The notes under the pieces are model-generated. The model ran no database searches. It was not told the DNA's origin and saw only the letters and a program-made list of their open reading frames with translations. A program made the translations under genes and the position numbers. From Solibacillus merdavium (lineage in GTDB: Bacteria > Bacillota > Bacilli > Bacillales_A > Planococcaceae): DNA of 64,000 bases. Location: positions 434,001-498,000 of the forward strand of contig NZ_JACSPW010000001.1 in the NCBI RefSeq assembly GCF_014836935.1, read 5' to 3'. Position 1 is the stretch's first letter, and each line of letters opens with the position of its first letter. This document shows positions 1-64,000 of the stretch, piece by piece.

Positions 1-19
1 AGAAAAATAATTATTGTGT

Positions 20-52
20 ACCCAAGCGAATGGCTCCGCTTGGGTTTTATTT
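20..52 (+). terminator. Intrinsic terminator of the gene upstream of the window
   Basis: The arms ACCCAAGCG (20-28) and CGCTTGGGT (37-45) form a perfect hairpin followed by TTTTATTTG. It ends a gene lying outside the window. In Bacillales recA usually precedes rny, so recA is the likely source, but this is inference. Confidence 0.85.
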
Positions 53-85
53 GTTTGTTTAGGGCAGGCAGGTTAGCTAGTAGCA

Positions 86-261
86 AATGGCAATTATATA
101 AGAGCAGTGACGAATATGTTGCTTGAAGTGGCGAATAAATTTCAAAGTGGCGATTAAATATAAGAGAGTGACGAATAAGTTACTGGAAGTGGCGAATACG
201 CGCTGGGATTTGACGAATAAAATACAGGGAGTGACGAATAACCGGATGAATTTGGCGAATA
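86..261 (+). repeat. Phased 21-bp repeat array (AGTGRCGAATA units), copy 1
   Basis: An 11-bp motif, AGTGRCGAATA, starts at 106, 127, 146, 167, 188, 209, 230 and 251. A weaker copy starts at 86 and a solitary out-of-phase one at 346. All steps between strong units are 21 bp except one of 19. The roughly 10 bp between motifs are not conserved. Because 21 is a multiple of 3, a 65-residue reading frame with a 7-residue period crosses the array. It lacks a convincing ribosome binding site and its changes are not synonymous, so I treat the array as non-coding. A second array lies at 11378-11493. Confidence 0.85.
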
Positions 262-425
262 TATGTTTAGGGAAGTTCTTTAAGCGATACTTTCTTCATA
301 AAAATGTGAGAGAAAGTTGAGGAATGTGTCTATAAAAACTATATAAGTGTCGAATAAAGTTATCTTTCCGGCAAAAAAGTCTCTCAAATCAATAAATATA
401 AAAAAACCTTTAAACATGGCTATTC

Positions 426-454
426 TTGACATACCTAATTATGAACTATACAAT
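426..454 (+). promoter_or_regulatory. Sigma-A promoter for rny
   Basis: TTGACA (426-431), a 17-bp spacer and TACAAT (449-454) match the housekeeping consensus. It gives rny a leader of about 110 nt. A further TATAAT-like hexamer at 462-467 has no good -35 partner. Confidence 0.7.
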
Positions 455-570
455 TAAAATGTATAATTTCTAAATTTTGAAATGAAATAGGCAATATGTT
501 TGAATATTTGAAAACATATATAGCCGACTAGAAGAACATCAGACATATCAGCTTAGGAGGGATTAGTATT

Positions 571-2124
571 ATGGAAATGATTCTCCCTGCTTTGCTAGGA
601 TTCGCTGTCGGTGTTGCTGTTATCTATTTTTACATGAAAAACGTGAATGAATCAAAAGTCACTGGTGCAAAGCATGTAGCTGAACAAATCGTAGAAGATG
701 CGAAACGTGAAGCAGATGCTCTGAAAAAGGAAGCACTACTTGAAGCAAAGGATGAAACTCACAAATTTCGTTCTGAAGCAGAAAACGACATTCGTGACCG
801 TCGTGGAGAGCTTCAGAAACAAGAGAACCGTTTATTGCAAAGAGAAGAAAATCTTGACCGCAAAGATGATGCTCTGAATAAAAGAGAGACGAGCCTAGAG
901 CGTAAGGAAGAAGCTCTGGCAAGCAGACAACAGCATATTGAACAGATGGAAAGCAAAGTAGAAGAACTTGTTGCAAGTCAAAAAACAGAGCTTGAGCGTA
1001 TTGCGGCTCTGACACGTGAAGAAGCAAAAGAGGTCATTTTGAAGGAAGTTGAAAATGAACTTTCAACTGATATTGCAGTAATGACAAAAGAAGCGGAAAC
1101 ACGTGCGAAAGAAGATTCAGACAAAAAAGCTCGCGAAATATTATCACTTGCACTACAACGCTTTGCAGCTGACCATGTTGCCGAAACAACAGTGTCCGTT
1201 GTAAATTTACCAAATGATGAGATGAAAGGTCGCATCATTGGTCGTGAAGGTCGTAACATTCGAACACTGGAGACGCTAACTGGTATTGATTTAATTATTG
1301 ATGATACACCTGAAGCAGTTATTTTATCCGGCTTTGATCCGATTCGCCGTGAGACAGCACGCCTTGCACTAGAAAAGCTAGTTCAAGATGGTCGTATTCA
1401 CCCGGCACGTATTGAAGAAATGGTTGAAAAATCCCGTCGTGAAGTGGATGAACAAATCCGCGAAACAGGTGAGCAGACAACATTTGAAGTAGGTATTCAT
1501 AACCTACATCCAGATTTAATGAAAATTCTAGGTCGTATGAAATACCGTACAAGCTATGGTCAAAATGTATTAAAGCATTCTATCGAAGTTGCGCATTTAG
1601 CAGGGTTGCTTGCTGCAGAACTAGGTGAAGATGTTACATTAGCCCGTCGTGCAGGTTTATTGCATGATATTGGGAAAGCGATTGACCATGAAGTTGAAGG
1701 TAGCCACGTAGAAATCGGTGTGGAACTGGCAACGAAGTATAAAGAACATCCAGTGGTGATTAACTCAATTGCTTCTCACCACGGTGATACAGAAGCTACT
1801 TCTGTTATAGCAGTACTTGTAGCAGCAGCCGATGCATTATCAGCAGCTCGCCCGGGTGCCCGCAGTGAAACTCTTGAAAACTATATTCGCCGATTAGAAA
1901 AGCTTGAAGAAATTTCTGAAAGCTATGATGGTGTTGAAAAATCCTTTGCGATTCAAGCAGGTCGTGAAGTCCGCATTATCGTACAGCCTGAAAAGATTGA
2001 TGATCTTGCTTCACATCGTTTAGCGCGTGATATTCGCAAACGTATTGAAGAAGAACTCGATTATCCAGGTCATATTAAAGTAACGGTAATCCGTGAAACA
2101 CGTTCGGTAGAATACGCAAAATAA
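571..2124 (+). CDS. rny: Ribonuclease Y
   Basis: Membrane-anchored endoribonuclease that starts turnover of many mRNAs in Firmicutes. The 517-residue product has an N-terminal transmembrane segment (about residues 4-20), then a long charged coiled coil (about 30-200). A KH domain follows, with [12 protein letters not shown] near residue 215, and then an HD phosphohydrolase domain with [10 protein letters not shown] and the metal-binding HDIGK near 365. Length and domain order are those of B. subtilis YmdA. AGGAGG lies a suitable distance before the ATG. It has its own sigma-A promoter and terminator, and is separated from its usual neighbour ymdB by a glycan cassette. Confidence 0.98.
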
Positions 2125-2150
2125 GCACTTGCCCTATTTATAACTATTAA

Positions 2151-2190
2151 CCCCATTCCGTAGAAAAATTACGGGATGGGGTTTCTTGTT
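2151..2190 (+). terminator. Intrinsic terminator after rny
   Basis: CCCCATTCCGTA (2151-2162) pairs with TACGGGATGGGG (2170-2181), with one G-T pair, followed by TTTCTTGTT. Confidence 0.85.
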
Positions 2191-2781
2191 TAAATAAGGT
2201 TATGAAATTCTCAAAATTTGGTTGCATTTACAACAACATAGAAACAAATATAATATAGCCTTGAAAATTCATAAGGGACGAGGTTGCGTCTCGTTGTACA
2301 TCGTTAGAGATAAAGGAAGTTTTGACTCTAGCAAATTCTAAATATATGCTTCTTAAATATCCTTCTATTACCATCAGAATATTCACGAAAAACGTTAGGG
2401 CAGCCCCAAATTTCATAAATCCCTTTTTTAAAAGCATTTTATATAAAATATTCAAAAGTATTTAGGGTGATATTATTCTAAATACTTTTTCTGTTTTAAA
2501 GAGTTAGATAAATTTGAGTAATGTACATTTCCTTTAATATAAGAAATATTAAAGGAATCTTACAATATTAGGTATATATTAAATAACTCGTGACTATAAT
2601 ATTAAAAAAGAATAGTTATGGTATTTTATGTAATCATTAGTAAGTTCATCCTATAATCTATTAACAGCAATATTCCAAGCTATCAATATAAACCTATCCG
2701 TACTATGCCTATTTTATTATTCTCACTTACATCCCACTAATCTCTGTAAGCTATTAGTAATGTGAAAGAGGAGGCTAGTTA
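2191..2781. other. Gene-free AT-rich spacer with an orphan terminator
   Basis: No convincing gene lies here. A 75-residue minus-strand frame (2228-2455) starts with TTG and has no recognisable domain. The hairpin AAAAGTATTTAG (2454-2465) with CTAAATACTTTTT (2478-2490) looks like a plus-strand intrinsic terminator although no plus-strand gene precedes it after the rny terminator. It may be a relic of a deleted gene or end an unrecognised small RNA. Confidence 0.5.
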
Positions 2782-3693
2782 ATGCAAACAACATTAAGAG
2801 CAAAGCGTTTTACATTTGCGCAAATTGTGAAATTATCGCCGATTTTTGCAAGTAGGATGCTGTTTTGGAAAACGTTTAAATATAATTTGAACTTGGAAAA
2901 CCCGCAAACGTTCAGTGAAAAACTTATGTGGCTTAAATTGTTTGAGGATGTAGAGTTCAAAGTGAGGTTTACTGATAAGGTGAAAATGCGGGAATATATG
3001 ATTGCCCTCGGATATAGCCATTTACTAGTACCGATTATCGGTATTTTTGAAGAAATAGAGGACATTATTTTTGAACAATTACCAAGAAAATTCGTAATAA
3101 AATGTACCCATGGATCGGGGTTTACGATTGTCTGTGAGAATAAAAGAGAATTGGATTACCAAAAAACGAGATTACAATTAGCGGCAATGATGGCAACGAA
3201 CTATGCACTTAGAAATGCGGAGCCTCATTATTCAAAGATTAAACCGAGAATTATTATTGAGCATTATATAGAGCCTTCAAGAAGCGACATTTCCAATGCA
3301 TACAAAATTCATTGCTTCCACGGTGAGCCTAAAGTTATTGAACTTGCATTAGATCACAACACATCAAAGCAGCAAACAATTATGTTGACACCCGATTGGA
3401 ATGATACGGGGTATATCGAGAAGAAGTTTCCTTATGAGATTTCGGAATCTAAGCCAAAACAGCTGGAAGAGTTAATGGCAATTGCTAAAAAGTTAAGTAA
3501 GCCATTTACGTATGTTCGCGTAGATTTAAATATCGTTGATGAAAAAATTTATTTTAATAAGCTGAGCTTTACTCCGGATGCTTGCCTAAATACCGAAATT
3601 AATGAGCAGGCCAACCGAGAGCTTGGGCAATGGCTTGAATTGAATATTGAGAAACGAAAACAACCTATTTCAATCGCTCGATCAAAATCTTAA
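2782..3693 (+). CDS. TupA-like ATP-grasp glycan-modification protein
   Basis: The 303-residue protein resembles the TupA-like ATP-grasp family, named for teichuronopeptide biosynthesis and found in polysaccharide clusters. Recognisable pieces are NPQTFSEKLMWLKL near residue 40, FVIKCTHGSG near 110 (the ATP-grasp lysine region), and PRIIIEHYIE near 155. The motif YVRVDLN, seen near residue 248, is typical of the C-terminal catalytic part. Family members probably ligate an amino or carboxyl group to a surface polymer; the substrate here is unknown. GAGGAGG precedes the ATG. It heads a three-gene cassette with a GT2 enzyme and a GalE-like protein. Confidence 0.75.
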   Translation: MQTTLRAKRFTFAQIVKLSPIFASRMLFWKTFKYNLNLENPQTFSEKLMWLKLFEDVEFKVRFTDKVKMREYMIALGYSHLLVPIIGIFEEIEDIIFEQLPRKFVIKCTHGSGFTIVCENKRELDYQKTRLQLAAMMATNYALRNAEPHYSKIKPRIIIEHYIEPSRSDISNAYKIHCFHGEPKVIELALDHNTSKQQTIMLTPDWNDTGYIEKKFPYEISESKPKQLEELMAIAKKLSKPFTYVRVDLNIVDEKIYFNKLSFTPDACLNTEINEQANRELGQWLELNIEKRKQPISIARSKS

Positions 3694-3740
3694 CAATGCT
3701 TTAAGTTATTTAATCAACTAATTCGCAAGGAGGATTTTAC

Positions 3741-4694
3741 ATGATTCCAGTTGTATCAATAATTGTCGCTACCAATAGTATGGAAGGCTCTGTTAAACAG
3801 TGTCTCCATAGCTTACAAAACCAATCATTGCAAGCGATCGAAGTGCTTATTATTAATCATGCTTTTACCGATGACACTGTCCGTCTTTGTGAAGAATTCA
3901 TAAAAGAGGATGACCGTTTTCGTCTTATTGCATGTGATCAACCAAGTTTAAGTGAAGCAAGAAATAATGGAATAAAAGAGGCTAAAGGGAAATATATTGC
4001 ATTTATTGATGGTAATGATTTCGTTGAATATACAATGTATGAAAAGCTGGTTCAGCGGGCAGAGCAAAAATATGCAGATTTCGTTTTATGTGGCTATACG
4101 AAATACTGGCCGGAAACGAATCGCAAAAAGCATTATAAAATCAATGAAGCGCTATTATCTAATTCTAATCCTGTAGATTATTTTCTGGCAAAGCATAATG
4201 AAGCATATGTTGTGGCGTGGAATAAGCTATTTTTACGGAAAATCATTCAGGATGAGCAACTGTATTTTGAAAATCGCACCTTTTTTGAGGATGTAGGGTT
4301 TGTTGCCCGTTATTTATCGTTTGCGAAAAAAATCGCAATTGTCAATGAGCCACAGTATAACTACGTACAAAGCGAGGGCAGGCCTACTAAAATCTACAAT
4401 CCGTCCATCGCACAATCACATGAGCAAACATACTCACAACTCAAGCAGTTTTTTGATAAAAGGCAGTATCGAAATGTGATAGAAGCGTTAAATTTACGGC
4501 TCTATATTTACCGCTATCATTATGTATTATTGACAACTTCGAATACAAGGCATTTAAAATCCCTTGAACGGCAAATTATAAGGGAGAGTAAAAACTTCTC
4601 GCAGCTGCCGTGGAAACACCGGATGATGAAGCCGTTAGTAAGATTAAGAATATATCCAACGTTCTTCCGACTAGTACGTAAAGTTAAGGTATAA
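3741..4694 (+). CDS. Family 2 glycosyltransferase
   Basis: GT-A fold transferase that adds sugars to a surface glycan. The N-terminus, VSIIVATNSMEGSVKQCLHS, is the usual start of GT2 proteins. ARNNGIKEAKGKYIAFIDGN near residue 75 holds the metal-binding Asp region: IDGND here, where DxD is typical. FFEDVGF near 185 matches the acceptor-side EDxxF motif. The C-terminus lacks obvious membrane segments, so it is probably cytoplasmic or peripheral. AAGGAGG precedes the ATG, and it lies 47 bp after the TupA-like gene, probably in the same operon. The acceptor cannot be read from sequence. Confidence 0.88.
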   Translation: MIPVVSIIVATNSMEGSVKQCLHSLQNQSLQAIEVLIINHAFTDDTVRLCEEFIKEDDRFRLIACDQPSLSEARNNGIKEAKGKYIAFIDGNDFVEYTMYEKLVQRAEQKYADFVLCGYTKYWPETNRKKHYKINEALLSNSNPVDYFLAKHNEAYVVAWNKLFLRKIIQDEQLYFENRTFFEDVGFVARYLSFAKKIAIVNEPQYNYVQSEGRPTKIYNPSIAQSHEQTYSQLKQFFDKRQYRNVIEALNLRLYIYRYHYVLLTTSNTRHLKSLERQIIRESKNFSQLPWKHRMMKPLVRLRIYPTFFRLVRKVKV

Positions 4695-4758
4695 GAACTA
4701 TTGTTTGCCAATAATTGAGGATGCTAAAACAAAATGACAAAGAAATTGATTGGAATGA

Positions 4759-4811
4759 GGGGGGCGACTCCTAGTGTACAAGCACTCGTGTCCTAGAAAA
4801 CGTCTGCCCCC
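4759..4811. repeat. GC-rich interspersed repeat fragment
   Basis: A GC-rich patch in AT-rich surroundings, beginning GGGGGCGACTCC and ending AAAACGTCTGCCCCC. The ends form an imperfect inverted repeat. The end resembles, in reverse complement, the sequence at the right edge of the window (63967-64000). I recall similar sequences scattered through Bacillaceae genomes. A second weak hairpin, ACCCC/GGGGT, lies just downstream. Confidence 0.4.
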
Positions 4812-4940
4812 ACAATGAAAATCACCCCCACTTTATGAGGAGGGGTCAAATTAATCTAAAAGCAGCTAAATGCATCATGGTTGACATCATTACCGTACAA
4901 ATAGATTTATTCACTTTGATATTGGAAGGGGTAATGTCCG

Positions 4941-5759
4941 ATGATTTTAGTCGTTGGGGGAGCAGGTTATATTGGAAGTCACGTTGTAAATCGATTAGTA
5001 GAAACAGAACAGGTAGTTGTCTACGATAATTTATCTACAGGTTGCCGAGAAGCAGTGAATGAACAGGCAATTTTTATAGAAGGTGAGTTAGCGGATGAGA
5101 AGCGTTTAACACATGTTTTTTCTCTTTTCTCAATAAAGACTGTTGTGCATTTGGCAGCAGCAAGCCCGGAAGTTGAATCTAATGAAAATCCACAACTTTA
5201 TTATGAAAATAATGTTACAGCAACGTTAGTGTTGTTGAAGGTGATGCGGGAACATCATGTTAAAAATATTATTTACTCATCTACAGTGTTAACTTATGCC
5301 CGGACCAATGAGCCTTTACATGAGCAAAGTTATATCGAGACGACGAACTCATATGCAAGGTCTAAATACTTTAGCGAACAAATTTTGCAGGATTATACTT
5401 TGGCCTATAAGATGAACTGTATTGTGCTCCGCTATTTAAATGGTTCGGGTTCACAAGAAGGGGATTTAGTGAATGCCTTTTCTTTAGCATTGGAAACGGT
5501 TGCAAAAAATGAGCAGGTATTTAAAATTTATAATTTAGGAAATGGCCAAGGTTCCTTGGTAAAGGAAATAAAAGAAACTAATGAAGAAATAACGAATAAT
5601 AATATTAATTTGTCCAGCAGCCGAATAGAAGATCAACCGGTATTTATTGAGAGTCTAAAAAAAATACAGCAAGAACTAGGCTATTATGCAGAGAAAAATC
5701 TGCAGCATATGATTTCTAATGCATGGAATGGTCACCAAAATAAAAATTTCAACTTCTGA
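4941..5759 (+). CDS. UDP-glucose 4-epimerase-like protein with internal deletion
   Basis: NAD-dependent sugar epimerase family (short-chain dehydrogenase fold). The Rossmann motif GGAGYIGSHV is at residues 6-15, the catalytic Ser-Thr region at IIYSSTVLTYA, and the YxxxK pair in SYARSKYFSEQ near 150. The protein has 272 residues, whereas GalE has about 330. Just after VLRYLNGSGS the usual substrate-loop segment with the conserved RDYIHVxDLA region is missing, and the reading frame rejoins at VNAFSLALE. Part of the substrate-binding domain is therefore absent, so activity is doubtful although NAD binding looks intact. GGAAGGGG precedes the ATG. Confidence 0.8.
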   Translation: MILVVGGAGYIGSHVVNRLVETEQVVVYDNLSTGCREAVNEQAIFIEGELADEKRLTHVFSLFSIKTVVHLAAASPEVESNENPQLYYENNVTATLVLLKVMREHHVKNIIYSSTVLTYARTNEPLHEQSYIETTNSYARSKYFSEQILQDYTLAYKMNCIVLRYLNGSGSQEGDLVNAFSLALETVAKNEQVFKIYNLGNGQGSLVKEIKETNEEITNNNINLSSSRIEDQPVFIESLKKIQQELGYYAEKNLQHMISNAWNGHQNKNFNF

Positions 5760-5854
5760 TTCTGTTACAATTCATTTTGTAGCAGTTTTTTTGCGTACAT
5801 TCTAAAAACAATGGTAAAATGAATGCTTAAGATGAGAAAGTGTGGTTTTATAAA

Positions 5855-6652
5855 ATGAAAGTATTATTTATTGGAGACATTGTTGGTTCCATTGGTCGAG
5901 ATGCTGTTGAACAGTATTTACCTCGTCTAAAGAAAAAATATAATCTGGATGTTGTTATTGCAAACGGAGAAAATGCTGCAGCAGGGCGTGGCATTACACG
6001 TGCAATCTATAATGATTTGCTGCAAATGGGCGTAGATGTCATTACAATGGGCAACCATACGTGGGATAACAAAGACATTTTTGATTTTATCGATGATGCG
6101 GATTACTTAGTTCGTCCGGCGAATTTTTCAAAAGATGCTCCAGGACGTGGGATGACGCAAGTTTCGAAGAACGGTGTAACAATTTCAGTCATTAATTTAC
6201 ACGGGCGTGTATTTTTGCCGCCGCACGAAGATCCGTTTGCGATGGCAGTGGAAATGGTCGAAGAAGCGAAAAAAACGTCGCCAATCGTATTTGTAGATTT
6301 CCATGCAGAGGCGACAAGTGAAAAGATTGCATTAGGTTGGCATTTGGATGGTAAAGCCTCTGTTGTTGTTGGAACGCATACCCATGTACAGACAGCTGAC
6401 AATCGTATATATCCGGGGGGGACTGCATATATTACGGATGTTGGTATGACCGGACCGTACGATGAAGTACTCGGTATGGGAAAAGACAATGTCATTTATA
6501 AGTTTTTGACTAATATGCCTACGCGCTATGAAGTACCAAAAAAAGGCCGTGCTGTATTGAGTGCATTCTTTGTCGAAATTGAAGATAAAACAGGAAAAGC
6601 GATCAGGCAGGAACGTGTTCTTATTAATGAAGACAATCCTTTTCGAGCATAG
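5855..6652 (+). CDS. ymdB: YmdB-family metallophosphoesterase
   Basis: Dinuclear-metal phosphodiesterase. The B. subtilis homologue hydrolyses 2',3'-cyclic nucleotides, interacts with RNase Y and affects motility versus biofilm fate. The 265 residues match the family. Metal ligands are visible in GDIVG near residue 8, NGENAA near 39, GNHTWDN near 67, DFHAEATSEK near 150 and GTHTHVQTAD near 175. A GTG 15 nt upstream at 5840 is also in frame, but starting at ATG 5855 gives MKVLFIGDIVG, which aligns with the family N-terminus. In B. subtilis the gene directly follows rny. Confidence 0.95.
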   Translation: MKVLFIGDIVGSIGRDAVEQYLPRLKKKYNLDVVIANGENAAAGRGITRAIYNDLLQMGVDVITMGNHTWDNKDIFDFIDDADYLVRPANFSKDAPGRGMTQVSKNGVTISVINLHGRVFLPPHEDPFAMAVEMVEEAKKTSPIVFVDFHAEATSEKIALGWHLDGKASVVVGTHTHVQTADNRIYPGGTAYITDVGMTGPYDEVLGMGKDNVIYKFLTNMPTRYEVPKKGRAVLSAFFVEIEDKTGKAIRQERVLINEDNPFRA

Positions 6653-6678
6653 ATAAAAGTAAATTTCGGACAAAATAT

Positions 6679-6742
6679 AACACCTACCATTGAAAAAACT
6701 TGGCGATTGCCTATTTTTATTCAATGCGTAGGTGTTTTTTTA
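6679..6742 (+). terminator. Intrinsic terminator after ymdB
   Basis: AACACCTACCATTGAA (6679-6694) pairs with TTCAATGCGTAGGTGTT (6720-6736), followed by a run of seven further T. The loop is about 25 nt. Confidence 0.85.
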
Positions 6743-6846
6743 AAGGATATTAATTGAATAAAGTGAGTGAATAATTAGCAATTGCGGTGGAAACTATAGT
6801 TCATATGCTCTCTATTATAGTTGAAAAGAGTCTGAGGAGAATCAGG

Positions 6847-7755
6847 ATGAAAAAAGCATGGAAGTGGCTAATTAGTATCGCTGTTGTTTTAGTCAGTACG
6901 AGTCTCATTGTAATTGTTAATGTATATGGAGATATAAAAAGTACAGCAAATGAAATTTATACACCGATGGACGAAAAATCATCTGATATACGGATGCAGC
7001 CAGTCGATATTACAACAAAAATGGAGCCGTTTTCAGCACTAGTTTTAGGGGTGGATGAACGTGAAGGTGATGTGGGGCGCTCTGATACGATGATTGTTTT
7101 GACCGTCAATCCAAACCTTCAAACGACAAAAATGCTAAGCATACCCCGTGACACCTATACCGAGATGATTGGAAAAGGGTTTAAAGACAAAATCAATCAT
7201 TCCTATTCCTTTGGTGGAATGGAAATGTCGATGGAAACAGTGGAAAATTTATTGGGTATTCCGATTGATTATGTGGTGAAAGTGAATATGGTAAGCTTTG
7301 TCGATATTATAGACATCCTAGGTGGTGTTAAAGTTAAAAATACACTGAACTTCAATTTTCAGGGGGAACATTTTCCGATTGGGGAATTGGTGCTCGATGG
7401 AGAGAAGTCTTTGAAGTATGTAAGAATGCGCTATGACGACCCTACTGGTGATTTCGGCAGACAAAATCGACAGAAACAAGTCATTCAGGGCATTATAAAC
7501 GAAAGCTTGTCAATAAAAAAAGTATGGAATTATAAATCAATTTTTAAAACTTTGGAGAAAAATGTGGAAATGAATGTTCCTTTTGATGATCTCCTTAGTA
7601 TACAAAAAAATTATAGTGATAGTTTAAAAAAGATAGAGCAGCTTTATATGAACAAAGGCTCGAATGCGAAGTTGGACGGTATTTATTACTATATGCCGGA
7701 TGAAGGTGAATTACTGGAGATTCAGGCAGATTTGAGAAAACATATGGAGATGTAG
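6847..7755 (+). CDS. LytR-CpsA-Psr family cell-wall polymer ligase
   Basis: LCP enzymes move wall teichoic acid or other undecaprenyl-linked polymers onto peptidoglycan outside the membrane. The 302-residue product has one N-terminal membrane anchor (about residues 8-28). It then has the LCP core: LVLGVDEREGDVGRSDTMIV with its conserved Asp-Arg pairs, SIPRDTYTEM, and a late FGRQNRQKQVIQ with catalytic-type arginines. The start at 6847 is chosen because GAGGAGA (6834-6840) sits 6 nt before it; a longer frame from 6787 lacks this site. Its closeness to the surface-glycan genes fits a wall-polymer role, but it has its own position after a terminator. Confidence 0.9.
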   Translation: MKKAWKWLISIAVVLVSTSLIVIVNVYGDIKSTANEIYTPMDEKSSDIRMQPVDITTKMEPFSALVLGVDEREGDVGRSDTMIVLTVNPNLQTTKMLSIPRDTYTEMIGKGFKDKINHSYSFGGMEMSMETVENLLGIPIDYVVKVNMVSFVDIIDILGGVKVKNTLNFNFQGEHFPIGELVLDGEKSLKYVRMRYDDPTGDFGRQNRQKQVIQGIINESLSIKKVWNYKSIFKTLEKNVEMNVPFDDLLSIQKNYSDSLKKIEQLYMNKGSNAKLDGIYYYMPDEGELLEIQADLRKHMEM

Positions 7756-8088
7756 CAAAAGTTTATAGCAGCAGGTCCGATTTCATCAAGTAAATGCGAT
7801 GGTTCGATACTAATTTTAAATATTGAAGTGTCGATAAAAAGGCTGTCAAAAAAGCCACGACTATTTTGGCTTCTTCACAGACAAAAATTTTAAGGGTTGT
7901 ATTGAATAATCATAAATCACCTAACCCTCATCATTATTAAAATGAGAACTATAGTTTAGCAGATTAATTTTTCTTAATGTATCTATAATTTTGGAAGTCT
8001 ATTTTGGAAATAGCGCGCATACAATGACGTACAGGCAATAAAAATTGTCTTAAAAGATATTGCAGTACTAGATGAGGGGGAAATAGCT
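7756..8088. other. Spacer between LCP gene and spoVS
   Basis: No gene is seen. An imperfect hairpin around 7841-7887 (GGCTGTC...GGCTTCTTCACAGAC) may terminate the LCP gene, but it lacks a clear T tract. spoVS is sigma-H dependent in B. subtilis; I could not find a convincing sigma-H site here. Confidence 0.4.
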
Positions 8089-8370
8089 GTGGATTCATTA
8101 AAAGTATCATCTCGTTCTAATCCTAATTCTGTTGCAGGAGCACTCGTTGCGGTAATACGAGAGCAAGGTTTTGCAGAAATGCAGGCTGTAGGTGCAGGTG
8201 CGTTAAACCAAGCAATTAAAGCAGTAGCAATCGCTCGAGGGTTTGTGGCTCCAAGTGGTACAGATTTAATTTGTGCCCCGGCTTTCGCAGACATTACAAT
8301 TGCAGGAGAAGATCGGACGGCGTTAAAACTGCTCGTTGAAAAAAGAACTCGTTCAGCTAATCATCAATAG
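8089..8370 (+). CDS. spoVS: Stage V sporulation protein S
   Basis: Small Alba-fold-like protein needed in B. subtilis for progression past stage V of sporulation; its biochemical role is unclear. The 93 residues carry the family signature PNSVAGALVAVIREQGFAEM and GAGALNQAIKAVAIARGFVA. GTG at 8089 is used because GAGGGGG lies about 8 nt upstream and it yields MDSLKVS, matching the family start MEILKVS. It ends in an extra short tail compared with the 86-residue B. subtilis protein. It marks the organism as a spore former. Confidence 0.96.
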   Translation: MDSLKVSSRSNPNSVAGALVAVIREQGFAEMQAVGAGALNQAIKAVAIARGFVAPSGTDLICAPAFADITIAGEDRTALKLLVEKRTRSANHQ

Positions 8371-8374
8371 TCCT

Positions 8375-8417
8375 ACACCCGCTTAGCACCTAAGTAGTGC
8401 TAAGCGGGTGTTTTTTA
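8375..8417 (+). terminator. Intrinsic terminator after spoVS
   Basis: Perfect 15-bp arms ACACCCGCTTAGCAC (8375-8389) and GTGCTAAGCGGGTGT (8397-8411), followed by TTTTTATTTT. Confidence 0.95.
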
Positions 8418-8704
8418 TTTTCAGGAATTTTGTTATAACAAATACATAATAGTGAAACAAAATGTGAAAAATTTCGTTTCTTAAATAAACTGCATAAATA
8501 ATCAAGATTACCCGCAAAACAAATTGTGTACAGAAACTTTCCGTCAAAGGTCTGATTTTTACTACTATATGACATTTGCAATAGAAGAGACTTACACTTC
8601 ATGTTAAACTAATGTAGGAAAAATAACTATACGTAGCTCAGCTTGATGCCAGCTACATCCGAGCTAACAACTATATAATACAGAAATTTTAAGGAGATGT
8701 TGAT
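8418..8704. other. Leader region of korAB
   Basis: No gene is seen. GTAGCT (8633-8638) and AGCTAC (8651-8656) form a small inverted repeat upstream of a TATAAT hexamer at 8674-8679. No good -35 sits at the right distance, so the promoter stays unassigned. Confidence 0.3.
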
Positions 8705-10438
8705 ATGTTACATCAGCTTTCATGGAAAGTCGGTGGGCAGCAAGGTGAAGGGATTGAGAGTACAGGTGAAATTTTCTCAATGGCAATGAATCGTTTAGGT
8801 TACTTCCTATACGGTTACCGTCATTTCTCTTCTCGAATTAAAGGTGGCCATACGAATAACAAAATTACGGTTCGTCCAACAGAAGTACGCGCTATTGCGG
8901 ACGATTTAGATATACTAGTGGCGTTCGACCAGGAAACAATCGACGTAAACTATAAAGAATTAACACCAGGCAGCATCATTTTAGCCGATGCGAAATTCAA
9001 TCCAACAAATCCGGAAGATTGTGTAGCACCATTATATGCTGTGCCATTTACGGAAATTGCGGCTGAACTTGGTACATCTTTAATGAAAAACATGGTTGCA
9101 ATTGGAGCAACAGCTGCGCTTTTAAACTTAGATGAGGCAGTTTTCCAAAGTGTTGTTGATGAAATTTTCGGGCGTAAAGGTGAAGAAGTCGTAGCAAAAA
9201 ATATTGAAGCGATTGAACGCGGACGTCAAGCAATTACAGAACAGATTGGTGACCGTGTAGGTACATGGGAGATTGCTCCTGCTGACGGGAAACGCCGTAT
9301 GTTCATGATCGGAAATGATGCAGCAGCATTAGGCGCATTAGCAGCAGGCTCTCGTTTTATGGCAGCTTACCCAATTACACCGGCTTCAGAAATTATGGAA
9401 TACATGATTAAAAAGCTTCCTTTAGTAGGTGGAGCAGTTATTCAAACTGAAGACGAAATTGCTGCAGCGACAATGGCTATCGGAGCAAACTACGGTGGTG
9501 TGCGTGCGTTTACAGCATCAGCGGGTCCTGGTCTTTCATTAATGATGGAAGCTATTGGTCTTTCAGGTATGACAGAACAGCCGCTTGTTATTTTTGATAC
9601 TCAGCGTGGCGGTCCATCAACTGGTTTACCGACAAAGCAGGAACAGTCCGATTTAATGGCAATGCTTTACGGTACACACGGTGAAATTCCGAAAGTTGTG
9701 ATTGCGCCTTCTACAATGGAAGAAGCATTTTACGATACGATTCAGGCATTTAATATTGCGGAAGAATTACAATTACCAGTTATCGTGATGACAGACTTAC
9801 AATTAGCATTAGGTAAACAATCTGTTGAGCCTTTTGATTACAGTAAAATTGAAATCCGTCGTGGTAAAATTGTTGATTCAGTAGAAGATGAAGAAACAAA
9901 AGAATACTTTAAACGTTATGAAGTTACAGAAGACGGTGTATCACCGCGTGTATTCCCAGGTTTAAAAGGCGGTATTCACCACGTAACAGGTGTTGAGCAC
10001 GATGAAACAGGGAAACCATCTGAAGCGCCGGGCAATCGTCGTAATCAAATGGACAAACGTATGCGTAAATTACAGCAAGTCCGTTTTGAAAATCCTGTGT
10101 ATGTGAATGCCCCACATGAAGATGCTGATGTCTTATTAGTAGGCTTCAACTCAACGCGCGGTGCATTGGAAGAAGTACAGGAAAACTTAAATGCTGAAGG
10201 CGTGAAAGTGAACCACGCACATATTAAGCTGATCCACCCATTCCCATCTGAAGAGATGAGTGCATTAATGGATCAAGCGAAAAAAGTGATTGTTGTGGAA
10301 AACAATGCGACAGGTCAGCTTGCAAATGTTATGAAAATGAATATCGGTGGTCACGCGAAGACGAAATCGATTTTAAAATACGATGGTACTCCTTTCTTAC
10401 CACGTGAATTAACAAACTTAGTGAAGGAGGAAATTTAA
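8705..10438 (+). CDS. korA: 2-oxoacid:ferredoxin oxidoreductase, alpha subunit (gamma-alpha fusion)
   Basis: Large subunit of a 2-oxoacid:acceptor oxidoreductase, most likely the 2-oxoglutarate enzyme that makes succinyl-CoA and reduced ferredoxin. The 577 residues begin with a gamma domain (GGQQGEGIESTGEIF, RIKGGHTNNKI). The alpha pyrimidine-binding domain follows from about residue 200, with AYPITPASEIMEY, ETEDEIAA-type QTEDEIAAATMAIGANYG, and TASAGPGLSLMMEAIG. A C-terminal domain begins near VDVLLVGFNS. AAGGAGAT precedes the ATG. Only 2 bp separate it from korB, so the two are cotranscribed. No ferredoxin-like delta subunit is nearby. Confidence 0.93.
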   Translation: MLHQLSWKVGGQQGEGIESTGEIFSMAMNRLGYFLYGYRHFSSRIKGGHTNNKITVRPTEVRAIADDLDILVAFDQETIDVNYKELTPGSIILADAKFNPTNPEDCVAPLYAVPFTEIAAELGTSLMKNMVAIGATAALLNLDEAVFQSVVDEIFGRKGEEVVAKNIEAIERGRQAITEQIGDRVGTWEIAPADGKRRMFMIGNDAAALGALAAGSRFMAAYPITPASEIMEYMIKKLPLVGGAVIQTEDEIAAATMAIGANYGGVRAFTASAGPGLSLMMEAIGLSGMTEQPLVIFDTQRGGPSTGLPTKQEQSDLMAMLYGTHGEIPKVVIAPSTMEEAFYDTIQAFNIAEELQLPVIVMTDLQLALGKQSVEPFDYSKIEIRRGKIVDSVEDEETKEYFKRYEVTEDGVSPRVFPGLKGGIHHVTGVEHDETGKPSEAPGNRRNQMDKRMRKLQQVRFENPVYVNAPHEDADVLLVGFNSTRGALEEVQENLNAEGVKVNHAHIKLIHPFPSEEMSALMDQAKKVIVVENNATGQLANVMKMNIGGHAKTKSILKYDGTPFLPRELTNLVKEEI

Positions 10439-10440
10439 TC

Positions 10441-11307
10441 ATGGCAACATTTAAAGATTTCCGAAATTCCGTAAAACCTAACTGGTGTCCTGGCTGTGGT
10501 GACTTCTCCGTACAAGCGGCGATTCAACGCGCAGCAGCAAACGTAGGCTATGAACCAAGTGAATTGGCTATCATCTCAGGTATCGGTTGTTCAGGTCGTA
10601 TTTCCGGGTATATTAATTCATACGGCTTCCACGGCATTCATGGCCGTGCGTTACCAATTGCACAAGGTTTGAAAATGGCCAACAAAGACTTGAAAGTTAT
10701 CGCATCTGGCGGTGACGGAGACGGCTTTGCAATTGGTATGGGTCACACGATTCATGCAATCCGCCGTAACATCGACATTACGTATGTTGTAATGGATAAC
10801 CAAATTTACGGATTAACAAAAGGTCAAACTTCTCCACGTTCTGCTGCTGGTTTCATTACGAAATCAACACCAGGTGGGGCAATCGAGCCGTCATTAAAAC
10901 CGCTAGAAGTTGCTTTAACAGCAGGTGCGACATTTGTGGCACAAGGCTTCTCCACGGATATTAAAGAACTGACAGCAATGATCGAAGCCGGCTTAAACCA
11001 TAAAGGCTTCTCATTCATTAACGTATTCTCGCCATGTGTAACGTACAATAAAGTGAACACATACGACTGGTTCAAAGAAAATTTAACAAAGCTCGCTGAC
11101 ATTGAAGGCTATGATTCTTCTAATCGAGAAATGGCAATGCAAACAGTAATGCGCCACGAAGGTCTTGTAACAGGCGTTATTTATCAGGATACAGAAACAA
11201 CTTCTTATCAAGATAAAATTAAAGGCTATTCAGAGTTGCCGTTAACAGATATCGATATTAGCTTATCGGAAGATCAATTTGATCAACTTATTAAAGAATT
11301 TATGTAA
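10441..11307 (+). CDS. korB: 2-oxoacid:ferredoxin oxidoreductase, beta subunit
   Basis: Thiamine-diphosphate-binding partner of the upstream alpha subunit. The 288 residues show WCPGCGDFSVQAAIQ near residue 15 with iron-sulfur-type cysteines, GIGCSGRISGY near 48, and the TPP-binding GDGDGFAIGMGH followed by VVMDNQIYGLTKGQTSPRS. FSPCVTYN near 195 carries a further conserved cysteine. Length and motifs are those of the two-subunit bacterial enzymes. AAGGAGGAAATT before the ATG overlaps the end of korA. The pair probably serves aerobic 2-oxoglutarate oxidation alongside or in place of the dehydrogenase complex; the substrate is inferred from family. Confidence 0.93.
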   Translation: MATFKDFRNSVKPNWCPGCGDFSVQAAIQRAAANVGYEPSELAIISGIGCSGRISGYINSYGFHGIHGRALPIAQGLKMANKDLKVIASGGDGDGFAIGMGHTIHAIRRNIDITYVVMDNQIYGLTKGQTSPRSAAGFITKSTPGGAIEPSLKPLEVALTAGATFVAQGFSTDIKELTAMIEAGLNHKGFSFINVFSPCVTYNKVNTYDWFKENLTKLADIEGYDSSNREMAMQTVMRHEGLVTGVIYQDTETTSYQDKIKGYSELPLTDIDISLSEDQFDQLIKEFM

Positions 11308-11319
11308 ATAATAATTTTA

Positions 11320-11363
11320 GGGCTATATAGGCTGAATTTTTCAGCTTATATAGCTCTTTTTTC
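11320..11363 (+). terminator. Intrinsic terminator after korB
   Basis: GGGCTATATAGGCTGAA (11320-11336) pairs with TTCAGCTTATATAGCTC (11340-11356), with two G-T pairs, and is followed by TTTTTTC. The 21-bp repeat array starts right after it. Confidence 0.9.
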
Positions 11364-11377
11364 ATTTTGGAGTGAAA

Positions 11378-11493
11378 AGTGGCGAATATCTGGGATCGGG
11401 TGGCGAATATGTGAGATGAAGTGACGATTATGCTAAGTGATTTGACGATTATCCATTTGTAGATGGCGAATAAGTATAAAGTAGTGGCGAATA
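11378..11493 (+). repeat. Phased 21-bp repeat array (AGTGRCGAATA units), copy 2
   Basis: Six motif copies start at 11378, 11399, 11420, 11441, 11462 and 11483, exactly 21 bp apart each time. The 11-bp motif is AGTGRCGAWTA, with two units starting TTT or GAT. The intervening 10 bp share nothing. The minus strand is open across the array and would give a Phe-Ala-Thr heptad repeat, but motif changes such as GAATA to GATTA are non-synonymous. It is in the same orientation as the array at 86-261 and, like it, follows an intrinsic terminator. Confidence 0.9.
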
Positions 11494-11991
11494 TCACACT
11501 AATTGTCTAATATTTAATTATTTGTTTACGAATAATTTACTAAGTATTACTATAAAGTCATTTATAATTTAGGTAGTTTAAGTTTTTTTAGCATACTATT
11601 TTTTTGATATTTAATAGAAAAAAATAAAAATGTGAAAATTAATAATTATTTTCAGAAAAATAATGAAATTCAATAAAATAACTGGTATATTTAATCAAGA
11701 AGATATATTACTGAATAATATGTTAAATAATTCCATGTGTTAAAATACCTAATATTTTGGAATAAATATTAAGATTTTTGGAATAATTTCTTTTATTAAG
11801 TTGCTCTTTGTAGTAAAATAGAATTAATTATTATGTGTAAACTGTAATAATATTGGGTTTTTATGCTTATGTTAAGGTAGTGGGAAACACTTAACTCCAG
11901 TAAACAACGTGCTATTTTAAAAGTTGGGGAAACTGCTGTAAAAAAATATAAAACACAGCATGAATATTACATTTTAGGGGGATGGATTTTT
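11494..11991. other. Very AT-rich gene-free region
   Basis: About 500 bp with no supported gene on either strand. Base composition is clearly more AT-rich than its surroundings, with many A and T runs from 11580 to 11860. The last 120 bp (GTGGGAAACACTTAAC and later GGGGAAACTGC) are less biased and could be a structured leader for the small gene at 11992, but I cannot assign a known RNA family. Confidence 0.4.
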
Positions 11992-12318
11992 ATGAACAGT
12001 CAAATTCAACTTATGGTACCTGAGTGGTTTGTCCAAGATGAGCTGCATATTATTGAAACAATTATTAATAAAGTTTCCGGGACATCAGGTATTGTAATTG
12101 CTGGAGAAAACTTCGATGCTTCAAAGCAATACAATCCAATTGTACGTCTGTATACAATTGGCTTAGTTGAAGATCAATATGAATTAATCAAGGAACTCGA
12201 TTCATTCCAATTTAAAACAGTAGAAGATGCGAAATTATTTTGCTCAAAGCTGCCTGAACTTAATGCTATTGATTTGATTATGCTTATGAATAAAGAAGAG
12301 CCTGTGCTTTCCGTGTAA
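11992..12318 (+). CDS. Uncharacterised 108-residue protein
   Basis: I do not recognise this protein. It is small, soluble and acidic, with no signal peptide or membrane segment. AGGGGGA (11976-11982) sits 9 nt before the ATG, and a strong terminator follows 9 bp after the stop, so it looks like a real monocistronic gene. It lies between the AT-rich region and hemW. An alternating pattern, VRLYTIGLVEDQYELIKELD, suggests a mixed alpha-beta fold. A restricted phylogenetic range is possible. Confidence 0.75.
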   Translation: MNSQIQLMVPEWFVQDELHIIETIINKVSGTSGIVIAGENFDASKQYNPIVRLYTIGLVEDQYELIKELDSFQFKTVEDAKLFCSKLPELNAIDLIMLMNKEEPVLSV

Positions 12319-12326
12319 TAGATTAT

Positions 12327-12368
12327 AAAGCTTTGTTAGATGAAATCTCATTTAACAAAGCTTTTTTT
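12327..12368 (+). terminator. Intrinsic terminator after the 108-residue gene
   Basis: AAAGCTTTGTTA (12327-12338) pairs perfectly with TAACAAAGCTTT (12353-12364), followed by TTTTG. Confidence 0.92.
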
Positions 12369-12455
12369 GTCGTTCCTTTCTGAGTGCCTCTATTTGTATT
12401 TTAATGTAGAAAGGCTACAATAAAGAAGAATAACATTATTAAGGAAGTGATTTAA

Positions 12456-13601
12456 ATGGCTAGAGGTGTATATATTCACATTCCTTTCTGTCATCAGATT
12501 TGTAACTACTGTGATTTTAATAAAGTATTTTTTAAAAATCAGCCAGTTGATGAGTATATTGAAGCACTTGGGCGTGAAATGGCAATGACGGTAGCCAAAA
12601 CCCCTGAAGCTTTTACTAATATTGAAACAATTTTTCTCGGTGGGGGCACACCTACTGCATTATCCGCACAGCAAATTGAAAAATTATTGCAGCTAATAAC
12701 GAAACATATTCCCATGTCATCCGTAAAAGAATTTAGTAGTGAAGCAAATCCGGATGAACTCACTATCGAGAAATTACAAGCTCTTTACAATGGTGGAGTA
12801 AATCGCTTAAGTATGGGTGTACAATCTTTTGATCAATCCTTACTAACAAAGATCGGTCGCACACATTCCAATGACCATGTATATGAAACGATTCAAAACG
12901 CAAAAAACGTAGGCTTTGAAAATATTAGCATTGATCTAATGTATGGATTGCCTGGGCAAACGATGGAGCAGTGGCAAGATACGCTGGAAAAAGCATTGGC
13001 ATTAAAGCTTCCTCATTATTCAGCATATTCCTTAATCGTCGAACCGAAAACAATTTTCTACATTCAATATGCAAAAGGGAAATTAAATTTGCCGACCGAG
13101 GATCTTGAAGCCAGCATGTATGGTGTATTAATGGATACGATGGAAGCGCACGGACTGCAGCAGTATGAGATTAGCAATTTTGCGCATGAAGGATATGTAT
13201 CTACACATAATAAAATTTATTGGGATAATGATGAGTATGCAGGCTTTGGTGCAGGTGCTCACGGATATTTAAACGGCATTCGATACTCAAATGTAGCACC
13301 GATAAAAAAATATATCGAAACAGTTATGGAAGGAAATCTTCCACTATTGCAACAACATGAAGTGACAGTTGAGGAAAAGTTGGAAGAGCAAATGTTTTTA
13401 GGGCTAAGAAAAACGGCAGGTGTCACACATGAAGAGTTTGAAATTAAATTTAATCGATCAATGATATCGCTCTATGAAGAAACCATTTCACGCTTACATC
13501 AAGAAGATTTGATCGAATTTGATACAACGGGAATTCGCTTAACTAGAAAAGGGCGATTTATAGGCAATGAAGTTTTTCAACGTTTTTTAGTAGGGGAATA
13601 A
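12456..13601 (+). CDS. hemW: Heme chaperone HemW (radical SAM, HemN-like)
   Basis: Radical SAM protein long annotated as oxygen-independent coproporphyrinogen oxidase, now regarded as a heme-trafficking protein. Residues near 8 show HIPFCHQICNYCDF, the CxxxCxxC cluster site, then LGGGTPTAL. The HNxxYW motif in THNKIYWDNDEYAGFGAG, near residue 250, is the mark that separates HemW from true HemN. The 381 residues match the family. AAGGAAGTG precedes the ATG. A possible promoter (TTTGTA 12393-12398, TACAAT 12416-12421) lies just upstream. In B. subtilis hemW precedes hrcA, as here. Confidence 0.95.
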   Translation: MARGVYIHIPFCHQICNYCDFNKVFFKNQPVDEYIEALGREMAMTVAKTPEAFTNIETIFLGGGTPTALSAQQIEKLLQLITKHIPMSSVKEFSSEANPDELTIEKLQALYNGGVNRLSMGVQSFDQSLLTKIGRTHSNDHVYETIQNAKNVGFENISIDLMYGLPGQTMEQWQDTLEKALALKLPHYSAYSLIVEPKTIFYIQYAKGKLNLPTEDLEASMYGVLMDTMEAHGLQQYEISNFAHEGYVSTHNKIYWDNDEYAGFGAGAHGYLNGIRYSNVAPIKKYIETVMEGNLPLLQQHEVTVEEKLEEQMFLGLRKTAGVTHEEFEIKFNRSMISLYEETISRLHQEDLIEFDTTGIRLTRKGRFIGNEVFQRFLVGE

Positions 13602-13688
13602 TTTGAAGATTAAGTGCTGTTCGATGTAAATCATCTACTGCGTGTAAAATAATCACAAAAAGAATATTAAAAATTTTGGACGAATTCA

Positions 13689-13717
13689 TTGACATCAATT
13701 TAGAGATTTGCTAATTT
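13689..13717 (+). promoter_or_regulatory. Sigma-A promoter of the hrcA-dnaK operon
   Basis: TTGACA (13689-13694), 17 bp, then TAATTT (13712-13717). The transcription start would fall just before or within the CIRCE operator, as in other Bacillales. Confidence 0.75.
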
Positions 13718-13727
13718 ATATAATATA

Positions 13728-13754
13728 TTAGCACTCCTCTTAATCGAGTGCTAA
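13728..13754 (+). promoter_or_regulatory. CIRCE operator (HrcA binding site)
   Basis: Exact consensus inverted repeat TTAGCACTC-N9-GAGTGCTAA (arms 13728-13736 and 13746-13754). HrcA bound here represses the class I heat-shock operon; the site is autoregulatory because hrcA is the first gene. Confidence 0.98.
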
Positions 13755-13767
13755 CAGAGGTGAAGAG

Positions 13768-14793
13768 ATGTTAACAAATCGGCAGTTACAAATATTGCAA
13801 GCAATCGTAGATGACTTTGTGATGTCTGCTCAGCCTGTTGGTTCGCGTCAACTTTCGAAAAAAGAAGGTATTACGTACAGTGCAGCTACAATACGTAATG
13901 AGATGGCTGATTTAGAGGAATTAGGCTATTTGGAAAAAACGCATACTTCTTCAGGAAGAGTGCCATCAGAAAAAGGTTATCGCTTTTATGTTGACCATTT
14001 ACTTAAGCCTCAAGTCATTTCGACTGGCGAAGTAGCACAAATTCACTCGCTCTTTGAAAAACAAATTGTCGAAGCGGAGCAGATTATTAAAGAATCGGCG
14101 AATATCCTATCGGAGTTAACAACGTATACGACAATATTACTCGGTCCCGATGTTCAAAAGCACCGTGTAAAAAAATTCCAGATAGTTCCTTTAACAGAGG
14201 AAACAGCAGTGGCTATTATTGTGACGGATAACGGTCATGTAGAAAATCGTACTTTAACGTTACCATCGGGTTTTAGCCCGCATGATATAGAAAAAATGGT
14301 AAATATTCTGAATGATCGATTAGTAGGTGTGCCATTATATGACCTTCCAATAAAGCTTCAAACAGAAGCATTATCGGTATTGAAATCGCATATTAACGCA
14401 TCTGAATCAATTGTCCGGTCTTTATTGTCCATTACTTCACAACAGAATGAGAGTAAAGTTTATTATGGTGGAAAATCGAATATGTTAAACCAGCCTGAAT
14501 TCCATGACTTAGCCAAAATGAGAATGCTGATGGATTTATTTGATAAGGAAAATCAAGTTCAAACGCTATTTAATCAGGGAAACCATGGTATTCAAATTCG
14601 AATAGGTTCTGAAAACAATCATTTAGCAATGGAAAATTGCAGTGTAATTACCGCTTCCTTTTTAGTCGGTGAAGAACAGCAAGGGGCTATCGCAATTATC
14701 GGTCCAACACGCATGGATTATAGACGGGTTGTGACATTGTTGGATGTTATGACAAACAGCCTTTCCCAAGCGTTTTTCGATAAGAAACATTAG
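13768..14793 (+). CDS. hrcA: Heat-inducible transcription repressor HrcA
   Basis: Winged-helix repressor of class I heat-shock genes; it binds CIRCE and needs GroE to stay active. The 341 residues start MLTNRQLQILQAIVDDFV. The DNA-binding wing region is SAATIRNEMADLEELGYLEKTHTSSGRVPSEKGYRFY split over residues 36-72. A C-terminal GAF-like dimerisation domain ends with IAIIGPTRMDYRRVV. AGAGGTG lies 6 nt before the ATG. The perfect CIRCE upstream shows autoregulation and control of grpE and dnaK. Confidence 0.98.
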   Translation: MLTNRQLQILQAIVDDFVMSAQPVGSRQLSKKEGITYSAATIRNEMADLEELGYLEKTHTSSGRVPSEKGYRFYVDHLLKPQVISTGEVAQIHSLFEKQIVEAEQIIKESANILSELTTYTTILLGPDVQKHRVKKFQIVPLTEETAVAIIVTDNGHVENRTLTLPSGFSPHDIEKMVNILNDRLVGVPLYDLPIKLQTEALSVLKSHINASESIVRSLLSITSQQNESKVYYGGKSNMLNQPEFHDLAKMRMLMDLFDKENQVQTLFNQGNHGIQIRIGSENNHLAMENCSVITASFLVGEEQQGAIAIIGPTRMDYRRVVTLLDVMTNSLSQAFFDKKH

Positions 14794-14875
14794 TGACCCG
14801 GTGATATTGCGTCAGCGAGTATTTCTATATTCTGCTGAATTTAAATAAATGGTTGATACTCGAGGAGGAAAAGAA

Positions 14876-15433
14876 GTGTCTGAAACTACAAAAACAAATG
14901 AAGAATTGCAGCAAGAAGAAATAGCTGAGCAAGAAGAGGTAGTAGAAACAGCTGAAACTGAAGAGACAGTATTAGATGAAAAAGAACAGAAAATTGCTGA
15001 ATTAGAAGCGAAATTAGCAGAAGAAGATGCACGTTACTTACGTTTACGTGCAGATTATGATAATTTATCACGCCGTAGTCGCCTGGATCGTGAATCTGCA
15101 GAAAAATACCGTGCGCAAAGCCTGTTAACTGAATTATTGCCGGCATTGGATAATTTAGATCGCGCCCTTAAAGTCGAAGTAAATTCGGAAGAAGCGGCTT
15201 CATTATATAAAGGTGTGGAAATGGTGTATCAGCAATTATTAGCTGCGACTGAAAAAGAAGGTTTAGTAGTTATTCCTGCTGAAGGAGAAACATTTGACCC
15301 GAATTTCCATCAAGCGGTGATGCAAGAGCAGGATAGTGAAAAAGAATCAGGTATCATTTTACGCGAATTACAAAAGGGATATAAATTAAAAGACCGTGTT
15401 CTACGACCTTCAATGGTATCTGTAAACGAATAA
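14876..15433 (+). CDS. grpE: Nucleotide exchange factor GrpE
   Basis: Co-chaperone that releases ADP from DnaK. I place the start at GTG 14876 because GAGGAGG (14862-14868) is 7 nt upstream; an ATG at 14849 in the same frame has no ribosome binding site and would read through it. The 185-residue product has a very acidic N-terminal tail (residues 5-50, mostly Glu), then the coiled-coil dimer region and the beta domain with FDPNFHQAVMQEQDSEKESG and KLKDRVLRPSMVSV. It is the second gene of the CIRCE operon. Confidence 0.96.
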   Translation: MSETTKTNEELQQEEIAEQEEVVETAETEETVLDEKEQKIAELEAKLAEEDARYLRLRADYDNLSRRSRLDRESAEKYRAQSLLTELLPALDNLDRALKVEVNSEEAASLYKGVEMVYQQLLAATEKEGLVVIPAEGETFDPNFHQAVMQEQDSEKESGIILRELQKGYKLKDRVLRPSMVSVNE

Positions 15434-15481
15434 TTCAGTACTTTTTAGTACTAGTTATATAAATAAGGCTGTCAAAACTTT

Positions 15482-15501
15482 AACCTTATGTAAATAAGGT
15501 T
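15482..15501 (+). other. Small hairpin between grpE and dnaK
   Basis: AACCTTAT (15482-15489) and ATAAGGTT (15494-15501) are perfect arms around a 4-nt loop with no T tract. It may be a processing or stability element that adjusts dnaK relative to hrcA and grpE message; this is inference. Confidence 0.45.
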
Positions 15502-15568
15502 GGTTGGACAGGATTTGTTAAACTATAAACAAATACATTCTGTTTTTTAATATTAGGAGGAAAATTAA

Positions 15569-17425
<1,857 letters not shown>

Positions 17426-17441
17426 TCAAACGTTCTATAAT

Positions 17442-17476
17442 AAAAGCCAAAGACCGCTTGCGGCTTTGGCTTTTAA
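17442..17476 (+). terminator. Intrinsic terminator after dnaK
   Basis: AAAAGCCAAAGACCG (17442-17456) pairs with CGGCTTTGGCTTTT (17461-17474) around CTTG, with one bulged A. It separates dnaK from dnaJ transcription. Confidence 0.9.
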
Positions 17477-17527
17477 GTTTGTTGATGTCCTCTGTTTTGA
17501 AAGTAGTAAGCGTGGTGGAGCGAGGAA

Positions 17528-17717
17528 AAATAGAGGGAGAAATTTCCGTTATTTTATAAAAATCATTTAAAAAGCCATAAATAACGGAAGGAATTACCCT
17601 TATTAAGCTAAAAAGTAAGATAATAACGGCTTTTTTTATGAATAAGGGAAAAAATTACCTCTATTTTCTCTTAAAATAAAGGTCTTTAAGAAATAAGAGA
17701 AAAATCTTCCCTTATTT
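17528..17717 (+). repeat. Four-box 51-61-51 palindrome element, copy A
   Basis: Four 27-bp boxes start at 17528, 17579, 17640 and 17691, giving steps of 51, 61 and 51 bp. Box 1 is AAATAGAGGGA-N5-TTCCGTTATTT, a near palindrome. Boxes 3 and 4 have diverged (GG and CC cores partly changed) but keep the outer AATA and TATT and the spacing. The gap between boxes 2 and 3 contains CTAAAAA, as in copies C and D. It fills most of the 514-bp gap between the dnaK terminator and the dnaJ promoter. Confidence 0.85.
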
Positions 17718-17878
17718 CATATTATTTCGCCAATCCCATTGAAGTAGAGGACCAAAAGTGAAGTAGGAAAGTACGCTTGAAAATACTCGATACCTTCAAG
17801 CAGTACCCCGAGAAAGCACTGGACAACATGAAATAGCAAACACTATTTATTTGATATTAAAAGTAATATAGCAAATGG

Positions 17879-17907
17879 TATACATCATTTTTTCAACATG
17901 CTAAAAT
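17879..17907 (+). promoter_or_regulatory. Extended -10 promoter for dnaJ
   Basis: TGCTAAAAT (17899-17907) is an extended -10, with TATACA (17879-17884) at a 17-bp spacing as a weak -35. The same ACATGCTAAAATAG string occurs before deoC. Together with the dnaK terminator it implies that dnaJ-prmA-rsmE can be transcribed independently. Confidence 0.5.
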
Positions 17908-17939
17908 AGACGTTATGTAAAAAGAGCGGAGAGTGAACA

Positions 17940-19061
17940 ATGAGTAAGCGCGATTACTATGAAGTGCTTGGCCTAAGTAAAGGTGCAAGCAAAGATGAAA
18001 TAAAAAAAGCATATCGTAAATTATCAAAACAGTATCACCCTGATTTAAACAAAGAAGAGGGGGCAGATCTAAAGTTTAAAGAAGTAGCAGAAGCATATGA
18101 AGTGCTGTCCGATGATCAAAAACGTGCCCGCTATGATCAATTTGGTCACGAGGATCCAAATGCTGGCTTTGGCGGCGGTGGTTTCAGTGGCGGTGGCGGT
18201 TTTGGAGGCTTCGAGGATATTTTCAGTTCGTTCTTTGGAGGCGGTCGACGCCAAGATCCGAATGCACCACGTAAAGGTGACGATCTGCAATTCCGTATGA
18301 ATATTACATTTGAAGAGGCAGTATTCGGAAAAGAAACTGAAATCGAAATTCCGAAAGAAGAAACTTGTGATACATGTCATGGTTCAGGTGCGAAGCCAGG
18401 TACTCAGCCTCAAACATGTTCACAATGTAATGGTGCAGGTCAAATTAACCAAGCCGTTGATACACCGTTTGGCCGTATGGTAAACAAACGCTCTTGTCCA
18501 AGTTGCCGTGGTCAAGGGAAAATTATTGTTGATAAATGTACACCATGTCGAGGTACAGGTAGCATAACGAAAAAGAAAAAAATCAAAATTACAATCCCGG
18601 CTGGTGTTGATGATGGTCAACAACTGCGAGTGGCAGGTCAAGGTGAAGAAGGCTACAACAATGGTCCGGCAGGAGATTTATACATTATCTTTGCTGTTCG
18701 CAAGCACGAACAATTTGAACGTGATGGCGACGATATTTTATATGAACTAAACTTAACATTCCCGCAGGCTTCATTAGGGGATGAAATAGAAGTACCGACA
18801 ATCCATGGTAAAGTGAAGCTGAAAATTCCAGCGGGTACTCAATCAGGAGCGCAATTCCGTCTAAAAGATAAAGGTGTAAAAAATGTACATGGTTATGGTA
18901 TGGGTAATCAATACGTAATCGTAAAAGTTGTCACACCTACTAAATTAACAGAAAAACAAAAGCAATTACTAAGAGAATTTGCAGAAATCAGTGGTGACAT
19001 TCCGGAAGAACAAGGTAGTTCACTATTCGATAAGATTAAGAAAAAAATTAAAGGTGACTAA
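17940..19061 (+). CDS. dnaJ: Chaperone protein DnaJ (Hsp40)
   Basis: J-domain co-chaperone that stimulates DnaK ATPase. The 373 residues have a J domain with the HPD triad (QYHPDLN near residue 33) and a Gly-Phe-rich linker (about 75-105). Four zinc-binding CxxCxGxG repeats lie between about 142 and 210 ([32 protein letters not shown]), followed by the C-terminal substrate domains. GGAGAG lies before the ATG. Unlike the compact B. subtilis operon, it is separated from dnaK by a terminator and a repeat element. Confidence 0.98.
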
Positions 19062-19075
19062 GGAGTGTATTGCAA

Positions 19076-20014
19076 GTGAAATGGACAGAACTTTCGATTT
19101 TAACGACGCATGAGGCCGTTGATGCAGTGACGAACATTTTGCATGAAGCTGGTGCAAGTGGTGTAGTGATTGAAGATTCAAAGGAACTAGATAAAGAAAG
19201 AATCGATAAATTTGGTGAGATTTATGCACTGAATCCAGAAGACTTTCCAAAAACAGGTGTCATTGTAAAAGCATATTTATCAGCTTCAAGCTTTTTGGCG
19301 GAGACAATCGAAGAAATTAAGCTTGCAATTGCAAACCTTGTAAACTTTGATATAAATATTGGTGAAAATATTTTAACGCTTTGTGAAGTTGATGAGGAAG
19401 ATTGGTCAACGGCATGGAAACAATATTACCATCCTGTTAAAATTTCCGAACGCTTTACAATCGTACCAACTTGGGAAGATTATAAACCAGTGTCAACGGA
19501 TGAACTTATTATTGAACTAGATCCTGGTATGGCGTTTGGTACAGGTACGCATCCAACTACTGTTATGTGTCTGCAAGCGCTTGAAAAAGTTGTACAGCAA
19601 GGTCATACAGTTATCGATGTTGGTACAGGATCGGGTGTTCTATCTATCGGTGCTGCAATGCTTGGAGCGGAAAAAGTCCATGCACTGGATTTGGATGAGG
19701 TAGCTGTTAGAGCGGCACGTGAAAATGTGGAATTAAATAAAATGGATGCTATTGTTGAAGTATTCCACGGCAACTTATTGGATACAGTTAAGGAGCCTGC
19801 CGATATTGTAGTGGCGAATATTTTGGCTGAAATCATTATGTCATTTACTGATGATGCATTTTCAATTGTTAAACCTGGTGGACTTTATGTTACTTCAGGA
19901 ATCATTGGTGCCAAAAAAGATGAAGTAAAAGAAGCGTTGGAAAAATCCGGCTTCGAAATTGAAGAAGTTCTAATGATGGAAGACTGGGTAGCGATTATTT
20001 CGCGCCGTCCTTAA
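19076..20014 (+). CDS. prmA: Ribosomal protein L11 methyltransferase
   Basis: SAM-dependent enzyme that methylates L11. I choose GTG 19076, giving MKWTELSI, which matches the B. subtilis N-terminus; a TTG at 19070 is too close to the AAGGAG site. The 312 residues include the N-terminal L11-binding domain, [16 protein letters not shown] near residue 143, and the SAM motif [15 protein letters not shown] near 180. VVANILAEI near 245 is the NPPY-like motif typical of PrmA. It lies 14 bp after dnaJ, in the conserved heat-shock cluster order. Confidence 0.96.
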
Positions 20015-20027
20015 TTGAATTTCAGAG

Positions 20028-20059
20028 AACAACAGCTGTTTTGTGCAGCTGTTGTTTTT
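20028..20059 (+). terminator. Hairpin terminator between prmA and rsmE
   Basis: AACAACAGCTG (20028-20038) pairs with CAGCTGTTGTT (20046-20056), followed by TTTG. The T tract is short, so readthrough into rsmE is likely. Confidence 0.65.
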
Positions 20060-20080
20060 GTATAACAAGGAGTGAACACG

Positions 20081-20824
20081 ATGCAACGGTATTTTATTGA
20101 ATCACCCGGAAATAAAGAAAATGAATTTATTGTAACAGGTGAAAATGCACGTCATATTAGTAAAGTAATGAGGATGACAGTAGGGGAAGAAATCATCATT
20201 GTCCATGAGAATGTAGCAAATATATGTGAAATTGTTGAGATAGATCAGGATGTACGTGTCAAAAAGACCGGACAAACAATTCCATCACCGGAAATGCCCA
20301 TAAAGGTGGATATCGCATGTGGGTTGCCAAAAGGGGATAAACTGGAGCTGATTGCACAAAAAGCGACGGAACTAGGGATGTATGCAATGATTCCGTTTGC
20401 GGCAGAGCGCTCTATTGTGAAATGGGATGCTAAAAAAGCGAAAAAAAACCAAGAACGCCTGCAGAAAATTGCGCAGGAGGCTGCGGAGCAATCACACCGG
20501 ACACATATACCACAAGTTGAAGAGCCGATAAGCTTTAAACAGCTTATACAAAAATTCGCTAAGTATGATGCGATTTTTATTGCAGATGAAGAAGATGCTA
20601 AATTAGAAAACCGGACGAGCTTTAAACAAAAGCTTCAATCGCTTAATACTGATGAGGAATTACACATTCTTTGTATTTTTGGTCCGGAAGGTGGAATTTC
20701 CCGCAATGAATCAAAGGTACTGATCGAAGCTGGTGCACAAACAATGTCACTCGGTCCTCGTATATTGCGAACAGAAACAGCGCCGTTTTATGCTTTATCA
20801 GCAATTTCCTATGAATTTGAATAA
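20081..20824 (+). CDS. rsmE: 16S rRNA (uracil-1498-N3)-methyltransferase
   Basis: SPOUT-fold enzyme that methylates U1498 of 16S rRNA. ATG 20081 is preferred over an in-frame GTG at 20072 because AAGGAG (20067-20072) is 8 nt upstream and MQRYFIES fits the family. The 247 residues contain an N-terminal PUA-like domain and then DIACGLPKGDKLELIAQKATELG. The SAM-binding knot shows IFGPEGGISRNE and LGPRILRTETAPFYAL. It ends the heat-shock cluster; a strong terminator follows. In B. subtilis mtaB comes next, whereas here two extra genes intervene. Confidence 0.96.
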   Translation: MQRYFIESPGNKENEFIVTGENARHISKVMRMTVGEEIIIVHENVANICEIVEIDQDVRVKKTGQTIPSPEMPIKVDIACGLPKGDKLELIAQKATELGMYAMIPFAAERSIVKWDAKKAKKNQERLQKIAQEAAEQSHRTHIPQVEEPISFKQLIQKFAKYDAIFIADEEDAKLENRTSFKQKLQSLNTDEELHILCIFGPEGGISRNESKVLIEAGAQTMSLGPRILRTETAPFYALSAISYEFE

Positions 20825-20828
20825 AACG

Positions 20829-20872
20829 AAGGGATTGATTTGAAAGGTAACTTTCGAATCAATCCCTTTTTG
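20829..20872 (+). terminator. Intrinsic terminator after rsmE
   Basis: AAGGGATTGATTTGAAAG (20829-20846) pairs with CTTTCGAATCAATCCCTT (20851-20868), then TTTTG. Confidence 0.93.
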
Positions 20873-21160
20873 TATGTATGGATTAGTCCTATTTGATTAA
20901 TTTTATCTCAAATTCGAAATTTTTACTTGTATAATTACGTTTAATAATTGTACAATGTTTGTATAACATTGTAGCTCTTTTAAAGGTGATGGATATATTA
21001 ATAAAAGTTAAAGGTGAAATATCATGCTATAAGTCATTATTTCAACAGTTAATATTCAAATAAAGTAATAGGGCAATGAAGGAAGTTGCTAACGTTGTAC
21101 AACAATTAATTATTTATTTTAATCATTGTCCAATGCTTGGAATAAAAGGAGGCAGTAGAG
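20873..21160. promoter_or_regulatory. Upstream region of the desaturase gene with a perfect dyad
   Basis: TACAATGTT (20951-20959) and AACATTGTA (20965-20973) form a perfect 9-bp inverted repeat with a 5-bp spacer, typical of an operator in form. A related TTGTACAA occurs near 21095 and a TACAATGT again upstream of the next gene. No regulator gene is adjacent. The promoter itself is not clear. Confidence 0.4.
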
Positions 21161-22738
21161 ATGAAAAAAATTGCAGTAGTAGGTGCTGGACCTGGTGGAT
21201 TAGCGGTAGCGATGTTGATGGCACATAAAGGTTATGACGTAACAATTTATGAGAAACAGGCCTATGTAGGTGGGCGTACAAGTGAAATTAAGCTTGGTGA
21301 ATATAAATTCGATATGGGACCTACATTTTTGAACATGCTATATATAGCGGAGGAAATATTCGAATTAACTGGACGGAATATAAACGATTATGTGGATTTA
21401 ATTGATTTAAATCCAATGTATCAGTTGATTTTCCATGATAAAAAGATCAATATGACGCGTGATGCAAACGAAATGATTCGTCAAATCGACGAACTTTTCC
21501 CAGGAAATGAAGGTAGCTATGAACGTTATATGGAGCGTACTCAAAAGAAGTTGGAAGTTCTCGCGCCTGTTTTACAAGCCCCTATGAATCGACTGACAGA
21601 TTTATTGAATCCTAAAGTGATAAAAGCTGCGGGAGAATTAGAAATCGGTAACTCGCTTGTAGATACATTGTCAAAGTTCTATAAAGATGAAGATTTGCAG
21701 CTTGCCTTTACATTCCAAGCGAAGTATTTGGGGATGTCTCCGTGGGAAAGCCCGGGTGCCTTTTCGATCTTATCGTATATAGAGCATGCATTCGGTGTTT
21801 ACCATATAAAAGGCGGTATCAATAAATTAACGGACGCGATGGCAAAAGTCGTGACTGAATTAGGTGGGAAAATCCATCTTAATAGCGGTGTGAAAAAATT
21901 GAAAGTAAGCGGGAAAAAGGTGACAGGCTTACTGCTTGAGGATGGTCAGGAGATTGTAGCGGATGAAGTTATTATTAATGGGGATTTTGCCAATGCAATG
22001 ACTAGATTAGTAGAGCCAGGCGTATTAAAAAAATATACGCCTGAAAAATTGGAGAAGAAGCAATATTCATGTTCGACTTTTATGCTGTATTTAGGTGTGA
22101 ATAAACGTTTTGATCTTCCGCATCATACAATTTGGTTTGCAAAAGACTATCGTAAAAATGTAGAGGAAATTACGAAATCAAAGCTATTATCTGAAGATCC
22201 TTCAATCTATATTCAAAATGCAGTGGTTACAGATGAAACTGTAGCTCCGGAAGGGAAATCGACGCTTTATGTATTGGTACCTGTGCCTAACAATACAAGT
22301 GAAATAGACTGGACGAAAATAGCTGCACCTTTCCGTGATCTAATTTTAAATATGATATCAGATAAATTGGGGATTACGGATATTAGAGAATATATTGAAG
22401 AAGAGCGTATGATTTCGCCTATAGACTGGGAACGAGACATTCATGTTTATAAAGGGGCAACATTTAATTTGGGGCACCAGTTATCGCAAATGCTTGTATT
22501 CCGTCCACGCAATAAATTTGAAGAGCTTGACCATTGTTGGCTAGTAGGTGGGGGCACACACCCAGGAAGCGGCTTGCCGATTATTTTGGAATCTGCCCGT
22601 ATTACAGCCAACGGAATATTGAAAGAACATAAACAGCCGCTTCATCCAGTTAAGCCGTTACCGAAAGTCGAACACTATAAACCGGTACAAAAAGATAAGG
22701 ATCTAGCCCATCAGCCAGCAGCAATTCAAGTAAATTAA
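21161..22738 (+). CDS. Phytoene desaturase family FAD oxidoreductase (CrtN-like)
   Basis: FAD-dependent amine-oxidase-fold enzyme of the carotenoid desaturase family. The 525 residues start with the dinucleotide-binding motif VVGAGPGGLAVAMLMAHKGY, followed by VGGRTSEI and DMGPTF. The C-terminal family signature is GGGTHPGSGLPIILESARI near residue 465. In Firmicutes such enzymes act in C30 carotenoid synthesis, but no crtM synthase or other crt gene is in this window. The last 25 residues are an extra polar tail. AAAGGAGG precedes the ATG. Substrate is uncertain. Confidence 0.85.
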   Translation: MKKIAVVGAGPGGLAVAMLMAHKGYDVTIYEKQAYVGGRTSEIKLGEYKFDMGPTFLNMLYIAEEIFELTGRNINDYVDLIDLNPMYQLIFHDKKINMTRDANEMIRQIDELFPGNEGSYERYMERTQKKLEVLAPVLQAPMNRLTDLLNPKVIKAAGELEIGNSLVDTLSKFYKDEDLQLAFTFQAKYLGMSPWESPGAFSILSYIEHAFGVYHIKGGINKLTDAMAKVVTELGGKIHLNSGVKKLKVSGKKVTGLLLEDGQEIVADEVIINGDFANAMTRLVEPGVLKKYTPEKLEKKQYSCSTFMLYLGVNKRFDLPHHTIWFAKDYRKNVEEITKSKLLSEDPSIYIQNAVVTDETVAPEGKSTLYVLVPVPNNTSEIDWTKIAAPFRDLILNMISDKLGITDIREYIEEERMISPIDWERDIHVYKGATFNLGHQLSQMLVFRPRNKFEELDHCWLVGGGTHPGSGLPIILESARITANGILKEHKQPLHPVKPLPKVEHYKPVQKDKDLAHQPAAIQVN

Positions 22739-22767
22739 TACCGAATTTTTTGGAACTTTTAATTGTA

Positions 22768-22779
22768 TAATACGTATTA
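22768..22779. promoter_or_regulatory. Palindrome upstream of the PH-domain gene
   Basis: TAATACGTATTA is a perfect 12-bp palindrome within TTGTATAATACGTATTACAA. It overlaps a TATAAT hexamer (22766-22771). TACAATGTATGCA just after it resembles TACAATGTTTGTA before the desaturase gene, hinting at shared control. Confidence 0.35.
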
Positions 22780-22808
22780 CAATGTATGCAATTAAAGGAG
22801 GCACAATA

Positions 22809-23423
22809 ATGTTTAAAAAATTTGCTTCAGATGCTTTAGGCTTATCTGATATTGGTGTAGTTATTTCAAGGGAAGATTTTGACAAGACAGACGCAGATGA
22901 TTTTATTTTTAATGAAATGGATGAAAAAATCTATTTTCTTATTAAGACGAAAGCAGATGAATATTGCTTTACAAACTATGCATTAATTCACGTAGATGGT
23001 GCTAATGCAATTAGTAAAAAGCGTATGCTGCGTCGCTATGACTATGAGTATTTCGCTCTTGATGAAGTGTTGTTGGAAACGGCGGGTACAATTGATTTAG
23101 ACGTAGAAATTAAATTTGTCATCGGCAATATTCCTTTGAGCATCGATATTCATAAAAAGTATTTAACTGAAATAAAGGATTTATATAAAGCGCTTCATGC
23201 TATATCAATGGAACAAAAAGCGAATTCCTTCAATATGGATGCGGCAAAACAGAGTCTGAATTTGGCAGCTTCTTCACTAGGGCGTACAGGTGCTGACGGG
23301 GTTTCTCCGGCAGTTGCTTTTAAAGAAATTACGTCATTTTCACACAGCTGGCTCATCGATCAAAAGAAAGCATTTGTAAAAAAAGATTTTGGAGATGTTT
23401 TCGAAAAATACATTAATAACTAA
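22809..23423 (+). CDS. PH-domain protein of the YvbH family
   Basis: The 204-residue soluble protein has a bacterial pleckstrin-homology domain over about residues 1-120 (GLSDIGVVISREDFDK, EYCFTNYALIHVDG, KRMLRRYDYEYF) and a C-terminal helical region like the YvbH oligomerisation part. Its function in Bacillales is unknown. ATG 22809 is chosen because AAAGGAGG (22794-22801) lies 7 nt upstream; an earlier start at 22782 would place that site inside the gene. It follows the desaturase by 70 bp and may share its control. Confidence 0.8.
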   Translation: MFKKFASDALGLSDIGVVISREDFDKTDADDFIFNEMDEKIYFLIKTKADEYCFTNYALIHVDGANAISKKRMLRRYDYEYFALDEVLLETAGTIDLDVEIKFVIGNIPLSIDIHKKYLTEIKDLYKALHAISMEQKANSFNMDAAKQSLNLAASSLGRTGADGVSPAVAFKEITSFSHSWLIDQKKAFVKKDFGDVFEKYINN

Positions 23424-23468
23424 AAGTAGAAGCGTGCGGTATTCAATACTGCGCGCTTCTACTTTTTG
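23422..23468 (+). terminator. Intrinsic terminator after the PH-domain gene
   Basis: A long hairpin: AAAAGTAGAAGCGTGCGGTA (from 23422) pairs with TACTGCGCGCTTCTACTTTT (to 23466), with a short loop and a T tract. Confidence 0.93.
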
Positions 23469-23489
23469 CAGGAATTTATAGGCTCCGTA

Positions 23490-23950
23490 ATATGGGGACG
23501 GTTTTCTAATAAAATTCCACTTGATTGATTGGTGGGCTACGACAAGACAGCGCTAAAGCCACGTGATACATTTCTTTATCGTGAATTTATGTTTGCGAAG
23601 CCCACCAATCCCAAAATTTTTAATCTCGTTATAAAGTGGTGGAATAAAAGCTGTTTTTCAGTACACCCCTAAAATAAAGGGAGATTTTACTGTTATTTGA
23701 AATATGTAGCTCATTTTAGGGTAAATAAGGGAACGTTTTACCGTTATCTTAAATAAATTCCTGGAATTTTATGATTTTTAGGTCAATAACGGAAATTCCT
23801 TCCCTTATTTTCATCATTTTTTAAGTTATTTTAAAAATAACGGAAATTCCTTCCTCTATTTATCTCATTACACAATTCAATCTACAAAAGCTTTGGAGCC
23901 ACGCCGCCTGGAATGTCTGCCCCGGAACGTCGGCGCTCAAGGTTACAAAA
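23490..23950 (-). repeat. Extended interspersed repeat, copy B (inverted relative to copy C)
   Basis: This stretch is homologous, in reverse complement, to most of 34340-34880. From left to right it holds GGCTCCGTAATATGGGGA and a perfect 12-bp inverted repeat, GATTGGTGGGCT (23527-23538) with AGCCCACCAATC (23599-23610). It then has the four-box core and finally a GC-rich end, GCTTTGGAGCCACGCCGCC. No protein is encoded. It fills most of the 764-bp gap before mtaB. Confidence 0.8.
23672..23861 (-). repeat. Four-box 51-61-51 palindrome element, copy B core
   Basis: Boxes of 27 bp start at 23672, 23723, 23784 and 23835, with steps of 51, 61 and 51 bp. The third reads AATAACGGAAATTCC then TTCCCTTATTT. 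The central gap is the reverse complement of the CCTAAAAAACATGAAATTTC gap of copies C and D, which fixes the orientation as minus. Confidence 0.88.
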
Positions 23951-23986
23951 GTAATCAATTTTATAATTTAAGAGTAGTTATCATGT

Positions 23987-24029
23987 AAAAAGACTTTTAA
24001 GATGAAATGCGCATTTTAAAAGTCTTTTT
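23987..24029 (+). terminator. Orphan intrinsic terminator after copy B
   Basis: AAAAGACTTTTAA (23987-23999) pairs with TTAAAAGTCTTTTTC (from 24016). No gene lies between it and the preceding terminator at 23422-23468, so it would only end a transcript that crosses or starts within repeat copy B. Confidence 0.75.
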
Positions 24030-24187
24030 CTATGCGCAAATTATTAAACATGAAGGTTAAAAAGATAGGCTTTGCATAGCGTTTTGTGCTATTATAAAAC
24101 ACGTTGATATTTTATCTGCAGTAAGCTAATTGAAGACTATGCCACTGGCAAATTGATAAGTGTAACCTTGAAAGGATGATATAAATT

Positions 24188-25537
24188 ATGAGTTACGAAC
24201 GTACTAAAACCGTATCTCTACATACATTAGGGTGTAAAGTTAACCACTACGAAACAGAAGCTATTTGGCAATTATTTAAAGAACAAGGATATGAGCGTAC
24301 AGAGTTTGATCATCAGGCGGACGTTTATGTTATTAATACATGTACTGTAACGAATACAGGGGATAAAAAGTCCCGCCAAGTTATTCGCCGTGCAATACGC
24401 CAAAATCCGGATGCAGTAATTTGTGTTACAGGCTGTTATGCACAAACATCACCAGCTGAGATTATGGCCATTCCAGGTGTTGATATTGTCGTAGGTACAC
24501 AGGATCGTGATAAAATGCTTGGCTATATCGAGCAATACCGTAATGAACGTCAGCCAATTAATGCTGTACGTAATATTATGAAAAATCGTGTGTATGAAGA
24601 GTTGGACGTACCAGCATTTACAGACCGTACGCGTGCATCGCTTAAAATCCAGGAAGGCTGTAACAACTTCTGTACATTCTGTATCATCCCATGGGCGCGC
24701 GGGTTAATGCGTTCACGTGATCCGGAAGAAGTTATTCGTCAGGCACAGCAGCTAGTGGATGCGGGATATTTGGAAATCGTCCTTACAGGTATTCACACAG
24801 GAGGATACGGACAAGACTTCAAAGACTATAACCTAGCACAGCTGTTACGTGACTTGGAAGCACAAGTTAAAGGCTTGAAACGTTTACGTATTTCTTCAAT
24901 TGAAGCATCTCAATTAACGGATGAAGTGATTGAAGTACTGCAAAACTCTGAGATTGTAGTAAACCATTTACACATTCCGATTCAATCGGGTTCTGATACA
25001 GTATTAAAACGCATGCGTCGTAAATACACGATGGAATTTTTCGCAGAACGTCTTGAGAAACTGAAGATTGCTTTACCGGACTTAGCTGTTACGTCTGACG
25101 TAATCGTAGGTTTTCCAGGTGAAACGGAAGAAGAGTTTATGGAAACATTTAATTTCATTCGCGACCATAAATTTTCTGAGCTTCACGTATTCCCATACTC
25201 ACAGCGTACGGGTACACCTGCTGCAAGAATGGACGACCAAGTGGATGAGGAAATCAAAAACGAACGTGTTCACCGTCTAATTGCATTAAATGATCAATTG
25301 GCAAAAGAATATGCGTCTCGTTTTGAAGGTGAAGTGCTGGAAGTTATTCCTGAAGAGCGCTTTAAAGATGGGGACAATGAAAATCTTTATGTTGGTTATA
25401 CAACAAATTATTTAAAAGTTATTTTTGAAGGCAATGAGAACATGGTAGGTCAGCTAGTAAAAGTTAAAGTTACAAAAGCAGGCTATCCATATAACGAAGG
25501 GCAATTTGTTCGTGTTATGGAAGAGTTGTTAAATTAA
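24188..25537 (+). CDS. mtaB: tRNA (N6-threonylcarbamoyladenosine37-C2)-methylthiotransferase
   Basis: Radical SAM enzyme that converts t6A37 to ms2t6A in ANN-decoding tRNAs. The 449 residues have an N-terminal MTTase domain with HTLGCKVNHYETEA and NTCTVTNTGDKKSRQ, whose cysteines bind the auxiliary cluster. The radical SAM site is EGCNNFCTFCIIPWARG near residue 157, and a C-terminal TRAM domain ends GYPYNEGQFVRVMEE. It is very close to B. subtilis YqeV. AAAGGATG precedes the ATG. A terminator follows. Confidence 0.98.
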   Translation: MSYERTKTVSLHTLGCKVNHYETEAIWQLFKEQGYERTEFDHQADVYVINTCTVTNTGDKKSRQVIRRAIRQNPDAVICVTGCYAQTSPAEIMAIPGVDIVVGTQDRDKMLGYIEQYRNERQPINAVRNIMKNRVYEELDVPAFTDRTRASLKIQEGCNNFCTFCIIPWARGLMRSRDPEEVIRQAQQLVDAGYLEIVLTGIHTGGYGQDFKDYNLAQLLRDLEAQVKGLKRLRISSIEASQLTDEVIEVLQNSEIVVNHLHIPIQSGSDTVLKRMRRKYTMEFFAERLEKLKIALPDLAVTSDVIVGFPGETEEEFMETFNFIRDHKFSELHVFPYSQRTGTPAARMDDQVDEEIKNERVHRLIALNDQLAKEYASRFEGEVLEVIPEERFKDGDNENLYVGYTTNYLKVIFEGNENMVGQLVKVKVTKAGYPYNEGQFVRVMEELLN

Positions 25538-25543
25538 ATAGAT

Positions 25544-25585
25544 AGGGTTGTATAGAAGTGAAAACTTTTATGCAACCTTTTTTTA
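25544..25585 (+). terminator. Intrinsic terminator after mtaB
   Basis: GGTTGTATAGAAGT pairs with ACTTTTATGCAACC around GAAA (25546-25577), followed by TTTTTTTATT. Confidence 0.88.
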
Positions 25586-25722
25586 TTGTACGCAAAAGTT
25601 TTAGTTTGTAATTTCCAGCATATTATATAATACGTGTCCAAAAGATTTCTTAGTTTTATTGCTATTGGCATATTCTAATTAAAAGCGGGTATTGGTCATT
25701 TATGATGGACGGGAGATGGGAA

Positions 25723-26199
25723 ATGGGACAAGAGTTTTCAAAAGATCAGTTGACGAAATTATCTATCGTAGAAATACCGGACGGGGTAATTGGAAACATA
25801 CATCAATTCAAAAATTTCGATCCATCAAGAATTCTACACTATGAGTTGAAAGAGGACTGTTTATTAATTTATATGGAAGAGTGGGTTAGGTTGGAGGCAA
25901 TTAATGAATTTTCTGGCACAGTTGAAGATTTTCGCAATGAGGTAGAACGGGGGATCAGACCGGAAGTAGAGGCTTTTGAATCGTTTGAGTACAATGAAGA
26001 TTTATCCGAACTTAAATTTACAGTGAAACGGGATCTATTTGAACAGGACATTCTAGCCGAAATGCTGGAAATAAGTATAGTAGAGGATGCCATTAAATTT
26101 CAAATATATAGTCGTAAATCTATCGGTGTTCAAGTATATTATCTTGATGACAAGACGAAGCTAGTATTTGAGCAACGGTTTTATCCGGAATCTAGATAA
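25723..26199 (+). CDS. Uncharacterised 158-residue protein
   Basis: Not recognised. It is a soluble, acidic protein without signal peptide, rich in alternating charged and hydrophobic residues (ILHYELKEDCLLIYMEEWVR, AIKFQIYSRKSIGVQVYYLD), suggesting beta strands. The start is uncertain: ATG 25702, 25705 and 25723 are in frame; GGGAG at 25711-25715 favours 25723. Its stop is 19 nt before the lipoprotein gene, whose ribosome binding site directly follows, so the two look like an operon. Confidence 0.65.
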   Translation: MGQEFSKDQLTKLSIVEIPDGVIGNIHQFKNFDPSRILHYELKEDCLLIYMEEWVRLEAINEFSGTVEDFRNEVERGIRPEVEAFESFEYNEDLSELKFTVKRDLFEQDILAEMLEISIVEDAIKFQIYSRKSIGVQVYYLDDKTKLVFEQRFYPESR

Positions 26200-26218
26200 A
26201 GAAGGTGAAGCAATTTAT

Positions 26219-26749
26219 ATGAAATGGATATGGATGCTTGCTATGTTATTTGTTTTATATGGTTGCACTGAGGAAAAAGTAGTTCAAACCGAATTGGAAC
26301 TACCAACTGTAGAAGTGAATATACCTCCAGAAGTGGCACGTCAATATGGATCGCTGAATATTGAATATAAGGCTTCGGAAGTTCAAAAGACGATACAGCC
26401 TGATGGGGTTGTTTCTTTACAGATGAACGAGCGGCAACTTAGTGAAATTTCTCAACAGACGCAGCAGTTTCTTGAAGAATATAAAGAGGTAAGCGGAAAG
26501 AGTTCAGGCGATGGAGTGATTAGTATTACGTCAAATGACACGTACTCGGAATGGGAGATTACTTTATCGGACGATTCGATTATGCAACAAGAAGCATTTG
26601 ATTTGGCACAAGAACATTTAGTAAAAAATATTTTAACTTACCAATTGGCGAATCGACATCAGCCTGAATTGAGAATCCGGTATTTGCAGAGCTCAGGTGA
26701 ACAATTGGATGAGAAAATCATACGTACAGAATTTGCCTATTCCGATTAA
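26219..26749 (+). CDS. Putative lipoprotein
   Basis: The 176-residue product starts MKWIWMLAMLFVLYGC, a signal peptide with a lipobox ending at Cys 16, so it should be lipidated on the outer face of the membrane. The rest is polar, with SEISQQTQQFLEEYKEVSGK and a repeated beta-like pattern. No known domain is recognised. AAGGTGAAG lies 8 nt before the ATG; a longer frame from 26168 would overlap the upstream gene and hide the signal peptide. It probably works with the preceding 158-residue protein. Confidence 0.75.
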   Translation: MKWIWMLAMLFVLYGCTEEKVVQTELELPTVEVNIPPEVARQYGSLNIEYKASEVQKTIQPDGVVSLQMNERQLSEISQQTQQFLEEYKEVSGKSSGDGVISITSNDTYSEWEITLSDDSIMQQEAFDLAQEHLVKNILTYQLANRHQPELRIRYLQSSGEQLDEKIIRTEFAYSD

Positions 26750-26769
26750 TAATTTGAATTGTATGATAA

Positions 26770-26798
26770 TTTAACTCAAATAAAATACATGCTAAAAT
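26770..26798 (+). promoter_or_regulatory. Extended -10 promoter for deoC
   Basis: TGCTAAAAT (26790-26798) with a weak TTTAAC (26770-26775) at 17 bp. The string ACATGCTAAAATAG is shared with the dnaJ promoter. Confidence 0.5.
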
Positions 26799-26846
26799 AG
26801 TAGATGTACGGACAACTAAAGAAATAGTAAAAGGAGTAATGATACA

Positions 26847-27515
26847 ATGACTCAAAATTATGCGGTAATGATCGATCATACTTTATTAAAAGCTGACTCT
26901 ACAAAAAACCAGGTAGAAAAAATCTGTGCAGAGGCGAAACAATACGGCTTTGCTTCAGTATGCGTGAATCCAACATGGGTAAAATTCAGTGCTCAACAAT
27001 TAGAAGGAACTGAAGTAAAAGTATGTACAGTTATCGGTTTCCCATTAGGAGCTACAACTTCGGCGGTAAAAGCGTTTGAAACGAAAGACGCGATTAAAAA
27101 TGGTGCCGGTGAAATTGATATGGTCATCAACATTGGTGCCTTAAAAGATGGTGACTTCGATTTAGTGCGTGAAGATATTAAAGCAGTAGTAGATGCTGCA
27201 AATGGTACTTTAGTAAAAGTAATAATTGAAACTTGTCTTTTAACGGATGAGGAAAAAGTAAAAGCATGTGAATTGGCAGTTGAAGCAGGTGCTGATTTCG
27301 TAAAAACTTCAACTGGCTTCTCAACAGGTGGAGCAACAGCGGAAGACATCGCTTTAATGCGAAAAACAGTTGGCCCGGACCTTGGTGTGAAAGCATCTGG
27401 AGGAGTTCGTAGCTTGGAAGATATGCAAAATATGATTGATAATGGAGCCACTAGAATCGGCGCATCATCAGGTGTTGCAATAATGAATGGATTAAAATCA
27501 GATTCTAATTACTAA
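26847..27515 (+). CDS. deoC: Deoxyribose-phosphate aldolase
   Basis: Cleaves 2-deoxyribose 5-phosphate to acetaldehyde and glyceraldehyde 3-phosphate in deoxynucleoside catabolism. The 222 residues show [11 protein letters not shown] at the N-terminus, [34 protein letters not shown], and [16 protein letters not shown], whose lysine forms the Schiff base. [14 protein letters not shown] follows. AAAGGAG precedes the ATG. It lies alone here, without nupC, pdp or deoR, but cdd (another nucleoside salvage gene) is 11 kb downstream. Confidence 0.96.
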
Positions 27516-27529
27516 ATAGATAGTTTTTG

Positions 27530-27558
27530 TTGACTCTTTTTTAATGATAAGCTATACT
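27530..27558 (+). promoter_or_regulatory. Sigma-A promoter for rpsU
   Basis: TTGACT (27530-27535), 17 bp, TATACT (27553-27558), close to consensus. It gives a leader of about 60 nt for rpsU. Confidence 0.8.
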
Positions 27559-27625
27559 ACTTTAGTACACATTAACTAAATGTTAATGATTGTATTGACG
27601 TGTGTTCGGAGGGAGGGAAAGAGAG

Positions 27626-27799
27626 ATGTCAAAAACTGTCGTTCGCAAAAACGAATCGCTTGAAGATGCTCTTCGTCGCTTCAAACGTACTGTATCAAAA
27701 TCAGGTACAATTCAGGAAGTTAGAAAGCGCGAGTTCTACGAAAAACCTAGCGTTAAGCGTAAAAAGAAATCAGAAGCTGCACGTAAACGTAAGTGGTAA
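27626..27799 (+). CDS. rpsU: 30S ribosomal protein S21
   Basis: Small ribosomal protein of 57 residues: [40 protein letters not shown], and a basic tail. ATG 27626 is the family start; an in-frame GTG at 27602 would include the purine-rich GGAGGGAGGG ribosome binding region. It has its own strong sigma-A promoter and a terminator. In B. subtilis yqeY follows rpsU; here it is absent from the window. Confidence 0.98.
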
Positions 27800-27867
27800 T
27801 TTTCCCTATAAAAACCCTACGTTCATAACACGCAATTTTCAGATTTAACTGAGCAGACAAATGATAT

Positions 27868-27908
27868 AATCCCCAAGCTACTAATGTGGCTTGGGGATTA
27901 TTTATTTA
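27868..27908 (+). terminator. Intrinsic terminator after rpsU
   Basis: AATCCCCAAGC (27868-27878) pairs perfectly with GCTTGGGGATT (27889-27899), then ATTTATTT. Confidence 0.88.
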
Positions 27909-27998
27909 TAAAGAATAAATACAAATATAGGACTGTTACGAAATTTAGAAAGTTTAACATTCCCTAATACAACAAAAAGAGCATATGATGAATAAGAT

Positions 27999-28042
27999 GA
28001 GCCTGTTTAGTAGAATCTAATTAAACAGACTCGTTTTTTTTG
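27999..28042 (+). terminator. Second terminator between rpsU and the nfeD operon
   Basis: GAGCCTGTTTA (27999-28009) pairs with TAAACAGACTC (28022-28032), followed by GTTTTTTTTG. No gene lies between it and the rpsU terminator; this is where yqeY stands in B. subtilis, so it may be that lost gene's terminator. Confidence 0.8.
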
Positions 28043-28182
28043 TTTACGAATGAGAATAAATTAACCGTAAATGATGATTTTTATTGCAAATTATAGAAAA
28101 TTATTAATTTTATGGTGGATTTAGCGTATAATAGACCGGTGAGGAGTCATTTTGAAAGAGGCGCAGATAAAAGTTATTTTTT

Positions 28183-28208
28183 TGAAACCTTTTATCTTTT
28201 CATCCGTA
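28183..28208 (+). promoter_or_regulatory. Sigma-W-type promoter for nfeD-floA
   Basis: TGAAAC (28183-28188), exactly 16 bp, CGTA (28205-28208): a full match to the ECF sigma-W consensus. In B. subtilis the yqeZ-yqfA-yqfB operon belongs to the sigma-W envelope-stress regulon, so the control appears conserved. The site lies inside a longer in-frame extension of nfeD, which rules that extension out. Confidence 0.85.
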
Positions 28209-28249
28209 TACCTACTATACATACAAATCAGCAAAGAGAGGTGAGAATA

Positions 28250-29584
28250 ATGAAACGGACTAAGATCTTTAGTTGGATTTTTCTAATGGTCATGTCAATC
28301 GTGTTAGTATTTCCTTCCTTAACAGCATTTGCGAATGGTAAAGTGTATGAAATATCGGTTAACAATGAAATTGAAAAAGGGTTAGTCGAGCATTTAAAGC
28401 GCGGATTTAATGAGGCGAAAAGCAATAATGCTGAGGCAATTATCCTCAATATGCATACACCTGGCGGATTTGTCGCTGCGGCTTCTGAAATTGGCAGGCT
28501 AATGGATAGTACGGATATACCGATTATCGCCTTCATCAATTCTGATGCGCTGTCTGCGGGTGCGTACATCGCATTGCATGCGGATAAAATTTATATGACG
28601 CCTAATGCGACAATGGGGGCAGCGGCGGTTATTGATTCTGCCGGAAATACAGCTGGTGAAAAGGCAGAAAGCGATTGGCTTGCAAAAATGACGTCAGCTG
28701 CTGAAAACTCCGGACGGGATCCAAAATTCGCCCAGGCAATGGTCAGAAATGACTTTGATTTACCAGAGTTGAGAGCCCCGAAAGGAAAGCTTCTGACATT
28801 GACTGCTGAAGATGCCGAAAAGGTGAATTACTCTGAAGGAACTGTTGCTTCCATTGATGCACTGCTTAAAACACTGCAGCTTGAGGATAGTGAAGTTGTA
28901 AAGGTTGAGCAAACATTTGCAGAAAAGCTTGCGCGCTTTATTACCAATCCGATAATTGTTCCTATACTGTTGTCAATTGCCAGTATTGGATTAGTAGTAG
29001 AGTTGTACTCGCCTGGCTTTGGCCTTGCCGGGTCAATGGGGCTTGCTTCATTAGGTATGTTTTTCTTTGGTCATCTCATTGCAGGATTTGCAGGATATGA
29101 AACACTTATCATTTTCGTCATCGGACTGATTTTAGTCATTGCCGAACTGTTTGTACCAGGTGGCATATTAGGTATCATCGGGGGCGCACTAATTATTGGA
29201 AGTTTACTTTTTGCAGGGGAAAGCTTCGCCCATATGGCATATTCGATTTTAATTGCAATGATAATTGCAGGTATAGGAATGGTGATACTTATGAAATTCT
29301 TCGGGAAAAAGTTGCATATGTTTAATCGTCTCGTACTGAGAGATGCTACGTCGACGGAAGAAGGCTATGTTTCAAATACGAACCGAATTGAATTGATAGG
29401 CAAAGTAGGTCAATCTATTACACCGTTGCGTCCATCAGGTACAGTTTTGGTTGGTCAGGAACGTCTTGATGTGGTAACACAAGGTGGCTATATGGATGCT
29501 GGTAAAACAGTAGAAATAGTAAAAGTAGAAGGCTCACGTATTGTCGTGAGAGAATTTATTGAAAAAGGTGGAGAAGGAATATGA
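28250..29584 (+). CDS. NfeD-family membrane-bound protease-like protein (YqeZ)
   Basis: Long-form NfeD protein. The 444 residues start with a signal peptide ([20 protein letters not shown] to about residue 28). A ClpP-like serine protease domain follows, with [18 protein letters not shown] and [20 protein letters not shown], the Ser-Gly and Lys catalytic region. Four or five membrane helices lie between about 245 and 345, and an OB-fold NfeD domain ends the protein ([20 protein letters not shown]). AGAGAGGTGAG precedes ATG 28250. It overlaps floA by 4 bp (ATGA) and probably works with it in membrane domains. Confidence 0.93.
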
Positions 29585-30588
29585 GTATGTTTGAAGATGC
29601 AGGAACCATTACATTAATTATTGGATTAATTATTGCATTTGTCATCTTGGCAGTATTTTTCACATTTGTTCCAGTCGCACTATGGATTAGTGCACTTGCA
29701 GCAGGTGTAAGAGTAAGTATTTTCACATTAATCGGGATGCGTTTACGTCGGGTAATCCCTTCACGTATCGTGAATCCGTTAATTAAAGCACATAAAGCAG
29801 GTTTGGACGTAACAATTAACCAATTAGAATCCCACTATTTAGCAGGTGGTAATGTTGACCGTGTTGTAAATGCATTAATCGCAGCACACCGAGCAAATAT
29901 TGAGTTAACTTTCGAACGTGCAGCAGCAATTGATTTAGCTGGACGTGACGTTTTAGAAGCAGTACAAATGTCGGTTAACCCTAAAGTTATTGAAACACCA
30001 TTCATTGCAGGTGTAGCGATGAACGGTATTGAAGTAAAAGCAAAAGCGCGTATTACAGTGCGTGCTAACTTAGACCGCCTAGTCGGGGGTGCTGGTGAAG
30101 AGACGATTGTAGCCCGTGTAGGTGAAGGTATCGTATCAACATTAGGTTCTAGTGCATCACATTCAAAAGTATTAGAAAATCCAGATTTAATCTCTCAAAC
30201 AGTACTTTCTAAAGGTTTAGACTCTGGTACAGCTTTCGAAATTCTATCGATTGATATCGCAGACGTTGATATCGGTAAAAACATCGGTGCCGAGCTTCAA
30301 ATTGAGCAAGCACAAGCAGATAAAAACATTGCACAGGCAAAAGCGGAAGAACGTCGTGCTATGGCCGTTGCAAGTGAGCAAGAAATGATTGCAAAAGTTC
30401 AAGAGATGAAAGCGAAAGTAGTAGAAGCAGAGGCAGAAGTTCCTATGGCTCTAGCAGAAGCGCTTCGTTCGGGTAACTTTGGTATAATGGATTATATGAA
30501 CTATAAAAATATTCAGGCAGATACATCAATGCGTGATTCCATTTCAAAAGTCTCAAATAACGAAAATCAGGATCCAAAGAATAAATAA
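29581..30588 (+). CDS. floA: Flotillin-like protein FloA
   Basis: Scaffold of functional membrane microdomains. The 335 residues have an N-terminal hairpin or transmembrane stretch (about 10-50), a SPFH/PHB-like domain ([20 protein letters not shown]-type sequence, [40 protein letters not shown]), and an Ala-Glu-rich coiled coil near 235-290 ([20 protein letters not shown]). It is close to B. subtilis YqfA. ATG 29581 overlaps the nfeD stop; a second ATG at 29587 is possible. It is controlled by the upstream sigma-W site. Confidence 0.97.
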
Positions 30589-30611
30589 TCGAGGAAGGGA
30601 GTGAGCACTAG

Positions 30612-31079
30612 ATGGAAGGATTTATCATAATGATCATTATATTTGTTGTCAGTTCCTTGTTAGGTAAAGGAAAAGAACAGCAAAAGAAAGAATCAAAACA
30701 GATGCCGCCATTTAGCAGTCAACCTGCTCCTCGAAAACAGGAAGTAGAACAAAGAACCGAGCAAAGACGTCCGAAATCTTTGGAGGACTTTGCAAATGAG
30801 GTATTTGGTCAGCTTAATGAAAAAGCAAAGCCAGTTGCACAAAAAGTGACTCAAGAGCTTCCTAAACAAGTAGAAAAGCCTGTTCTAGAAGCAAAGCGAG
30901 TTATAACTGATGTACGTACAGACAATCCAAATAGTGCACGTTCATTAAAGGAACGTCCAATTGTTGCATTGGCAAAAAAAGAGGCCGAAGCATTCCAGGT
31001 AGTGCCTTCTAGTCAACGTGATTTAATGCAAGCCATCATTATGACAGAAGTTCTGGGACCACCAAAGGCAAGAAGATAA
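30612..31079 (+). CDS. Small membrane-anchored protein in the floA operon
   Basis: The 155-residue protein starts with one membrane segment (EGFIIMIIIFVVSSLLGKG). A long polar, Lys-, Gln- and Pro-rich cytoplasmic tail follows, probably disordered in the middle. It ends with a compact conserved-looking segment, SQRDLMQAIIMTEVLGPPKA. It occupies the yqfB position of the B. subtilis sigma-W operon, but I cannot confirm homology. It lies 23 bp after floA with GAGGAAGGGAG upstream, and a terminator follows. It may be an accessory of the flotillin domain. Confidence 0.8.
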   Translation: MEGFIIMIIIFVVSSLLGKGKEQQKKESKQMPPFSSQPAPRKQEVEQRTEQRRPKSLEDFANEVFGQLNEKAKPVAQKVTQELPKQVEKPVLEAKRVITDVRTDNPNSARSLKERPIVALAKKEAEAFQVVPSSQRDLMQAIIMTEVLGPPKARR

Positions 31080-31086
31080 TCATAAG

Positions 31087-31132
31087 ACTACCTATTACTG
31101 CGTAAATTAACGTAGAAATAGGTAGTTTTTTA
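31087..31132 (+). terminator. Intrinsic terminator after the floA operon
   Basis: ACTACCTATT (31087-31096) pairs with AATAGGTAGT (31117-31126), followed by TTTTTAG. Confidence 0.88.
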
Positions 31133-31214
31133 GTTAAAAAAGTAACGGGCAGAATATAATTAATATTGAAGGGCATAAGAAATGGGTATATACATGATGA
31201 GAGGGGGAATTCAA

Positions 31215-31757
31215 TTGAAAAGTGTTTGGATTAACGTCGTGATCATGAGTGCGTTCATTTTAGCAGCATGCGGGAATACTAGTAATGAGAATCTTTCAGA
31301 TGCAGGTGAAACAAATATTGTTTATGAGAATGATGAGATGATTTCGCATAATCTGGAAGGGGTAACAGTTTCATTCGACTATCAAATCCAAAAGATAACT
31401 AATAGTGAGATGCTATCACAATCTACCAATTTACAATCTGGAGATTATTTACTTGAAGTTAGTGGAGAGATTTATAATGATTTTGAGCAAATGATTTATT
31501 ATACACCTCATTTCAATATAGAAACTTCTGAAAAAGTGAAAATTGAGCAGTTGTCATCTACGGTTGGCGATGAGCAAATTTTAGTGAATCCGCAAATGAA
31601 AACGAATTTTACCGTTGTCTATTTAATTCCTAAGGAACAATACAATGAAAATGCATTTTTAAATCTCCGTGTTCCGGCAGCATTTAAAGAGCCGGACAGT
31701 GAAAGCTCCGGTGATGCGTTGGGAGATTCCGTAAATTGGGAAATTCCAATCAAATAA
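31215..31757 (+). CDS. Putative lipoprotein
   Basis: Starting at TTG 31215, with GAGGGGG (31201-31207) 7 nt upstream, the 180-residue product has a lipoprotein signal, KSVWINVVIMSAFILAAC, with the lipobox Cys at about residue 19. The mature part resembles a small immunoglobulin-like DUF4352-type domain: GDYLLEVSGEIYNDF, YYTPHFNIET, FTVVYLIP. That fold is inference. No specific function can be given. It is monocistronic between the floA operon and the sporulation pair yqfCD. Confidence 0.75.
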   Translation: MKSVWINVVIMSAFILAACGNTSNENLSDAGETNIVYENDEMISHNLEGVTVSFDYQIQKITNSEMLSQSTNLQSGDYLLEVSGEIYNDFEQMIYYTPHFNIETSEKVKIEQLSSTVGDEQILVNPQMKTNFTVVYLIPKEQYNENAFLNLRVPAAFKEPDSESSGDALGDSVNWEIPIK

Positions 31758-31767
31758 ACTACACATG

Positions 31768-31808
31768 CCTTCTTTTTCCGTAGCATATAGTGACGTAAAA
31801 AGGAGGCT
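31768..31808 (+). promoter_or_regulatory. Hairpin that includes the yqfC ribosome binding site
   Basis: GCCTTCTTTTT (31768-31778) pairs with AAAAAGGAGGC (31798-31808), one G-T pair. The right arm contains the AGGAGG of yqfC and is followed by TTTTTATT, so the structure can act as terminator of the lipoprotein gene and mask the site in readthrough RNA. CATATAGT (31785-31792) resembles a sigma-E -10 and would start a short leader lacking the left arm. Confidence 0.55.
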
Positions 31809-31813
31809 TTTTA

Positions 31814-32050
31814 TTGAGAAAATTATTTCCTATAAATAATAAATTACAAATCTCCTCTTTTCTGGACATCCGCTATGATGGTTCCTATACGTTAGGAGAT
31901 GTGTCCCCTACTGAATACAATTGTCATACGAAGGACTTTACTATGCATATTCGTGCTGGTGAGTTGGAAGTAATGCATCTGTTTGAGGAAGGCTTTTTAA
32001 TTCATTGTAAAAAGCTTGAAAAATTGTCTATTGAGCGAATAAAAAAATGA
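31814..32050 (+). CDS. yqfC: Sporulation protein YqfC
   Basis: A 78-residue protein of the YabP/YqfC sporulation family, expressed in the mother cell in B. subtilis. Family sequence includes YTLGDVSPTEYNCHTKDFTM and MHIRAGELEVMHLFEEGFLI. The TTG start at 31814 is preceded by AGGAGG 7 nt away. It overlaps yqfD by 4 bp, so the pair is translationally coupled. It supports the view that the organism forms endospores. Confidence 0.93.
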   Translation: MRKLFPINNKLQISSFLDIRYDGSYTLGDVSPTEYNCHTKDFTMHIRAGELEVMHLFEEGFLIHCKKLEKLSIERIKK

Positions 32051-33156
32051 AAAGGCCTTATAAAAAACTTATAACAATTAAGATGAAGCAATCGAAAGAA
32101 GCCCATACTTTTATTACGCTCCTGAAAAAAAATAATGTTCGAATTACACAACTTCGTTTTCCACAAAAGGAAATTACTTTCCAGCTTGCATACAATGACT
32201 TATCCTTAATTCGAAAGCTTAGAAAACAAGCGAAAGTTCGAATTGCAATTCGCTATAGTGAACCGGAAGTTATTTTGCAAAAGGATTTGAAGACAGGTAT
32301 AGGGCTGATTTTGCTGCTTATAATCCCATTATTATTATCACGGTTTATTTGGCAAGTGGAAGTTGAAGCGCAAACCGTAGAACTCGAGGATGAGGTGATG
32401 GACTATTTGCAGCAGGAAGTAGGGATAGAATTTCCTGTGCGAAAGAGTGCATTTATTTCCGATAATGAAATTCGTCAAACAATGATGAGGCAGTTCAGGG
32501 AGTTTTCTTGGGTACATATTATGAAAAATGGCAGTAAAGTTACAATTAGCCCACAGTTAGCGCCGAAAATAGAACCGCCTCAAAAGCCAAGTACAAATCA
32601 ATATTTAGTTGCTGCAAACAATGGAGTCGTTACACATTTTCAAATCGAAAAAGGAATTCGTAAAGTAGAGCCGAATACAACAGTTTATCGTGGGGATGTT
32701 CTCGTATCTGGCATTTTGGAGTACGGAGAAAAGTCAATAATGATAGGAGCGGAAGGTAAGGTATTTGTCGACTATTGGCTCGAAACCTCTTTTACCATTC
32801 CGAAAACAATTAAAATGGAAGTATTGGATGATTATGGTTGGAACTATAAAATTAACTGGAGTGAAATTGGAGCTTCAATTGAGCAAAAATCATTTAAACC
32901 GTTAAAGTCAATTGTGACTTACGAACCGTATAGAATGTTCCAGAAAAAAACGGAGAAGATAAGTGAGAAGGATATCGAATCAGTTATTTTACCATTACTA
33001 CATGAAAAGATGATTTATTCATTGCCGCTTGAATCCGCGATTAAAGCAGAAAAACTTTTGCACGTGTACGCTGATGATGATACAGTTAAAGGGAAAGTCT
33101 TGTATTTAGTAAATGAAAATATCGCAAAACCACATCTAATTCACCAAGGAGAATGA
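32047..33156 (+). CDS. yqfD: Sporulation protein YqfD
   Basis: Membrane protein of 369 residues made in the mother cell during sporulation. A cytoplasmic N-terminal domain (1-85, RKLRKQAKVRIAIRYSEPEV) is followed by one membrane helix near residues 87-103 (GIGLILLLIIPLLLSRFIWQ). The large extracytoplasmic part contains VHIMKNGSKVTISPQLAPKI and the family motif NGVVTHFQIEKG with VYRGDVLVSGIL. The start ATGA overlaps the yqfC stop. phoH follows directly, as in B. subtilis. Confidence 0.94.
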   Translation: MKRPYKKLITIKMKQSKEAHTFITLLKKNNVRITQLRFPQKEITFQLAYNDLSLIRKLRKQAKVRIAIRYSEPEVILQKDLKTGIGLILLLIIPLLLSRFIWQVEVEAQTVELEDEVMDYLQQEVGIEFPVRKSAFISDNEIRQTMMRQFREFSWVHIMKNGSKVTISPQLAPKIEPPQKPSTNQYLVAANNGVVTHFQIEKGIRKVEPNTTVYRGDVLVSGILEYGEKSIMIGAEGKVFVDYWLETSFTIPKTIKMEVLDDYGWNYKINWSEIGASIEQKSFKPLKSIVTYEPYRMFQKKTEKISEKDIESVILPLLHEKMIYSLPLESAIKAEKLLHVYADDDTVKGKVLYLVNENIAKPHLIHQGE

Positions 33157-33158
33157 GT

Positions 33159-34118
33159 ATGTCAGAAAAATATGTTGAGCTACAAATCGACAATCCAAAT
33201 GAAGCGGTCATGCTTTTGGGAATGTCTGATGCAAATATAACATTGATTGAAGAAACTTATAATGTCCAGATTATTACGCGTGGCGAAGTAATTCAGATTG
33301 CAGGCGATGATGCAGCAAAGAAAAAACAAGCACATTCAGTATTAGAAGCATTACTTAAAGTAATAAGGAAAAATATTAATATTGATCAGCGCGATGTGAC
33401 GACAGCGATTGAGATGGAAAGTAAAGGCACAATTGAATATTATGCAGAACTATATGATGAAGAAATAGCGCGCAATACTAAAGGAAAGCCGATTCGTGCC
33501 AAAACAATTGGTCAGCGAGAATACATTCGGGCAATCCGTCATAAGGATTTAATTTTTGGTATTGGTCCAGCCGGTACAGGTAAAACTTATTTGGCGGTTG
33601 TTATGGCTACACAGGCCTTAAAGAATGGACATGTAAAACGTATAATTTTAACCCGTCCTGCAGTTGAAGCGGGTGAATCATTAGGGTTTTTGCCGGGTGA
33701 TTTAAAGGAAAAGGTTGATCCTTATCTACGCCCTCTATATGACGCTCTGCACGACATTTACGGGCAGGAACAGACTCAACGTCTAATTGAACGTGGAACA
33801 ATTGAAATTGCACCTTTAGCCTATATGCGCGGGCGTACATTAGACGATGCATTCGTTATTTTGGATGAAGCCCAAAATACAACACACCAGCAAATGAAAA
33901 TGTTTTTAACACGTTTAGGTTTTGGATCTAAAATGGTAATTACTGGTGATAAAACGCAAATAGATTTACCAAAAAACACCGAATCAGGTCTCATCATTGC
34001 AGAACGCACATTAAAATACGTGAAAGACATTCACTTCCAAATATTAGAACAAGGGGATGTAGTGAGGCATCCTTTAGTAGCAAGAGTAATACAAGCTTAC
34101 TCCGACCAGGAATTATAA
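33159..34118 (+). CDS. phoH: PhoH-like ATPase
   Basis: Cytoplasmic P-loop ATPase of the PhoH family, often linked to RNA metabolism because it neighbours ybeY. The 319 residues have an N-terminal KH-like part, then FGIGPAGTGKTYLAVVMATQ (Walker A) near residue 135 and DDAFVILDEAQNTTHQQMK (Walker B) near 232. ITGDKTQIDLP follows. ATG 33159 is chosen over ATG 33153 because CAAGGAG ends at 33151, only 1 nt from the latter. A terminator follows, and then a large repeat instead of the usual immediate pgpH. Confidence 0.97.
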   Translation: MSEKYVELQIDNPNEAVMLLGMSDANITLIEETYNVQIITRGEVIQIAGDDAAKKKQAHSVLEALLKVIRKNINIDQRDVTTAIEMESKGTIEYYAELYDEEIARNTKGKPIRAKTIGQREYIRAIRHKDLIFGIGPAGTGKTYLAVVMATQALKNGHVKRIILTRPAVEAGESLGFLPGDLKEKVDPYLRPLYDALHDIYGQEQTQRLIERGTIEIAPLAYMRGRTLDDAFVILDEAQNTTHQQMKMFLTRLGFGSKMVITGDKTQIDLPKNTESGLIIAERTLKYVKDIHFQILEQGDVVRHPLVARVIQAYSDQEL

Positions 34119-34126
34119 TTTTACGC

Positions 34127-34159
34127 AAAGAGCAGTTGCACCGTGCAATTGCTCTTTTT
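34127..34159 (+). terminator. Intrinsic terminator after phoH
   Basis: AAAGAGCAGTTGCAC (34127-34141) pairs with GTGCAATTGCTCTTT (34143-34157), followed by TT. The stem is nearly perfect with a 1-nt apex, so the actual loop is larger. Confidence 0.9.
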
Positions 34160-34236
34160 GGTCTTCTGATAATTTCAGATTAAAAGCTCAAAGTTACATA
34201 AATAAATGGTATCATTTGTAAATAGAAAAAATCTTT

Positions 34237-34886
34237 GGTTCATCACCATAAGTTGGGGATGACAAAATTGAAAGAATAAGATTTTTTAATGAAATCCGTT
34301 CTGTTGCGCTACGGGAAAAACGCGTTGAAGCAAGTGTTTTTGAAGCTCGCGTCCGTTGTACTACGTTCTGGGGCAGGCTTTCCGGGCGGAGTGGCTCCAA
34401 AGCTTTTGTAGATTAAATTGCGTAACGAGATAAATAGAGGAATGAATTTCCGTTATTTTTAAAATAACATAAAAAATAGTGAAAATAACGGAAGGGATTT
34501 CCGTTATTGACCTAAAAAACATGAAATTTCAGGATTTTATTTAAAATAACGGTAAAACGTTCCCTTATTTTTCCTAAAACGAGTTACATCATTCAAATAG
34601 CGGTAAAATCTCCCTTTATTTTAGGAGGGCACTGAAAAACTTAATAATAAGGCACTTTCTGTCTACTAAGGCGTTTTGCCCACTCAAAGTTGGTCGGATA
34701 CTTCAGTGCTTTTATTCTACCACTTTATAACGAGGGAAAATTTTCGGATTGGTGGGCCTCGCAAACGGTAATAAAGGCAGTGATAAAGACATGTATCACG
34801 TGGTTTTAGCGCGGTCTACCGTAGCCCACGAATCAATCAATTGAAATTTTATTAGAAAATCTTCCCCATGTTATGGTGATGAGCGG
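34237..34886 (+). mobile_element. Candidate 650-bp non-autonomous element (extended repeat, copy C)
   Basis: The ends carry inverted copies of TCATCACCATAANNTGGGGA (left from 34240; right ending near 34882, 18 of 20 bases alike). Just outside each end lies AATCTTT (34230-34236 and 34887-34893), a candidate 7-bp target duplication. Inside are a GC-rich end (34370-34400), the four-box core, and an inner inverted repeat, GATTGGTGGGC (34747-34757) with GCCCACGAATC (34824-34834). No transposase or other protein is encoded. Most of it matches 23490-23950 in inverse orientation. It occupies the gap between phoH and pgpH. Confidence 0.55.
34432..34621 (+). repeat. Four-box 51-61-51 palindrome element, copy C core
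   Basis: Boxes of 27 bp start at 34432, 34483, 34544 and 34595 (steps 51, 61, 51). Box 2 is the best palindrome: AAATAACGGAA, GGGAT, TTCCGTTATTG. Boxes 3 and 4 share a GGTAAAA core. The gap between boxes 2 and 3 contains CCTAAAAAACATGAAATTTC, identical to copy D. Confidence 0.92.
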
Positions 34887-35011
34887 AATCTTTCGTTTTT
34901 AATAGATAATTTTATAGGCGGAAAGACATTTATTAGAAAAACATACAAGCTTTTCGTAACAACGAGGATATAAATTTGTTAAAATAAAAGTAGAAAGTAA
35001 AGTGGAGGTGC

Positions 35012-37129
35012 ATGATCATAGAGAAAATAAAAAAGCTCATCCAATTAATAAGTTTTCGTGCGTTGCTAATTATCGTACTTGCTGCTACGGCATTGTTACA
35101 ATTTTCTTTGATGATTGATAATGTCCGTGGTGTTACATATGATATTAAATTAACAGAATTATCACCAGAAACAATTCGTTCAATAAAAACCATTGAAGAT
35201 ACTGTCAAAACAGAACTGGAAGTAGAGAATGCCGAACGTTCAGTAGAACCTGTTTACATATTTAAAGAAGATGTACCAAGCCATCGTGCTACTTTCGTTA
35301 CGACTATATTTGATATTGTATTGGACGTAAAAAAGGATATTGGGAATCAGGATGGCGAAGTAGCCCAATCTGAACAGCTAGAGTTATTGCGTTCAAGTCT
35401 AAAAGATATAATAGAGAATCAGCAGACCCTGATTTTATCGGATGCACAGCTATTAAATTTACTGAATGCTACACAAGGGAATATTGAATCGACACGCGAT
35501 TCGCTGGCCACATTGGTAGAAGCGAATTTAAATCGTCCTCTTCGGAAGGAAAATCTGATTACATATCGTAATGACCTTGAAAGTAAGATTCGTCAGCATC
35601 CTTCCATATCGGAAGGCTTAATGAGTGTAGCTGTTGCTGTTGGACGTGCTGCTGTCGTAGAAACAGAAATACTTGATGAAGAAAAAACAGCAATTGCTGT
35701 GCAGCAAGCTAAAGATGCGGTTGAACCGACCCGGATTCTGCAAGGACAAATCATTGTTCAGGAAGGCGAAGTGGTTACTAGGGAGATTTACCGACAACTC
35801 GAATTACTGGGGATGCTGGATAGTGAGGAATCGATCAAACCAATTGCCGGTCTATTCATATTAATTCTTCTGCAGATGTCATTTTTATTTGCATTATTCG
35901 ATCGTTCAAAAAAGGACCCTGCAAAAAAGCGTAACGAATTATTCGTTACGATGATTGTCTATACTATTGCATTGGTTATGATGAAATTGATTGGTATGAT
36001 TGCAGGGAATTTCGATCTAACGATTGCATTTATATTCCCTTCAGCCATGGTGACTATGCTTGTTCGTGTATTGGCAAATGACCGTACAGCAAGTATTGTA
36101 ACGGTAATGACCGCAGCATCTGCAGGCATTATTTTTCATGAAGGTTATTCGGCCATTTTACAGATGGATATGGCACTTTATATTTTATTTGGTGGTTTTG
36201 CATCAATTATTTTCATGCGCAGTCTGGAAAAGAGGAAAGATATTTTACAGGCCGTTGGTATTGTAACGCTTGTTAACATACTATTTATTGCATTTTATTT
36301 ACTTATGGCACAATCCGGCTATGGCTTTGTGGAAATTTCATTCTATGTAGCGTCTGCAATCATATCGGGATTATTATCCGGTGCACTGATGATGGGCTTA
36401 CTTCCATATTTTGAGTCTGCATTTGGACTTTTATCAGTCATGCGATTAATTGAACTATCGAACCCAAACCATCCACTTTTGAAAAAAATCTTAACGGAAA
36501 CGCCTGGTACGTACCATCATAGTATTATGGTAGCGAATTTAGCAGAAGCTGCCTGTGAAGCAATTGGAGCGGATGGCTTGCTGGCAAGAGTAAGTTGCTA
36601 TTATCATGATGTAGGCAAAACGCGAAGACCGATGTTCTTTATAGAAAACCAAATGGGTACAAACCCACATGATTCCATGTCACCTGAAAGCAGTGCGGAA
36701 ATTATCATTGCTCACACAACTGATGGGGCAGAGCTTCTCCGCAAGCATAAAATGCCTCAGGAGATTATTGATGTTTGTTTACAGCATCATGGGACAAGTA
36801 CATTGAAATACTTCTTGTTTAAGGCGAAGGAAGAAGGGAAAGAATTGGATGAAAGTATATTCCGCTATCCTGGTCCAAAGCCACAAACGAAAGAGGCAGC
36901 AATTATTAGCATTGCAGATAGTGTAGAGGCTGCAGTAAGGTCATTGCATCAGCCGAGTGCAGAAAAAATTCAAAAGCTTGTACAGACGATTATTCAGGAC
37001 CGTGTGCAAGATGATCAGTTTGATGAATGTGACATTTCTTTGAAAGAACTGAAAATTATTGAAGATATTTTATGTGAAACTTTAAATGGGACGTTCCACT
37101 CGCGTATTGAATATCCAAAGGAAAAATAG
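35012..37129 (+). CDS. pgpH: Cyclic-di-AMP phosphodiesterase PgpH (7TM-HD)
   Basis: Integral membrane HD-domain protein that hydrolyses c-di-AMP. The 705 residues include an N-terminal helix (about 15-33), a long extracytoplasmic 7TMR-HDED sensor (about 35-270), and seven membrane helices (about 275-460). The cytoplasmic HD domain has [19 protein letters not shown] near 500 and [11 protein letters not shown] near 530 as metal and catalytic motifs; [10 protein letters not shown] follows. GGAGGTG precedes the ATG. It heads pgpH-ybeY-dgkA-cdd-era, the order known from B. subtilis. Confidence 0.96.
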
Positions 37130-37140
37130 GAGGGAACAAA

Positions 37141-37626
37141 TTGTTATTAATTGATTTTTTAGATGAAACAAATGAAGTGAAAGATTCGCATTTAAAATTG
37201 GTGGAAGAACTTCTGCAGCACGCTGCAGAGCATGAAGGAATTGAAGATGGATCAGAAGTTTCGATTACGTTTGTAACGAATGAGGCCATTCATGAAATTA
37301 ATCGTGAATATCGCGATAAAGATCAACCGACTGATGTTATTTCATTCGCTCTGGAAGAAATGGGTGAAGGGGAAATGCAAATTATCGGAGAAGGTATACC
37401 GCGTATATTGGGAGATATTATTATTTCGACGGACCGCACAAGAGAGCAGGCAACAGAATATGGGCATACTTTTGAGCGTGAGCTAGGCTTTTTGGCGGTG
37501 CACGGATTCTTGCATCTACTCGGGTATGACCATATGACGCCAGAAGATGAAAAAGTTATGTTCGGAAAGCAGGATGCCATTTTACAATCATACGGCTTAG
37601 GTCGTGATACAAATGAACGTCCGTAA
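37141..37626 (+). CDS. ybeY: Endoribonuclease YbeY (rRNA maturation)
   Basis: Zinc endoribonuclease required for 16S rRNA 3' end maturation and ribosome quality control. The 161 residues contain [20 protein letters not shown] and the zinc triad [11 protein letters not shown] (HxxxHxxxxxH) near residue 122. The start is TTG 37141 with AGGAGGGA upstream, giving [13 protein letters not shown], which matches the family. It lies 11 bp after pgpH and overlaps dgkA by 14 bp. Confidence 0.96.
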
Positions 37627-37963
37627 GTTTTTCCAATCATTCCGTTATGCAATGGAGGGAATACTTACAGCTCTAAAGGAACAAAATTTCAAATTTCACT
37701 TAGTGAGTGCAATAATAGTAATCCTTGCTGGTTTATTGACAGGCTTAACTGCAGTGGAATGGAGTATTATTCTAATGGTAATTTTCCTTGTCATAGGTGC
37801 AGAGCTGATAAATACAGCAATTGAACGTGTGGTTGATCTTGCATCCCCGGAATTTCATCCTATTGCAAAGCAAGCAAAGGATGTTGCAGCAGGTGCTGTA
37901 CTTGTTTTTGCGCTCGCAAGTGTTATAATCGGACTACTCATATTTTTACCAAAATGGTTTTAA
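37613..37963 (+). CDS. dgkA: Diacylglycerol/undecaprenol kinase
   Basis: Small integral membrane kinase. The Gram-positive members phosphorylate undecaprenol to recycle the lipid carrier. The 116 residues have [20 protein letters not shown] at the N-terminus, three membrane helices, and the family signature [20 protein letters not shown] with the catalytic Glu region, then [14 protein letters not shown] 37613 is used rather than GTG 37604 because [10 protein letters not shown] fits relatives. It overlaps the ybeY end. Confidence 0.95.
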
Positions 37964-38049
37964 TTTCTTTTGGAATATAAGAATACTTACTGGAAAGTTA
38001 TTACTCTGCTCGACGGTTGAACTTGGAAACAAGGTCAGGTAGTGATTAA

Positions 38050-39388
<1,339 letters not shown>

Positions 39389-39395
39389 AAATATG

Positions 39396-39430
39396 AACAG
39401 ATGCAGCTTTTATGTTGCATCTGTTTTTTA
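39396..39430 (+). terminator. Intrinsic terminator after era
   Basis: AACAGATGCAGC (39396-39407) pairs with GTTGCATCTGTT (39414-39425), then TTTTA. Confidence 0.93.
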
Positions 39431-39526
39431 TTCATTTTTTCATTTTTGCTAGTGTATACTTGAATAAACTTTAGTATTATAAGATATAATAGGAATTATT
39501 TTACAATAAACTTAGTAGGTGAAAGA

Positions 39527-40714
39527 TTGAATACATTGAATAAATTTTTGCTGTCACTGTGGGTCGTCTCATTGGCAATTTTAGTGTTCGTTATGGTGAC
39601 AATGAATAAAGACAATCCAATACTCATGGCAGAAGGGCAAATGACTGCACCAGTTAAAGAGCAGATTGCCCAAAATAGTAATATAAAAAAAACTTTTGAT
39701 TCGGTATCTGAGCTTGAATCAGTACAGGAACCAGAGATTGAGCCACAGCCAGAAATTATAAAAGAATCTATGCGACTGGCGATGGTTGGCGATGTCCTGC
39801 TTCATTTGAGGCTCGCTCAATACCAGGACTTTACGTCATCTTTTGCAGGGGTGGCATCTACCATGCAAAGTTATGATTATTTAATTGCGAATCAGGAATC
39901 ACCACCTGTAGGGAACAAATATGCATTAAGTGGCTTCCCTCAATTCTCGAGCCCTCCTCATATTGTTCGAGATCTTCAAAATGCAGGTGTAGATATGGTT
40001 ACTATTGCAAATAACCATATAGTTGACAAGGGGGAAGGTGGTGTCCGTACGTTTTTTGAAAATCTAGATGAGTACGGCATGCCTTACGTAGGGGCTTATA
40101 AAAATTCTGAAGATAAAGCAAACCACCGAATTATTGAAGTAGGTTCGATAAAAATCGGATTACTTGCATATACGTATGGTACTAATGGGTTGTATTTACC
40201 AAAAGGCTCCCCATATATTATCAATTATATCGATGAGGCAAAAATAAAGACGGATATAGAATTATTAAAGGGAGAAGTAGATGTCGTAGCAGTTTCAATG
40301 CACTGGGGACCAGAATATGTATATAGCGAAAGTGACTATCAGAAGCATTTCGCAAAAGTTTTAAACGAAGCAGGGGCACATATCGTATTGGGGACACATC
40401 CGCATGTGCTGCAACCTTATAAAAAGCTTATAACTGAACAAGGCCATGAAACACATGTCTTTTATTCCCTAGGCAATTTCTTTTCGACGATTTTAACAAT
40501 TCCCAACACAATGATTGGCGGGATCGCTAGCCTGGAAATTATGAAGGAAGGCGATGTCATTACCATTCACCAACCAGAGCTTTATGCAACATCCGTATTA
40601 AAGGATGCTGATGGTGTTTATCGAGTATATCCATTAAAAGATGTAGAACAGCGCTCCGTTCAAAATTTAGATTGGGTAAAGAAAATAATTGGAGATGAGG
40701 TAACCGTTTATTAA
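39527..40714 (+). CDS. CapA-family metallophosphatase-like protein
   Basis: PGA_cap (CapA/PgsA-type) calcineurin-like protein. The 395 residues start with a membrane anchor (about 7-25), then a polar linker and the domain: RLAMVGDVLLHLRLAQYQDF, ANQESPP, TIANNHIVDKGEGGV, MHWGPEYV, GTHPHVLQPYKK and YSLGNFFSTI. These carry the Asp, Asn and His metal ligands, so the enzyme should act outside the membrane. The TTG start at 39527 has TAGGTGAAAG upstream. It sits between era and recO, where B. subtilis has only short yqzL. No capBC genes are present, so polyglutamate synthesis cannot be inferred. Confidence 0.88.
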   Translation: MNTLNKFLLSLWVVSLAILVFVMVTMNKDNPILMAEGQMTAPVKEQIAQNSNIKKTFDSVSELESVQEPEIEPQPEIIKESMRLAMVGDVLLHLRLAQYQDFTSSFAGVASTMQSYDYLIANQESPPVGNKYALSGFPQFSSPPHIVRDLQNAGVDMVTIANNHIVDKGEGGVRTFFENLDEYGMPYVGAYKNSEDKANHRIIEVGSIKIGLLAYTYGTNGLYLPKGSPYIINYIDEAKIKTDIELLKGEVDVVAVSMHWGPEYVYSESDYQKHFAKVLNEAGAHIVLGTHPHVLQPYKKLITEQGHETHVFYSLGNFFSTILTIPNTMIGGIASLEIMKEGDVITIHQPELYATSVLKDADGVYRVYPLKDVEQRSVQNLDWVKKIIGDEVTVY

Positions 40715-40775
40715 ACATTTGATGTAGCAGTACGGTATAATAATACTACGATAGAATTAGAAGGATGTGCAATAG

Positions 40776-41549
40776 ATGCTACATAAATGGGAAGGCATCG
40801 TTTTAAAAGCGCGTGCTTACGGTGAATCAAATAAAATTGTTACAATTATGACTCGTGAAGCGGGGAAAGTAGCGTGTATGGCGCGTGGAGCAAAAAAACC
40901 TACAAGCCGCCTAGCTGGTGTGACTCAGCCTTTTATGCACGGCTCATTTTTAGTACAGCGTACGTCAGGTATGGGAACATTGCAGCAAGGTGAGCATTTC
41001 AATTCAATGCGCCATATTCAAACAGACATTACAGCAACAGCCTATGCGAGCTATATTGTGGAAATTGTTGATCGTTTAGTTGAAGAAGGTAAACCCGAGC
41101 AGTATGCCTTTGAAATTTTAATACAGGCGCTAAATGCGATTGAAGAAGGCTATGACCCTGAAGCGATTACATTATTTGTAGATTGGAAGATGCTCCCGTA
41201 TGCTGGGGTGCAACCAATTTTACATGCATGTGCCGGCTGTGGTGCAGTAGACGGGGAATTTGCTTTTTCATTTTCACAAGGTGGCTTTATATGTCATCGT
41301 TGTTTTCATATGGACCAGTATATCATTCGACTATCTCCAACACAGTTAAAACTCATTCGCATGTTTTATACAGTGCCGATTGATCAAGTAGGTAAGCTTG
41401 AACTGAAGTCACAGACGAAGCAATTTATAAAGAAAATTGTCACGACTATCTATGAAGAACAAACAGGAATTAGGCTGAAATCACGAAGTTTTATAGAGCA
41501 ATTGGAGCGTACACCTTTATTGCAACGTGAAAAAAAGGAAGAAAACTGA
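40776..41549 (+). CDS. recO: DNA repair protein RecO
   Basis: Recombination mediator that works with RecR and RecF to load RecA. The 257 residues have an N-terminal OB fold (KWEGIVLKARAYGESNKIVT, GKVACMARGAKKPTSRLAG). The helical C-terminal part holds a zinc site, CAGCGAVDGEFAFSFSQGGF then ICHRC. AGAAGGATG lies before the ATG. It is followed by a terminator and then by an accessory region where glyQS stands in B. subtilis. Confidence 0.96.
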   Translation: MLHKWEGIVLKARAYGESNKIVTIMTREAGKVACMARGAKKPTSRLAGVTQPFMHGSFLVQRTSGMGTLQQGEHFNSMRHIQTDITATAYASYIVEIVDRLVEEGKPEQYAFEILIQALNAIEEGYDPEAITLFVDWKMLPYAGVQPILHACAGCGAVDGEFAFSFSQGGFICHRCFHMDQYIIRLSPTQLKLIRMFYTVPIDQVGKLELKSQTKQFIKKIVTTIYEEQTGIRLKSRSFIEQLERTPLLQREKKEEN

Positions 41550-41567
41550 ATTAATTGCCTAGGAAAT

Positions 41568-41612
41568 AAGCTAGTCAGATGGAGCGTTTCTACATTTGAC
41601 TAGCTTTATTAT
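41568..41612 (+). terminator. Intrinsic terminator after recO
   Basis: AAGCTAGTCA (41568-41577) pairs with TGACTAGCTT (41597-41606), then TATTATTT; moderate T tract. Confidence 0.75.
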
Positions 41613-41630
41613 TTGGAAGGATGATAAAGG

Positions 41631-42416
41631 ATGCATCAGTTTACAAATGAGAATATAACGGTTTTTCAAAGTGTGCTCTATCAAACAACGTCCGCAGTAG
41701 TTAAAACAAAGCAGGCAATCATTTTAACCGATCCAAATTGGTTGCCGAATGAAATTGATGAAATAAAAGCATACATCCGATCAATTATTGGGGGCAGGAA
41801 ATTATTTATTATTTATACCCATAGTGATTATGATCATATTATTGCAGCCGGGGCCTTTCCAAATGCTACGACAATAGCGAGTGAGGCATTTGTGAACCGT
41901 CCGGATAAAGAAAAAGTGTTGGAGGAAATACATCAGTTTGACGCGCAGTACTATATACAAAGAGATTATCCGATAATATATCCAACGATTGATATCGTTA
42001 TTAAAGAAGATGGTCAGACAGTAGATTTGGAAGATGCGTCATGCACATTTTATTTGGCACCCGGGCATACTCAGGATGGTTTATTTACTGTGATGGAACA
42101 TTATGGGGTTTTATTGGCGGGAGATTATTTATCGGACGTTGAGTTTCCCTTTATTGAGGATTTGAAATCTTATAAGAATACATTACAAAAGGCAGCAGCA
42201 ATTATATCTGATAAAAAAATTCAAACACTTGTACCGGGTCATGGCCAAGTTACAAATGATTTTATCGAAATGCAAAAGCGGGTAGACGAGTCGATGTTAT
42301 ATTTGAATAATTTGAGTAAGGGAATTGATCAAGAAGAAGCATTGCGAAATCAATATCCTTTTTACAATGGATTGAAAGATATGCACGAATCAAATAAAAA
42401 GATAGCTTCAACATAG
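41631..42416 (+). CDS. MBL-fold metallo-hydrolase with variant metal motif
   Basis: Metallo-beta-lactamase fold hydrolase of 261 residues. The usual HxHxDH appears as THSDYDH near residue 63, with Asp in place of the second His. Later ligands are APGHTQDGL near 143, LLAGDYLSD near 166 and VPGHGQVT near 203. The Asp replacement may alter metal preference; similar HxDxDH forms exist in some uncharacterised members. Substrate is unknown. GGAAGGATG upstream of the ATG is a reasonable binding site. It converges on the EcsC gene. Confidence 0.83.
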   Translation: MHQFTNENITVFQSVLYQTTSAVVKTKQAIILTDPNWLPNEIDEIKAYIRSIIGGRKLFIIYTHSDYDHIIAAGAFPNATTIASEAFVNRPDKEKVLEEIHQFDAQYYIQRDYPIIYPTIDIVIKEDGQTVDLEDASCTFYLAPGHTQDGLFTVMEHYGVLLAGDYLSDVEFPFIEDLKSYKNTLQKAAAIISDKKIQTLVPGHGQVTNDFIEMQKRVDESMLYLNNLSKGIDQEEALRNQYPFYNGLKDMHESNKKIAST

Positions 42417-42417
42417 A

Positions 42418-42462
42418 AAACGCCAAGTACTTAAGGGAAACTTAATTACTTGGCTTTATTTA
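42418..42462. terminator. Bidirectional terminator between the MBL and EcsC genes
   Basis: GCCAAGTACTTAAG (42422-42435) and CTTAATTACTTGGC (42441-42454), flanked by AAAAC on the left and TTTATTT on the right, serving the convergent genes. Confidence 0.75.
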
Positions 42463-42494
42463 TAGTTTCATTTCACTTTTGCTTCTTGCTGACC

Positions 42495-43307
42495 TTATAG
42501 TTCACTACTTACCATTTGATCCATACGTTCCATTACACGTCTTTTCCGATAGAGCATCATTCCTGCTTCGGAAATATCTTCAATCATAGATTTGTTAATA
42601 AATGCCCCGAAAATCATACCTGCCACTGGAATCATCTGGAATAGCTTTTTCATACCAAAATTGTCTCTGTACGTATAAAATACTTCCTGCCATCCTTGCA
42701 GTTGGGATACCATATTTTCGGAAGAGCGGGGCTGTTCATAGTTTTGGGCAAGTTCATTTAATATCGCCTCTTTACCGACGATATCGGATGAAGCGAATTG
42801 CAGACATTTAACAATAAAAATACGCTCTGTTTTTTCATTTGGATCATAACCATGAATCAGCGCAATTTCCTGCAATGTTTTTAAAGCAATGCCCAATATA
42901 ACGGGGATATCAATTGCTAATGTAAAAATACCGCCAACCCCCGTAGATGCCCCCTGTACCGTAGCAATATTCGCCCGGTTTTTCTGAAGCTTTTCACTAA
43001 TTGCCACCATATCATCTATCGGCATTTGACCAATGTCTTGTATGGACGAAACCGAGTGCAATGTATGCTTTTGAATATGGCGCATCATTGTCTTCTCACT
43101 TACTAAATATTTACCGCCCGTTTGCACATAACTTACTAGTTCATCTACTAATACTGAAATTTTTTCCTGAATGAATTTAGGTGTTAATTTATCAAGTATT
43201 TTGAATGGAATACGACCAATTTTTTCCCAAAACCATAAGCCGCTTTGGTCTTTTTCCCATTGTTGAATAGCCTGTAAATAATCCTCCAGCTGTTGTTTAG
43301 TTTCCAA
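42495..43307 (-). CDS. EcsC family protein
   Basis: The 270 residues match the EcsC family, named for a gene in the B. subtilis ecs ABC-transporter operon; the biochemical role is unknown. Visible family sequence includes a Gly-rich hydrophobic central part (VQGASTGVGGIFTLAIDIPV), IHGYDPNEKTERIFIVKCLQ, and a late helix pair around IPVAGMIFGAFINKSMIEDI. The start is probably TTG at 43305-43307 with AGGAGG 7 nt upstream on the minus strand. No ecsAB genes are nearby. It may be cotranscribed with the small gene at 43373. Confidence 0.85.
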   Translation of the reverse strand: METKQQLEDYLQAIQQWEKDQSGLWFWEKIGRIPFKILDKLTPKFIQEKISVLVDELVSYVQTGGKYLVSEKTMMRHIQKHTLHSVSSIQDIGQMPIDDMVAISEKLQKNRANIATVQGASTGVGGIFTLAIDIPVILGIALKTLQEIALIHGYDPNEKTERIFIVKCLQFASSDIVGKEAILNELAQNYEQPRSSENMVSQLQGWQEVFYTYRDNFGMKKLFQMIPVAGMIFGAFINKSMIEDISEAGMMLYRKRRVMERMDQMVSSEL

Positions 43308-43372
43308 AGTTCATCCTCCTAATAGACCTGCTAGTCAATTTACGAATTCAAGCAGTAAAGGTTTCATCGCTG

Positions 43373-43837
43373 TTACTCCAATTGTGTTAACAAGGGAGCT
43401 ACATCTTCCATTAATCGTTCATAAAATAATTCTTCAAGTTTGAGATGGTTATGATGCTGCTTCTGTTCGAAAAGACTGTACATTTTCTCGATTTTCTCGT
43501 TTGAAAAGCGGAAATGATGGTTGAAATGGTCACGTTTATTGTCCTCGCTTAAATGCATATAGCCTCGAATGATTGTATACAGTTGATGGTATTTTTTATT
43601 AGCTTGCTCATACGCTTCTCTACTTAAACAACCTAAAGCACTGCCTGGTTCATCAAAGCGGCGATAAAAATCCTTCGCTTCACGATAGGCTTCAAGCTGC
43701 ATATTTGCGGTATATAAAATGTGGTGCTGCCCACGATGGTCCGGACATTCGAAATGGAGTATCGCTTTGACAAGTTGAGAGATTTTATCATACGTATCTA
43801 AAGGTTTTACAGATGTGTCTTTTAACTGAAAAAACAT
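43373..43837 (-). CDS. Uncharacterised 154-residue protein
   Basis: I do not recognise this protein. It is soluble, helical and His- and Tyr-rich, with CPDHRGQHHILYTANMQLEA and FNHHFRFSNEKIEKMYSLFE as distinctive stretches. The clustered His could bind metal, but no known motif is complete. GAGGTGG precedes the ATG on the minus strand. It lies upstream of the EcsC gene in the same direction and is divergent from the acyl-CoA operon. Confidence 0.7.
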   Translation of the reverse strand: MFFQLKDTSVKPLDTYDKISQLVKAILHFECPDHRGQHHILYTANMQLEAYREAKDFYRRFDEPGSALGCLSREAYEQANKKYHQLYTIIRGYMHLSEDNKRDHFNHHFRFSNEKIEKMYSLFEQKQHHNHLKLEELFYERLMEDVAPLLTQLE

Positions 43838-44005
43838 AATTCCACCTCGTTGTTTATCTTTTCAGAAAATTATAGCGTATATCAAATTGAAATGTTAGTA
43901 ATCTCTTTCTATTTTTACCATTTTAATAAAGGAATTTGATGTTGGTATAAAATGCTCGTTTAGGAATAAAAAAGCTACAATAAACTAAAATATTGTAGAA
44001 TAATT

Positions 44006-44035
44006 TTGACAATTCAGAAATTTATTATGTATAAT
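44006..44035 (+). promoter_or_regulatory. Consensus sigma-A promoter of the acyl-CoA/TRAP operon
   Basis: TTGACA (44006-44011), 18 bp, TATAAT (44030-44035): both hexamers are perfect. Just downstream, TTAC (44054-44057) and GTAA (44067-44070) form a small dyad, a possible operator for the IclR regulator encoded at 51436. Such a strong promoter suggests tight repression; both ideas are inference. Confidence 0.8.
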
Positions 44036-44084
44036 ATCGTTATAAGAAAGTAGTTACACAATATGCGTAATTGGAGGTTATATT

Positions 44085-45227
44085 ATGAATCTACCTAAAG
44101 TTCAATTTACAGAAGAACAAAAACAATTTAGACAGGAAGTGCGGAGCTTTTTAAAACAACATATTGAGAAAGGGACCTTTGAGACTCGTTGTGACTCATG
44201 GTTGAGTGGATCGAATCCTGATTTCTCTAAAATTGTAGCAGAGCAGGGCTGGATTGGGATGACTTGGCCGAAGCAGTATGGAGGCAAAGAACGCAGTACG
44301 TTAGACCGTTACATTTTAACAGAGGAATTTTTGGCATTTGGAGCTCCAGTAGCTGCTCATTGGTTTGCTGACCGTCAAACTGGACCGCTGTTACTGCGTT
44401 TTGGTACAGAATATCAAAAGGAATTCTTCCTGCCAAAAATTATAAAGGGTGAATGTTTCTTCGCTATTGGGTTAAGTGAACCAAACAGTGGATCAGATTT
44501 AGCGTCCGTTACAACACGTGCCGAAAAAGTTGAAGGTGGCTGGATAGTAAACGGTGCAAAAACTTGGTCCAGTAATGCCCAGGATTCGCATTACATGGTA
44601 ACGCTTATCCGAACAGAACCATTAGGTGAAAAAAAGCACGAAGGTCTTTCGCAGTTTATTATCGATTTGAAAGGTGAGGGAGTGACTATTACGCCAATTC
44701 GCTATTTGACAGGGGAGCCACATTTCAATGATGTATTTTTCGATAATGTATTTGTTCCGGATGAAATGGTCGTCGGAACACTAGGCAACGGGTGGAAGCA
44801 AGGTTTGGCAGAGCTGGCATTTGAGCGTAGTGGACCTGAGCGTATTTTAAGTACATTCCCGCTTTTAAATGAAGCGATAGAGCAATTAAAGAAAAAGAGA
44901 GATTATGCCGGATTGGAAGAGGCAATGAAACTAGTTGCAGAGCTTTGGTCATTGCGTAATTTATCTATCGGTGTCGCTAAAGTACTTGAAGAAGGTGGCG
45001 AAGTAAATATTCCTGCAGCACTTGTAAAAAGTATCGGCACGAAATTTGAACAGAAAATTCCGGAGATCGTACGTTTATTGCTTGACGTTTATCCGGATCT
45101 ACAAAGCGAAAAAGAGATTGAACGCTATTTGGCAGAATCCATTTTACATGCACCTGGCTTCACGATTCGTGGTGGCACATCCGAAGTTCTATACGGAATT
45201 TTAGCAAAGGGGGTTATTGCACAATGA
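44085..45227 (+). CDS. Acyl-CoA dehydrogenase, large subunit type
   Basis: FAD-dependent acyl-CoA dehydrogenase of 380 residues. FFAIGLSEPNSGSDLASVTT and GWIVNGAKTWSSNAQDSHYM form the flavin-binding middle domain. The C-terminus reads FTIRGGTSEVLYGILAKGVI: Gly replaces the catalytic Glu found in the EGT motif of medium-chain enzymes. This pattern is typical of large subunits in heteromeric dehydrogenases that act on bulky or dicarboxylic acyl-CoAs. It overlaps the next gene, its likely partner, by 4 bp. GGAGGT precedes the ATG. Confidence 0.9.
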   Translation: MNLPKVQFTEEQKQFRQEVRSFLKQHIEKGTFETRCDSWLSGSNPDFSKIVAEQGWIGMTWPKQYGGKERSTLDRYILTEEFLAFGAPVAAHWFADRQTGPLLLRFGTEYQKEFFLPKIIKGECFFAIGLSEPNSGSDLASVTTRAEKVEGGWIVNGAKTWSSNAQDSHYMVTLIRTEPLGEKKHEGLSQFIIDLKGEGVTITPIRYLTGEPHFNDVFFDNVFVPDEMVVGTLGNGWKQGLAELAFERSGPERILSTFPLLNEAIEQLKKKRDYAGLEEAMKLVAELWSLRNLSIGVAKVLEEGGEVNIPAALVKSIGTKFEQKIPEIVRLLLDVYPDLQSEKEIERYLAESILHAPGFTIRGGTSEVLYGILAKGVIAQ

Positions 45228-46276
45228 GTGAAATAAAAGAGATGGTCGCAGAAGTAGTAGAAAAAGTATTGAAACATAAAGTCGAAAAAGAAACGGTGGA
45301 TTTACTGGAGGAGAATCTCTGGGCTGAAAATGTATGGCAACTCTTACTTGAAAATGAATTGCACAATGTAGCAGTCAGTGAAGAAGAGGGGGGGGCAGGT
45401 GGAGATATTGAAGATTTACTGGAACTGTATGGCCTGATTGGAAAGTATGCTGCACCTGTTCCATTCATTGAGCATACATTAGCCAACTATTTACTAAAAC
45501 AGATTGATATAAAAGGGTATGAGCAGTTGACAACGTACAGTATTACTGCCCCGCTTCAGCTTAAGGAAGATGCTTTGTTTGGTACGTTAAAGCATGTTCC
45601 GTGGGCTAAATACGCTGAGAAGATCGTTGCATTGGCACAGGAGGGTTCACAGCAGTTTATCGTTGTTGCAGATCTGGAAAATGCGGTATTGAAAAATGGG
45701 ACAAACCTAGCTGCAGAACCAAGATCAGAAGTTGTTTTCGAAAATATGAAAGCGCTTCAAAAAGTACCGATTACTGCAAAACAGTATATGTCACTTTCGA
45801 AATTGGTTACAGCAGCATCTGTCAGTAAAATGAACGGTGCCCTTACGACAGTATTCCAGCTAAGTGTGCAATTCAGCAAGGAGCGCGAGCAATTTGGCCG
45901 ACCAATTCATCGATTCCAGCTCGTGCAGCAGCATTTGGCGAATATGGCTGGCGAACAGACGTTAATGACAGTAGCAACGAACAATGTGCAAACATTATTG
46001 GGCGACGGACAAGAGGGGCTCGAAGTAGCGTATACACGATTACGAATGGATGATGCAAGCCGCGCAGTTGCCACTGCCGCACATCAGGTTCACGCAGCAA
46101 TCGGCGTTACACACGAGCATCGATTACATCAATTTACACGTCGCTTATGGGCTTGGAGAGATGAGGAATTTACGGCTCGCTATTGGAAGCAGCAGTTAGC
46201 TAAGCAGATGCTAGAGTCGAAAATGGATTTATGGGAAAGTATTACAGAACAAAATGAAGCGCATGTTCATGCATAA
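45224..46276 (+). CDS. Acyl-CoA dehydrogenase, small subunit type
   Basis: A 350-residue divergent member of the family. REQFGRPIHRFQLVQQHLAN is the conserved FAD-contact helix, and HQVHAAIGVTHEHRLHQFTR matches the QxHGGIGxTxEH motif of small subunits. The N-terminal half is poorly conserved. It lacks any GTSE-like C-terminal motif. Its start overlaps the stop of the large subunit (ATGA), indicating equal synthesis and a heteromer. The partner pairing is inferred from context. Confidence 0.87.
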   Translation: MSEIKEMVAEVVEKVLKHKVEKETVDLLEENLWAENVWQLLLENELHNVAVSEEEGGAGGDIEDLLELYGLIGKYAAPVPFIEHTLANYLLKQIDIKGYEQLTTYSITAPLQLKEDALFGTLKHVPWAKYAEKIVALAQEGSQQFIVVADLENAVLKNGTNLAAEPRSEVVFENMKALQKVPITAKQYMSLSKLVTAASVSKMNGALTTVFQLSVQFSKEREQFGRPIHRFQLVQQHLANMAGEQTLMTVATNNVQTLLGDGQEGLEVAYTRLRMDDASRAVATAAHQVHAAIGVTHEHRLHQFTRRLWAWRDEEFTARYWKQQLAKQMLESKMDLWESITEQNEAHVHA

Positions 46277-46289
46277 GGAGGAAGAAAAT

Positions 46290-47096
46290 ATGGCGGATTT
46301 ATTATTTGATGTGAAGGATCATATTGCAACGATTACACTGAATCGTCCAGATAGTATGAATGCATTTAGCGAAGAAATGATTTTATCGTGGATTAAGGCT
46401 TTGGAAGAAGTACGGGATAATGATGATATACGTGTTGTCATTTTAAAAGGTAACGGCAAAGCATTTTGCGCCGGTGGTGATGTGAAAGCGATGATTGCTG
46501 GAAATGGATTTTTCAATAGTGAAGAAGATATTACTTCAACAGCTTTGGCTCGTAAAAACTCGTTATGGAAAAAGGTTCAGCGTGTCCCTCTTCTCCTTGA
46601 AGAAATCGATAAGCCGGTCATTGCACAAATGCATGGATTTGCGATGGGTGCGGGGCTGGATATGGCATTAATGTGTGATATCCGAATTGCTGCACAATCT
46701 GCTAAGTTCTCAGAAAGCTATATTAATGTTGGGATTGTTCCAGGAGACGGGGGTGCGTATTTTTTACCTCGTATTGTAGGAATTGATCAGGCGCTTGATA
46801 TGTTATGGACAGCGCGCGTATTAACAGCCGAGGAAGCGAAGGAAACACGTTTAGTTACCTACGTTGTCAATGACGATGAACTTGAGGACTATACATTGAA
46901 TTATGCGAAAAAATTAGCTGCTGGACCAATTGAATCAATAAAAATTATTAAGCGTGCGGTTTACCAAAGCCAAACAATGAGCTTACGTTCGTCGCTGGAT
47001 TATATATCTTCAAAAATGGGCCTAGTAACGGAATTACCGACATACGAAGAAGGGGTTAAAGCAATTGTAGAAAAACGAAAAGCCGTATTTAAATAA
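46290..47096 (+). CDS. Enoyl-CoA hydratase/isomerase family protein
   Basis: Crotonase-fold enzyme of 268 residues that would hydrate the enoyl-CoA made by the preceding dehydrogenase. TLNRPDSMNAFSEEMI is followed by GKAFCAGGDVKAM (oxyanion hole) and HGFAMGAGLDMALMCDIRIA with the second oxyanion Gly. VNVGIVPGDGGAYFLPR follows in the form INVGIVPGDGGAYF, with Asp where many hydratases have the second catalytic Glu. The start at ATG 46290 has GGAGG 9 nt upstream. Confidence 0.92.
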   Translation: MADLLFDVKDHIATITLNRPDSMNAFSEEMILSWIKALEEVRDNDDIRVVILKGNGKAFCAGGDVKAMIAGNGFFNSEEDITSTALARKNSLWKKVQRVPLLLEEIDKPVIAQMHGFAMGAGLDMALMCDIRIAAQSAKFSESYINVGIVPGDGGAYFLPRIVGIDQALDMLWTARVLTAEEAKETRLVTYVVNDDELEDYTLNYAKKLAAGPIESIKIIKRAVYQSQTMSLRSSLDYISSKMGLVTELPTYEEGVKAIVEKRKAVFK

Positions 47097-47119
47097 TACA
47101 TCTCAAAAGGGGTATGCGG

Positions 47120-48079
47120 ATGAAGAAAAAAATGCTCGCAGCTATTTCGATAGCTGCTATGTTGTTGGTAGGTTGTCAAAGTAATATTGAGCGATATGGG
47201 GAGCCTTTAATTTTTACTACAGGTACAACAACAGGTGTCTTTTATTCACTTGGTGCAGGAATTTCTACAATGTGGACAAATGAGCTGGAAAAGCGTGTCG
47301 CTTCACAGGCATCTAATGGAAGTATTGAAAACTTGAATTTAATGCGAAAAGGCGAGGCGAATATTTCCTTTACAACAGTCAATATTGCATATGAAGCTTA
47401 CAACGGTGTAGGAAGCTTCGAAGGAAGGCAATATGAGAACGTTCGTATATTAGGGAACTTATATCCAAATATCAGTCATATTATTGTGAAAAAAAACGAT
47501 AAATACAAATCGATTGAAGATTTAAAAGGAACTAGCTTCGTATTCGGAGCAGCGGGGAGTGCCACTGAAGTGGAATCTCGACTTGTCCTTGAGGCACATG
47601 GCATTGGGGAAAATGATATTAAAGCCAACTATGTCGGGTTTACGGAAGCTACAGATTTAATGCGAAATGGTCAAGTGGAAGGTGTCAATATATACACAGG
47701 GGTACCAGCAGCAGCCGCGACAGAGCTTATTTCAACAGTAGATTCCAGAGTATTAAGCATGTCTGATAGCGCAATTGACTATTTAGTGGAAGAATACCCT
47801 TGGAACTTTGCTTATACAATCGAGCCAAACACATATGATAAACAGCCGGAAGCAATTCAAACTGTCGGTCAATACAGTACGATCGTCATTGATGAAAGTA
47901 TAAATGAAGAAACCGTTTATCAGTTAACGAAAGCTTTATGGGAAAACTTAAGTTCACTTGAAAAATCCTACAGTATTGCAAAGCAGTTCAGTCCGGAAAA
48001 TGCGGTTTCGGGAACAGCGGATATTCCGCTTCATCCAGGAGCAGAGCGCTATTATCGCGAAATTGGTGTTGTCGAATAA
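47120..48079 (+). CDS. TAXI-type TRAP transporter substrate-binding lipoprotein
   Basis: Extracytoplasmic solute receptor of the TAXI family. The 319 residues start with a lipoprotein signal ending LLVGC near residue 19, so it is membrane-tethered. The mature protein shows FTTGTTTGVFYSLGAGISTM, KGEANISFTTVNIAYEAYNG, and FVFGAAGSATEVESRLVLEA, the typical TAXI pattern. AAAAGGGG favours ATG 47120 over 47114. It feeds the fused permease downstream. The ligand is probably an organic acid, given the CoA-linked enzymes in the operon. Confidence 0.93.
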   Translation: MKKKMLAAISIAAMLLVGCQSNIERYGEPLIFTTGTTTGVFYSLGAGISTMWTNELEKRVASQASNGSIENLNLMRKGEANISFTTVNIAYEAYNGVGSFEGRQYENVRILGNLYPNISHIIVKKNDKYKSIEDLKGTSFVFGAAGSATEVESRLVLEAHGIGENDIKANYVGFTEATDLMRNGQVEGVNIYTGVPAAAATELISTVDSRVLSMSDSAIDYLVEEYPWNFAYTIEPNTYDKQPEAIQTVGQYSTIVIDESINEETVYQLTKALWENLSSLEKSYSIAKQFSPENAVSGTADIPLHPGAERYYREIGVVE

Positions 48080-48105
48080 AAGTAAAGGGATAAGGAGGAA
48101 ACTTT

Positions 48106-50079
48106 ATGACTGGAAAACCTCTTGAAAAAGATGAGCTACAGCAGCTAATGGATCTTGAAGATAAAAATATAAATTCACGTACCTATATTGGTCTATTTGG
48201 CAAAATCGTCGTTGGGGTTGCAATTATTTGGTCGATTTTTCAAATTTATATGAGCAGCATTGGCGTAATGGAAGCAACAAAGTTTCGTGCATGGCATTTA
48301 GGATTTCTACTTTTATTTAGCTTTATTTTTTATCCCGCAACAAAGAAAAGTGTAGGGACGAGAAGGTTGCCTACATGGTTTGACAGTATTTGTATTACGT
48401 TATCGATATTCGTGACATTATATTTTGTTATTGTATATGACATTCTTGTTCGTGACCGAGCAGGGGAAAATACGATTCTTGATCTATGGGTCGGTGCGAT
48501 TGCCATTTTACTATTATTTGAAGCGGCACGTCGTGTAGTCGGCAATGCATTGACATTAATAGCATTATTTTTCCTAGCTTACAATTTCTTTGGTGCCTAT
48601 ATCCCAGGTATACTTGGACATTACGGCTTCAGTTTAGAGCGAATTATTAACATTATGTTCTGGGGTGGACAAGGTATTTTCGGTACAGCACTTGGTGTAT
48701 CGGCAACATACATTTTCATTTTCGTACTGTTTGGTGCCTTCTTGAAAAATAGTGGCTTTTCGGATTTTATTAACGATTTAGCGCTAACGATTGCAGGTCG
48801 AACAGCAGGTGGACCGGCTAAAGTTGCAGTATTCGCGAGTGCGCTTATGGCAACTATTAGCGGGAGTGCTGTAAGTAATGTTGTAACAACAGGTACAGTA
48901 ACTATTCCAATGATGAAAAAGGCTGGTTATTCGAAAAAATTCGCCGGTGCTGTAGAGGCAGTTGCTTCAACCGGGGGCTTGATTGCACCTCCTGTAATGG
49001 GGGCTGCTGCTTTCATTATGGCTGAGTACTTAGGAGTTTCGTATTCAGTTGTTATGCTGGCTGCGATTATCCCGGCAGTGCTCTACTATTTAACACTGTT
49101 TATGATCGTCCATTTTGAAGCGAAGAAAATGGGGTTATCGGGTATTTCAAAGGAAAATATTCCAATAGCCAAGCAAGTTTTGAAAAATGGTGGACACTTA
49201 TTGATTCCATTATTTATTTTATTATTTATGTTGTTTGCCGGTTATTCGCCACTATATGCAGCCATTTTTGCGTTATTCTCGATCGTGCCGACAGCGGCCA
49301 TCCGCAAGCACACACGCATGAACTTGAAAACGGTGATTGATTCGGTCGTCGAAGGGGTCAAAGGAGCAATCAGTGTAGGGATTGCCTGTGCCATAGTCGG
49401 TATCGTTATTGCAACAATTACGTTGACGAGTATCGGTTTAATCATCGGTAACAACGTATTAAGCTTTGCTGGCGACAGTGTTATGTTGGCGGCTATATTA
49501 ACAGCGGTTATTAGTATCGTGTTAGGAATGGGTATCCCAGCCACTGCGGCATATATTATTGTGGCAACCATTTCAGTACCGATTTTAACGCAATTAGGTG
49601 TACCAGCGATAGCAGCTCATATGTTTGCCTTTTACTTTGCTGCTTTATCCAGTATTACACCACCTGTAGCGTTGGCGCCATATGCAGCGGCCGGTATTGC
49701 AGGGGAATCCCCAAATAAAGTATCGTTTGAGTCGGTTCGTTTAGGGATGATTGGTTTTATTGTACCGTTCTTCTTCATTTTCAATCCGGCCCTCCTATTA
49801 ACAGGCGGTACAATTGGAGAATATATTATTGCAGCGATTACGGCATGTATCGGTGGGGTATCAATTGCGGCTGGGATTAAAGGTTATTTATTCCGCCGGA
49901 CATATTTTATCGAGCGAATTATCTTCTTTTTTGCAGGCATAGCACTAATGGATACGACTTTACTCTATAACCTAATAGCATTGGCAATGATTGCTATTGC
50001 TGTTGCAACACAAATTATGATGAAGCAGCCTGAACGTAAAGTTGCACCATCATTAATAAAAGGTGAAGAAGCGAGGTGA
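48106..50079 (+). CDS. TRAP transporter fused permease (DctQM type)
   Basis: Secondary transporter of 657 residues in which the small 4-helix and large 12-helix TRAP permease subunits are fused. About 16 hydrophobic segments are visible. The large-subunit signature lies near residue 240-310: ALMATISGSAVSNVVTTGTV, IPMMKKAGYSKKFAGAVEAV and STGGLIAPPVMGAAAFIMAE. A second repeat-like part holds GMGIPATAAYIIVATISVPI and ITPPVALAPYAAAGIAGE. AAGGAGG precedes the ATG. It overlaps the end of the next frame by a few bases, so it is within the same operon. Confidence 0.95.
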   Translation: MTGKPLEKDELQQLMDLEDKNINSRTYIGLFGKIVVGVAIIWSIFQIYMSSIGVMEATKFRAWHLGFLLLFSFIFYPATKKSVGTRRLPTWFDSICITLSIFVTLYFVIVYDILVRDRAGENTILDLWVGAIAILLLFEAARRVVGNALTLIALFFLAYNFFGAYIPGILGHYGFSLERIINIMFWGGQGIFGTALGVSATYIFIFVLFGAFLKNSGFSDFINDLALTIAGRTAGGPAKVAVFASALMATISGSAVSNVVTTGTVTIPMMKKAGYSKKFAGAVEAVASTGGLIAPPVMGAAAFIMAEYLGVSYSVVMLAAIIPAVLYYLTLFMIVHFEAKKMGLSGISKENIPIAKQVLKNGGHLLIPLFILLFMLFAGYSPLYAAIFALFSIVPTAAIRKHTRMNLKTVIDSVVEGVKGAISVGIACAIVGIVIATITLTSIGLIIGNNVLSFAGDSVMLAAILTAVISIVLGMGIPATAAYIIVATISVPILTQLGVPAIAAHMFAFYFAALSSITPPVALAPYAAAGIAGESPNKVSFESVRLGMIGFIVPFFFIFNPALLLTGGTIGEYIIAAITACIGGVSIAAGIKGYLFRRTYFIERIIFFFAGIALMDTTLLYNLIALAMIAIAVATQIMMKQPERKVAPSLIKGEEAR

Positions 50080-50084
50080 TGGGA

Positions 50085-51224
50085 ATGCGCCCATTAGAAA
50101 ATATAAAAATATTGGATTTATCCCGCGTTTATGCGGCACCAGCAGGAACGATGATTTTGGCGGATTTAGGTGCAGAAGTTATTCGAATTGAGCATCCGAA
50201 TGGTTCTGATAGTATGCGTGAATGGGGGCCCTTCATAAATGGTGAGAGCACCTATTATATTAGTGCCAACCGTAATAAAAAGTCGATTACTTTAAACTTA
50301 AAGGAACACTCGGATAAAGAAGTTCTACTGGATTTAGTAAAAGAATCGGATGTCATTATTGATAATTTTAAAACGGGTGATATGAAAAAGATGGGGCTCA
50401 ATTATGAGAATCTTAAACAAATTAATCCGCGCATCATTCAATGCTCTGTAACGGGCTTTGGCCAAACGGGACCCCTTGCCAATGAGCCAGGCTTTGATCC
50501 AGTTATCCAGGCAATGAGCGGCTTAATGGATGTAACAGGACATCCGGATGGGGAAGCAACGAAAGTAGGAGTGCCAATTGCCGATATTTTAACATCCCAT
50601 TATGTAGTGATCGGTATTTTATCAGCGTTGCGTATGCGTGATTTAACAGGGAAGGGTCAGTTTATCGATTTAGCGCTGCTCGATGTCCAAATGAGCTCCC
50701 TTGCGAATATTTCAAGCGCATATTTAAATACAGGCTTTGAATCTTCCAGACTAGGAAACAAACATAATAATGTAGCGCCATATCAAGTATTTGAGTGCGA
50801 AGATGGTCCACTCATGTTTTGTGTAGGGACAGAAGATCAATTTAGAAAGTTTTGCGAGATGGTTAATCGACGTGAGTGGCTTTCGGATGAGCGTTTTAAG
50901 ACGAATACACTTCGTAAGCAAAATGAACGTGCATTGACAGCATATATTTCTCAGGTCACGTTAACAAAAACTCGGGATGAATGGATTGAGTTATTGCAGC
51001 ACTACAAAATTCCAGGTGGACGCGTCAATACTGTAGCAGAGGCTTTTCAACAACCTCAAGTTATTGCGCGTAACCTAATAGGGGAAATGGACCATCCGGT
51101 ATATGGGACTGTAAAATTTGTGAAAAATCCCCTGCAATATTCCGAATTGAACATTTCCTATGATAGTAGCCCGCCGCTTTTAGGTGAGCATACTGAAGAA
51201 ATCCTGAAAATGAATAAAAACTAA
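50085..51224 (+). CDS. CaiB/BaiF family III CoA-transferase
   Basis: Family III CoA-transferase of 379 residues, which would activate the imported acid by transferring CoA from a donor such as an acyl-CoA or succinyl-CoA. N-terminal sequence is PLENIKILDLSRVYAAPAGT, followed by LADLGAEVIRIEHPNGSD and ANRNKKSITLNLK. GKGQFIDLALLDVQMSSLAN carries the active-site Asp that forms the anhydride. GAGGTGA (50073-50079) supports ATG 50085. It completes the set of transport, activation, oxidation and hydration in one operon. Confidence 0.94.
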   Translation: MRPLENIKILDLSRVYAAPAGTMILADLGAEVIRIEHPNGSDSMREWGPFINGESTYYISANRNKKSITLNLKEHSDKEVLLDLVKESDVIIDNFKTGDMKKMGLNYENLKQINPRIIQCSVTGFGQTGPLANEPGFDPVIQAMSGLMDVTGHPDGEATKVGVPIADILTSHYVVIGILSALRMRDLTGKGQFIDLALLDVQMSSLANISSAYLNTGFESSRLGNKHNNVAPYQVFECEDGPLMFCVGTEDQFRKFCEMVNRREWLSDERFKTNTLRKQNERALTAYISQVTLTKTRDEWIELLQHYKIPGGRVNTVAEAFQQPQVIARNLIGEMDHPVYGTVKFVKNPLQYSELNISYDSSPPLLGEHTEEILKMNKN

Positions 51225-51435
51225 AGTAGTATAAATGGCATCACCAAAGACTATTTGGAATAATTCTTTTGGGATGAAGATATTAATAACTTGCTATTAT
51301 ATACTGGAAACAACTTTATTGTAGAGATTATTGCCATGAGTTAGATGGCGGGAAAGATAATGATGACTTTTAACATAAGCCCTTCTTTTTTCTTCCAATT
51401 AATTTTGATACTATTAGGAAAGGGGGGGCGTCTGA

Positions 51436-52209
51436 ATGGAGCAAAACAAGTTTGAAAAAATGTATTTAATGCAGACCGTACAAAAAACAATTGTTATACT
51501 GCGTGCCTTTACAAAAGAACAACCTAAGCTGTCTTTAACAGAATTAAATAAAAAAACAGGTATCGGATTATCAAGTCTCCAAAGATTTGTAGCTACTTTA
51601 GTATATGAAGGATTTCTAATTCGAGATGATCGTACGAAACATTATCAACTTGGCTTATCGTTAATTCACTTAGGGAAGTTAGTGGAGGAAGAATCCAGTA
51701 TCATTACAATTGCGCAGCCTATACTCCAGCAGCTTAATCAGAAAACAAATGAAAGTATTTCAATGAGTATTATTGATGGCAATGAGCGCCGTTGTATTAT
51801 GAATATAGAAAGTAATTATGCATTATCAGCACGTAATCATGTTGGAGATACTTCGCCACTATATGCAGGGGCCTCTGCAAAATCAATGCTGGCCTTTTTA
51901 CCCCAGGAAGAAATCGATGAGTATTTAAATAAGGTGGATTTGCAGCGTGTGACAGAAAATACTATTGTTGATCGTGAACAGTTACTGCAACAGCTACAGC
52001 AAGTGCGTGAACAACAATATATTTTTACAAGAGCAGAACGCATTGTTGGGGCCTGTTCCTTCAGTACTGCCATTATCTCAAATGGAAGACCGATTGCATC
52101 CATTGCAATTATTATTCCGGAAGCACGCTTTGATGAGGCGCAATTTGACGACTTACGGGATTTGATTCTGCAGGCGAAATTTGATATTGAAAGGCAACTT
52201 AATAAGTGA
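51436..52209 (+). CDS. IclR family transcriptional regulator
   Basis: The 257 residues have an N-terminal winged helix (VQKTIVILRAFTKEQPKLSL, TELNKKTGIGLSSLQRFVAT) and a C-terminal effector domain: ISMSIIDGNERRCIMNIES, GDTSPLYAGASAKSMLAFLP and GACSFSTAIISNGRPIASIA. Many IclR proteins sense the substrate of an adjacent catabolic operon. It lies 211 bp downstream of the CoA-transferase in the same direction, probably with its own promoter. AAGGGGGGG precedes the ATG. A terminator follows. Confidence 0.93.
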   Translation: MEQNKFEKMYLMQTVQKTIVILRAFTKEQPKLSLTELNKKTGIGLSSLQRFVATLVYEGFLIRDDRTKHYQLGLSLIHLGKLVEEESSIITIAQPILQQLNQKTNESISMSIIDGNERRCIMNIESNYALSARNHVGDTSPLYAGASAKSMLAFLPQEEIDEYLNKVDLQRVTENTIVDREQLLQQLQQVREQQYIFTRAERIVGACSFSTAIISNGRPIASIAIIIPEARFDEAQFDDLRDLILQAKFDIERQLNK

Positions 52210-52252
52210 AACAATCCAACCGGGTATGAATCGGTTGGATTGTTTTTATTTT
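52210..52252 (+). terminator. Intrinsic terminator after iclR-type gene
   Basis: AACAATCCAACCG (52210-52222) pairs perfectly with CGGTTGGATTGTT (52232-52244), followed by TTTATTTT. Confidence 0.95.
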
Positions 52253-52275
52253 GATAGGGTAAGGAGTGAATAGGG

Positions 52276-52465
52276 AAATAGAGGAACGAATTTCCCTTAT
52301 TTCACAAATAAATTAAAAAATAGTGAAAATAAGGGAAGGAATTTCCGTTATTGACCTAAAAAACATGAAATTTCAGGATTTTATTTAAAATAACGGTAAA
52401 ACGTTCCCTTATTTATCCTAAAATGAGCTACATCATTCAAATAACGGTAATATCTCCCCTTATTT
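52276..52465 (+). repeat. Four-box 51-61-51 palindrome element, copy D
   Basis: Boxes start at 52276, 52327, 52388 and 52439 (steps 51, 61, 51). Sequence is close to copy C across the whole core, including the gap between boxes 2 and 3. Only the core and a short right flank (AAAAAGGCACTTTCT) are shared with C; the longer arms are absent. It lies between the convergent iclR-type gene and glyS. Confidence 0.92.
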
Positions 52466-52557
52466 TAGCGTCGGGTACTCGGTAGGGAAGTTACTTTAAT
52501 AAAAAAATAAGAAAAAGGCACTTTCTATTCGTAACGAACGGAAAGTGCCATATAAAA

Positions 52558-52608
52558 TTAAAATACTAAATGCTTCTCAATATAAGCTTTAACTTCAGCA
52601 ATCGGCAA
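52558..52608 (-). pseudogene. Relic of a second glyS 3' end
   Basis: On the minus strand, 16 sense codons plus a stop read [17 protein letters not shown] minus one uncertain residue, nearly identical to the end of the intact GlyS ([17 protein letters not shown]) 90 bp away. Codon differences from the intact gene are TTT/TTC, GAG/GAA, GAA/GAG and CCG/CCA, all synonymous, plus TTG/ATG at the edge. Homology stops abruptly upstream of this segment. It is therefore the remainder of a separately evolved glyS, not a recent local copy. Confidence 0.8.
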
Positions 52609-52647
52609 ATCCGCATGCCTACTGCAAGCTATAATTAAATTTTATAA

Positions 52648-54036
<1,389 letters not shown>

Positions 54037-54059
54037 GAAAAATCCCTCCTAATAAATAT

Positions 54060-54344
54060 TAATGTACGTTGGCGCAGTGTCCGAATTTCTTCGGCACGCG
54101 CTGCAAGAAGATAAAAAGCACCCGTCTCCGGGCACAAACTCCATGCCCGGGGACGAGTGCATCAATGATGATATACCCGCGGTTCCACCCCGCTTGTTTT
54201 TAAATAAATAAAAACCTCTTTTATAAAATTAGCTCAGGGGTGCCGTTTCTCAATTCAATGTAGGCTTGCACTATCCCTACTCGCTCATGTTAGAATTGAT
54301 ACTTATTATTCCCTTCATCGCTTACATATGAAATTAAATTGTTC
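54060..54344 (-). promoter_or_regulatory. Glycine T-box riboswitch upstream of glyS
   Basis: On the minus strand the leader starts near 54344 with stem I containing the GCGATGAAGG and AGTA elements. A GGC triplet (complement of 54242-54244) within GAAACGGCACC is the likely glycine specifier. The conserved T-box GGGTGGAACCGCGG lies near 54178-54192. A GC-rich terminator follows (arms within 54118-54136 and 54146-54162) with TTTTTATC. Uncharged tRNA-Gly should favour antitermination and raise glyS expression. Confidence 0.93.
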
Positions 54345-54350
54345 GCTCAT

Positions 54351-54379
54351 ATTGTAGCATGGGATTGTTTTCTTCGCAA
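54351..54379 (-). promoter_or_regulatory. glyS promoter (minus strand)
   Basis: Reading the minus strand: TTGCGA (54374-54379), 17 bp, TGC then TACAAT (54351-54356), an extended -10. It overlaps the -35 region of the divergent ccpN promoter. Confidence 0.75.
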
Positions 54380-54402
54380 TATAGAAGAAAATAGTATATA
54401 AT
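54373..54402 (+). promoter_or_regulatory. ccpN promoter, overlapping the glyS promoter
   Basis: TATAAT (54397-54402) with TTCGCA (54373-54378) at 18 bp. The -35 elements of ccpN and glyS occupy the same bases on opposite strands, so the two may compete for polymerase. Confidence 0.6.
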
Positions 54403-54436
54403 AATTGATGAAAAAGTATAACATTATTTGAAGCGG

Positions 54437-55075
54437 GTGAGTCCAATCGAACTCAATAAACGTCAAGATGCAATCTTGCAAATTGTAAAAGAAAATGGTC
54501 CTATTACGGGCGAACATATTGCTGAGCGCCTTGGATTAACACGGGCAACTTTAAGACCGGACTTAGCCATATTAACGATGGCAGGATTTTTAGATGCGCG
54601 ACCTCGTGTCGGCTATTTTTATGCGGGGAAAAAATCGACGGCTGCCTTTACAGAATCGATGCTAAATTTAAAAGTAAAAGATTTCCAGTCTGTTCCTGTA
54701 GTTGTTTCAGAAGAGATGACAATATATGAAGCTATTATACATATGTTCTCTGAAGATGTAGGGACACTGTTTGTAGTGGATAAAAATGAAATGCTGCAAG
54801 GTGTATTATCGCGCAAAGACTTGTTACGTTCTAGTATCGGGACACAGGATTTAAATAAAATGCCTGTGCATATAATTATGACGAGAATGCCCAATATCGC
54901 TTATTGTCTTAATTCCGATTCATTAGTAAATACAGCTAAAAAGTTAATTGAACGAGAAATTGATTCCGTGCCGGTTGTAGAAGAGACGGAGCAAGGGCTT
55001 ATTATTACAGGACGATTAACGAAAACGAGTATTACACGTGCATTTATTTCATTAGCTGAAACACATGATTTATAG
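54437..55075 (+). CDS. ccpN: Transcriptional repressor CcpN
   Basis: CcpA-independent repressor of gluconeogenic genes in B. subtilis. GTG 54437 gives MSPIELNKRQDAIL and exactly 212 residues, the B. subtilis length; a TTG at 54428 would add three. The N-terminal winged helix (NGPITGEHIAERLGLTRATL, RPDLAILTMAGFLDARPRVG) is followed by two CBS domains (IHMFSEDVGTLFVVDKNEML, LIEREIDSVPVVEETEQGLI) that bind nucleotides. The ribosome binding site is weak. It lies 8 bp before ppsR, its usual partner. Confidence 0.96.
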   Translation: MSPIELNKRQDAILQIVKENGPITGEHIAERLGLTRATLRPDLAILTMAGFLDARPRVGYFYAGKKSTAAFTESMLNLKVKDFQSVPVVVSEEMTIYEAIIHMFSEDVGTLFVVDKNEMLQGVLSRKDLLRSSIGTQDLNKMPVHIIMTRMPNIAYCLNSDSLVNTAKKLIEREIDSVPVVEETEQGLIITGRLTKTSITRAFISLAETHDL

Positions 55076-55083
55076 GTGATTTT

Positions 55084-55899
55084 ATGAAAAAATTAACAAT
55101 ATTTGTAGTATCCGATTCTGTTGGTGAAACAGGAGAAGCAGCTGTTAAAGCAGTTGTTAGCCAATTTCGACCAAACTTCGAAAAAGTAAGAATTCGTAAA
55201 TTTCCACATATAACGCATATAGATGTACTTGAAAAAATAGTGCAGATTGCCCAAACGAATGAGGCAACAATTGTATTTACGCTAGTAGAAAAGAACATGC
55301 GTCTGGTCTTACAAAAAATTGCTTTGGAGTATAAGGTACCTGTTATTGACCTCTTAGGTTCTATGCTCGATTTAATCGAAACTTCTTTTGATGAAAAGCC
55401 TTTGCAAAAGCCGGGTTTAGTTCATCAATTGGATGATGATTACTTCAAGAAAATCGAGGCGATTGAATTTGCTGTAAAATATGATGATGGACAAGATCCG
55501 CGCGGTATTTTACTGGCTGATATTGTACTAATCGGTGTATCAAGAACTTCAAAAACACCTTTATCCCAATATTTGGCGCATAAAAGATATAAAGTAGCGA
55601 ATGTCCCACTTGTACCTGAAGTTAAGCCGCCTATAGAATTGATGCAAATTGATCCGAAAAAGTGCTTTGGATTGGTTATTACGCCTGAAAAGTTAAATAA
55701 CATTCGAAAAGAGCGCTTAATTACGTTAGGTTTAACAGAAGATGCTTTTTATGCACAACAAAAAAGAATTGAAGATGAAATTCGCTATTTTTATAGCATT
55801 GTTGATAAAATAGGCTGTCGGGCGATTGATGTAACGAATCGTGCTGTAGAAGAAACAGCCCACAAAATATTAGATATGCTAGAGCTTGAATGTAAATAA
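55084..55899 (+). CDS. ppsR: Pyruvate, phosphate dikinase regulatory protein (YqfL)
   Basis: Bifunctional ADP-dependent kinase and phosphorylase of the DUF299 family, which controls pyruvate-phosphate dikinase or PEP synthase. In B. subtilis YqfL also modulates CcpN. The 271 residues start FVVSDSVGETGEAAVKAVVS and contain the P-loop-like GVSRTSKTPLSQYLAHKRYK near residue 155. FGLVITPEKLNNIRKERLIT follows, as does RAIDVTNRAVEETAHKIL at the end. It overlaps nothing but follows ccpN closely, so the two are cotranscribed. Confidence 0.96.
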   Translation: MKKLTIFVVSDSVGETGEAAVKAVVSQFRPNFEKVRIRKFPHITHIDVLEKIVQIAQTNEATIVFTLVEKNMRLVLQKIALEYKVPVIDLLGSMLDLIETSFDEKPLQKPGLVHQLDDDYFKKIEAIEFAVKYDDGQDPRGILLADIVLIGVSRTSKTPLSQYLAHKRYKVANVPLVPEVKPPIELMQIDPKKCFGLVITPEKLNNIRKERLITLGLTEDAFYAQQKRIEDEIRYFYSIVDKIGCRAIDVTNRAVEETAHKILDMLELECK

Positions 55900-55908
55900 A
55901 CTCTAAAG

Positions 55909-55942
55909 CCACCTCTAACAACTAGAAGAGGAGGTTTTTTTA
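55909..55942 (+). terminator. Probable terminator after ppsR
   Basis: CCACCTCT (55909-55916) with AGAGGAGG (55927-55934), one mismatch, followed by TTTTTTTAG. Confidence 0.75.
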
Positions 55943-56209
55943 GTGGAAGGATATTTTATACTTTTGAAATATTAATATCTATACTTTTGGTCTAGTTAAA
56001 ACTTTTATAAATCGATAAAATTCGTTGTATTTAGCCTTTTTTCTTGATTTTTTTACGAAATAATATAGCAACAGTAGTCTTTTTGTTTTATAATATTAAA
56101 ATTGTGGTAAAAATATTAATTATAGAGTAATTACAAATTTGTTTTATAAATTTTGTCGTATTTTAGAGGATTTTTGTAATTTATCTCGAATAGTGTAGAT
56201 GGTGATAAT
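55943..56209. other. AT-rich leader of dnaG
   Basis: No gene is seen. The region is rich in T runs. TTGTTTTATAATATT near 56083-56099 includes a TATAAT hexamer but no clear -35 partner. Confidence 0.3.
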
Positions 56210-58039
56210 GTGGCTGGAAAAATACCTGAACATGTGATTGAACAAATTCGCTCTCAGTCGGATATAGTCGATGTTATAAGCGATTATATGCAATTGACGA
56301 AAAAAGGGCGCAACTATTTCGGCTTATGTCCGTTTCATGGAGAGCAAACACCTTCATTTTCAGTTTCTACCGACAAACAGATTTTTCATTGTTTTGGCTG
56401 TGGCGCTGGAGGAAATGCAATCACTTTTGTTATGGACATCGAACAATTGTCGTTTCCAGATGCACTCATTAAATTAAGTCAGCGTGCAGGGATTCCGCTT
56501 GAAATGGAATTATCGACTGAACAGACAATGTCGAATTCGACCGTCTCAAAGAAAGAACAACAAATGAGAGAAGCTCATAATTTTGCAGTAGAGTTTTATC
56601 ATCATATTTTGATAAACACTGAAGACGGCGAACCTGCATTAAATTATTTACTTGAAAGAGGATTTACACAGGAACAAATCGAAACACATCAAATAGGATG
56701 GGCTTTACCGAATTGGGATACGCTTTCTACATTATTGGAACGTAAAGGGTATGACTTAACGGAAATGGCTGAAAGCGGTCTTATTATTCAAAAAGAAAGC
56801 GACGGTAGTTATTTTGATCGTTTCCGTGGGCGGATTATGTTTCCTATTCGAGATGAAAATGGAAAGCCAATAGCATTTTCAGGCAGGATTTTAAATACGG
56901 ATGGCGAAGATGCTAAGTACCTGAATAGTCCCGAAACGCCTATCTTTCATAAAAGTCAAGTGCTTTATAATTTAGATAAGGCACGAGCATCAATTCGAAA
57001 AGTAAGACAAGTTATTTTAATGGAAGGCTTTATTGATGTTTTGGCAGCTAATCGTGCAGGCATATTCAATGCAGTTGCAACGATGGGTACGTCGCTAACA
57101 CCCCAGCATATTACAAAGCTCAAACGCTTAGTTCAGCAAGTTACAGTTTGCTATGATGGTGATAATGCTGGTTTTGAGGCGGCAAAGCGAGCTGCACAAA
57201 TGCTTCATGAAGAACAGATTAAAGTCGAAGTTGCTGTTATACCGGATAAACTTGACCCAGATGATTATATTCGTACTCATGGTCAAGAGGCATTTAAAAA
57301 CCAAATAATCGAAAAGCCACAAGCGTATATTGCATTTATGATGATGCATGCTAAACGTGGCAAAAATTTTCAGTTTGAAAATGACACACTTCAATACATT
57401 CAGGAAGTACTTGAGACGTTAAAGAATAATACTTCTCCTATTGAAAGAGATTTATACATTCGCCAACTTTCCAATGAGACAAATATTTCTCAAGAGGCGA
57501 TAAGTACGCAATTGCGAAAAATCGCTGCGGATAATGTGAAAGAAAAAAAACGCGAGCAAAGTACAGTGAATGTGCCGAGTACCCAAATGCAGCGGGATCG
57601 CAAAAAAGATGCAACAGATCGTGCTGAAAGTATACTTTTAGCCTATATGTTGCATGATGTAAATATTGTGAACAAAGTGCTTAGAGAAGGAAATAATGAA
57701 CCGTTCATTCATGAGGAATATTTATCCGTATTTGTTCGTTTAATTGGATTTTACGAAGAATATGAAATGGCTGATTTTCATCGGTTCGTTGAAGTTTTAA
57801 ATGATAATGATTTACGCAAGATTGTGATGGATGCTGCGTTACTTGAACGTGACCCTGATAATGGAGAAGCGGAAATTAACGATTGTTTAAAACAAATCGA
57901 AAAACGTCGATTAGAACTAAAAATAGAAGAATTAAAGCACAAACAAAAAGAAGCAGAAAAGATGCACGAGCATAGACGAGCACTTGAGATTGCCCAACAG
58001 ATTATCGAATTAAGCAGAAGGATAAAAAAGGGCGTTTAA
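56210..58039 (+). CDS. dnaG: DNA primase
   Basis: Makes RNA primers for replication. The 609 residues begin with a CHC2 zinc ribbon (GLCPFHGEQTPSFSVS near 40, and IFHCFGCGAGGNAITF near 60). The catalytic core includes GRIMFPIRDENGKPIAFSGR and the TOPRIM motifs VILMEGFIDVLAANRAGIF and VTVCYDGDNAGFEAAKRAAQ. The C-terminal helicase-binding domain ends SRRIKKGV. The GTG start at 56210 has only a weak GGTGAT upstream. sigA follows 30 bp downstream, the classical macromolecular synthesis operon without rpsU. Confidence 0.97.
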   Translation: MAGKIPEHVIEQIRSQSDIVDVISDYMQLTKKGRNYFGLCPFHGEQTPSFSVSTDKQIFHCFGCGAGGNAITFVMDIEQLSFPDALIKLSQRAGIPLEMELSTEQTMSNSTVSKKEQQMREAHNFAVEFYHHILINTEDGEPALNYLLERGFTQEQIETHQIGWALPNWDTLSTLLERKGYDLTEMAESGLIIQKESDGSYFDRFRGRIMFPIRDENGKPIAFSGRILNTDGEDAKYLNSPETPIFHKSQVLYNLDKARASIRKVRQVILMEGFIDVLAANRAGIFNAVATMGTSLTPQHITKLKRLVQQVTVCYDGDNAGFEAAKRAAQMLHEEQIKVEVAVIPDKLDPDDYIRTHGQEAFKNQIIEKPQAYIAFMMMHAKRGKNFQFENDTLQYIQEVLETLKNNTSPIERDLYIRQLSNETNISQEAISTQLRKIAADNVKEKKREQSTVNVPSTQMQRDRKKDATDRAESILLAYMLHDVNIVNKVLREGNNEPFIHEEYLSVFVRLIGFYEEYEMADFHRFVEVLNDNDLRKIVMDAALLERDPDNGEAEINDCLKQIEKRRLELKIEELKHKQKEAEKMHEHRRALEIAQQIIELSRRIKKGV

Positions 58040-58069
58040 CTCGATTTGTTTTTAGAAGGAGGAAGGTTT

Positions 58070-59197
58070 ATGGCGGACAAGTCAAAACATTCAAAAGATA
58101 CGGTGGTAAACGGGGTTTCATTAGAGCAAGTAAAAAAGCAACTTTTAGCTAAAGCAAAACAAGTTGGCGAAATGTCAATGAAGGAAATATCTGATACATT
58201 AGCATTTTTCGAATTAGAAAATGAAGAAATTTTCAACTTTGCCGATGAAATCGAGAAAAATGATATAACTGTTGAAGGTAAAGAAGAATTTGAGGAAGAA
58301 GCACTTTCCAAGCAAGAATCTAGTGAAGAGGCTTTTGATTTAAATGATTTAAGTGTGCCTCCTGGTGTTAAAATTAACGATCCAGTGCGCATGTATTTAA
58401 AGGAAATCGGGCGTGTAGATTTACTTTCTGCAGAGGAAGAAATTCGTTTAGCAGAACGAATCGAGCAGGGTGATGAAGAAGCTCGTAAACGTTTGGCGGA
58501 AGCGAACCTGCGTCTTGTAGTTTCAATTGCAAAGCGCTATGTTGGACGAGGCATGCTGTTTTTAGACCTTATTCAAGAAGGAAATATGGGACTTATTAAA
58601 GCGGTTGAAAAGTTTGATCACCGCAAAGGGTTTAAGTTCTCAACATATGCTACATGGTGGATTCGTCAGGCAATTACACGTGCTATTGCAGACCAAGCAC
58701 GTACGATTCGTATACCGGTACACATGGTCGAAACGATTAACAAATTAATCCGTGTTCAACGTCAACTTCTTCAAGATCTAGGTCGTGAGCCATCTCCTGA
58801 GGAAATTGGAGAAGAAATGGATTTAACACCTGAAAAAGTACGTGAAATTTTGAAAATTGCTCAAGAACCTGTTTCATTGGAAACGCCAATTGGGGAAGAA
58901 GATGATTCGCACTTAGGAGACTTCATTGAAGACTCGGAAGCACAATCGCCTTCTGATCATGCAGCGTATGAGCTTTTAAAAGAACAGTTAGAAGATGTAC
59001 TTGATACATTGACGGACCGTGAAGAGAATGTTTTACGTCTACGTTTCGGTCTGGATGATGGTCGTACTCGTACATTGGAAGAGGTAGGAAAAGTATTTGG
59101 CGTTACACGTGAACGTATTCGTCAAATCGAGGCAAAAGCATTGCGTAAACTTCGCCACCCATCTCGTTCAAAACGCTTAAAAGATTTCCTAGAATAG
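58070..59197 (+). CDS. sigA: RNA polymerase sigma factor SigA (RpoD)
   Basis: Housekeeping sigma factor of 375 residues. Region 1.2 begins near [20 protein letters not shown]. Regions 2.3-2.4 are [20 protein letters not shown] with [15 protein letters not shown]. Region 3 includes [20 protein letters not shown], and region 4.2 is [20 protein letters not shown], the -35 recognition helix. The start is ATG 58070, because GAAGGAGG lies just upstream. The sigma-A type promoters noted in this window fit this factor. Confidence 0.99.
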
Positions 59198-59208
59198 GTT
59201 GAATATGG

Positions 59209-59242
59209 AAAAGATGAAGAAATTTTTTCTTCATCTTTTTTC
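59209..59242 (+). terminator. Intrinsic terminator after sigA
   Basis: AAAAGATGAAGAAA (59209-59222) pairs perfectly with TTTCTTCATCTTTT (59226-59239), then TTC. Confidence 0.93.
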
Positions 59243-59362
59243 TTATGTGTATTAGTTAATAAGTATTGTTTTTTATGGTAGATGCCATTACTTTTTGCTG
59301 ATGTTCTTCCTTGAGGTATTAATTACAATAGTATATATAATTTACATATATGGGGCGAAGTC

Positions 59363-59920
59363 ATGTCGAATCAGAAAAAGCAGATTATTATGAACGAAAT
59401 TAGCTTTTGGAAACAAAATAAATTGTTGCCAGGGCAGTATTGCGATTTTTTAATGACACTTTATTCAGAAGGCAATAATAGCGATGATGAAATTACAGGT
59501 CAGGCCAAAAAAGCGATACATAATGTTGAAAAACGTAAAAAGTTTAATTTAGCTGTATTCTTTCCAATAAGTGCGATTGTTATTTTACTCTTGCTCTTCA
59601 CTATTCAATTTGAATGGGTAGTCATTGCGGTGGCAGCTGTATTTGCAGTAAGCTGCCTAATCGGAGCGCTCTATTTCGCTAAAAGGAACCATCTATTGGC
59701 GGTCATGCTGCAACTGGCTACGGCTTTATCGACTTTAGGTGTTACCTTAAAAATAAGTACCACATATTTTACCGGCAATAATGAGATGCTTTATATTTTT
59801 CTGATTATTAACTGTGTATTTTGGTTGGTAAGTGGTGTAATGATGAAAATTATTTATTTTACGATTTCAGGCATTCTCGGTTTACTCGTAATAATTGGTG
59901 CTTGGATTTATTTCCTTTAA
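59363..59920 (+). CDS. Uncharacterised membrane protein
   Basis: The 185-residue product has a soluble N-terminal segment (ISFWKQNKLLPGQYCDFLMT). About five membrane helices follow from residue 60 to 184, including FPISAIVILLLLFTIQF and AVFAVSCLIGALYFA. No named domain is certain. It is between sigA and the acyl-CoA dehydrogenase, with terminators on both sides, so it is monocistronic. A GGGGCG site lies before the ATG. Confidence 0.8.
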   Translation: MSNQKKQIIMNEISFWKQNKLLPGQYCDFLMTLYSEGNNSDDEITGQAKKAIHNVEKRKKFNLAVFFPISAIVILLLLFTIQFEWVVIAVAAVFAVSCLIGALYFAKRNHLLAVMLQLATALSTLGVTLKISTTYFTGNNEMLYIFLIINCVFWLVSGVMMKIIYFTISGILGLLVIIGAWIYFL

Positions 59921-59944
59921 GCAACAATATATAATTATTAATTT

Positions 59945-59994
59945 AGGGCTATGTAGAAAGTTATGAACTTTTTATATAGCTTTTTTATTTTACC
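59945..59994 (+). terminator. Intrinsic terminator after the membrane protein
   Basis: GGGCTATGTAGAAAGTT pairs with ACTTTTTATATAGCT (imperfect) and is followed by TTTTTTATTTT. The arm sequence recalls the korB terminator. Confidence 0.8.
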
Positions 59995-60087
59995 ATTCTA
60001 CAAAATTCTCTTTAAATTGCGTGTATTTTCTGTAAAAAACAAGATTTTTAGATTACAATAGAAATGTAGCAAATTGAGGGTGAGGGG

Positions 60088-61233
60088 ATGAATGCCATGA
60101 ATTTTGATTTAACAGCAGAGCAAGGTATGTTACAAAAAATGATACGGGAATTTTCAGATGAAGTAGTGGCATCTGGAGCAATCGAACGTGATAAGAATAA
60201 AGCCTTTCCAGTAGAGATTTTCAAGCAGCTTTCTGATATGGGAATTATGGGGTTACCGTTTCCGGAAGAATACGGCGGGGCAGGAGCAGACACGATTAGT
60301 TTTGCTATTGTAACAGAAGAATTAAGCCGTACATGTGCATCTACTGGTATTACGTATTCGGCTCATATTTCGTTAGGCGGCGCACCATTACATTTATTCG
60401 GTACAGAGAAGCAAAAGGAAAAATATTTGACACCGATTTGTACAGGGGAATCATTTGGCGCGTTCGGATTAACTGAACCTAACGCGGGATCGGATGCTGG
60501 GGGTACTGAAACGACGGCATCATTGGAAAATGGTGAATTTGTTATTAACGGGTCAAAAGTTTTTATCACAAATGCAAGTTATGCAAAACATTTGGCATTG
60601 ACAGCGATTACAGATCGTAATGGTAACAATAAAGAAATCAGTGCAATAATTGTGCCGACTGATGCACAAGGATTCACTATTAAATCAGAGTACGAGAAAA
60701 TGGGCTTAAATGCATCCAATACGACAGAACTTATTTTGGAAAATGTGCGTGTGCCAGAGGAAAATCTACTAGGTGTAAGAGGGAATGGCTTTAAGCAATT
60801 TTTAACGACCCTTGATGGTGGACGTATCGGCATTGCGGCGATGGCAGTAGGGATTGCCCAAGGTGCATTAAATAAAGCAGTTCAGTACGCAAAAGAACGT
60901 AAGCAATTTGGCAAGACTTTATCGCAGTTTCAGGCAACGCAGTTTAAATTGGCTGATATGGAGGTAAAAATACAATTAGCCCGAACTTTTGTTTACAAAG
61001 CAGCCTGGTTAAAAGACCAAGGACGTCCATTCGGGAAAGAGGCAGCCATTGCAAAATACTATGCTTCTGAAATGGCGATGGAAGTGTGCGATGAGGCGAT
61101 TCAAATCCATGGTGGCTATGGCTATATGAAAGAATATGAAGTAGAGCGCTATTTACGTGATGCAAAGTTATTGGAAATCGGAGAAGGTACTTCGGAAGTA
61201 CAGAAAATGGTAATTGCAAGACATATATTGTGA
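60088..61233 (+). CDS. Acyl-CoA dehydrogenase (short-chain type)
   Basis: Homotetrameric-type acyl-CoA dehydrogenase of 381 residues for fatty acid or branched-chain amino acid breakdown. FGAFGLTEPNAGSDAGGTET and the FAD-binding middle domain are followed by the C-terminal helix bundle. QIHGGYGYMKEYEVERYLRD precedes LLEIGEGTSEVQKMVIARHI, whose EGT Glu is the catalytic base. That Glu is missing in the dehydrogenase at 44085. The start may be ATG 60088 or 60097; GAGGG supports the first at 7 nt. It lacks neighbours of the same pathway. Confidence 0.94.
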   Translation: MNAMNFDLTAEQGMLQKMIREFSDEVVASGAIERDKNKAFPVEIFKQLSDMGIMGLPFPEEYGGAGADTISFAIVTEELSRTCASTGITYSAHISLGGAPLHLFGTEKQKEKYLTPICTGESFGAFGLTEPNAGSDAGGTETTASLENGEFVINGSKVFITNASYAKHLALTAITDRNGNNKEISAIIVPTDAQGFTIKSEYEKMGLNASNTTELILENVRVPEENLLGVRGNGFKQFLTTLDGGRIGIAAMAVGIAQGALNKAVQYAKERKQFGKTLSQFQATQFKLADMEVKIQLARTFVYKAAWLKDQGRPFGKEAAIAKYYASEMAMEVCDEAIQIHGGYGYMKEYEVERYLRDAKLLEIGEGTSEVQKMVIARHIL

Positions 61234-61383
61234 TGAAAATGACAAATTGGATAAATTGTTACAAAGCTAGTAAAAGTTGTCCAATAGGTCTTTTAGTTTT
61301 CTAGTGAATCAAGTACAATTAGTATTGTTTACTAGGCATTTACCTAGAAAGAAATAGAATATTTAATGAGGGAGGGGAACGCA

Positions 61384-61722
61384 ATGAAAAACAATCCACT
61401 TATTCCTTACACGCTTATCATGGCATTCGGTATAGCACTAATTTTCTTCATGTCATTTGAGGGTGCAGCTGATAAAAACAGTGCGGATGGTGATCATGCA
61501 GGCGAAACTGCTGAATTAAACGGTGAAGATATCGCTCAAAAGAACTGTATTTCTTGTCACGGTGGAGATTTAACTGGTGGCGGAGGTCCTAGTATTGTTG
61601 GCTTAGATGCAGAACATATTAAAGATGTAGCATTAAACGGTACAGAAAGCGGCGCTATGCCAGCAATTCTTAAAAACGAAGCTGAGGCTGAAGCGGTAGC
61701 AGAATATATTTCTGGTCTGTAA
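61384..61722 (+). CDS. cccA: Membrane-anchored cytochrome c (c550 type)
   Basis: Small c-type cytochrome of the aerobic respiratory chain. The 112 residues have an N-terminal membrane anchor (NPLIPYTLIMAFGIALIFFM), a linker rich in acidic residues, and a heme domain with NCISCHGG (CxxCH) near residue 59. The axial Met lies in ESGAMPAILKNEAEAE. ATG 61384 has GGAGGGG 6 nt upstream. B. subtilis cccA is likewise located next to sigA. A terminator follows. Confidence 0.95.
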   Translation: MKNNPLIPYTLIMAFGIALIFFMSFEGAADKNSADGDHAGETAELNGEDIAQKNCISCHGGDLTGGGGPSIVGLDAEHIKDVALNGTESGAMPAILKNEAEAEAVAEYISGL

Positions 61723-61729
61723 AGATCAT

Positions 61730-61772
61730 AAAAGTGTAGAAATTAGAGAAATCTATTTTCTGCACTTTTTTG
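61730..61772 (+). terminator. Intrinsic terminator after cccA
   Basis: AAAAGTGTAGAAA (61730-61742) pairs with TTTCTGCACTTTT (61757-61769) with one mismatch, then TTG. Confidence 0.88.
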
Positions 61773-61860
61773 ATATGCAAATATTTGTTGGAAAGAGACG
61801 TTTTTATAAAAGTTCTATATAATATAGTTAGTTTGTGATATAGAAATGAGGATATTTAAT

Positions 61861-62556
61861 ATGAACGCACAAAAACTTTCAAAACGACTAGAAAAGGTTG
61901 CTTCATTTGTACCTACAGGGGCAGTTGTAGCTGATATTGGCAGTGACCATGCATACCTACCATGTTATTTAGTGCATAAAGGGATTGCTTCTCGTGCAGT
62001 AGCGGGTGAAGTAGTTAAGGGGCCTTATGAATCAGCTGTTAAACAAGTACGGACAGAAGGTTTAACTGATAAAATTACAGTTCGCATGGCCGATGGTTTA
62101 GCCGCAGTAGAAGAAGGGGATGAGATAACTGCGGTAACAATTGCAGGAATGGGTGGCCCTTTAATCGTTTCAATTCTAGAAAAGCATCCACAGGCATTAA
62201 AAACGGTTACCCGCCTAATTTTACAGCCAAATATCCATGCTAAAGCGATACGGGAATGGGCGCTTGCGAATCAATGGGCAATTCAGGATGAAGTGATTTT
62301 GGAAGAGGACGGCAAAGTTTATGAAGTGCTCGTTTTACAGCGCGGTGAAATGAAGCTAACGGAGGCGGAAATTTTACTAGGACCAAAGTTAATGAATGCA
62401 AAAACACCTGTTTTTGTAGAAAAATGGTCTCGGGAAATCGCCAATTGGCAACGTGTTCAACAAGCGATTGAGCAAGCCGGTAAAACCCCTGAAAATCAGG
62501 CAAAGCATGAAGAATTATCACATTTAATAAAACTAGTACAGGAGGCGATTGCGTGA
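61861..62556 (+). CDS. trmK: tRNA (adenine-22-N1)-methyltransferase
   Basis: SAM-dependent methyltransferase that makes m1A22 in tRNA-Ser and tRNA-Tyr of Gram-positive bacteria. The 231 residues have VVADIGSDHAYLPCYLVHKG (SAM motif I), VAGEVVKGPYESA, and TIAGMGGPLIVSILE near residue 97, the catalytic NPPY-equivalent region of this family. RLILQPNIHAKAIREWALAN follows. ATG 61861 gives MNAQKLSKRLE, which fits B. subtilis YqfN; an ATG at 61846 is in frame but lies before its GAGG site. It overlaps the next gene by 4 bp. Confidence 0.95.
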   Translation: MNAQKLSKRLEKVASFVPTGAVVADIGSDHAYLPCYLVHKGIASRAVAGEVVKGPYESAVKQVRTEGLTDKITVRMADGLAAVEEGDEITAVTIAGMGGPLIVSILEKHPQALKTVTRLILQPNIHAKAIREWALANQWAIQDEVILEEDGKVYEVLVLQRGEMKLTEAEILLGPKLMNAKTPVFVEKWSREIANWQRVQQAIEQAGKTPENQAKHEELSHLIKLVQEAIA

Positions 62557-63674
62557 AGTCAGTAAATGGCAACGAAATTATTCAACTGTTCGAATCATGG
62601 TCACCGAAAAAATATGCATGCATGCCTAATGACCCTATTGGCTTAGCTATCGGAACATTAAATAAACCCGTCTCAAAAGTGCTTGTTACTCTAGACGTGA
62701 CACATGAAATTGTTAATGAAGCGATTGAAAATGGGTGTGAACTTATCATTGCGCATCATCCACCTATTTTTATGAAATTATCCAATTTACGGACAGATAA
62801 TCCGCAGGGGGCATTATATGAAAAGTGTCTGAAAAACGATATTGCGGTATATGCAGCCCATACAAATTTAGATGTTGCACCGGGTGGGGTAAATGACTTA
62901 TTAGCAGATGCACTGCAATTGGAAGAGCGCAGGATTTTAGATATTTCCTATGAGGAAAAAATGATGAAGCTTGCTGTTTTTGTTCCTGTTGACGATGCCG
63001 ATGCTTTACGCGAGGTTTTAGCAAAAGCCGGTGCCGGACGTTTAGGGAATTATGAGGCTTGCAGCTACACATTGGCTGGTAAAGGGCGTTTCCGTGCTGT
63101 AGAAGGAGCGGATCCTGCTGTAGGGGAAATAGGAGAACTGCATATCGAGCAGGAAGAGAAAGTTGAAGTCGTATTCCCGCAGTCTATGAAAAACAAAATA
63201 CTAAAGGCTATGTTAAATAGTCATCCATATGAAGAGCCGGCGTATGATTTGTTTACGATGGATGTGGCGACAAACGAAGAAGGATTGGGACGTATCGGAA
63301 AATTAAAAGAACCGATGACGTTACGTGAATTTGCGGAGTTTGTGAAAGTTCAATTAGATGTCCCTTGCCTGCGTGCAGTAGGTCCTCTTGATCAGCCTGT
63401 GCAAAAGGTTGCTATCGTCGGTGGTGACGGCAATAAGTACATTCGTACAGCAAAATTTGCAGGTGCCGATGTATTTGTAACAGGAGATATTGGCTTCCAT
63501 ATGGCTCAAAGTGCGGAATTGGATGGCTTAAGCATAATTGACCCTGGTCATCATGTAGAAAAAGTGATGATTAAAGGGGTTGCAGAAAAAATGGCGACAT
63601 TATGTACTGATAAAAAATTACCTGTCGAATTTCTTCAATCCAAGGTTCATACAGAGCCGTTTAAATTTATTTAG
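62553..63674 (+). CDS. yqfO: Nif3-like dinuclear metal centre protein (YqfO)
   Basis: NIF3/GTP cyclohydrolase I type 2 fold protein of 373 residues that forms hexameric toroids with a two-metal site; its reaction is unknown. LIIAHHPPIFMKLSNLRTDN and YAAHTNLDVAPGGVNDLLAD carry the N-terminal metal ligands, and FVTGDIGFHMAQSAELDGLS with DPGHHVEKV supply the rest. The PII-like insert (about 130-235) includes FVPVDDADALREVLAKAGAG and NSHPYEEPAYDLF. The GTG start overlaps the trmK stop. Functional link to trmK is unknown, but the pair is conserved. Confidence 0.95.
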   Translation: MKSVNGNEIIQLFESWSPKKYACMPNDPIGLAIGTLNKPVSKVLVTLDVTHEIVNEAIENGCELIIAHHPPIFMKLSNLRTDNPQGALYEKCLKNDIAVYAAHTNLDVAPGGVNDLLADALQLEERRILDISYEEKMMKLAVFVPVDDADALREVLAKAGAGRLGNYEACSYTLAGKGRFRAVEGADPAVGEIGELHIEQEEKVEVVFPQSMKNKILKAMLNSHPYEEPAYDLFTMDVATNEEGLGRIGKLKEPMTLREFAEFVKVQLDVPCLRAVGPLDQPVQKVAIVGGDGNKYIRTAKFAGADVFVTGDIGFHMAQSAELDGLSIIDPGHHVEKVMIKGVAEKMATLCTDKKLPVEFLQSKVHTEPFKFI

Positions 63675-63691
63675 AATGTGATTAGAGATTA

Positions 63692-63881
63692 AAATAAGCG
63701 GAGTATTTCCCCTTATTTTCAGAATTCCGCTCATTTTAAGTGAAATAAAGGAAGTAATTCCGGTTATTTACATGAAATTCTTTAAATTACATGCTTTTTT
63801 AATCAATAGGCGTAATATCTCCGCTTATTTTGGTTGTTTTTTCGTTAAATTAATAATTAAGCGGAATTTGTCCGTCTATTT
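63692..63881 (+). repeat. Four-box 51-61-51 palindrome element, copy E (diverged)
   Basis: Boxes start at 63692, 63743, 63804 and 63855 (steps 51, 61, 51). Box sequences differ from the other copies (AAATAAGCGGA-N5-TTCCCCTTATTT-like in box 1, reading to 63718), yet each keeps AATA at the left, a CC or CCG core and TATTT at the right. The gap between boxes 2 and 3 contains ACATGAAATT, as in copies C and D. It is between yqfO and a terminator. Confidence 0.85.
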
Positions 63882-63900
63882 TGCGCACTATAGCAAACCC

Positions 63901-63941
63901 AAAAATGCCAATATTCTCCTTGAGGGAAATGGCATTTTTTT
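63901..63941 (+). terminator. Intrinsic terminator downstream of repeat copy E
   Basis: AAATGCCA (63903-63910) pairs with TGGCATTT (63930-63937), then TTTTG. It is the first strong terminator after yqfO, so the trmK-yqfO transcript should include copy E. Confidence 0.85.
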
Positions 63942-63966
63942 GCTGGCGTAGAAAATTGATTTCCAT

Positions 63967-64000
63967 TCCGGGACGCTTTCCGCGGGCACGGCCTTAGCCT
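63967..64000. repeat. GC-rich interspersed repeat cut by the window edge
   Basis: GGGACGCTTTCCGCGGGCAC continues with GGCCTTAGCCT to the end. It is strongly GC-rich against its surroundings and resembles a sequence I recall as widespread between genes in Bacillaceae. In reverse complement it aligns with the end of the patch at 4759-4811. Confidence 0.5.

Follow-up and report, generated by a model that had tools for sequence, protein, structure and literature searches.

Bacterial genomes contain interspersed intergenic repeats that are palindromic or structured, including REP/BIME, bcr, BOX and ERIC, and the REP/BIME elements among these are short imperfect palindromes that often occur with a RAYT transposase. 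Plasmid iteron arrays are bound by Rep proteins and have an adjacent rep gene and origin. We know of no system that puts a dedicated helix-phased multi-site element directly behind intrinsic terminators. BldC of Streptomyces, a MerR-like wHTH protein, binds direct repeats in variable number as a directional head-to-tail oligomer, with one subunit per 9-bp site, in promoters, and with periodic cleavage along roughly one face of the DNA (PMC5859096). DNA-bound proteins that act as roadblocks to RNA polymerase have also been described, as have H-NS filaments that aid termination (PMC10310618, PMC4337669).

Here we describe arrays of short words repeated at 21-bp steps behind genes of Solibacillus. 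What the sequence-only reading of the first two such arrays did not bring out is that they are not free-standing: they belong to a dispersed element that has a fixed nine-unit block, comes in several motif subfamilies and occupies slots in which one motif type replaces another. The element resembles BldC operators in its direct repeats in variable number and in the head-to-tail binding on one face that we propose, but differs in its 21-bp step, its position after terminators, its fixed block architecture and its tens to about a hundred copies; the step and the position rule out 9-bp promoter repeats, and the BldC operator class was rejected. Like REP/BIME, bcr, BOX and ERIC, the element is dispersed, non-coding, present in tens to hundreds of copies and preferentially 3' of genes; unlike them it is built of phased direct words and shows no clear sign of inverted ends, and the copies compared include no recent ones. 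The REP/BIME class was rejected on these direct words and on flank pairing not significantly above cross pairing. Iterons share direct repeats with an about two-turn phase and blocks parted by linkers, whereas the present element is chromosomal, dispersed after terminators beside ordinary chromosomal host genes, and conserved at only about 11-13 of 21 positions. The likeness to roadblocks and H-NS filaments lies in the proposed effect, a DNA-bound protein that would stop or pause polymerase. We class the element with the interspersed intergenic repeats, although its architecture matches none of these families. It is apparently undescribed so far: we found no description in the open-access literature searched, a scope outside which most subscription papers lie.

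Two phased arrays in the analysed window

The window, the whole 64-kb stretch of Solibacillus merdavium DNA (source genome, G000) that was analysed, contains the following features.

8 to 10, forward strand: recA stop codon; the gene body lies upstream of the window and the recA match ends at window position 7 (C11:434007)
21 to 48, forward strand: recA intrinsic terminator, hairpin 21-44 and T-tract 45-48; -15.3 kcal/mol
103 to 271, forward strand: array 1, a nine-unit motif-1 block; 105.1 bits, E 1e-31 with the motif-1 model R2, array 1 being among the nine arrays used to build R2
314 to 363, forward strand: second, weak block of array 1, made up of degenerate units, with AAGTGTCGAATA at 345-356; R2 12.2 bits, E 0.0068
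10441 to 11307, forward strand: host gene of array 2, 2-oxoacid (pyruvate) ferredoxin oxidoreductase (PFOR) beta subunit; Pfam PF02775, PF12367
11319 to 11362, forward strand: PFOR beta intrinsic terminator, hairpin 11319-11356 and T-tract 11357-11362; -24.6 kcal/mol
11375 to 11497, forward strand: array 2, six motif-1 units at exactly 21 bp; R2 68.3 bits, E 2.6e-20, array 2 being outside the R2 training set
11501 to 11535, forward strand: degenerate units that trail array 2 at steps of 19 and 22

Array 1 sits between recA and rny (RNase Y) and array 2 downstream of PFOR beta, and each follows a same-strand gene and its intrinsic terminator, the place after a terminator having been noted from the sequence alone; the distance from the T-tract to the first strong unit is ~57 bp for array 1 and ~15 bp for array 2. 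The units of array 2 start at 11378, 11399, 11420, 11441, 11462 and 11483, every step being 21 bp, which is the exact phase originally reported. The 11-mer AGTGRCGAWTA that had been given as the motif is complete in only three of these six units (11378, 11420, 11483), the remaining three opening with GGTG, TTTG and GATG; its 9-mer core TGRCGAWTA, here called motif 1, is present in all six, and it is this core that stands. Array 1 has the eight strong units and single 19-bp step previously described (11-mer starts at 106, 127, 146, 167, 188, 209, 230 and 251), and also a weaker unit upstream of the strong eight. Counting both strands, the window has 19 TGRCGAWTA sites with 11 pairs exactly 21 bp apart, and 200 dinucleotide shuffles of it gave a mean of 2.68 core sites and 0 pairs at 21 bp.

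Neighbouring units are unlike in their spacers, with mean identities over 9 nt of 0.34 and 0.29 in the two window arrays, and the variable letters of the motif are hardly correlated between neighbours (67 pairs; R agreement 0.49 observed against 0.50 expected, W 0.63 against 0.56). A tandem slippage repeat is therefore unlikely and was rejected, in agreement with the sequence-only reading.

A coding repeat or a structured RNA would be in keeping with a unit length divisible by three, with the short ORFs that overlap the arrays, and with the folding of array 2 plus its terminator, which is better than that of shuffles (z -3.40). However, in-frame stops together with 19- and 20-bp steps break the frames and the spacers diverge freely, while the array 2 fold contains the terminator hairpin; array 1 alone gives z -0.76 and the L164 element with its terminator z -1.62. 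A tRNA was the one Rfam match when the window and four element loci were searched. The ORFs of at least 60 aa over the window arrays are 65 aa each and lie on opposite strands, and GTG-GCG-AAT and TTC-GCC-ACT, that is Val-Ala-Asn and Phe-Ala-Thr, are the two strands of one motif. These observations, with the frame-breaking steps, fit the earlier suggestion that small proteins with such heptads are mistranslated array DNA. Contradicted by the frames, the fold z-scores and the Rfam search, a coding repeat, a structured RNA and an Rfam family were rejected as candidates, and we regard a coding or RNA origin of the arrays as very improbable.

The motif-1 family in the source genome

A genome scan for runs of the motif at 21-bp steps, an idea put forward with the first reading, returned 61 exact motif-1 pairs and about 14 arrays in G000, against 0 pairs for the reversed control pattern. 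The R2 model has at least 25 matches in this genome, one of which, at C11:13716, lies beyond the 14 arrays. Across 127 units, a set that includes array 1 twice (as L034 and as the window), a conserved stretch of about AAGTGRCGAWTAW is followed by about 8 free positions, and only about 11-13 positions of each 21-bp unit are conserved. The units called in L031, L033 and L037 have 21-bp steps only, as do those of L038a and array 2 except for the last steps. The motif-1 alignment (A2) comprises nine of twelve copies, the extra L036a and L041 copies being omitted.

The 217-kb G000 contig C43 holds six of the about 14 arrays. Two stretches, L036 10583-11205 (C43) and L041 2698-3320 (C53), apparently contain three tandem block copies, with 29 units called in each; the super-repeat of L036 is about 217 bp.

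A second subfamily with a two-block element

Downstream of PFOR beta in G004, G006, G007 and G008 the word is not motif 1 but TTATTAGAA, again at a 21-bp step. The majority of TTATTAGAA arrays represent one repeated element, ~320 bp long, that consists of block A (four units), a linker and block B (nine units), and some elements are without block A. The step order of block B, 21,21,21,21,21,19,20,20/21, is kept within 1 bp in all 19 copies dissected (L161, L169, L170 and the second array of L171 were excluded), and the 19,20,20/21 tail recurs in 40 of 40 further elements, a set selected by a model built on that geometry. Several motif-1 arrays have the steps 21,20/21,19,21,21,21,21,21, which is the TTATTAGAA block order reversed. 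Only 31 gap characters occur in the 3,492 cells of an alignment of 18 block copies (A1, 18 of the 19 blocks, L154 omitted). At the variable columns, which like the conserved ones were defined from A1 itself, copies within one genome are 39% (G008) and 44% (G001) identical, and the best pair reaches 72%.

When searched with the motif-1 model, TTATTAGAA elements give matches on the opposite strand; the lowest E is 3e-8, and most values lie at ~1e-4 to 0.03. One such cross-match spans positions 13-169 of 175, and the reverse search agrees, more weakly. The two subfamilies therefore appear homologous, yet oppositely oriented relative to their host genes.

A motif-free detector (9-mers with up to 2 mismatches, at least 4 units) found arrays at base periods of 20-22 only, and none at 14-19 or 23-33, in 93 kb of intergenic DNA within 864 kb from three Solibacillus genomes, the G003 and G013 stretches having been picked around the recA-PFOR region. 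It yielded three arrays in G000, one in G003 and one in G013, and 0 in one shuffle per piece. One of the G000 arrays is of the word TTCTACATTA, behind a terminator, and the G013 array is of YCGYAAATA, after recA. In 0.26 Mb from other genera, where at least 5 units were called for, the one array detected also has a period of 20-22, with a GGKCGYTAA-like word five times at 21 bp. A scan for exact periods gave rows at d=41, the double step of YCGYAAATA, at d=42, the double step of array 1, and at d=51, a separate palindromic element; the rows at d=27, d=15 and one d=21 in G003 look like coding repeats by sequence and were set aside.

Two other features of the window were recorded. At 34838-34950, in a long intergenic stretch, there are weak degenerate TTATTAGAA units, perhaps a decayed TTATTAGAA element. 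A second dispersed repeat, of AATAACGG/AATAAGGG words plus inverted copies (CCGTTATT), occurs at 34436-34620 and 52270-52480 and also on contig C11 of G000 at ~277784; its two window copies are closely similar, the second lies directly after a terminator-like hairpin, and the repeat has no match in plasmids.

Linkers vary by helical turns

The gaps between blocks provide evidence on how the element may be read. The 59 gaps, at 58 loci (G001 27, G006 20, G008 12), were measured between blocks of at least 3 units with L161 and L169 left out, and fall at 38-42 (4), 50 (3), 61 (1), 71-72 (9), 80-83 (41) and 91 (1) bp, the rarer modes resting on one to four gaps each and some G006 loci being probably orthologous to G001 and G008 loci. 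Apparent linkers of 26 and 33 in the histogram are spurious unit calls within linkers (45+26, 55+26, 48+33). The best-fitting period among 7-16 bp is 10.3-10.4 bp, with an rms residual of 0.65 bp. When the gaps are represented by six modes (40, 50, 61, 71, 81, 91), with centres that we chose (40 for 38-42; 81 for 80-83), random sets are as periodic in 2 of 20,000 cases at 10.0-10.8 bp and in 1 of 20,000 at any period of 8-14 bp; for the four modes backed by at least two gaps the figure is 22 of 20,000. A test on the 12 distinct gap lengths gave 0 of 20,000, but it counts neighbouring lengths separately, and the mode tests are stricter. Motif-1 gaps of 28-29 and 51 bp fit the series, one further motif-1 gap being 126, as do gaps of 38-41 in Ureibacillus and S. 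faecavium, and in the 40 further elements linker length varies mostly by one helical turn.

Spacing by whole turns, or at a constant offset from them, is thus kept across variable linkers (period 10.2-10.4 bp), which places the element in the class of helically phased arrays; the 19-bp step, however, does not correspond to whole turns. Since 10.2-10.4 bp is the helical period of B-DNA, the element would be read as double-stranded DNA, on one face. RNA, coding or slippage do not predict quantised linkers, and proteins along one face of double-stranded DNA do. From this geometry we consider it highly probable that the element serves helically phased protein binding on double-stranded DNA and is read on one face. 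A polymerising or cooperative protein coating one DNA face had been suggested from array 2 and array 1; the quantised linkers independently back a cooperative protein of this kind, and a polymerising one stays a supposition.

Placement behind terminators and differing motifs within slots

The ORF upstream of the array is on the same strand for 13 of 14 motif-1 arrays (one at 437 bp), 22 of 23 TTATTAGAA arrays and 36 of 40 in a second TTATTAGAA set, genes being called by ORF length, not annotation. The preference for terminator-proximal sites that had been raised for the first two arrays was borne out: in the 150 bp preceding the array, 10 of 14 motif-1 and 19 of 22 TTATTAGAA cases have a sense terminator (the second array of L171 was omitted from this count), compared with 1 of 14 and 3 of 22 within 150 bp after it; on the antisense strand the motif-1 count is 3 of 14 for either stretch. 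In the second TTATTAGAA set a sense terminator precedes 22 of 40 and follows 5 of 40, and an antisense terminator additionally lies downstream in 12 of 40. A hairpin-like stretch, read by eye, precedes the array in L037 and L041. Exceptions to the placement in Solibacillus are L032 (clear), L161 and four of the second set. Among 17 Bacillales stretches outside Solibacillus, ten lie after a same-strand ORF, six do not and one was not judged, so that the placement rule is well supported in Solibacillus only. The named host genes encode HPr, a permease, a NERD protein, an aminotransferase, a nitrilase-type hydrolase, a sigma factor, aconitase, an ABC transporter, RecA and PFOR beta, and have no common function.

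An array follows recA in 10 of 16 Solibacillus genomes, with three motif types across the genus: motif 1 in G000, YCGYAAATA in G013 and G015, and TTATTAGAA in G001, G004, G005 (degenerate, by eye), G006, G007, G008 and G012. No clear array was seen in this slot in the other six (G003, G009, G010, G011, G014, and G002, which may have a remnant), and among eight genomes of other genera there was none in three, the slot being not readable in five. By PFOR beta, G005 is the nearest relative of G000 (99%; others 98% or less), yet its recA slot has a different motif, and one motif type therefore probably replaced another at recA between the two. The aminotransferase slot has TGRCGAWTA in G000 and G001, six TGAGGATTA units at exactly 21 bp in G008 (L202 104-248) and a single TGAGGATTA unit in G004 (L225). 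Counting against the retention of slots, of ten G000 motif-1 slots six in G001 and nine in G008 have neither main motif, and four of the eight TTATTAGAA slots testable in G000 and G005 are empty. Arrays are present or absent at orthologous sites, and the differing flanks there mask any target-site duplication.

Conservation

In nine orthologous pairs, with the recA trio left out, 26 of 846 motif positions differ (3.1%, biased somewhat downward since units were called by motif similarity), as do 356 of 1,761 spacer positions (20.2%) and 253 of 2,122 flank positions (11.9%), the flanks including gene ends and terminators. Motif and spacing are conserved above spacers.

Distribution across genomes

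Among the matches listed, the block-B model has 95 in G001, 104 in G004, 110 in G006, 95 in G007, 82 in G008 and 59 in G012, with 34 in G000, 35 in G005 and 0-5 in the other eight Solibacillus genomes. The motif-1 model R2 matches 60 of 121 genomes of the family and 14 of 19 genera (among the matches listed, with rough E-values), the matches beyond Solibacillus being counted as the search gave them. Among the matches listed, 11 of 16 Solibacillus genomes have exact TTATTAGA pairs, compared with 0 of 9 genomes from outside the genus, the control pattern giving one match (G026); exact motif-1 pairs occur in 7 of 41 genomes, all Solibacillus, among the matches listed. Placement near the origin was considered and set aside: G008 has no exact TTATTAGA pair at 1.44-2.76 Mb (by eye, among the matches listed), and other genomes are not clearly concordant.

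Genera of Bacillales with motif-1 triplets on named contigs include Solibacillus, Ureibacillus, Neobacillus, Cytobacillus and Niallia. The 41 stretches with such triplets comprise 8 from S. faecavium (G005), 17 from other Bacillales, which were analysed further, and 16 from other groups (Chitinophagales, Nostoc, Endozoicomonas, Streptococcus, Clostridia and others), which were dismissed on alike spacers, 7-bp subunits or open frames; similar spacers also occur in a few of the 17 (Cytobacillus L135, Niallia L140). L115, L124, L128, L142, L144 and L151 (Endozoicomonas, Chitinophagales, Nostoc, Magnetococcales) are 21-bp tandem repeats of the same 9-mer with similar spacers. Ureibacillus acetophenoni has long GGCGAATA arrays (L127, L134, L141, L147, L150) whose super-repeat is close to 103 bp and whose gaps measure ~40 bp; most of these arrays face a convergent gene downstream, and their sense strand is not G-rich.

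A possible mobile origin of the element

Remnants or non-autonomous copies of a mobile element, inserting after terminators in a fixed orientation, would account for dispersed copies with a common architecture, an orientation fixed within each subfamily, presence and absence at orthologous sites, and the replacement of one subfamily by another. Several transposase-binding sites lie at each end of Tn7-like elements. However, the units of both blocks point one way, and five tests on 15 TTATTAGAA and 13 motif-1 arrays did not show own-flank pairing to exceed cross-flank pairing significantly (p 0.11 to 0.66), so that inverted ends are not evident. Such ends and outer stems were rejected on these tests, and the MITE class on the lack of evident terminal inverted repeats and of recent near-identical copies among the 18 compared. 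The compared copies are old, as judged from the 39-44% identity at variable columns and the best pair of 72%, and their motif and spacing are intact, whereas dead copies would lose both. Neither the motif-1 nor the TTATTAGAA element query matched plasmids, and the TTATTAGAA element had no match in phages. We consider a mobile origin unlikely.

Strand composition and possible antisense termination

The sense strand of the arrays is G-rich in Solibacillus (motif-1 spacers, G 215 and C 99; first quarter of TTATTAGAA elements, G 373 and C 98). This composition is what would be expected if the antisense strand were a Rho utilisation (rut) array, a C-rich, G-poor and unstructured RNA ending antisense transcription into the 3' end of the gene, and the antisense RNA of array 1 does fold worse than shuffles (z +1.82). 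Against this, pooled Ureibacillus arrays have no skew, rut sites do not require a 9-bp word or helically quantised linkers, and the skew is opposite at the far flank: in 17 TTATTAGAA elements among L153-L172 the pooled skew is +0.54 to +0.58 (G-rich sense) on the terminator side and -0.34 (C-rich) at the far flank. A rut array as the explanation of the element is thus quite unlikely in our judgement, although the G-richness of the sense strand would allow Rho to contribute on the antisense side in Solibacillus.

A phased platform as a candidate insulator

Our best explanation, offered tentatively, is a phased protein platform that would act as a local insulator or roadblock after the terminator. 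Each element may be a non-coding double-stranded DNA platform on which a sequence-specific protein would occupy the 9-11 bp words in head-to-tail order. With a single protomer (or dimer) for every two turns, nine to thirteen or more copies would align along one helical face, and their binding would be cooperative. A cooperative head-to-tail binder would be the simplest reader of such an element, and BldC is an example that such proteins exist. The assembly would act locally as a transcription insulator, stopping or pausing RNA polymerase that passes the terminator as well as antisense polymerase from downstream, and would separate the gene from its neighbour. The sequences themselves show the motif, its fixed geometry, the quantised linkers, motif and spacing conserved above spacers, the post-terminator placement in Solibacillus and some slots (recA, PFOR beta) kept under a change of motif type; protein binding, its cooperativity and the transcription block or insulation are what we infer.

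Insulation is suggested as the most likely role since the platform lies just beyond an intrinsic terminator, and this placement, together with the local retention of some slots, favours a roadblock or insulator. For the job of the platform, taken separately from protein binding, a local insulator or roadblock is a plausible candidate that we hold with some reserve. The opposite orientation of the two subfamilies suggests that direction is not critical for the role, and counts against a strictly direction-dependent roadblock, by which it is not predicted.

The main rival keeps the same phased platform and gives it a global job, such as nucleoid organisation, anchoring, or a gyrase or supercoil sink downstream of genes, with terminators merely tolerating a 320-bp assembly. 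REP/BIME and the sites of Noc and MatP are analogues of such a role. The 82-110 model matches per genome in five relatives (among the matches listed), at many loci beside named host genes that are functionally diverse, are in line with it, as are the length of the nine-unit block, which at ~175 bp is wrap-sized, and the six of about 14 G000 motif-1 arrays on one 217-kb contig; helical phasing fits equally well, as chromosome structuring would give the same geometry. What speaks for a local role instead is the consistent post-terminator, same-strand placement in Solibacillus, and slots such as recA that retain arrays across species under motif change. Gyrase is conserved while the motif drifts between lineages, which argues against a gyrase sink in particular. 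We rate a global role as rather unlikely.

Returning to the local insulator, it may also be a replaceable cassette and thus a bacterial DNA element of a kind not described before, a possible though doubtful extension in which the predicted binder would change its specificity quickly under a fixed geometry; TTATTAGAA would be exchangeable with TGRCGAWTA, YCGYAAATA and TGAGGATTA, and the two-turn lattice would be kept family-wide. If the overall reading is correct, these arrays would provide bacteria with a dedicated insulator placed after the terminator. A share of some genomes that perhaps reaches 0.8% (an estimate from ~100 model matches of ~320 bp, some of which may be parts of one element) would then be a hidden geometry-coded layer at gene borders, which annotation may ignore or render as spurious heptad proteins. 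The natural linker series from 40 to 91 bp in one-turn steps would suit direct tests of cooperative DNA assembly, and the exchange of motifs within one slot would represent a co-evolving DNA specificity under fixed geometry.
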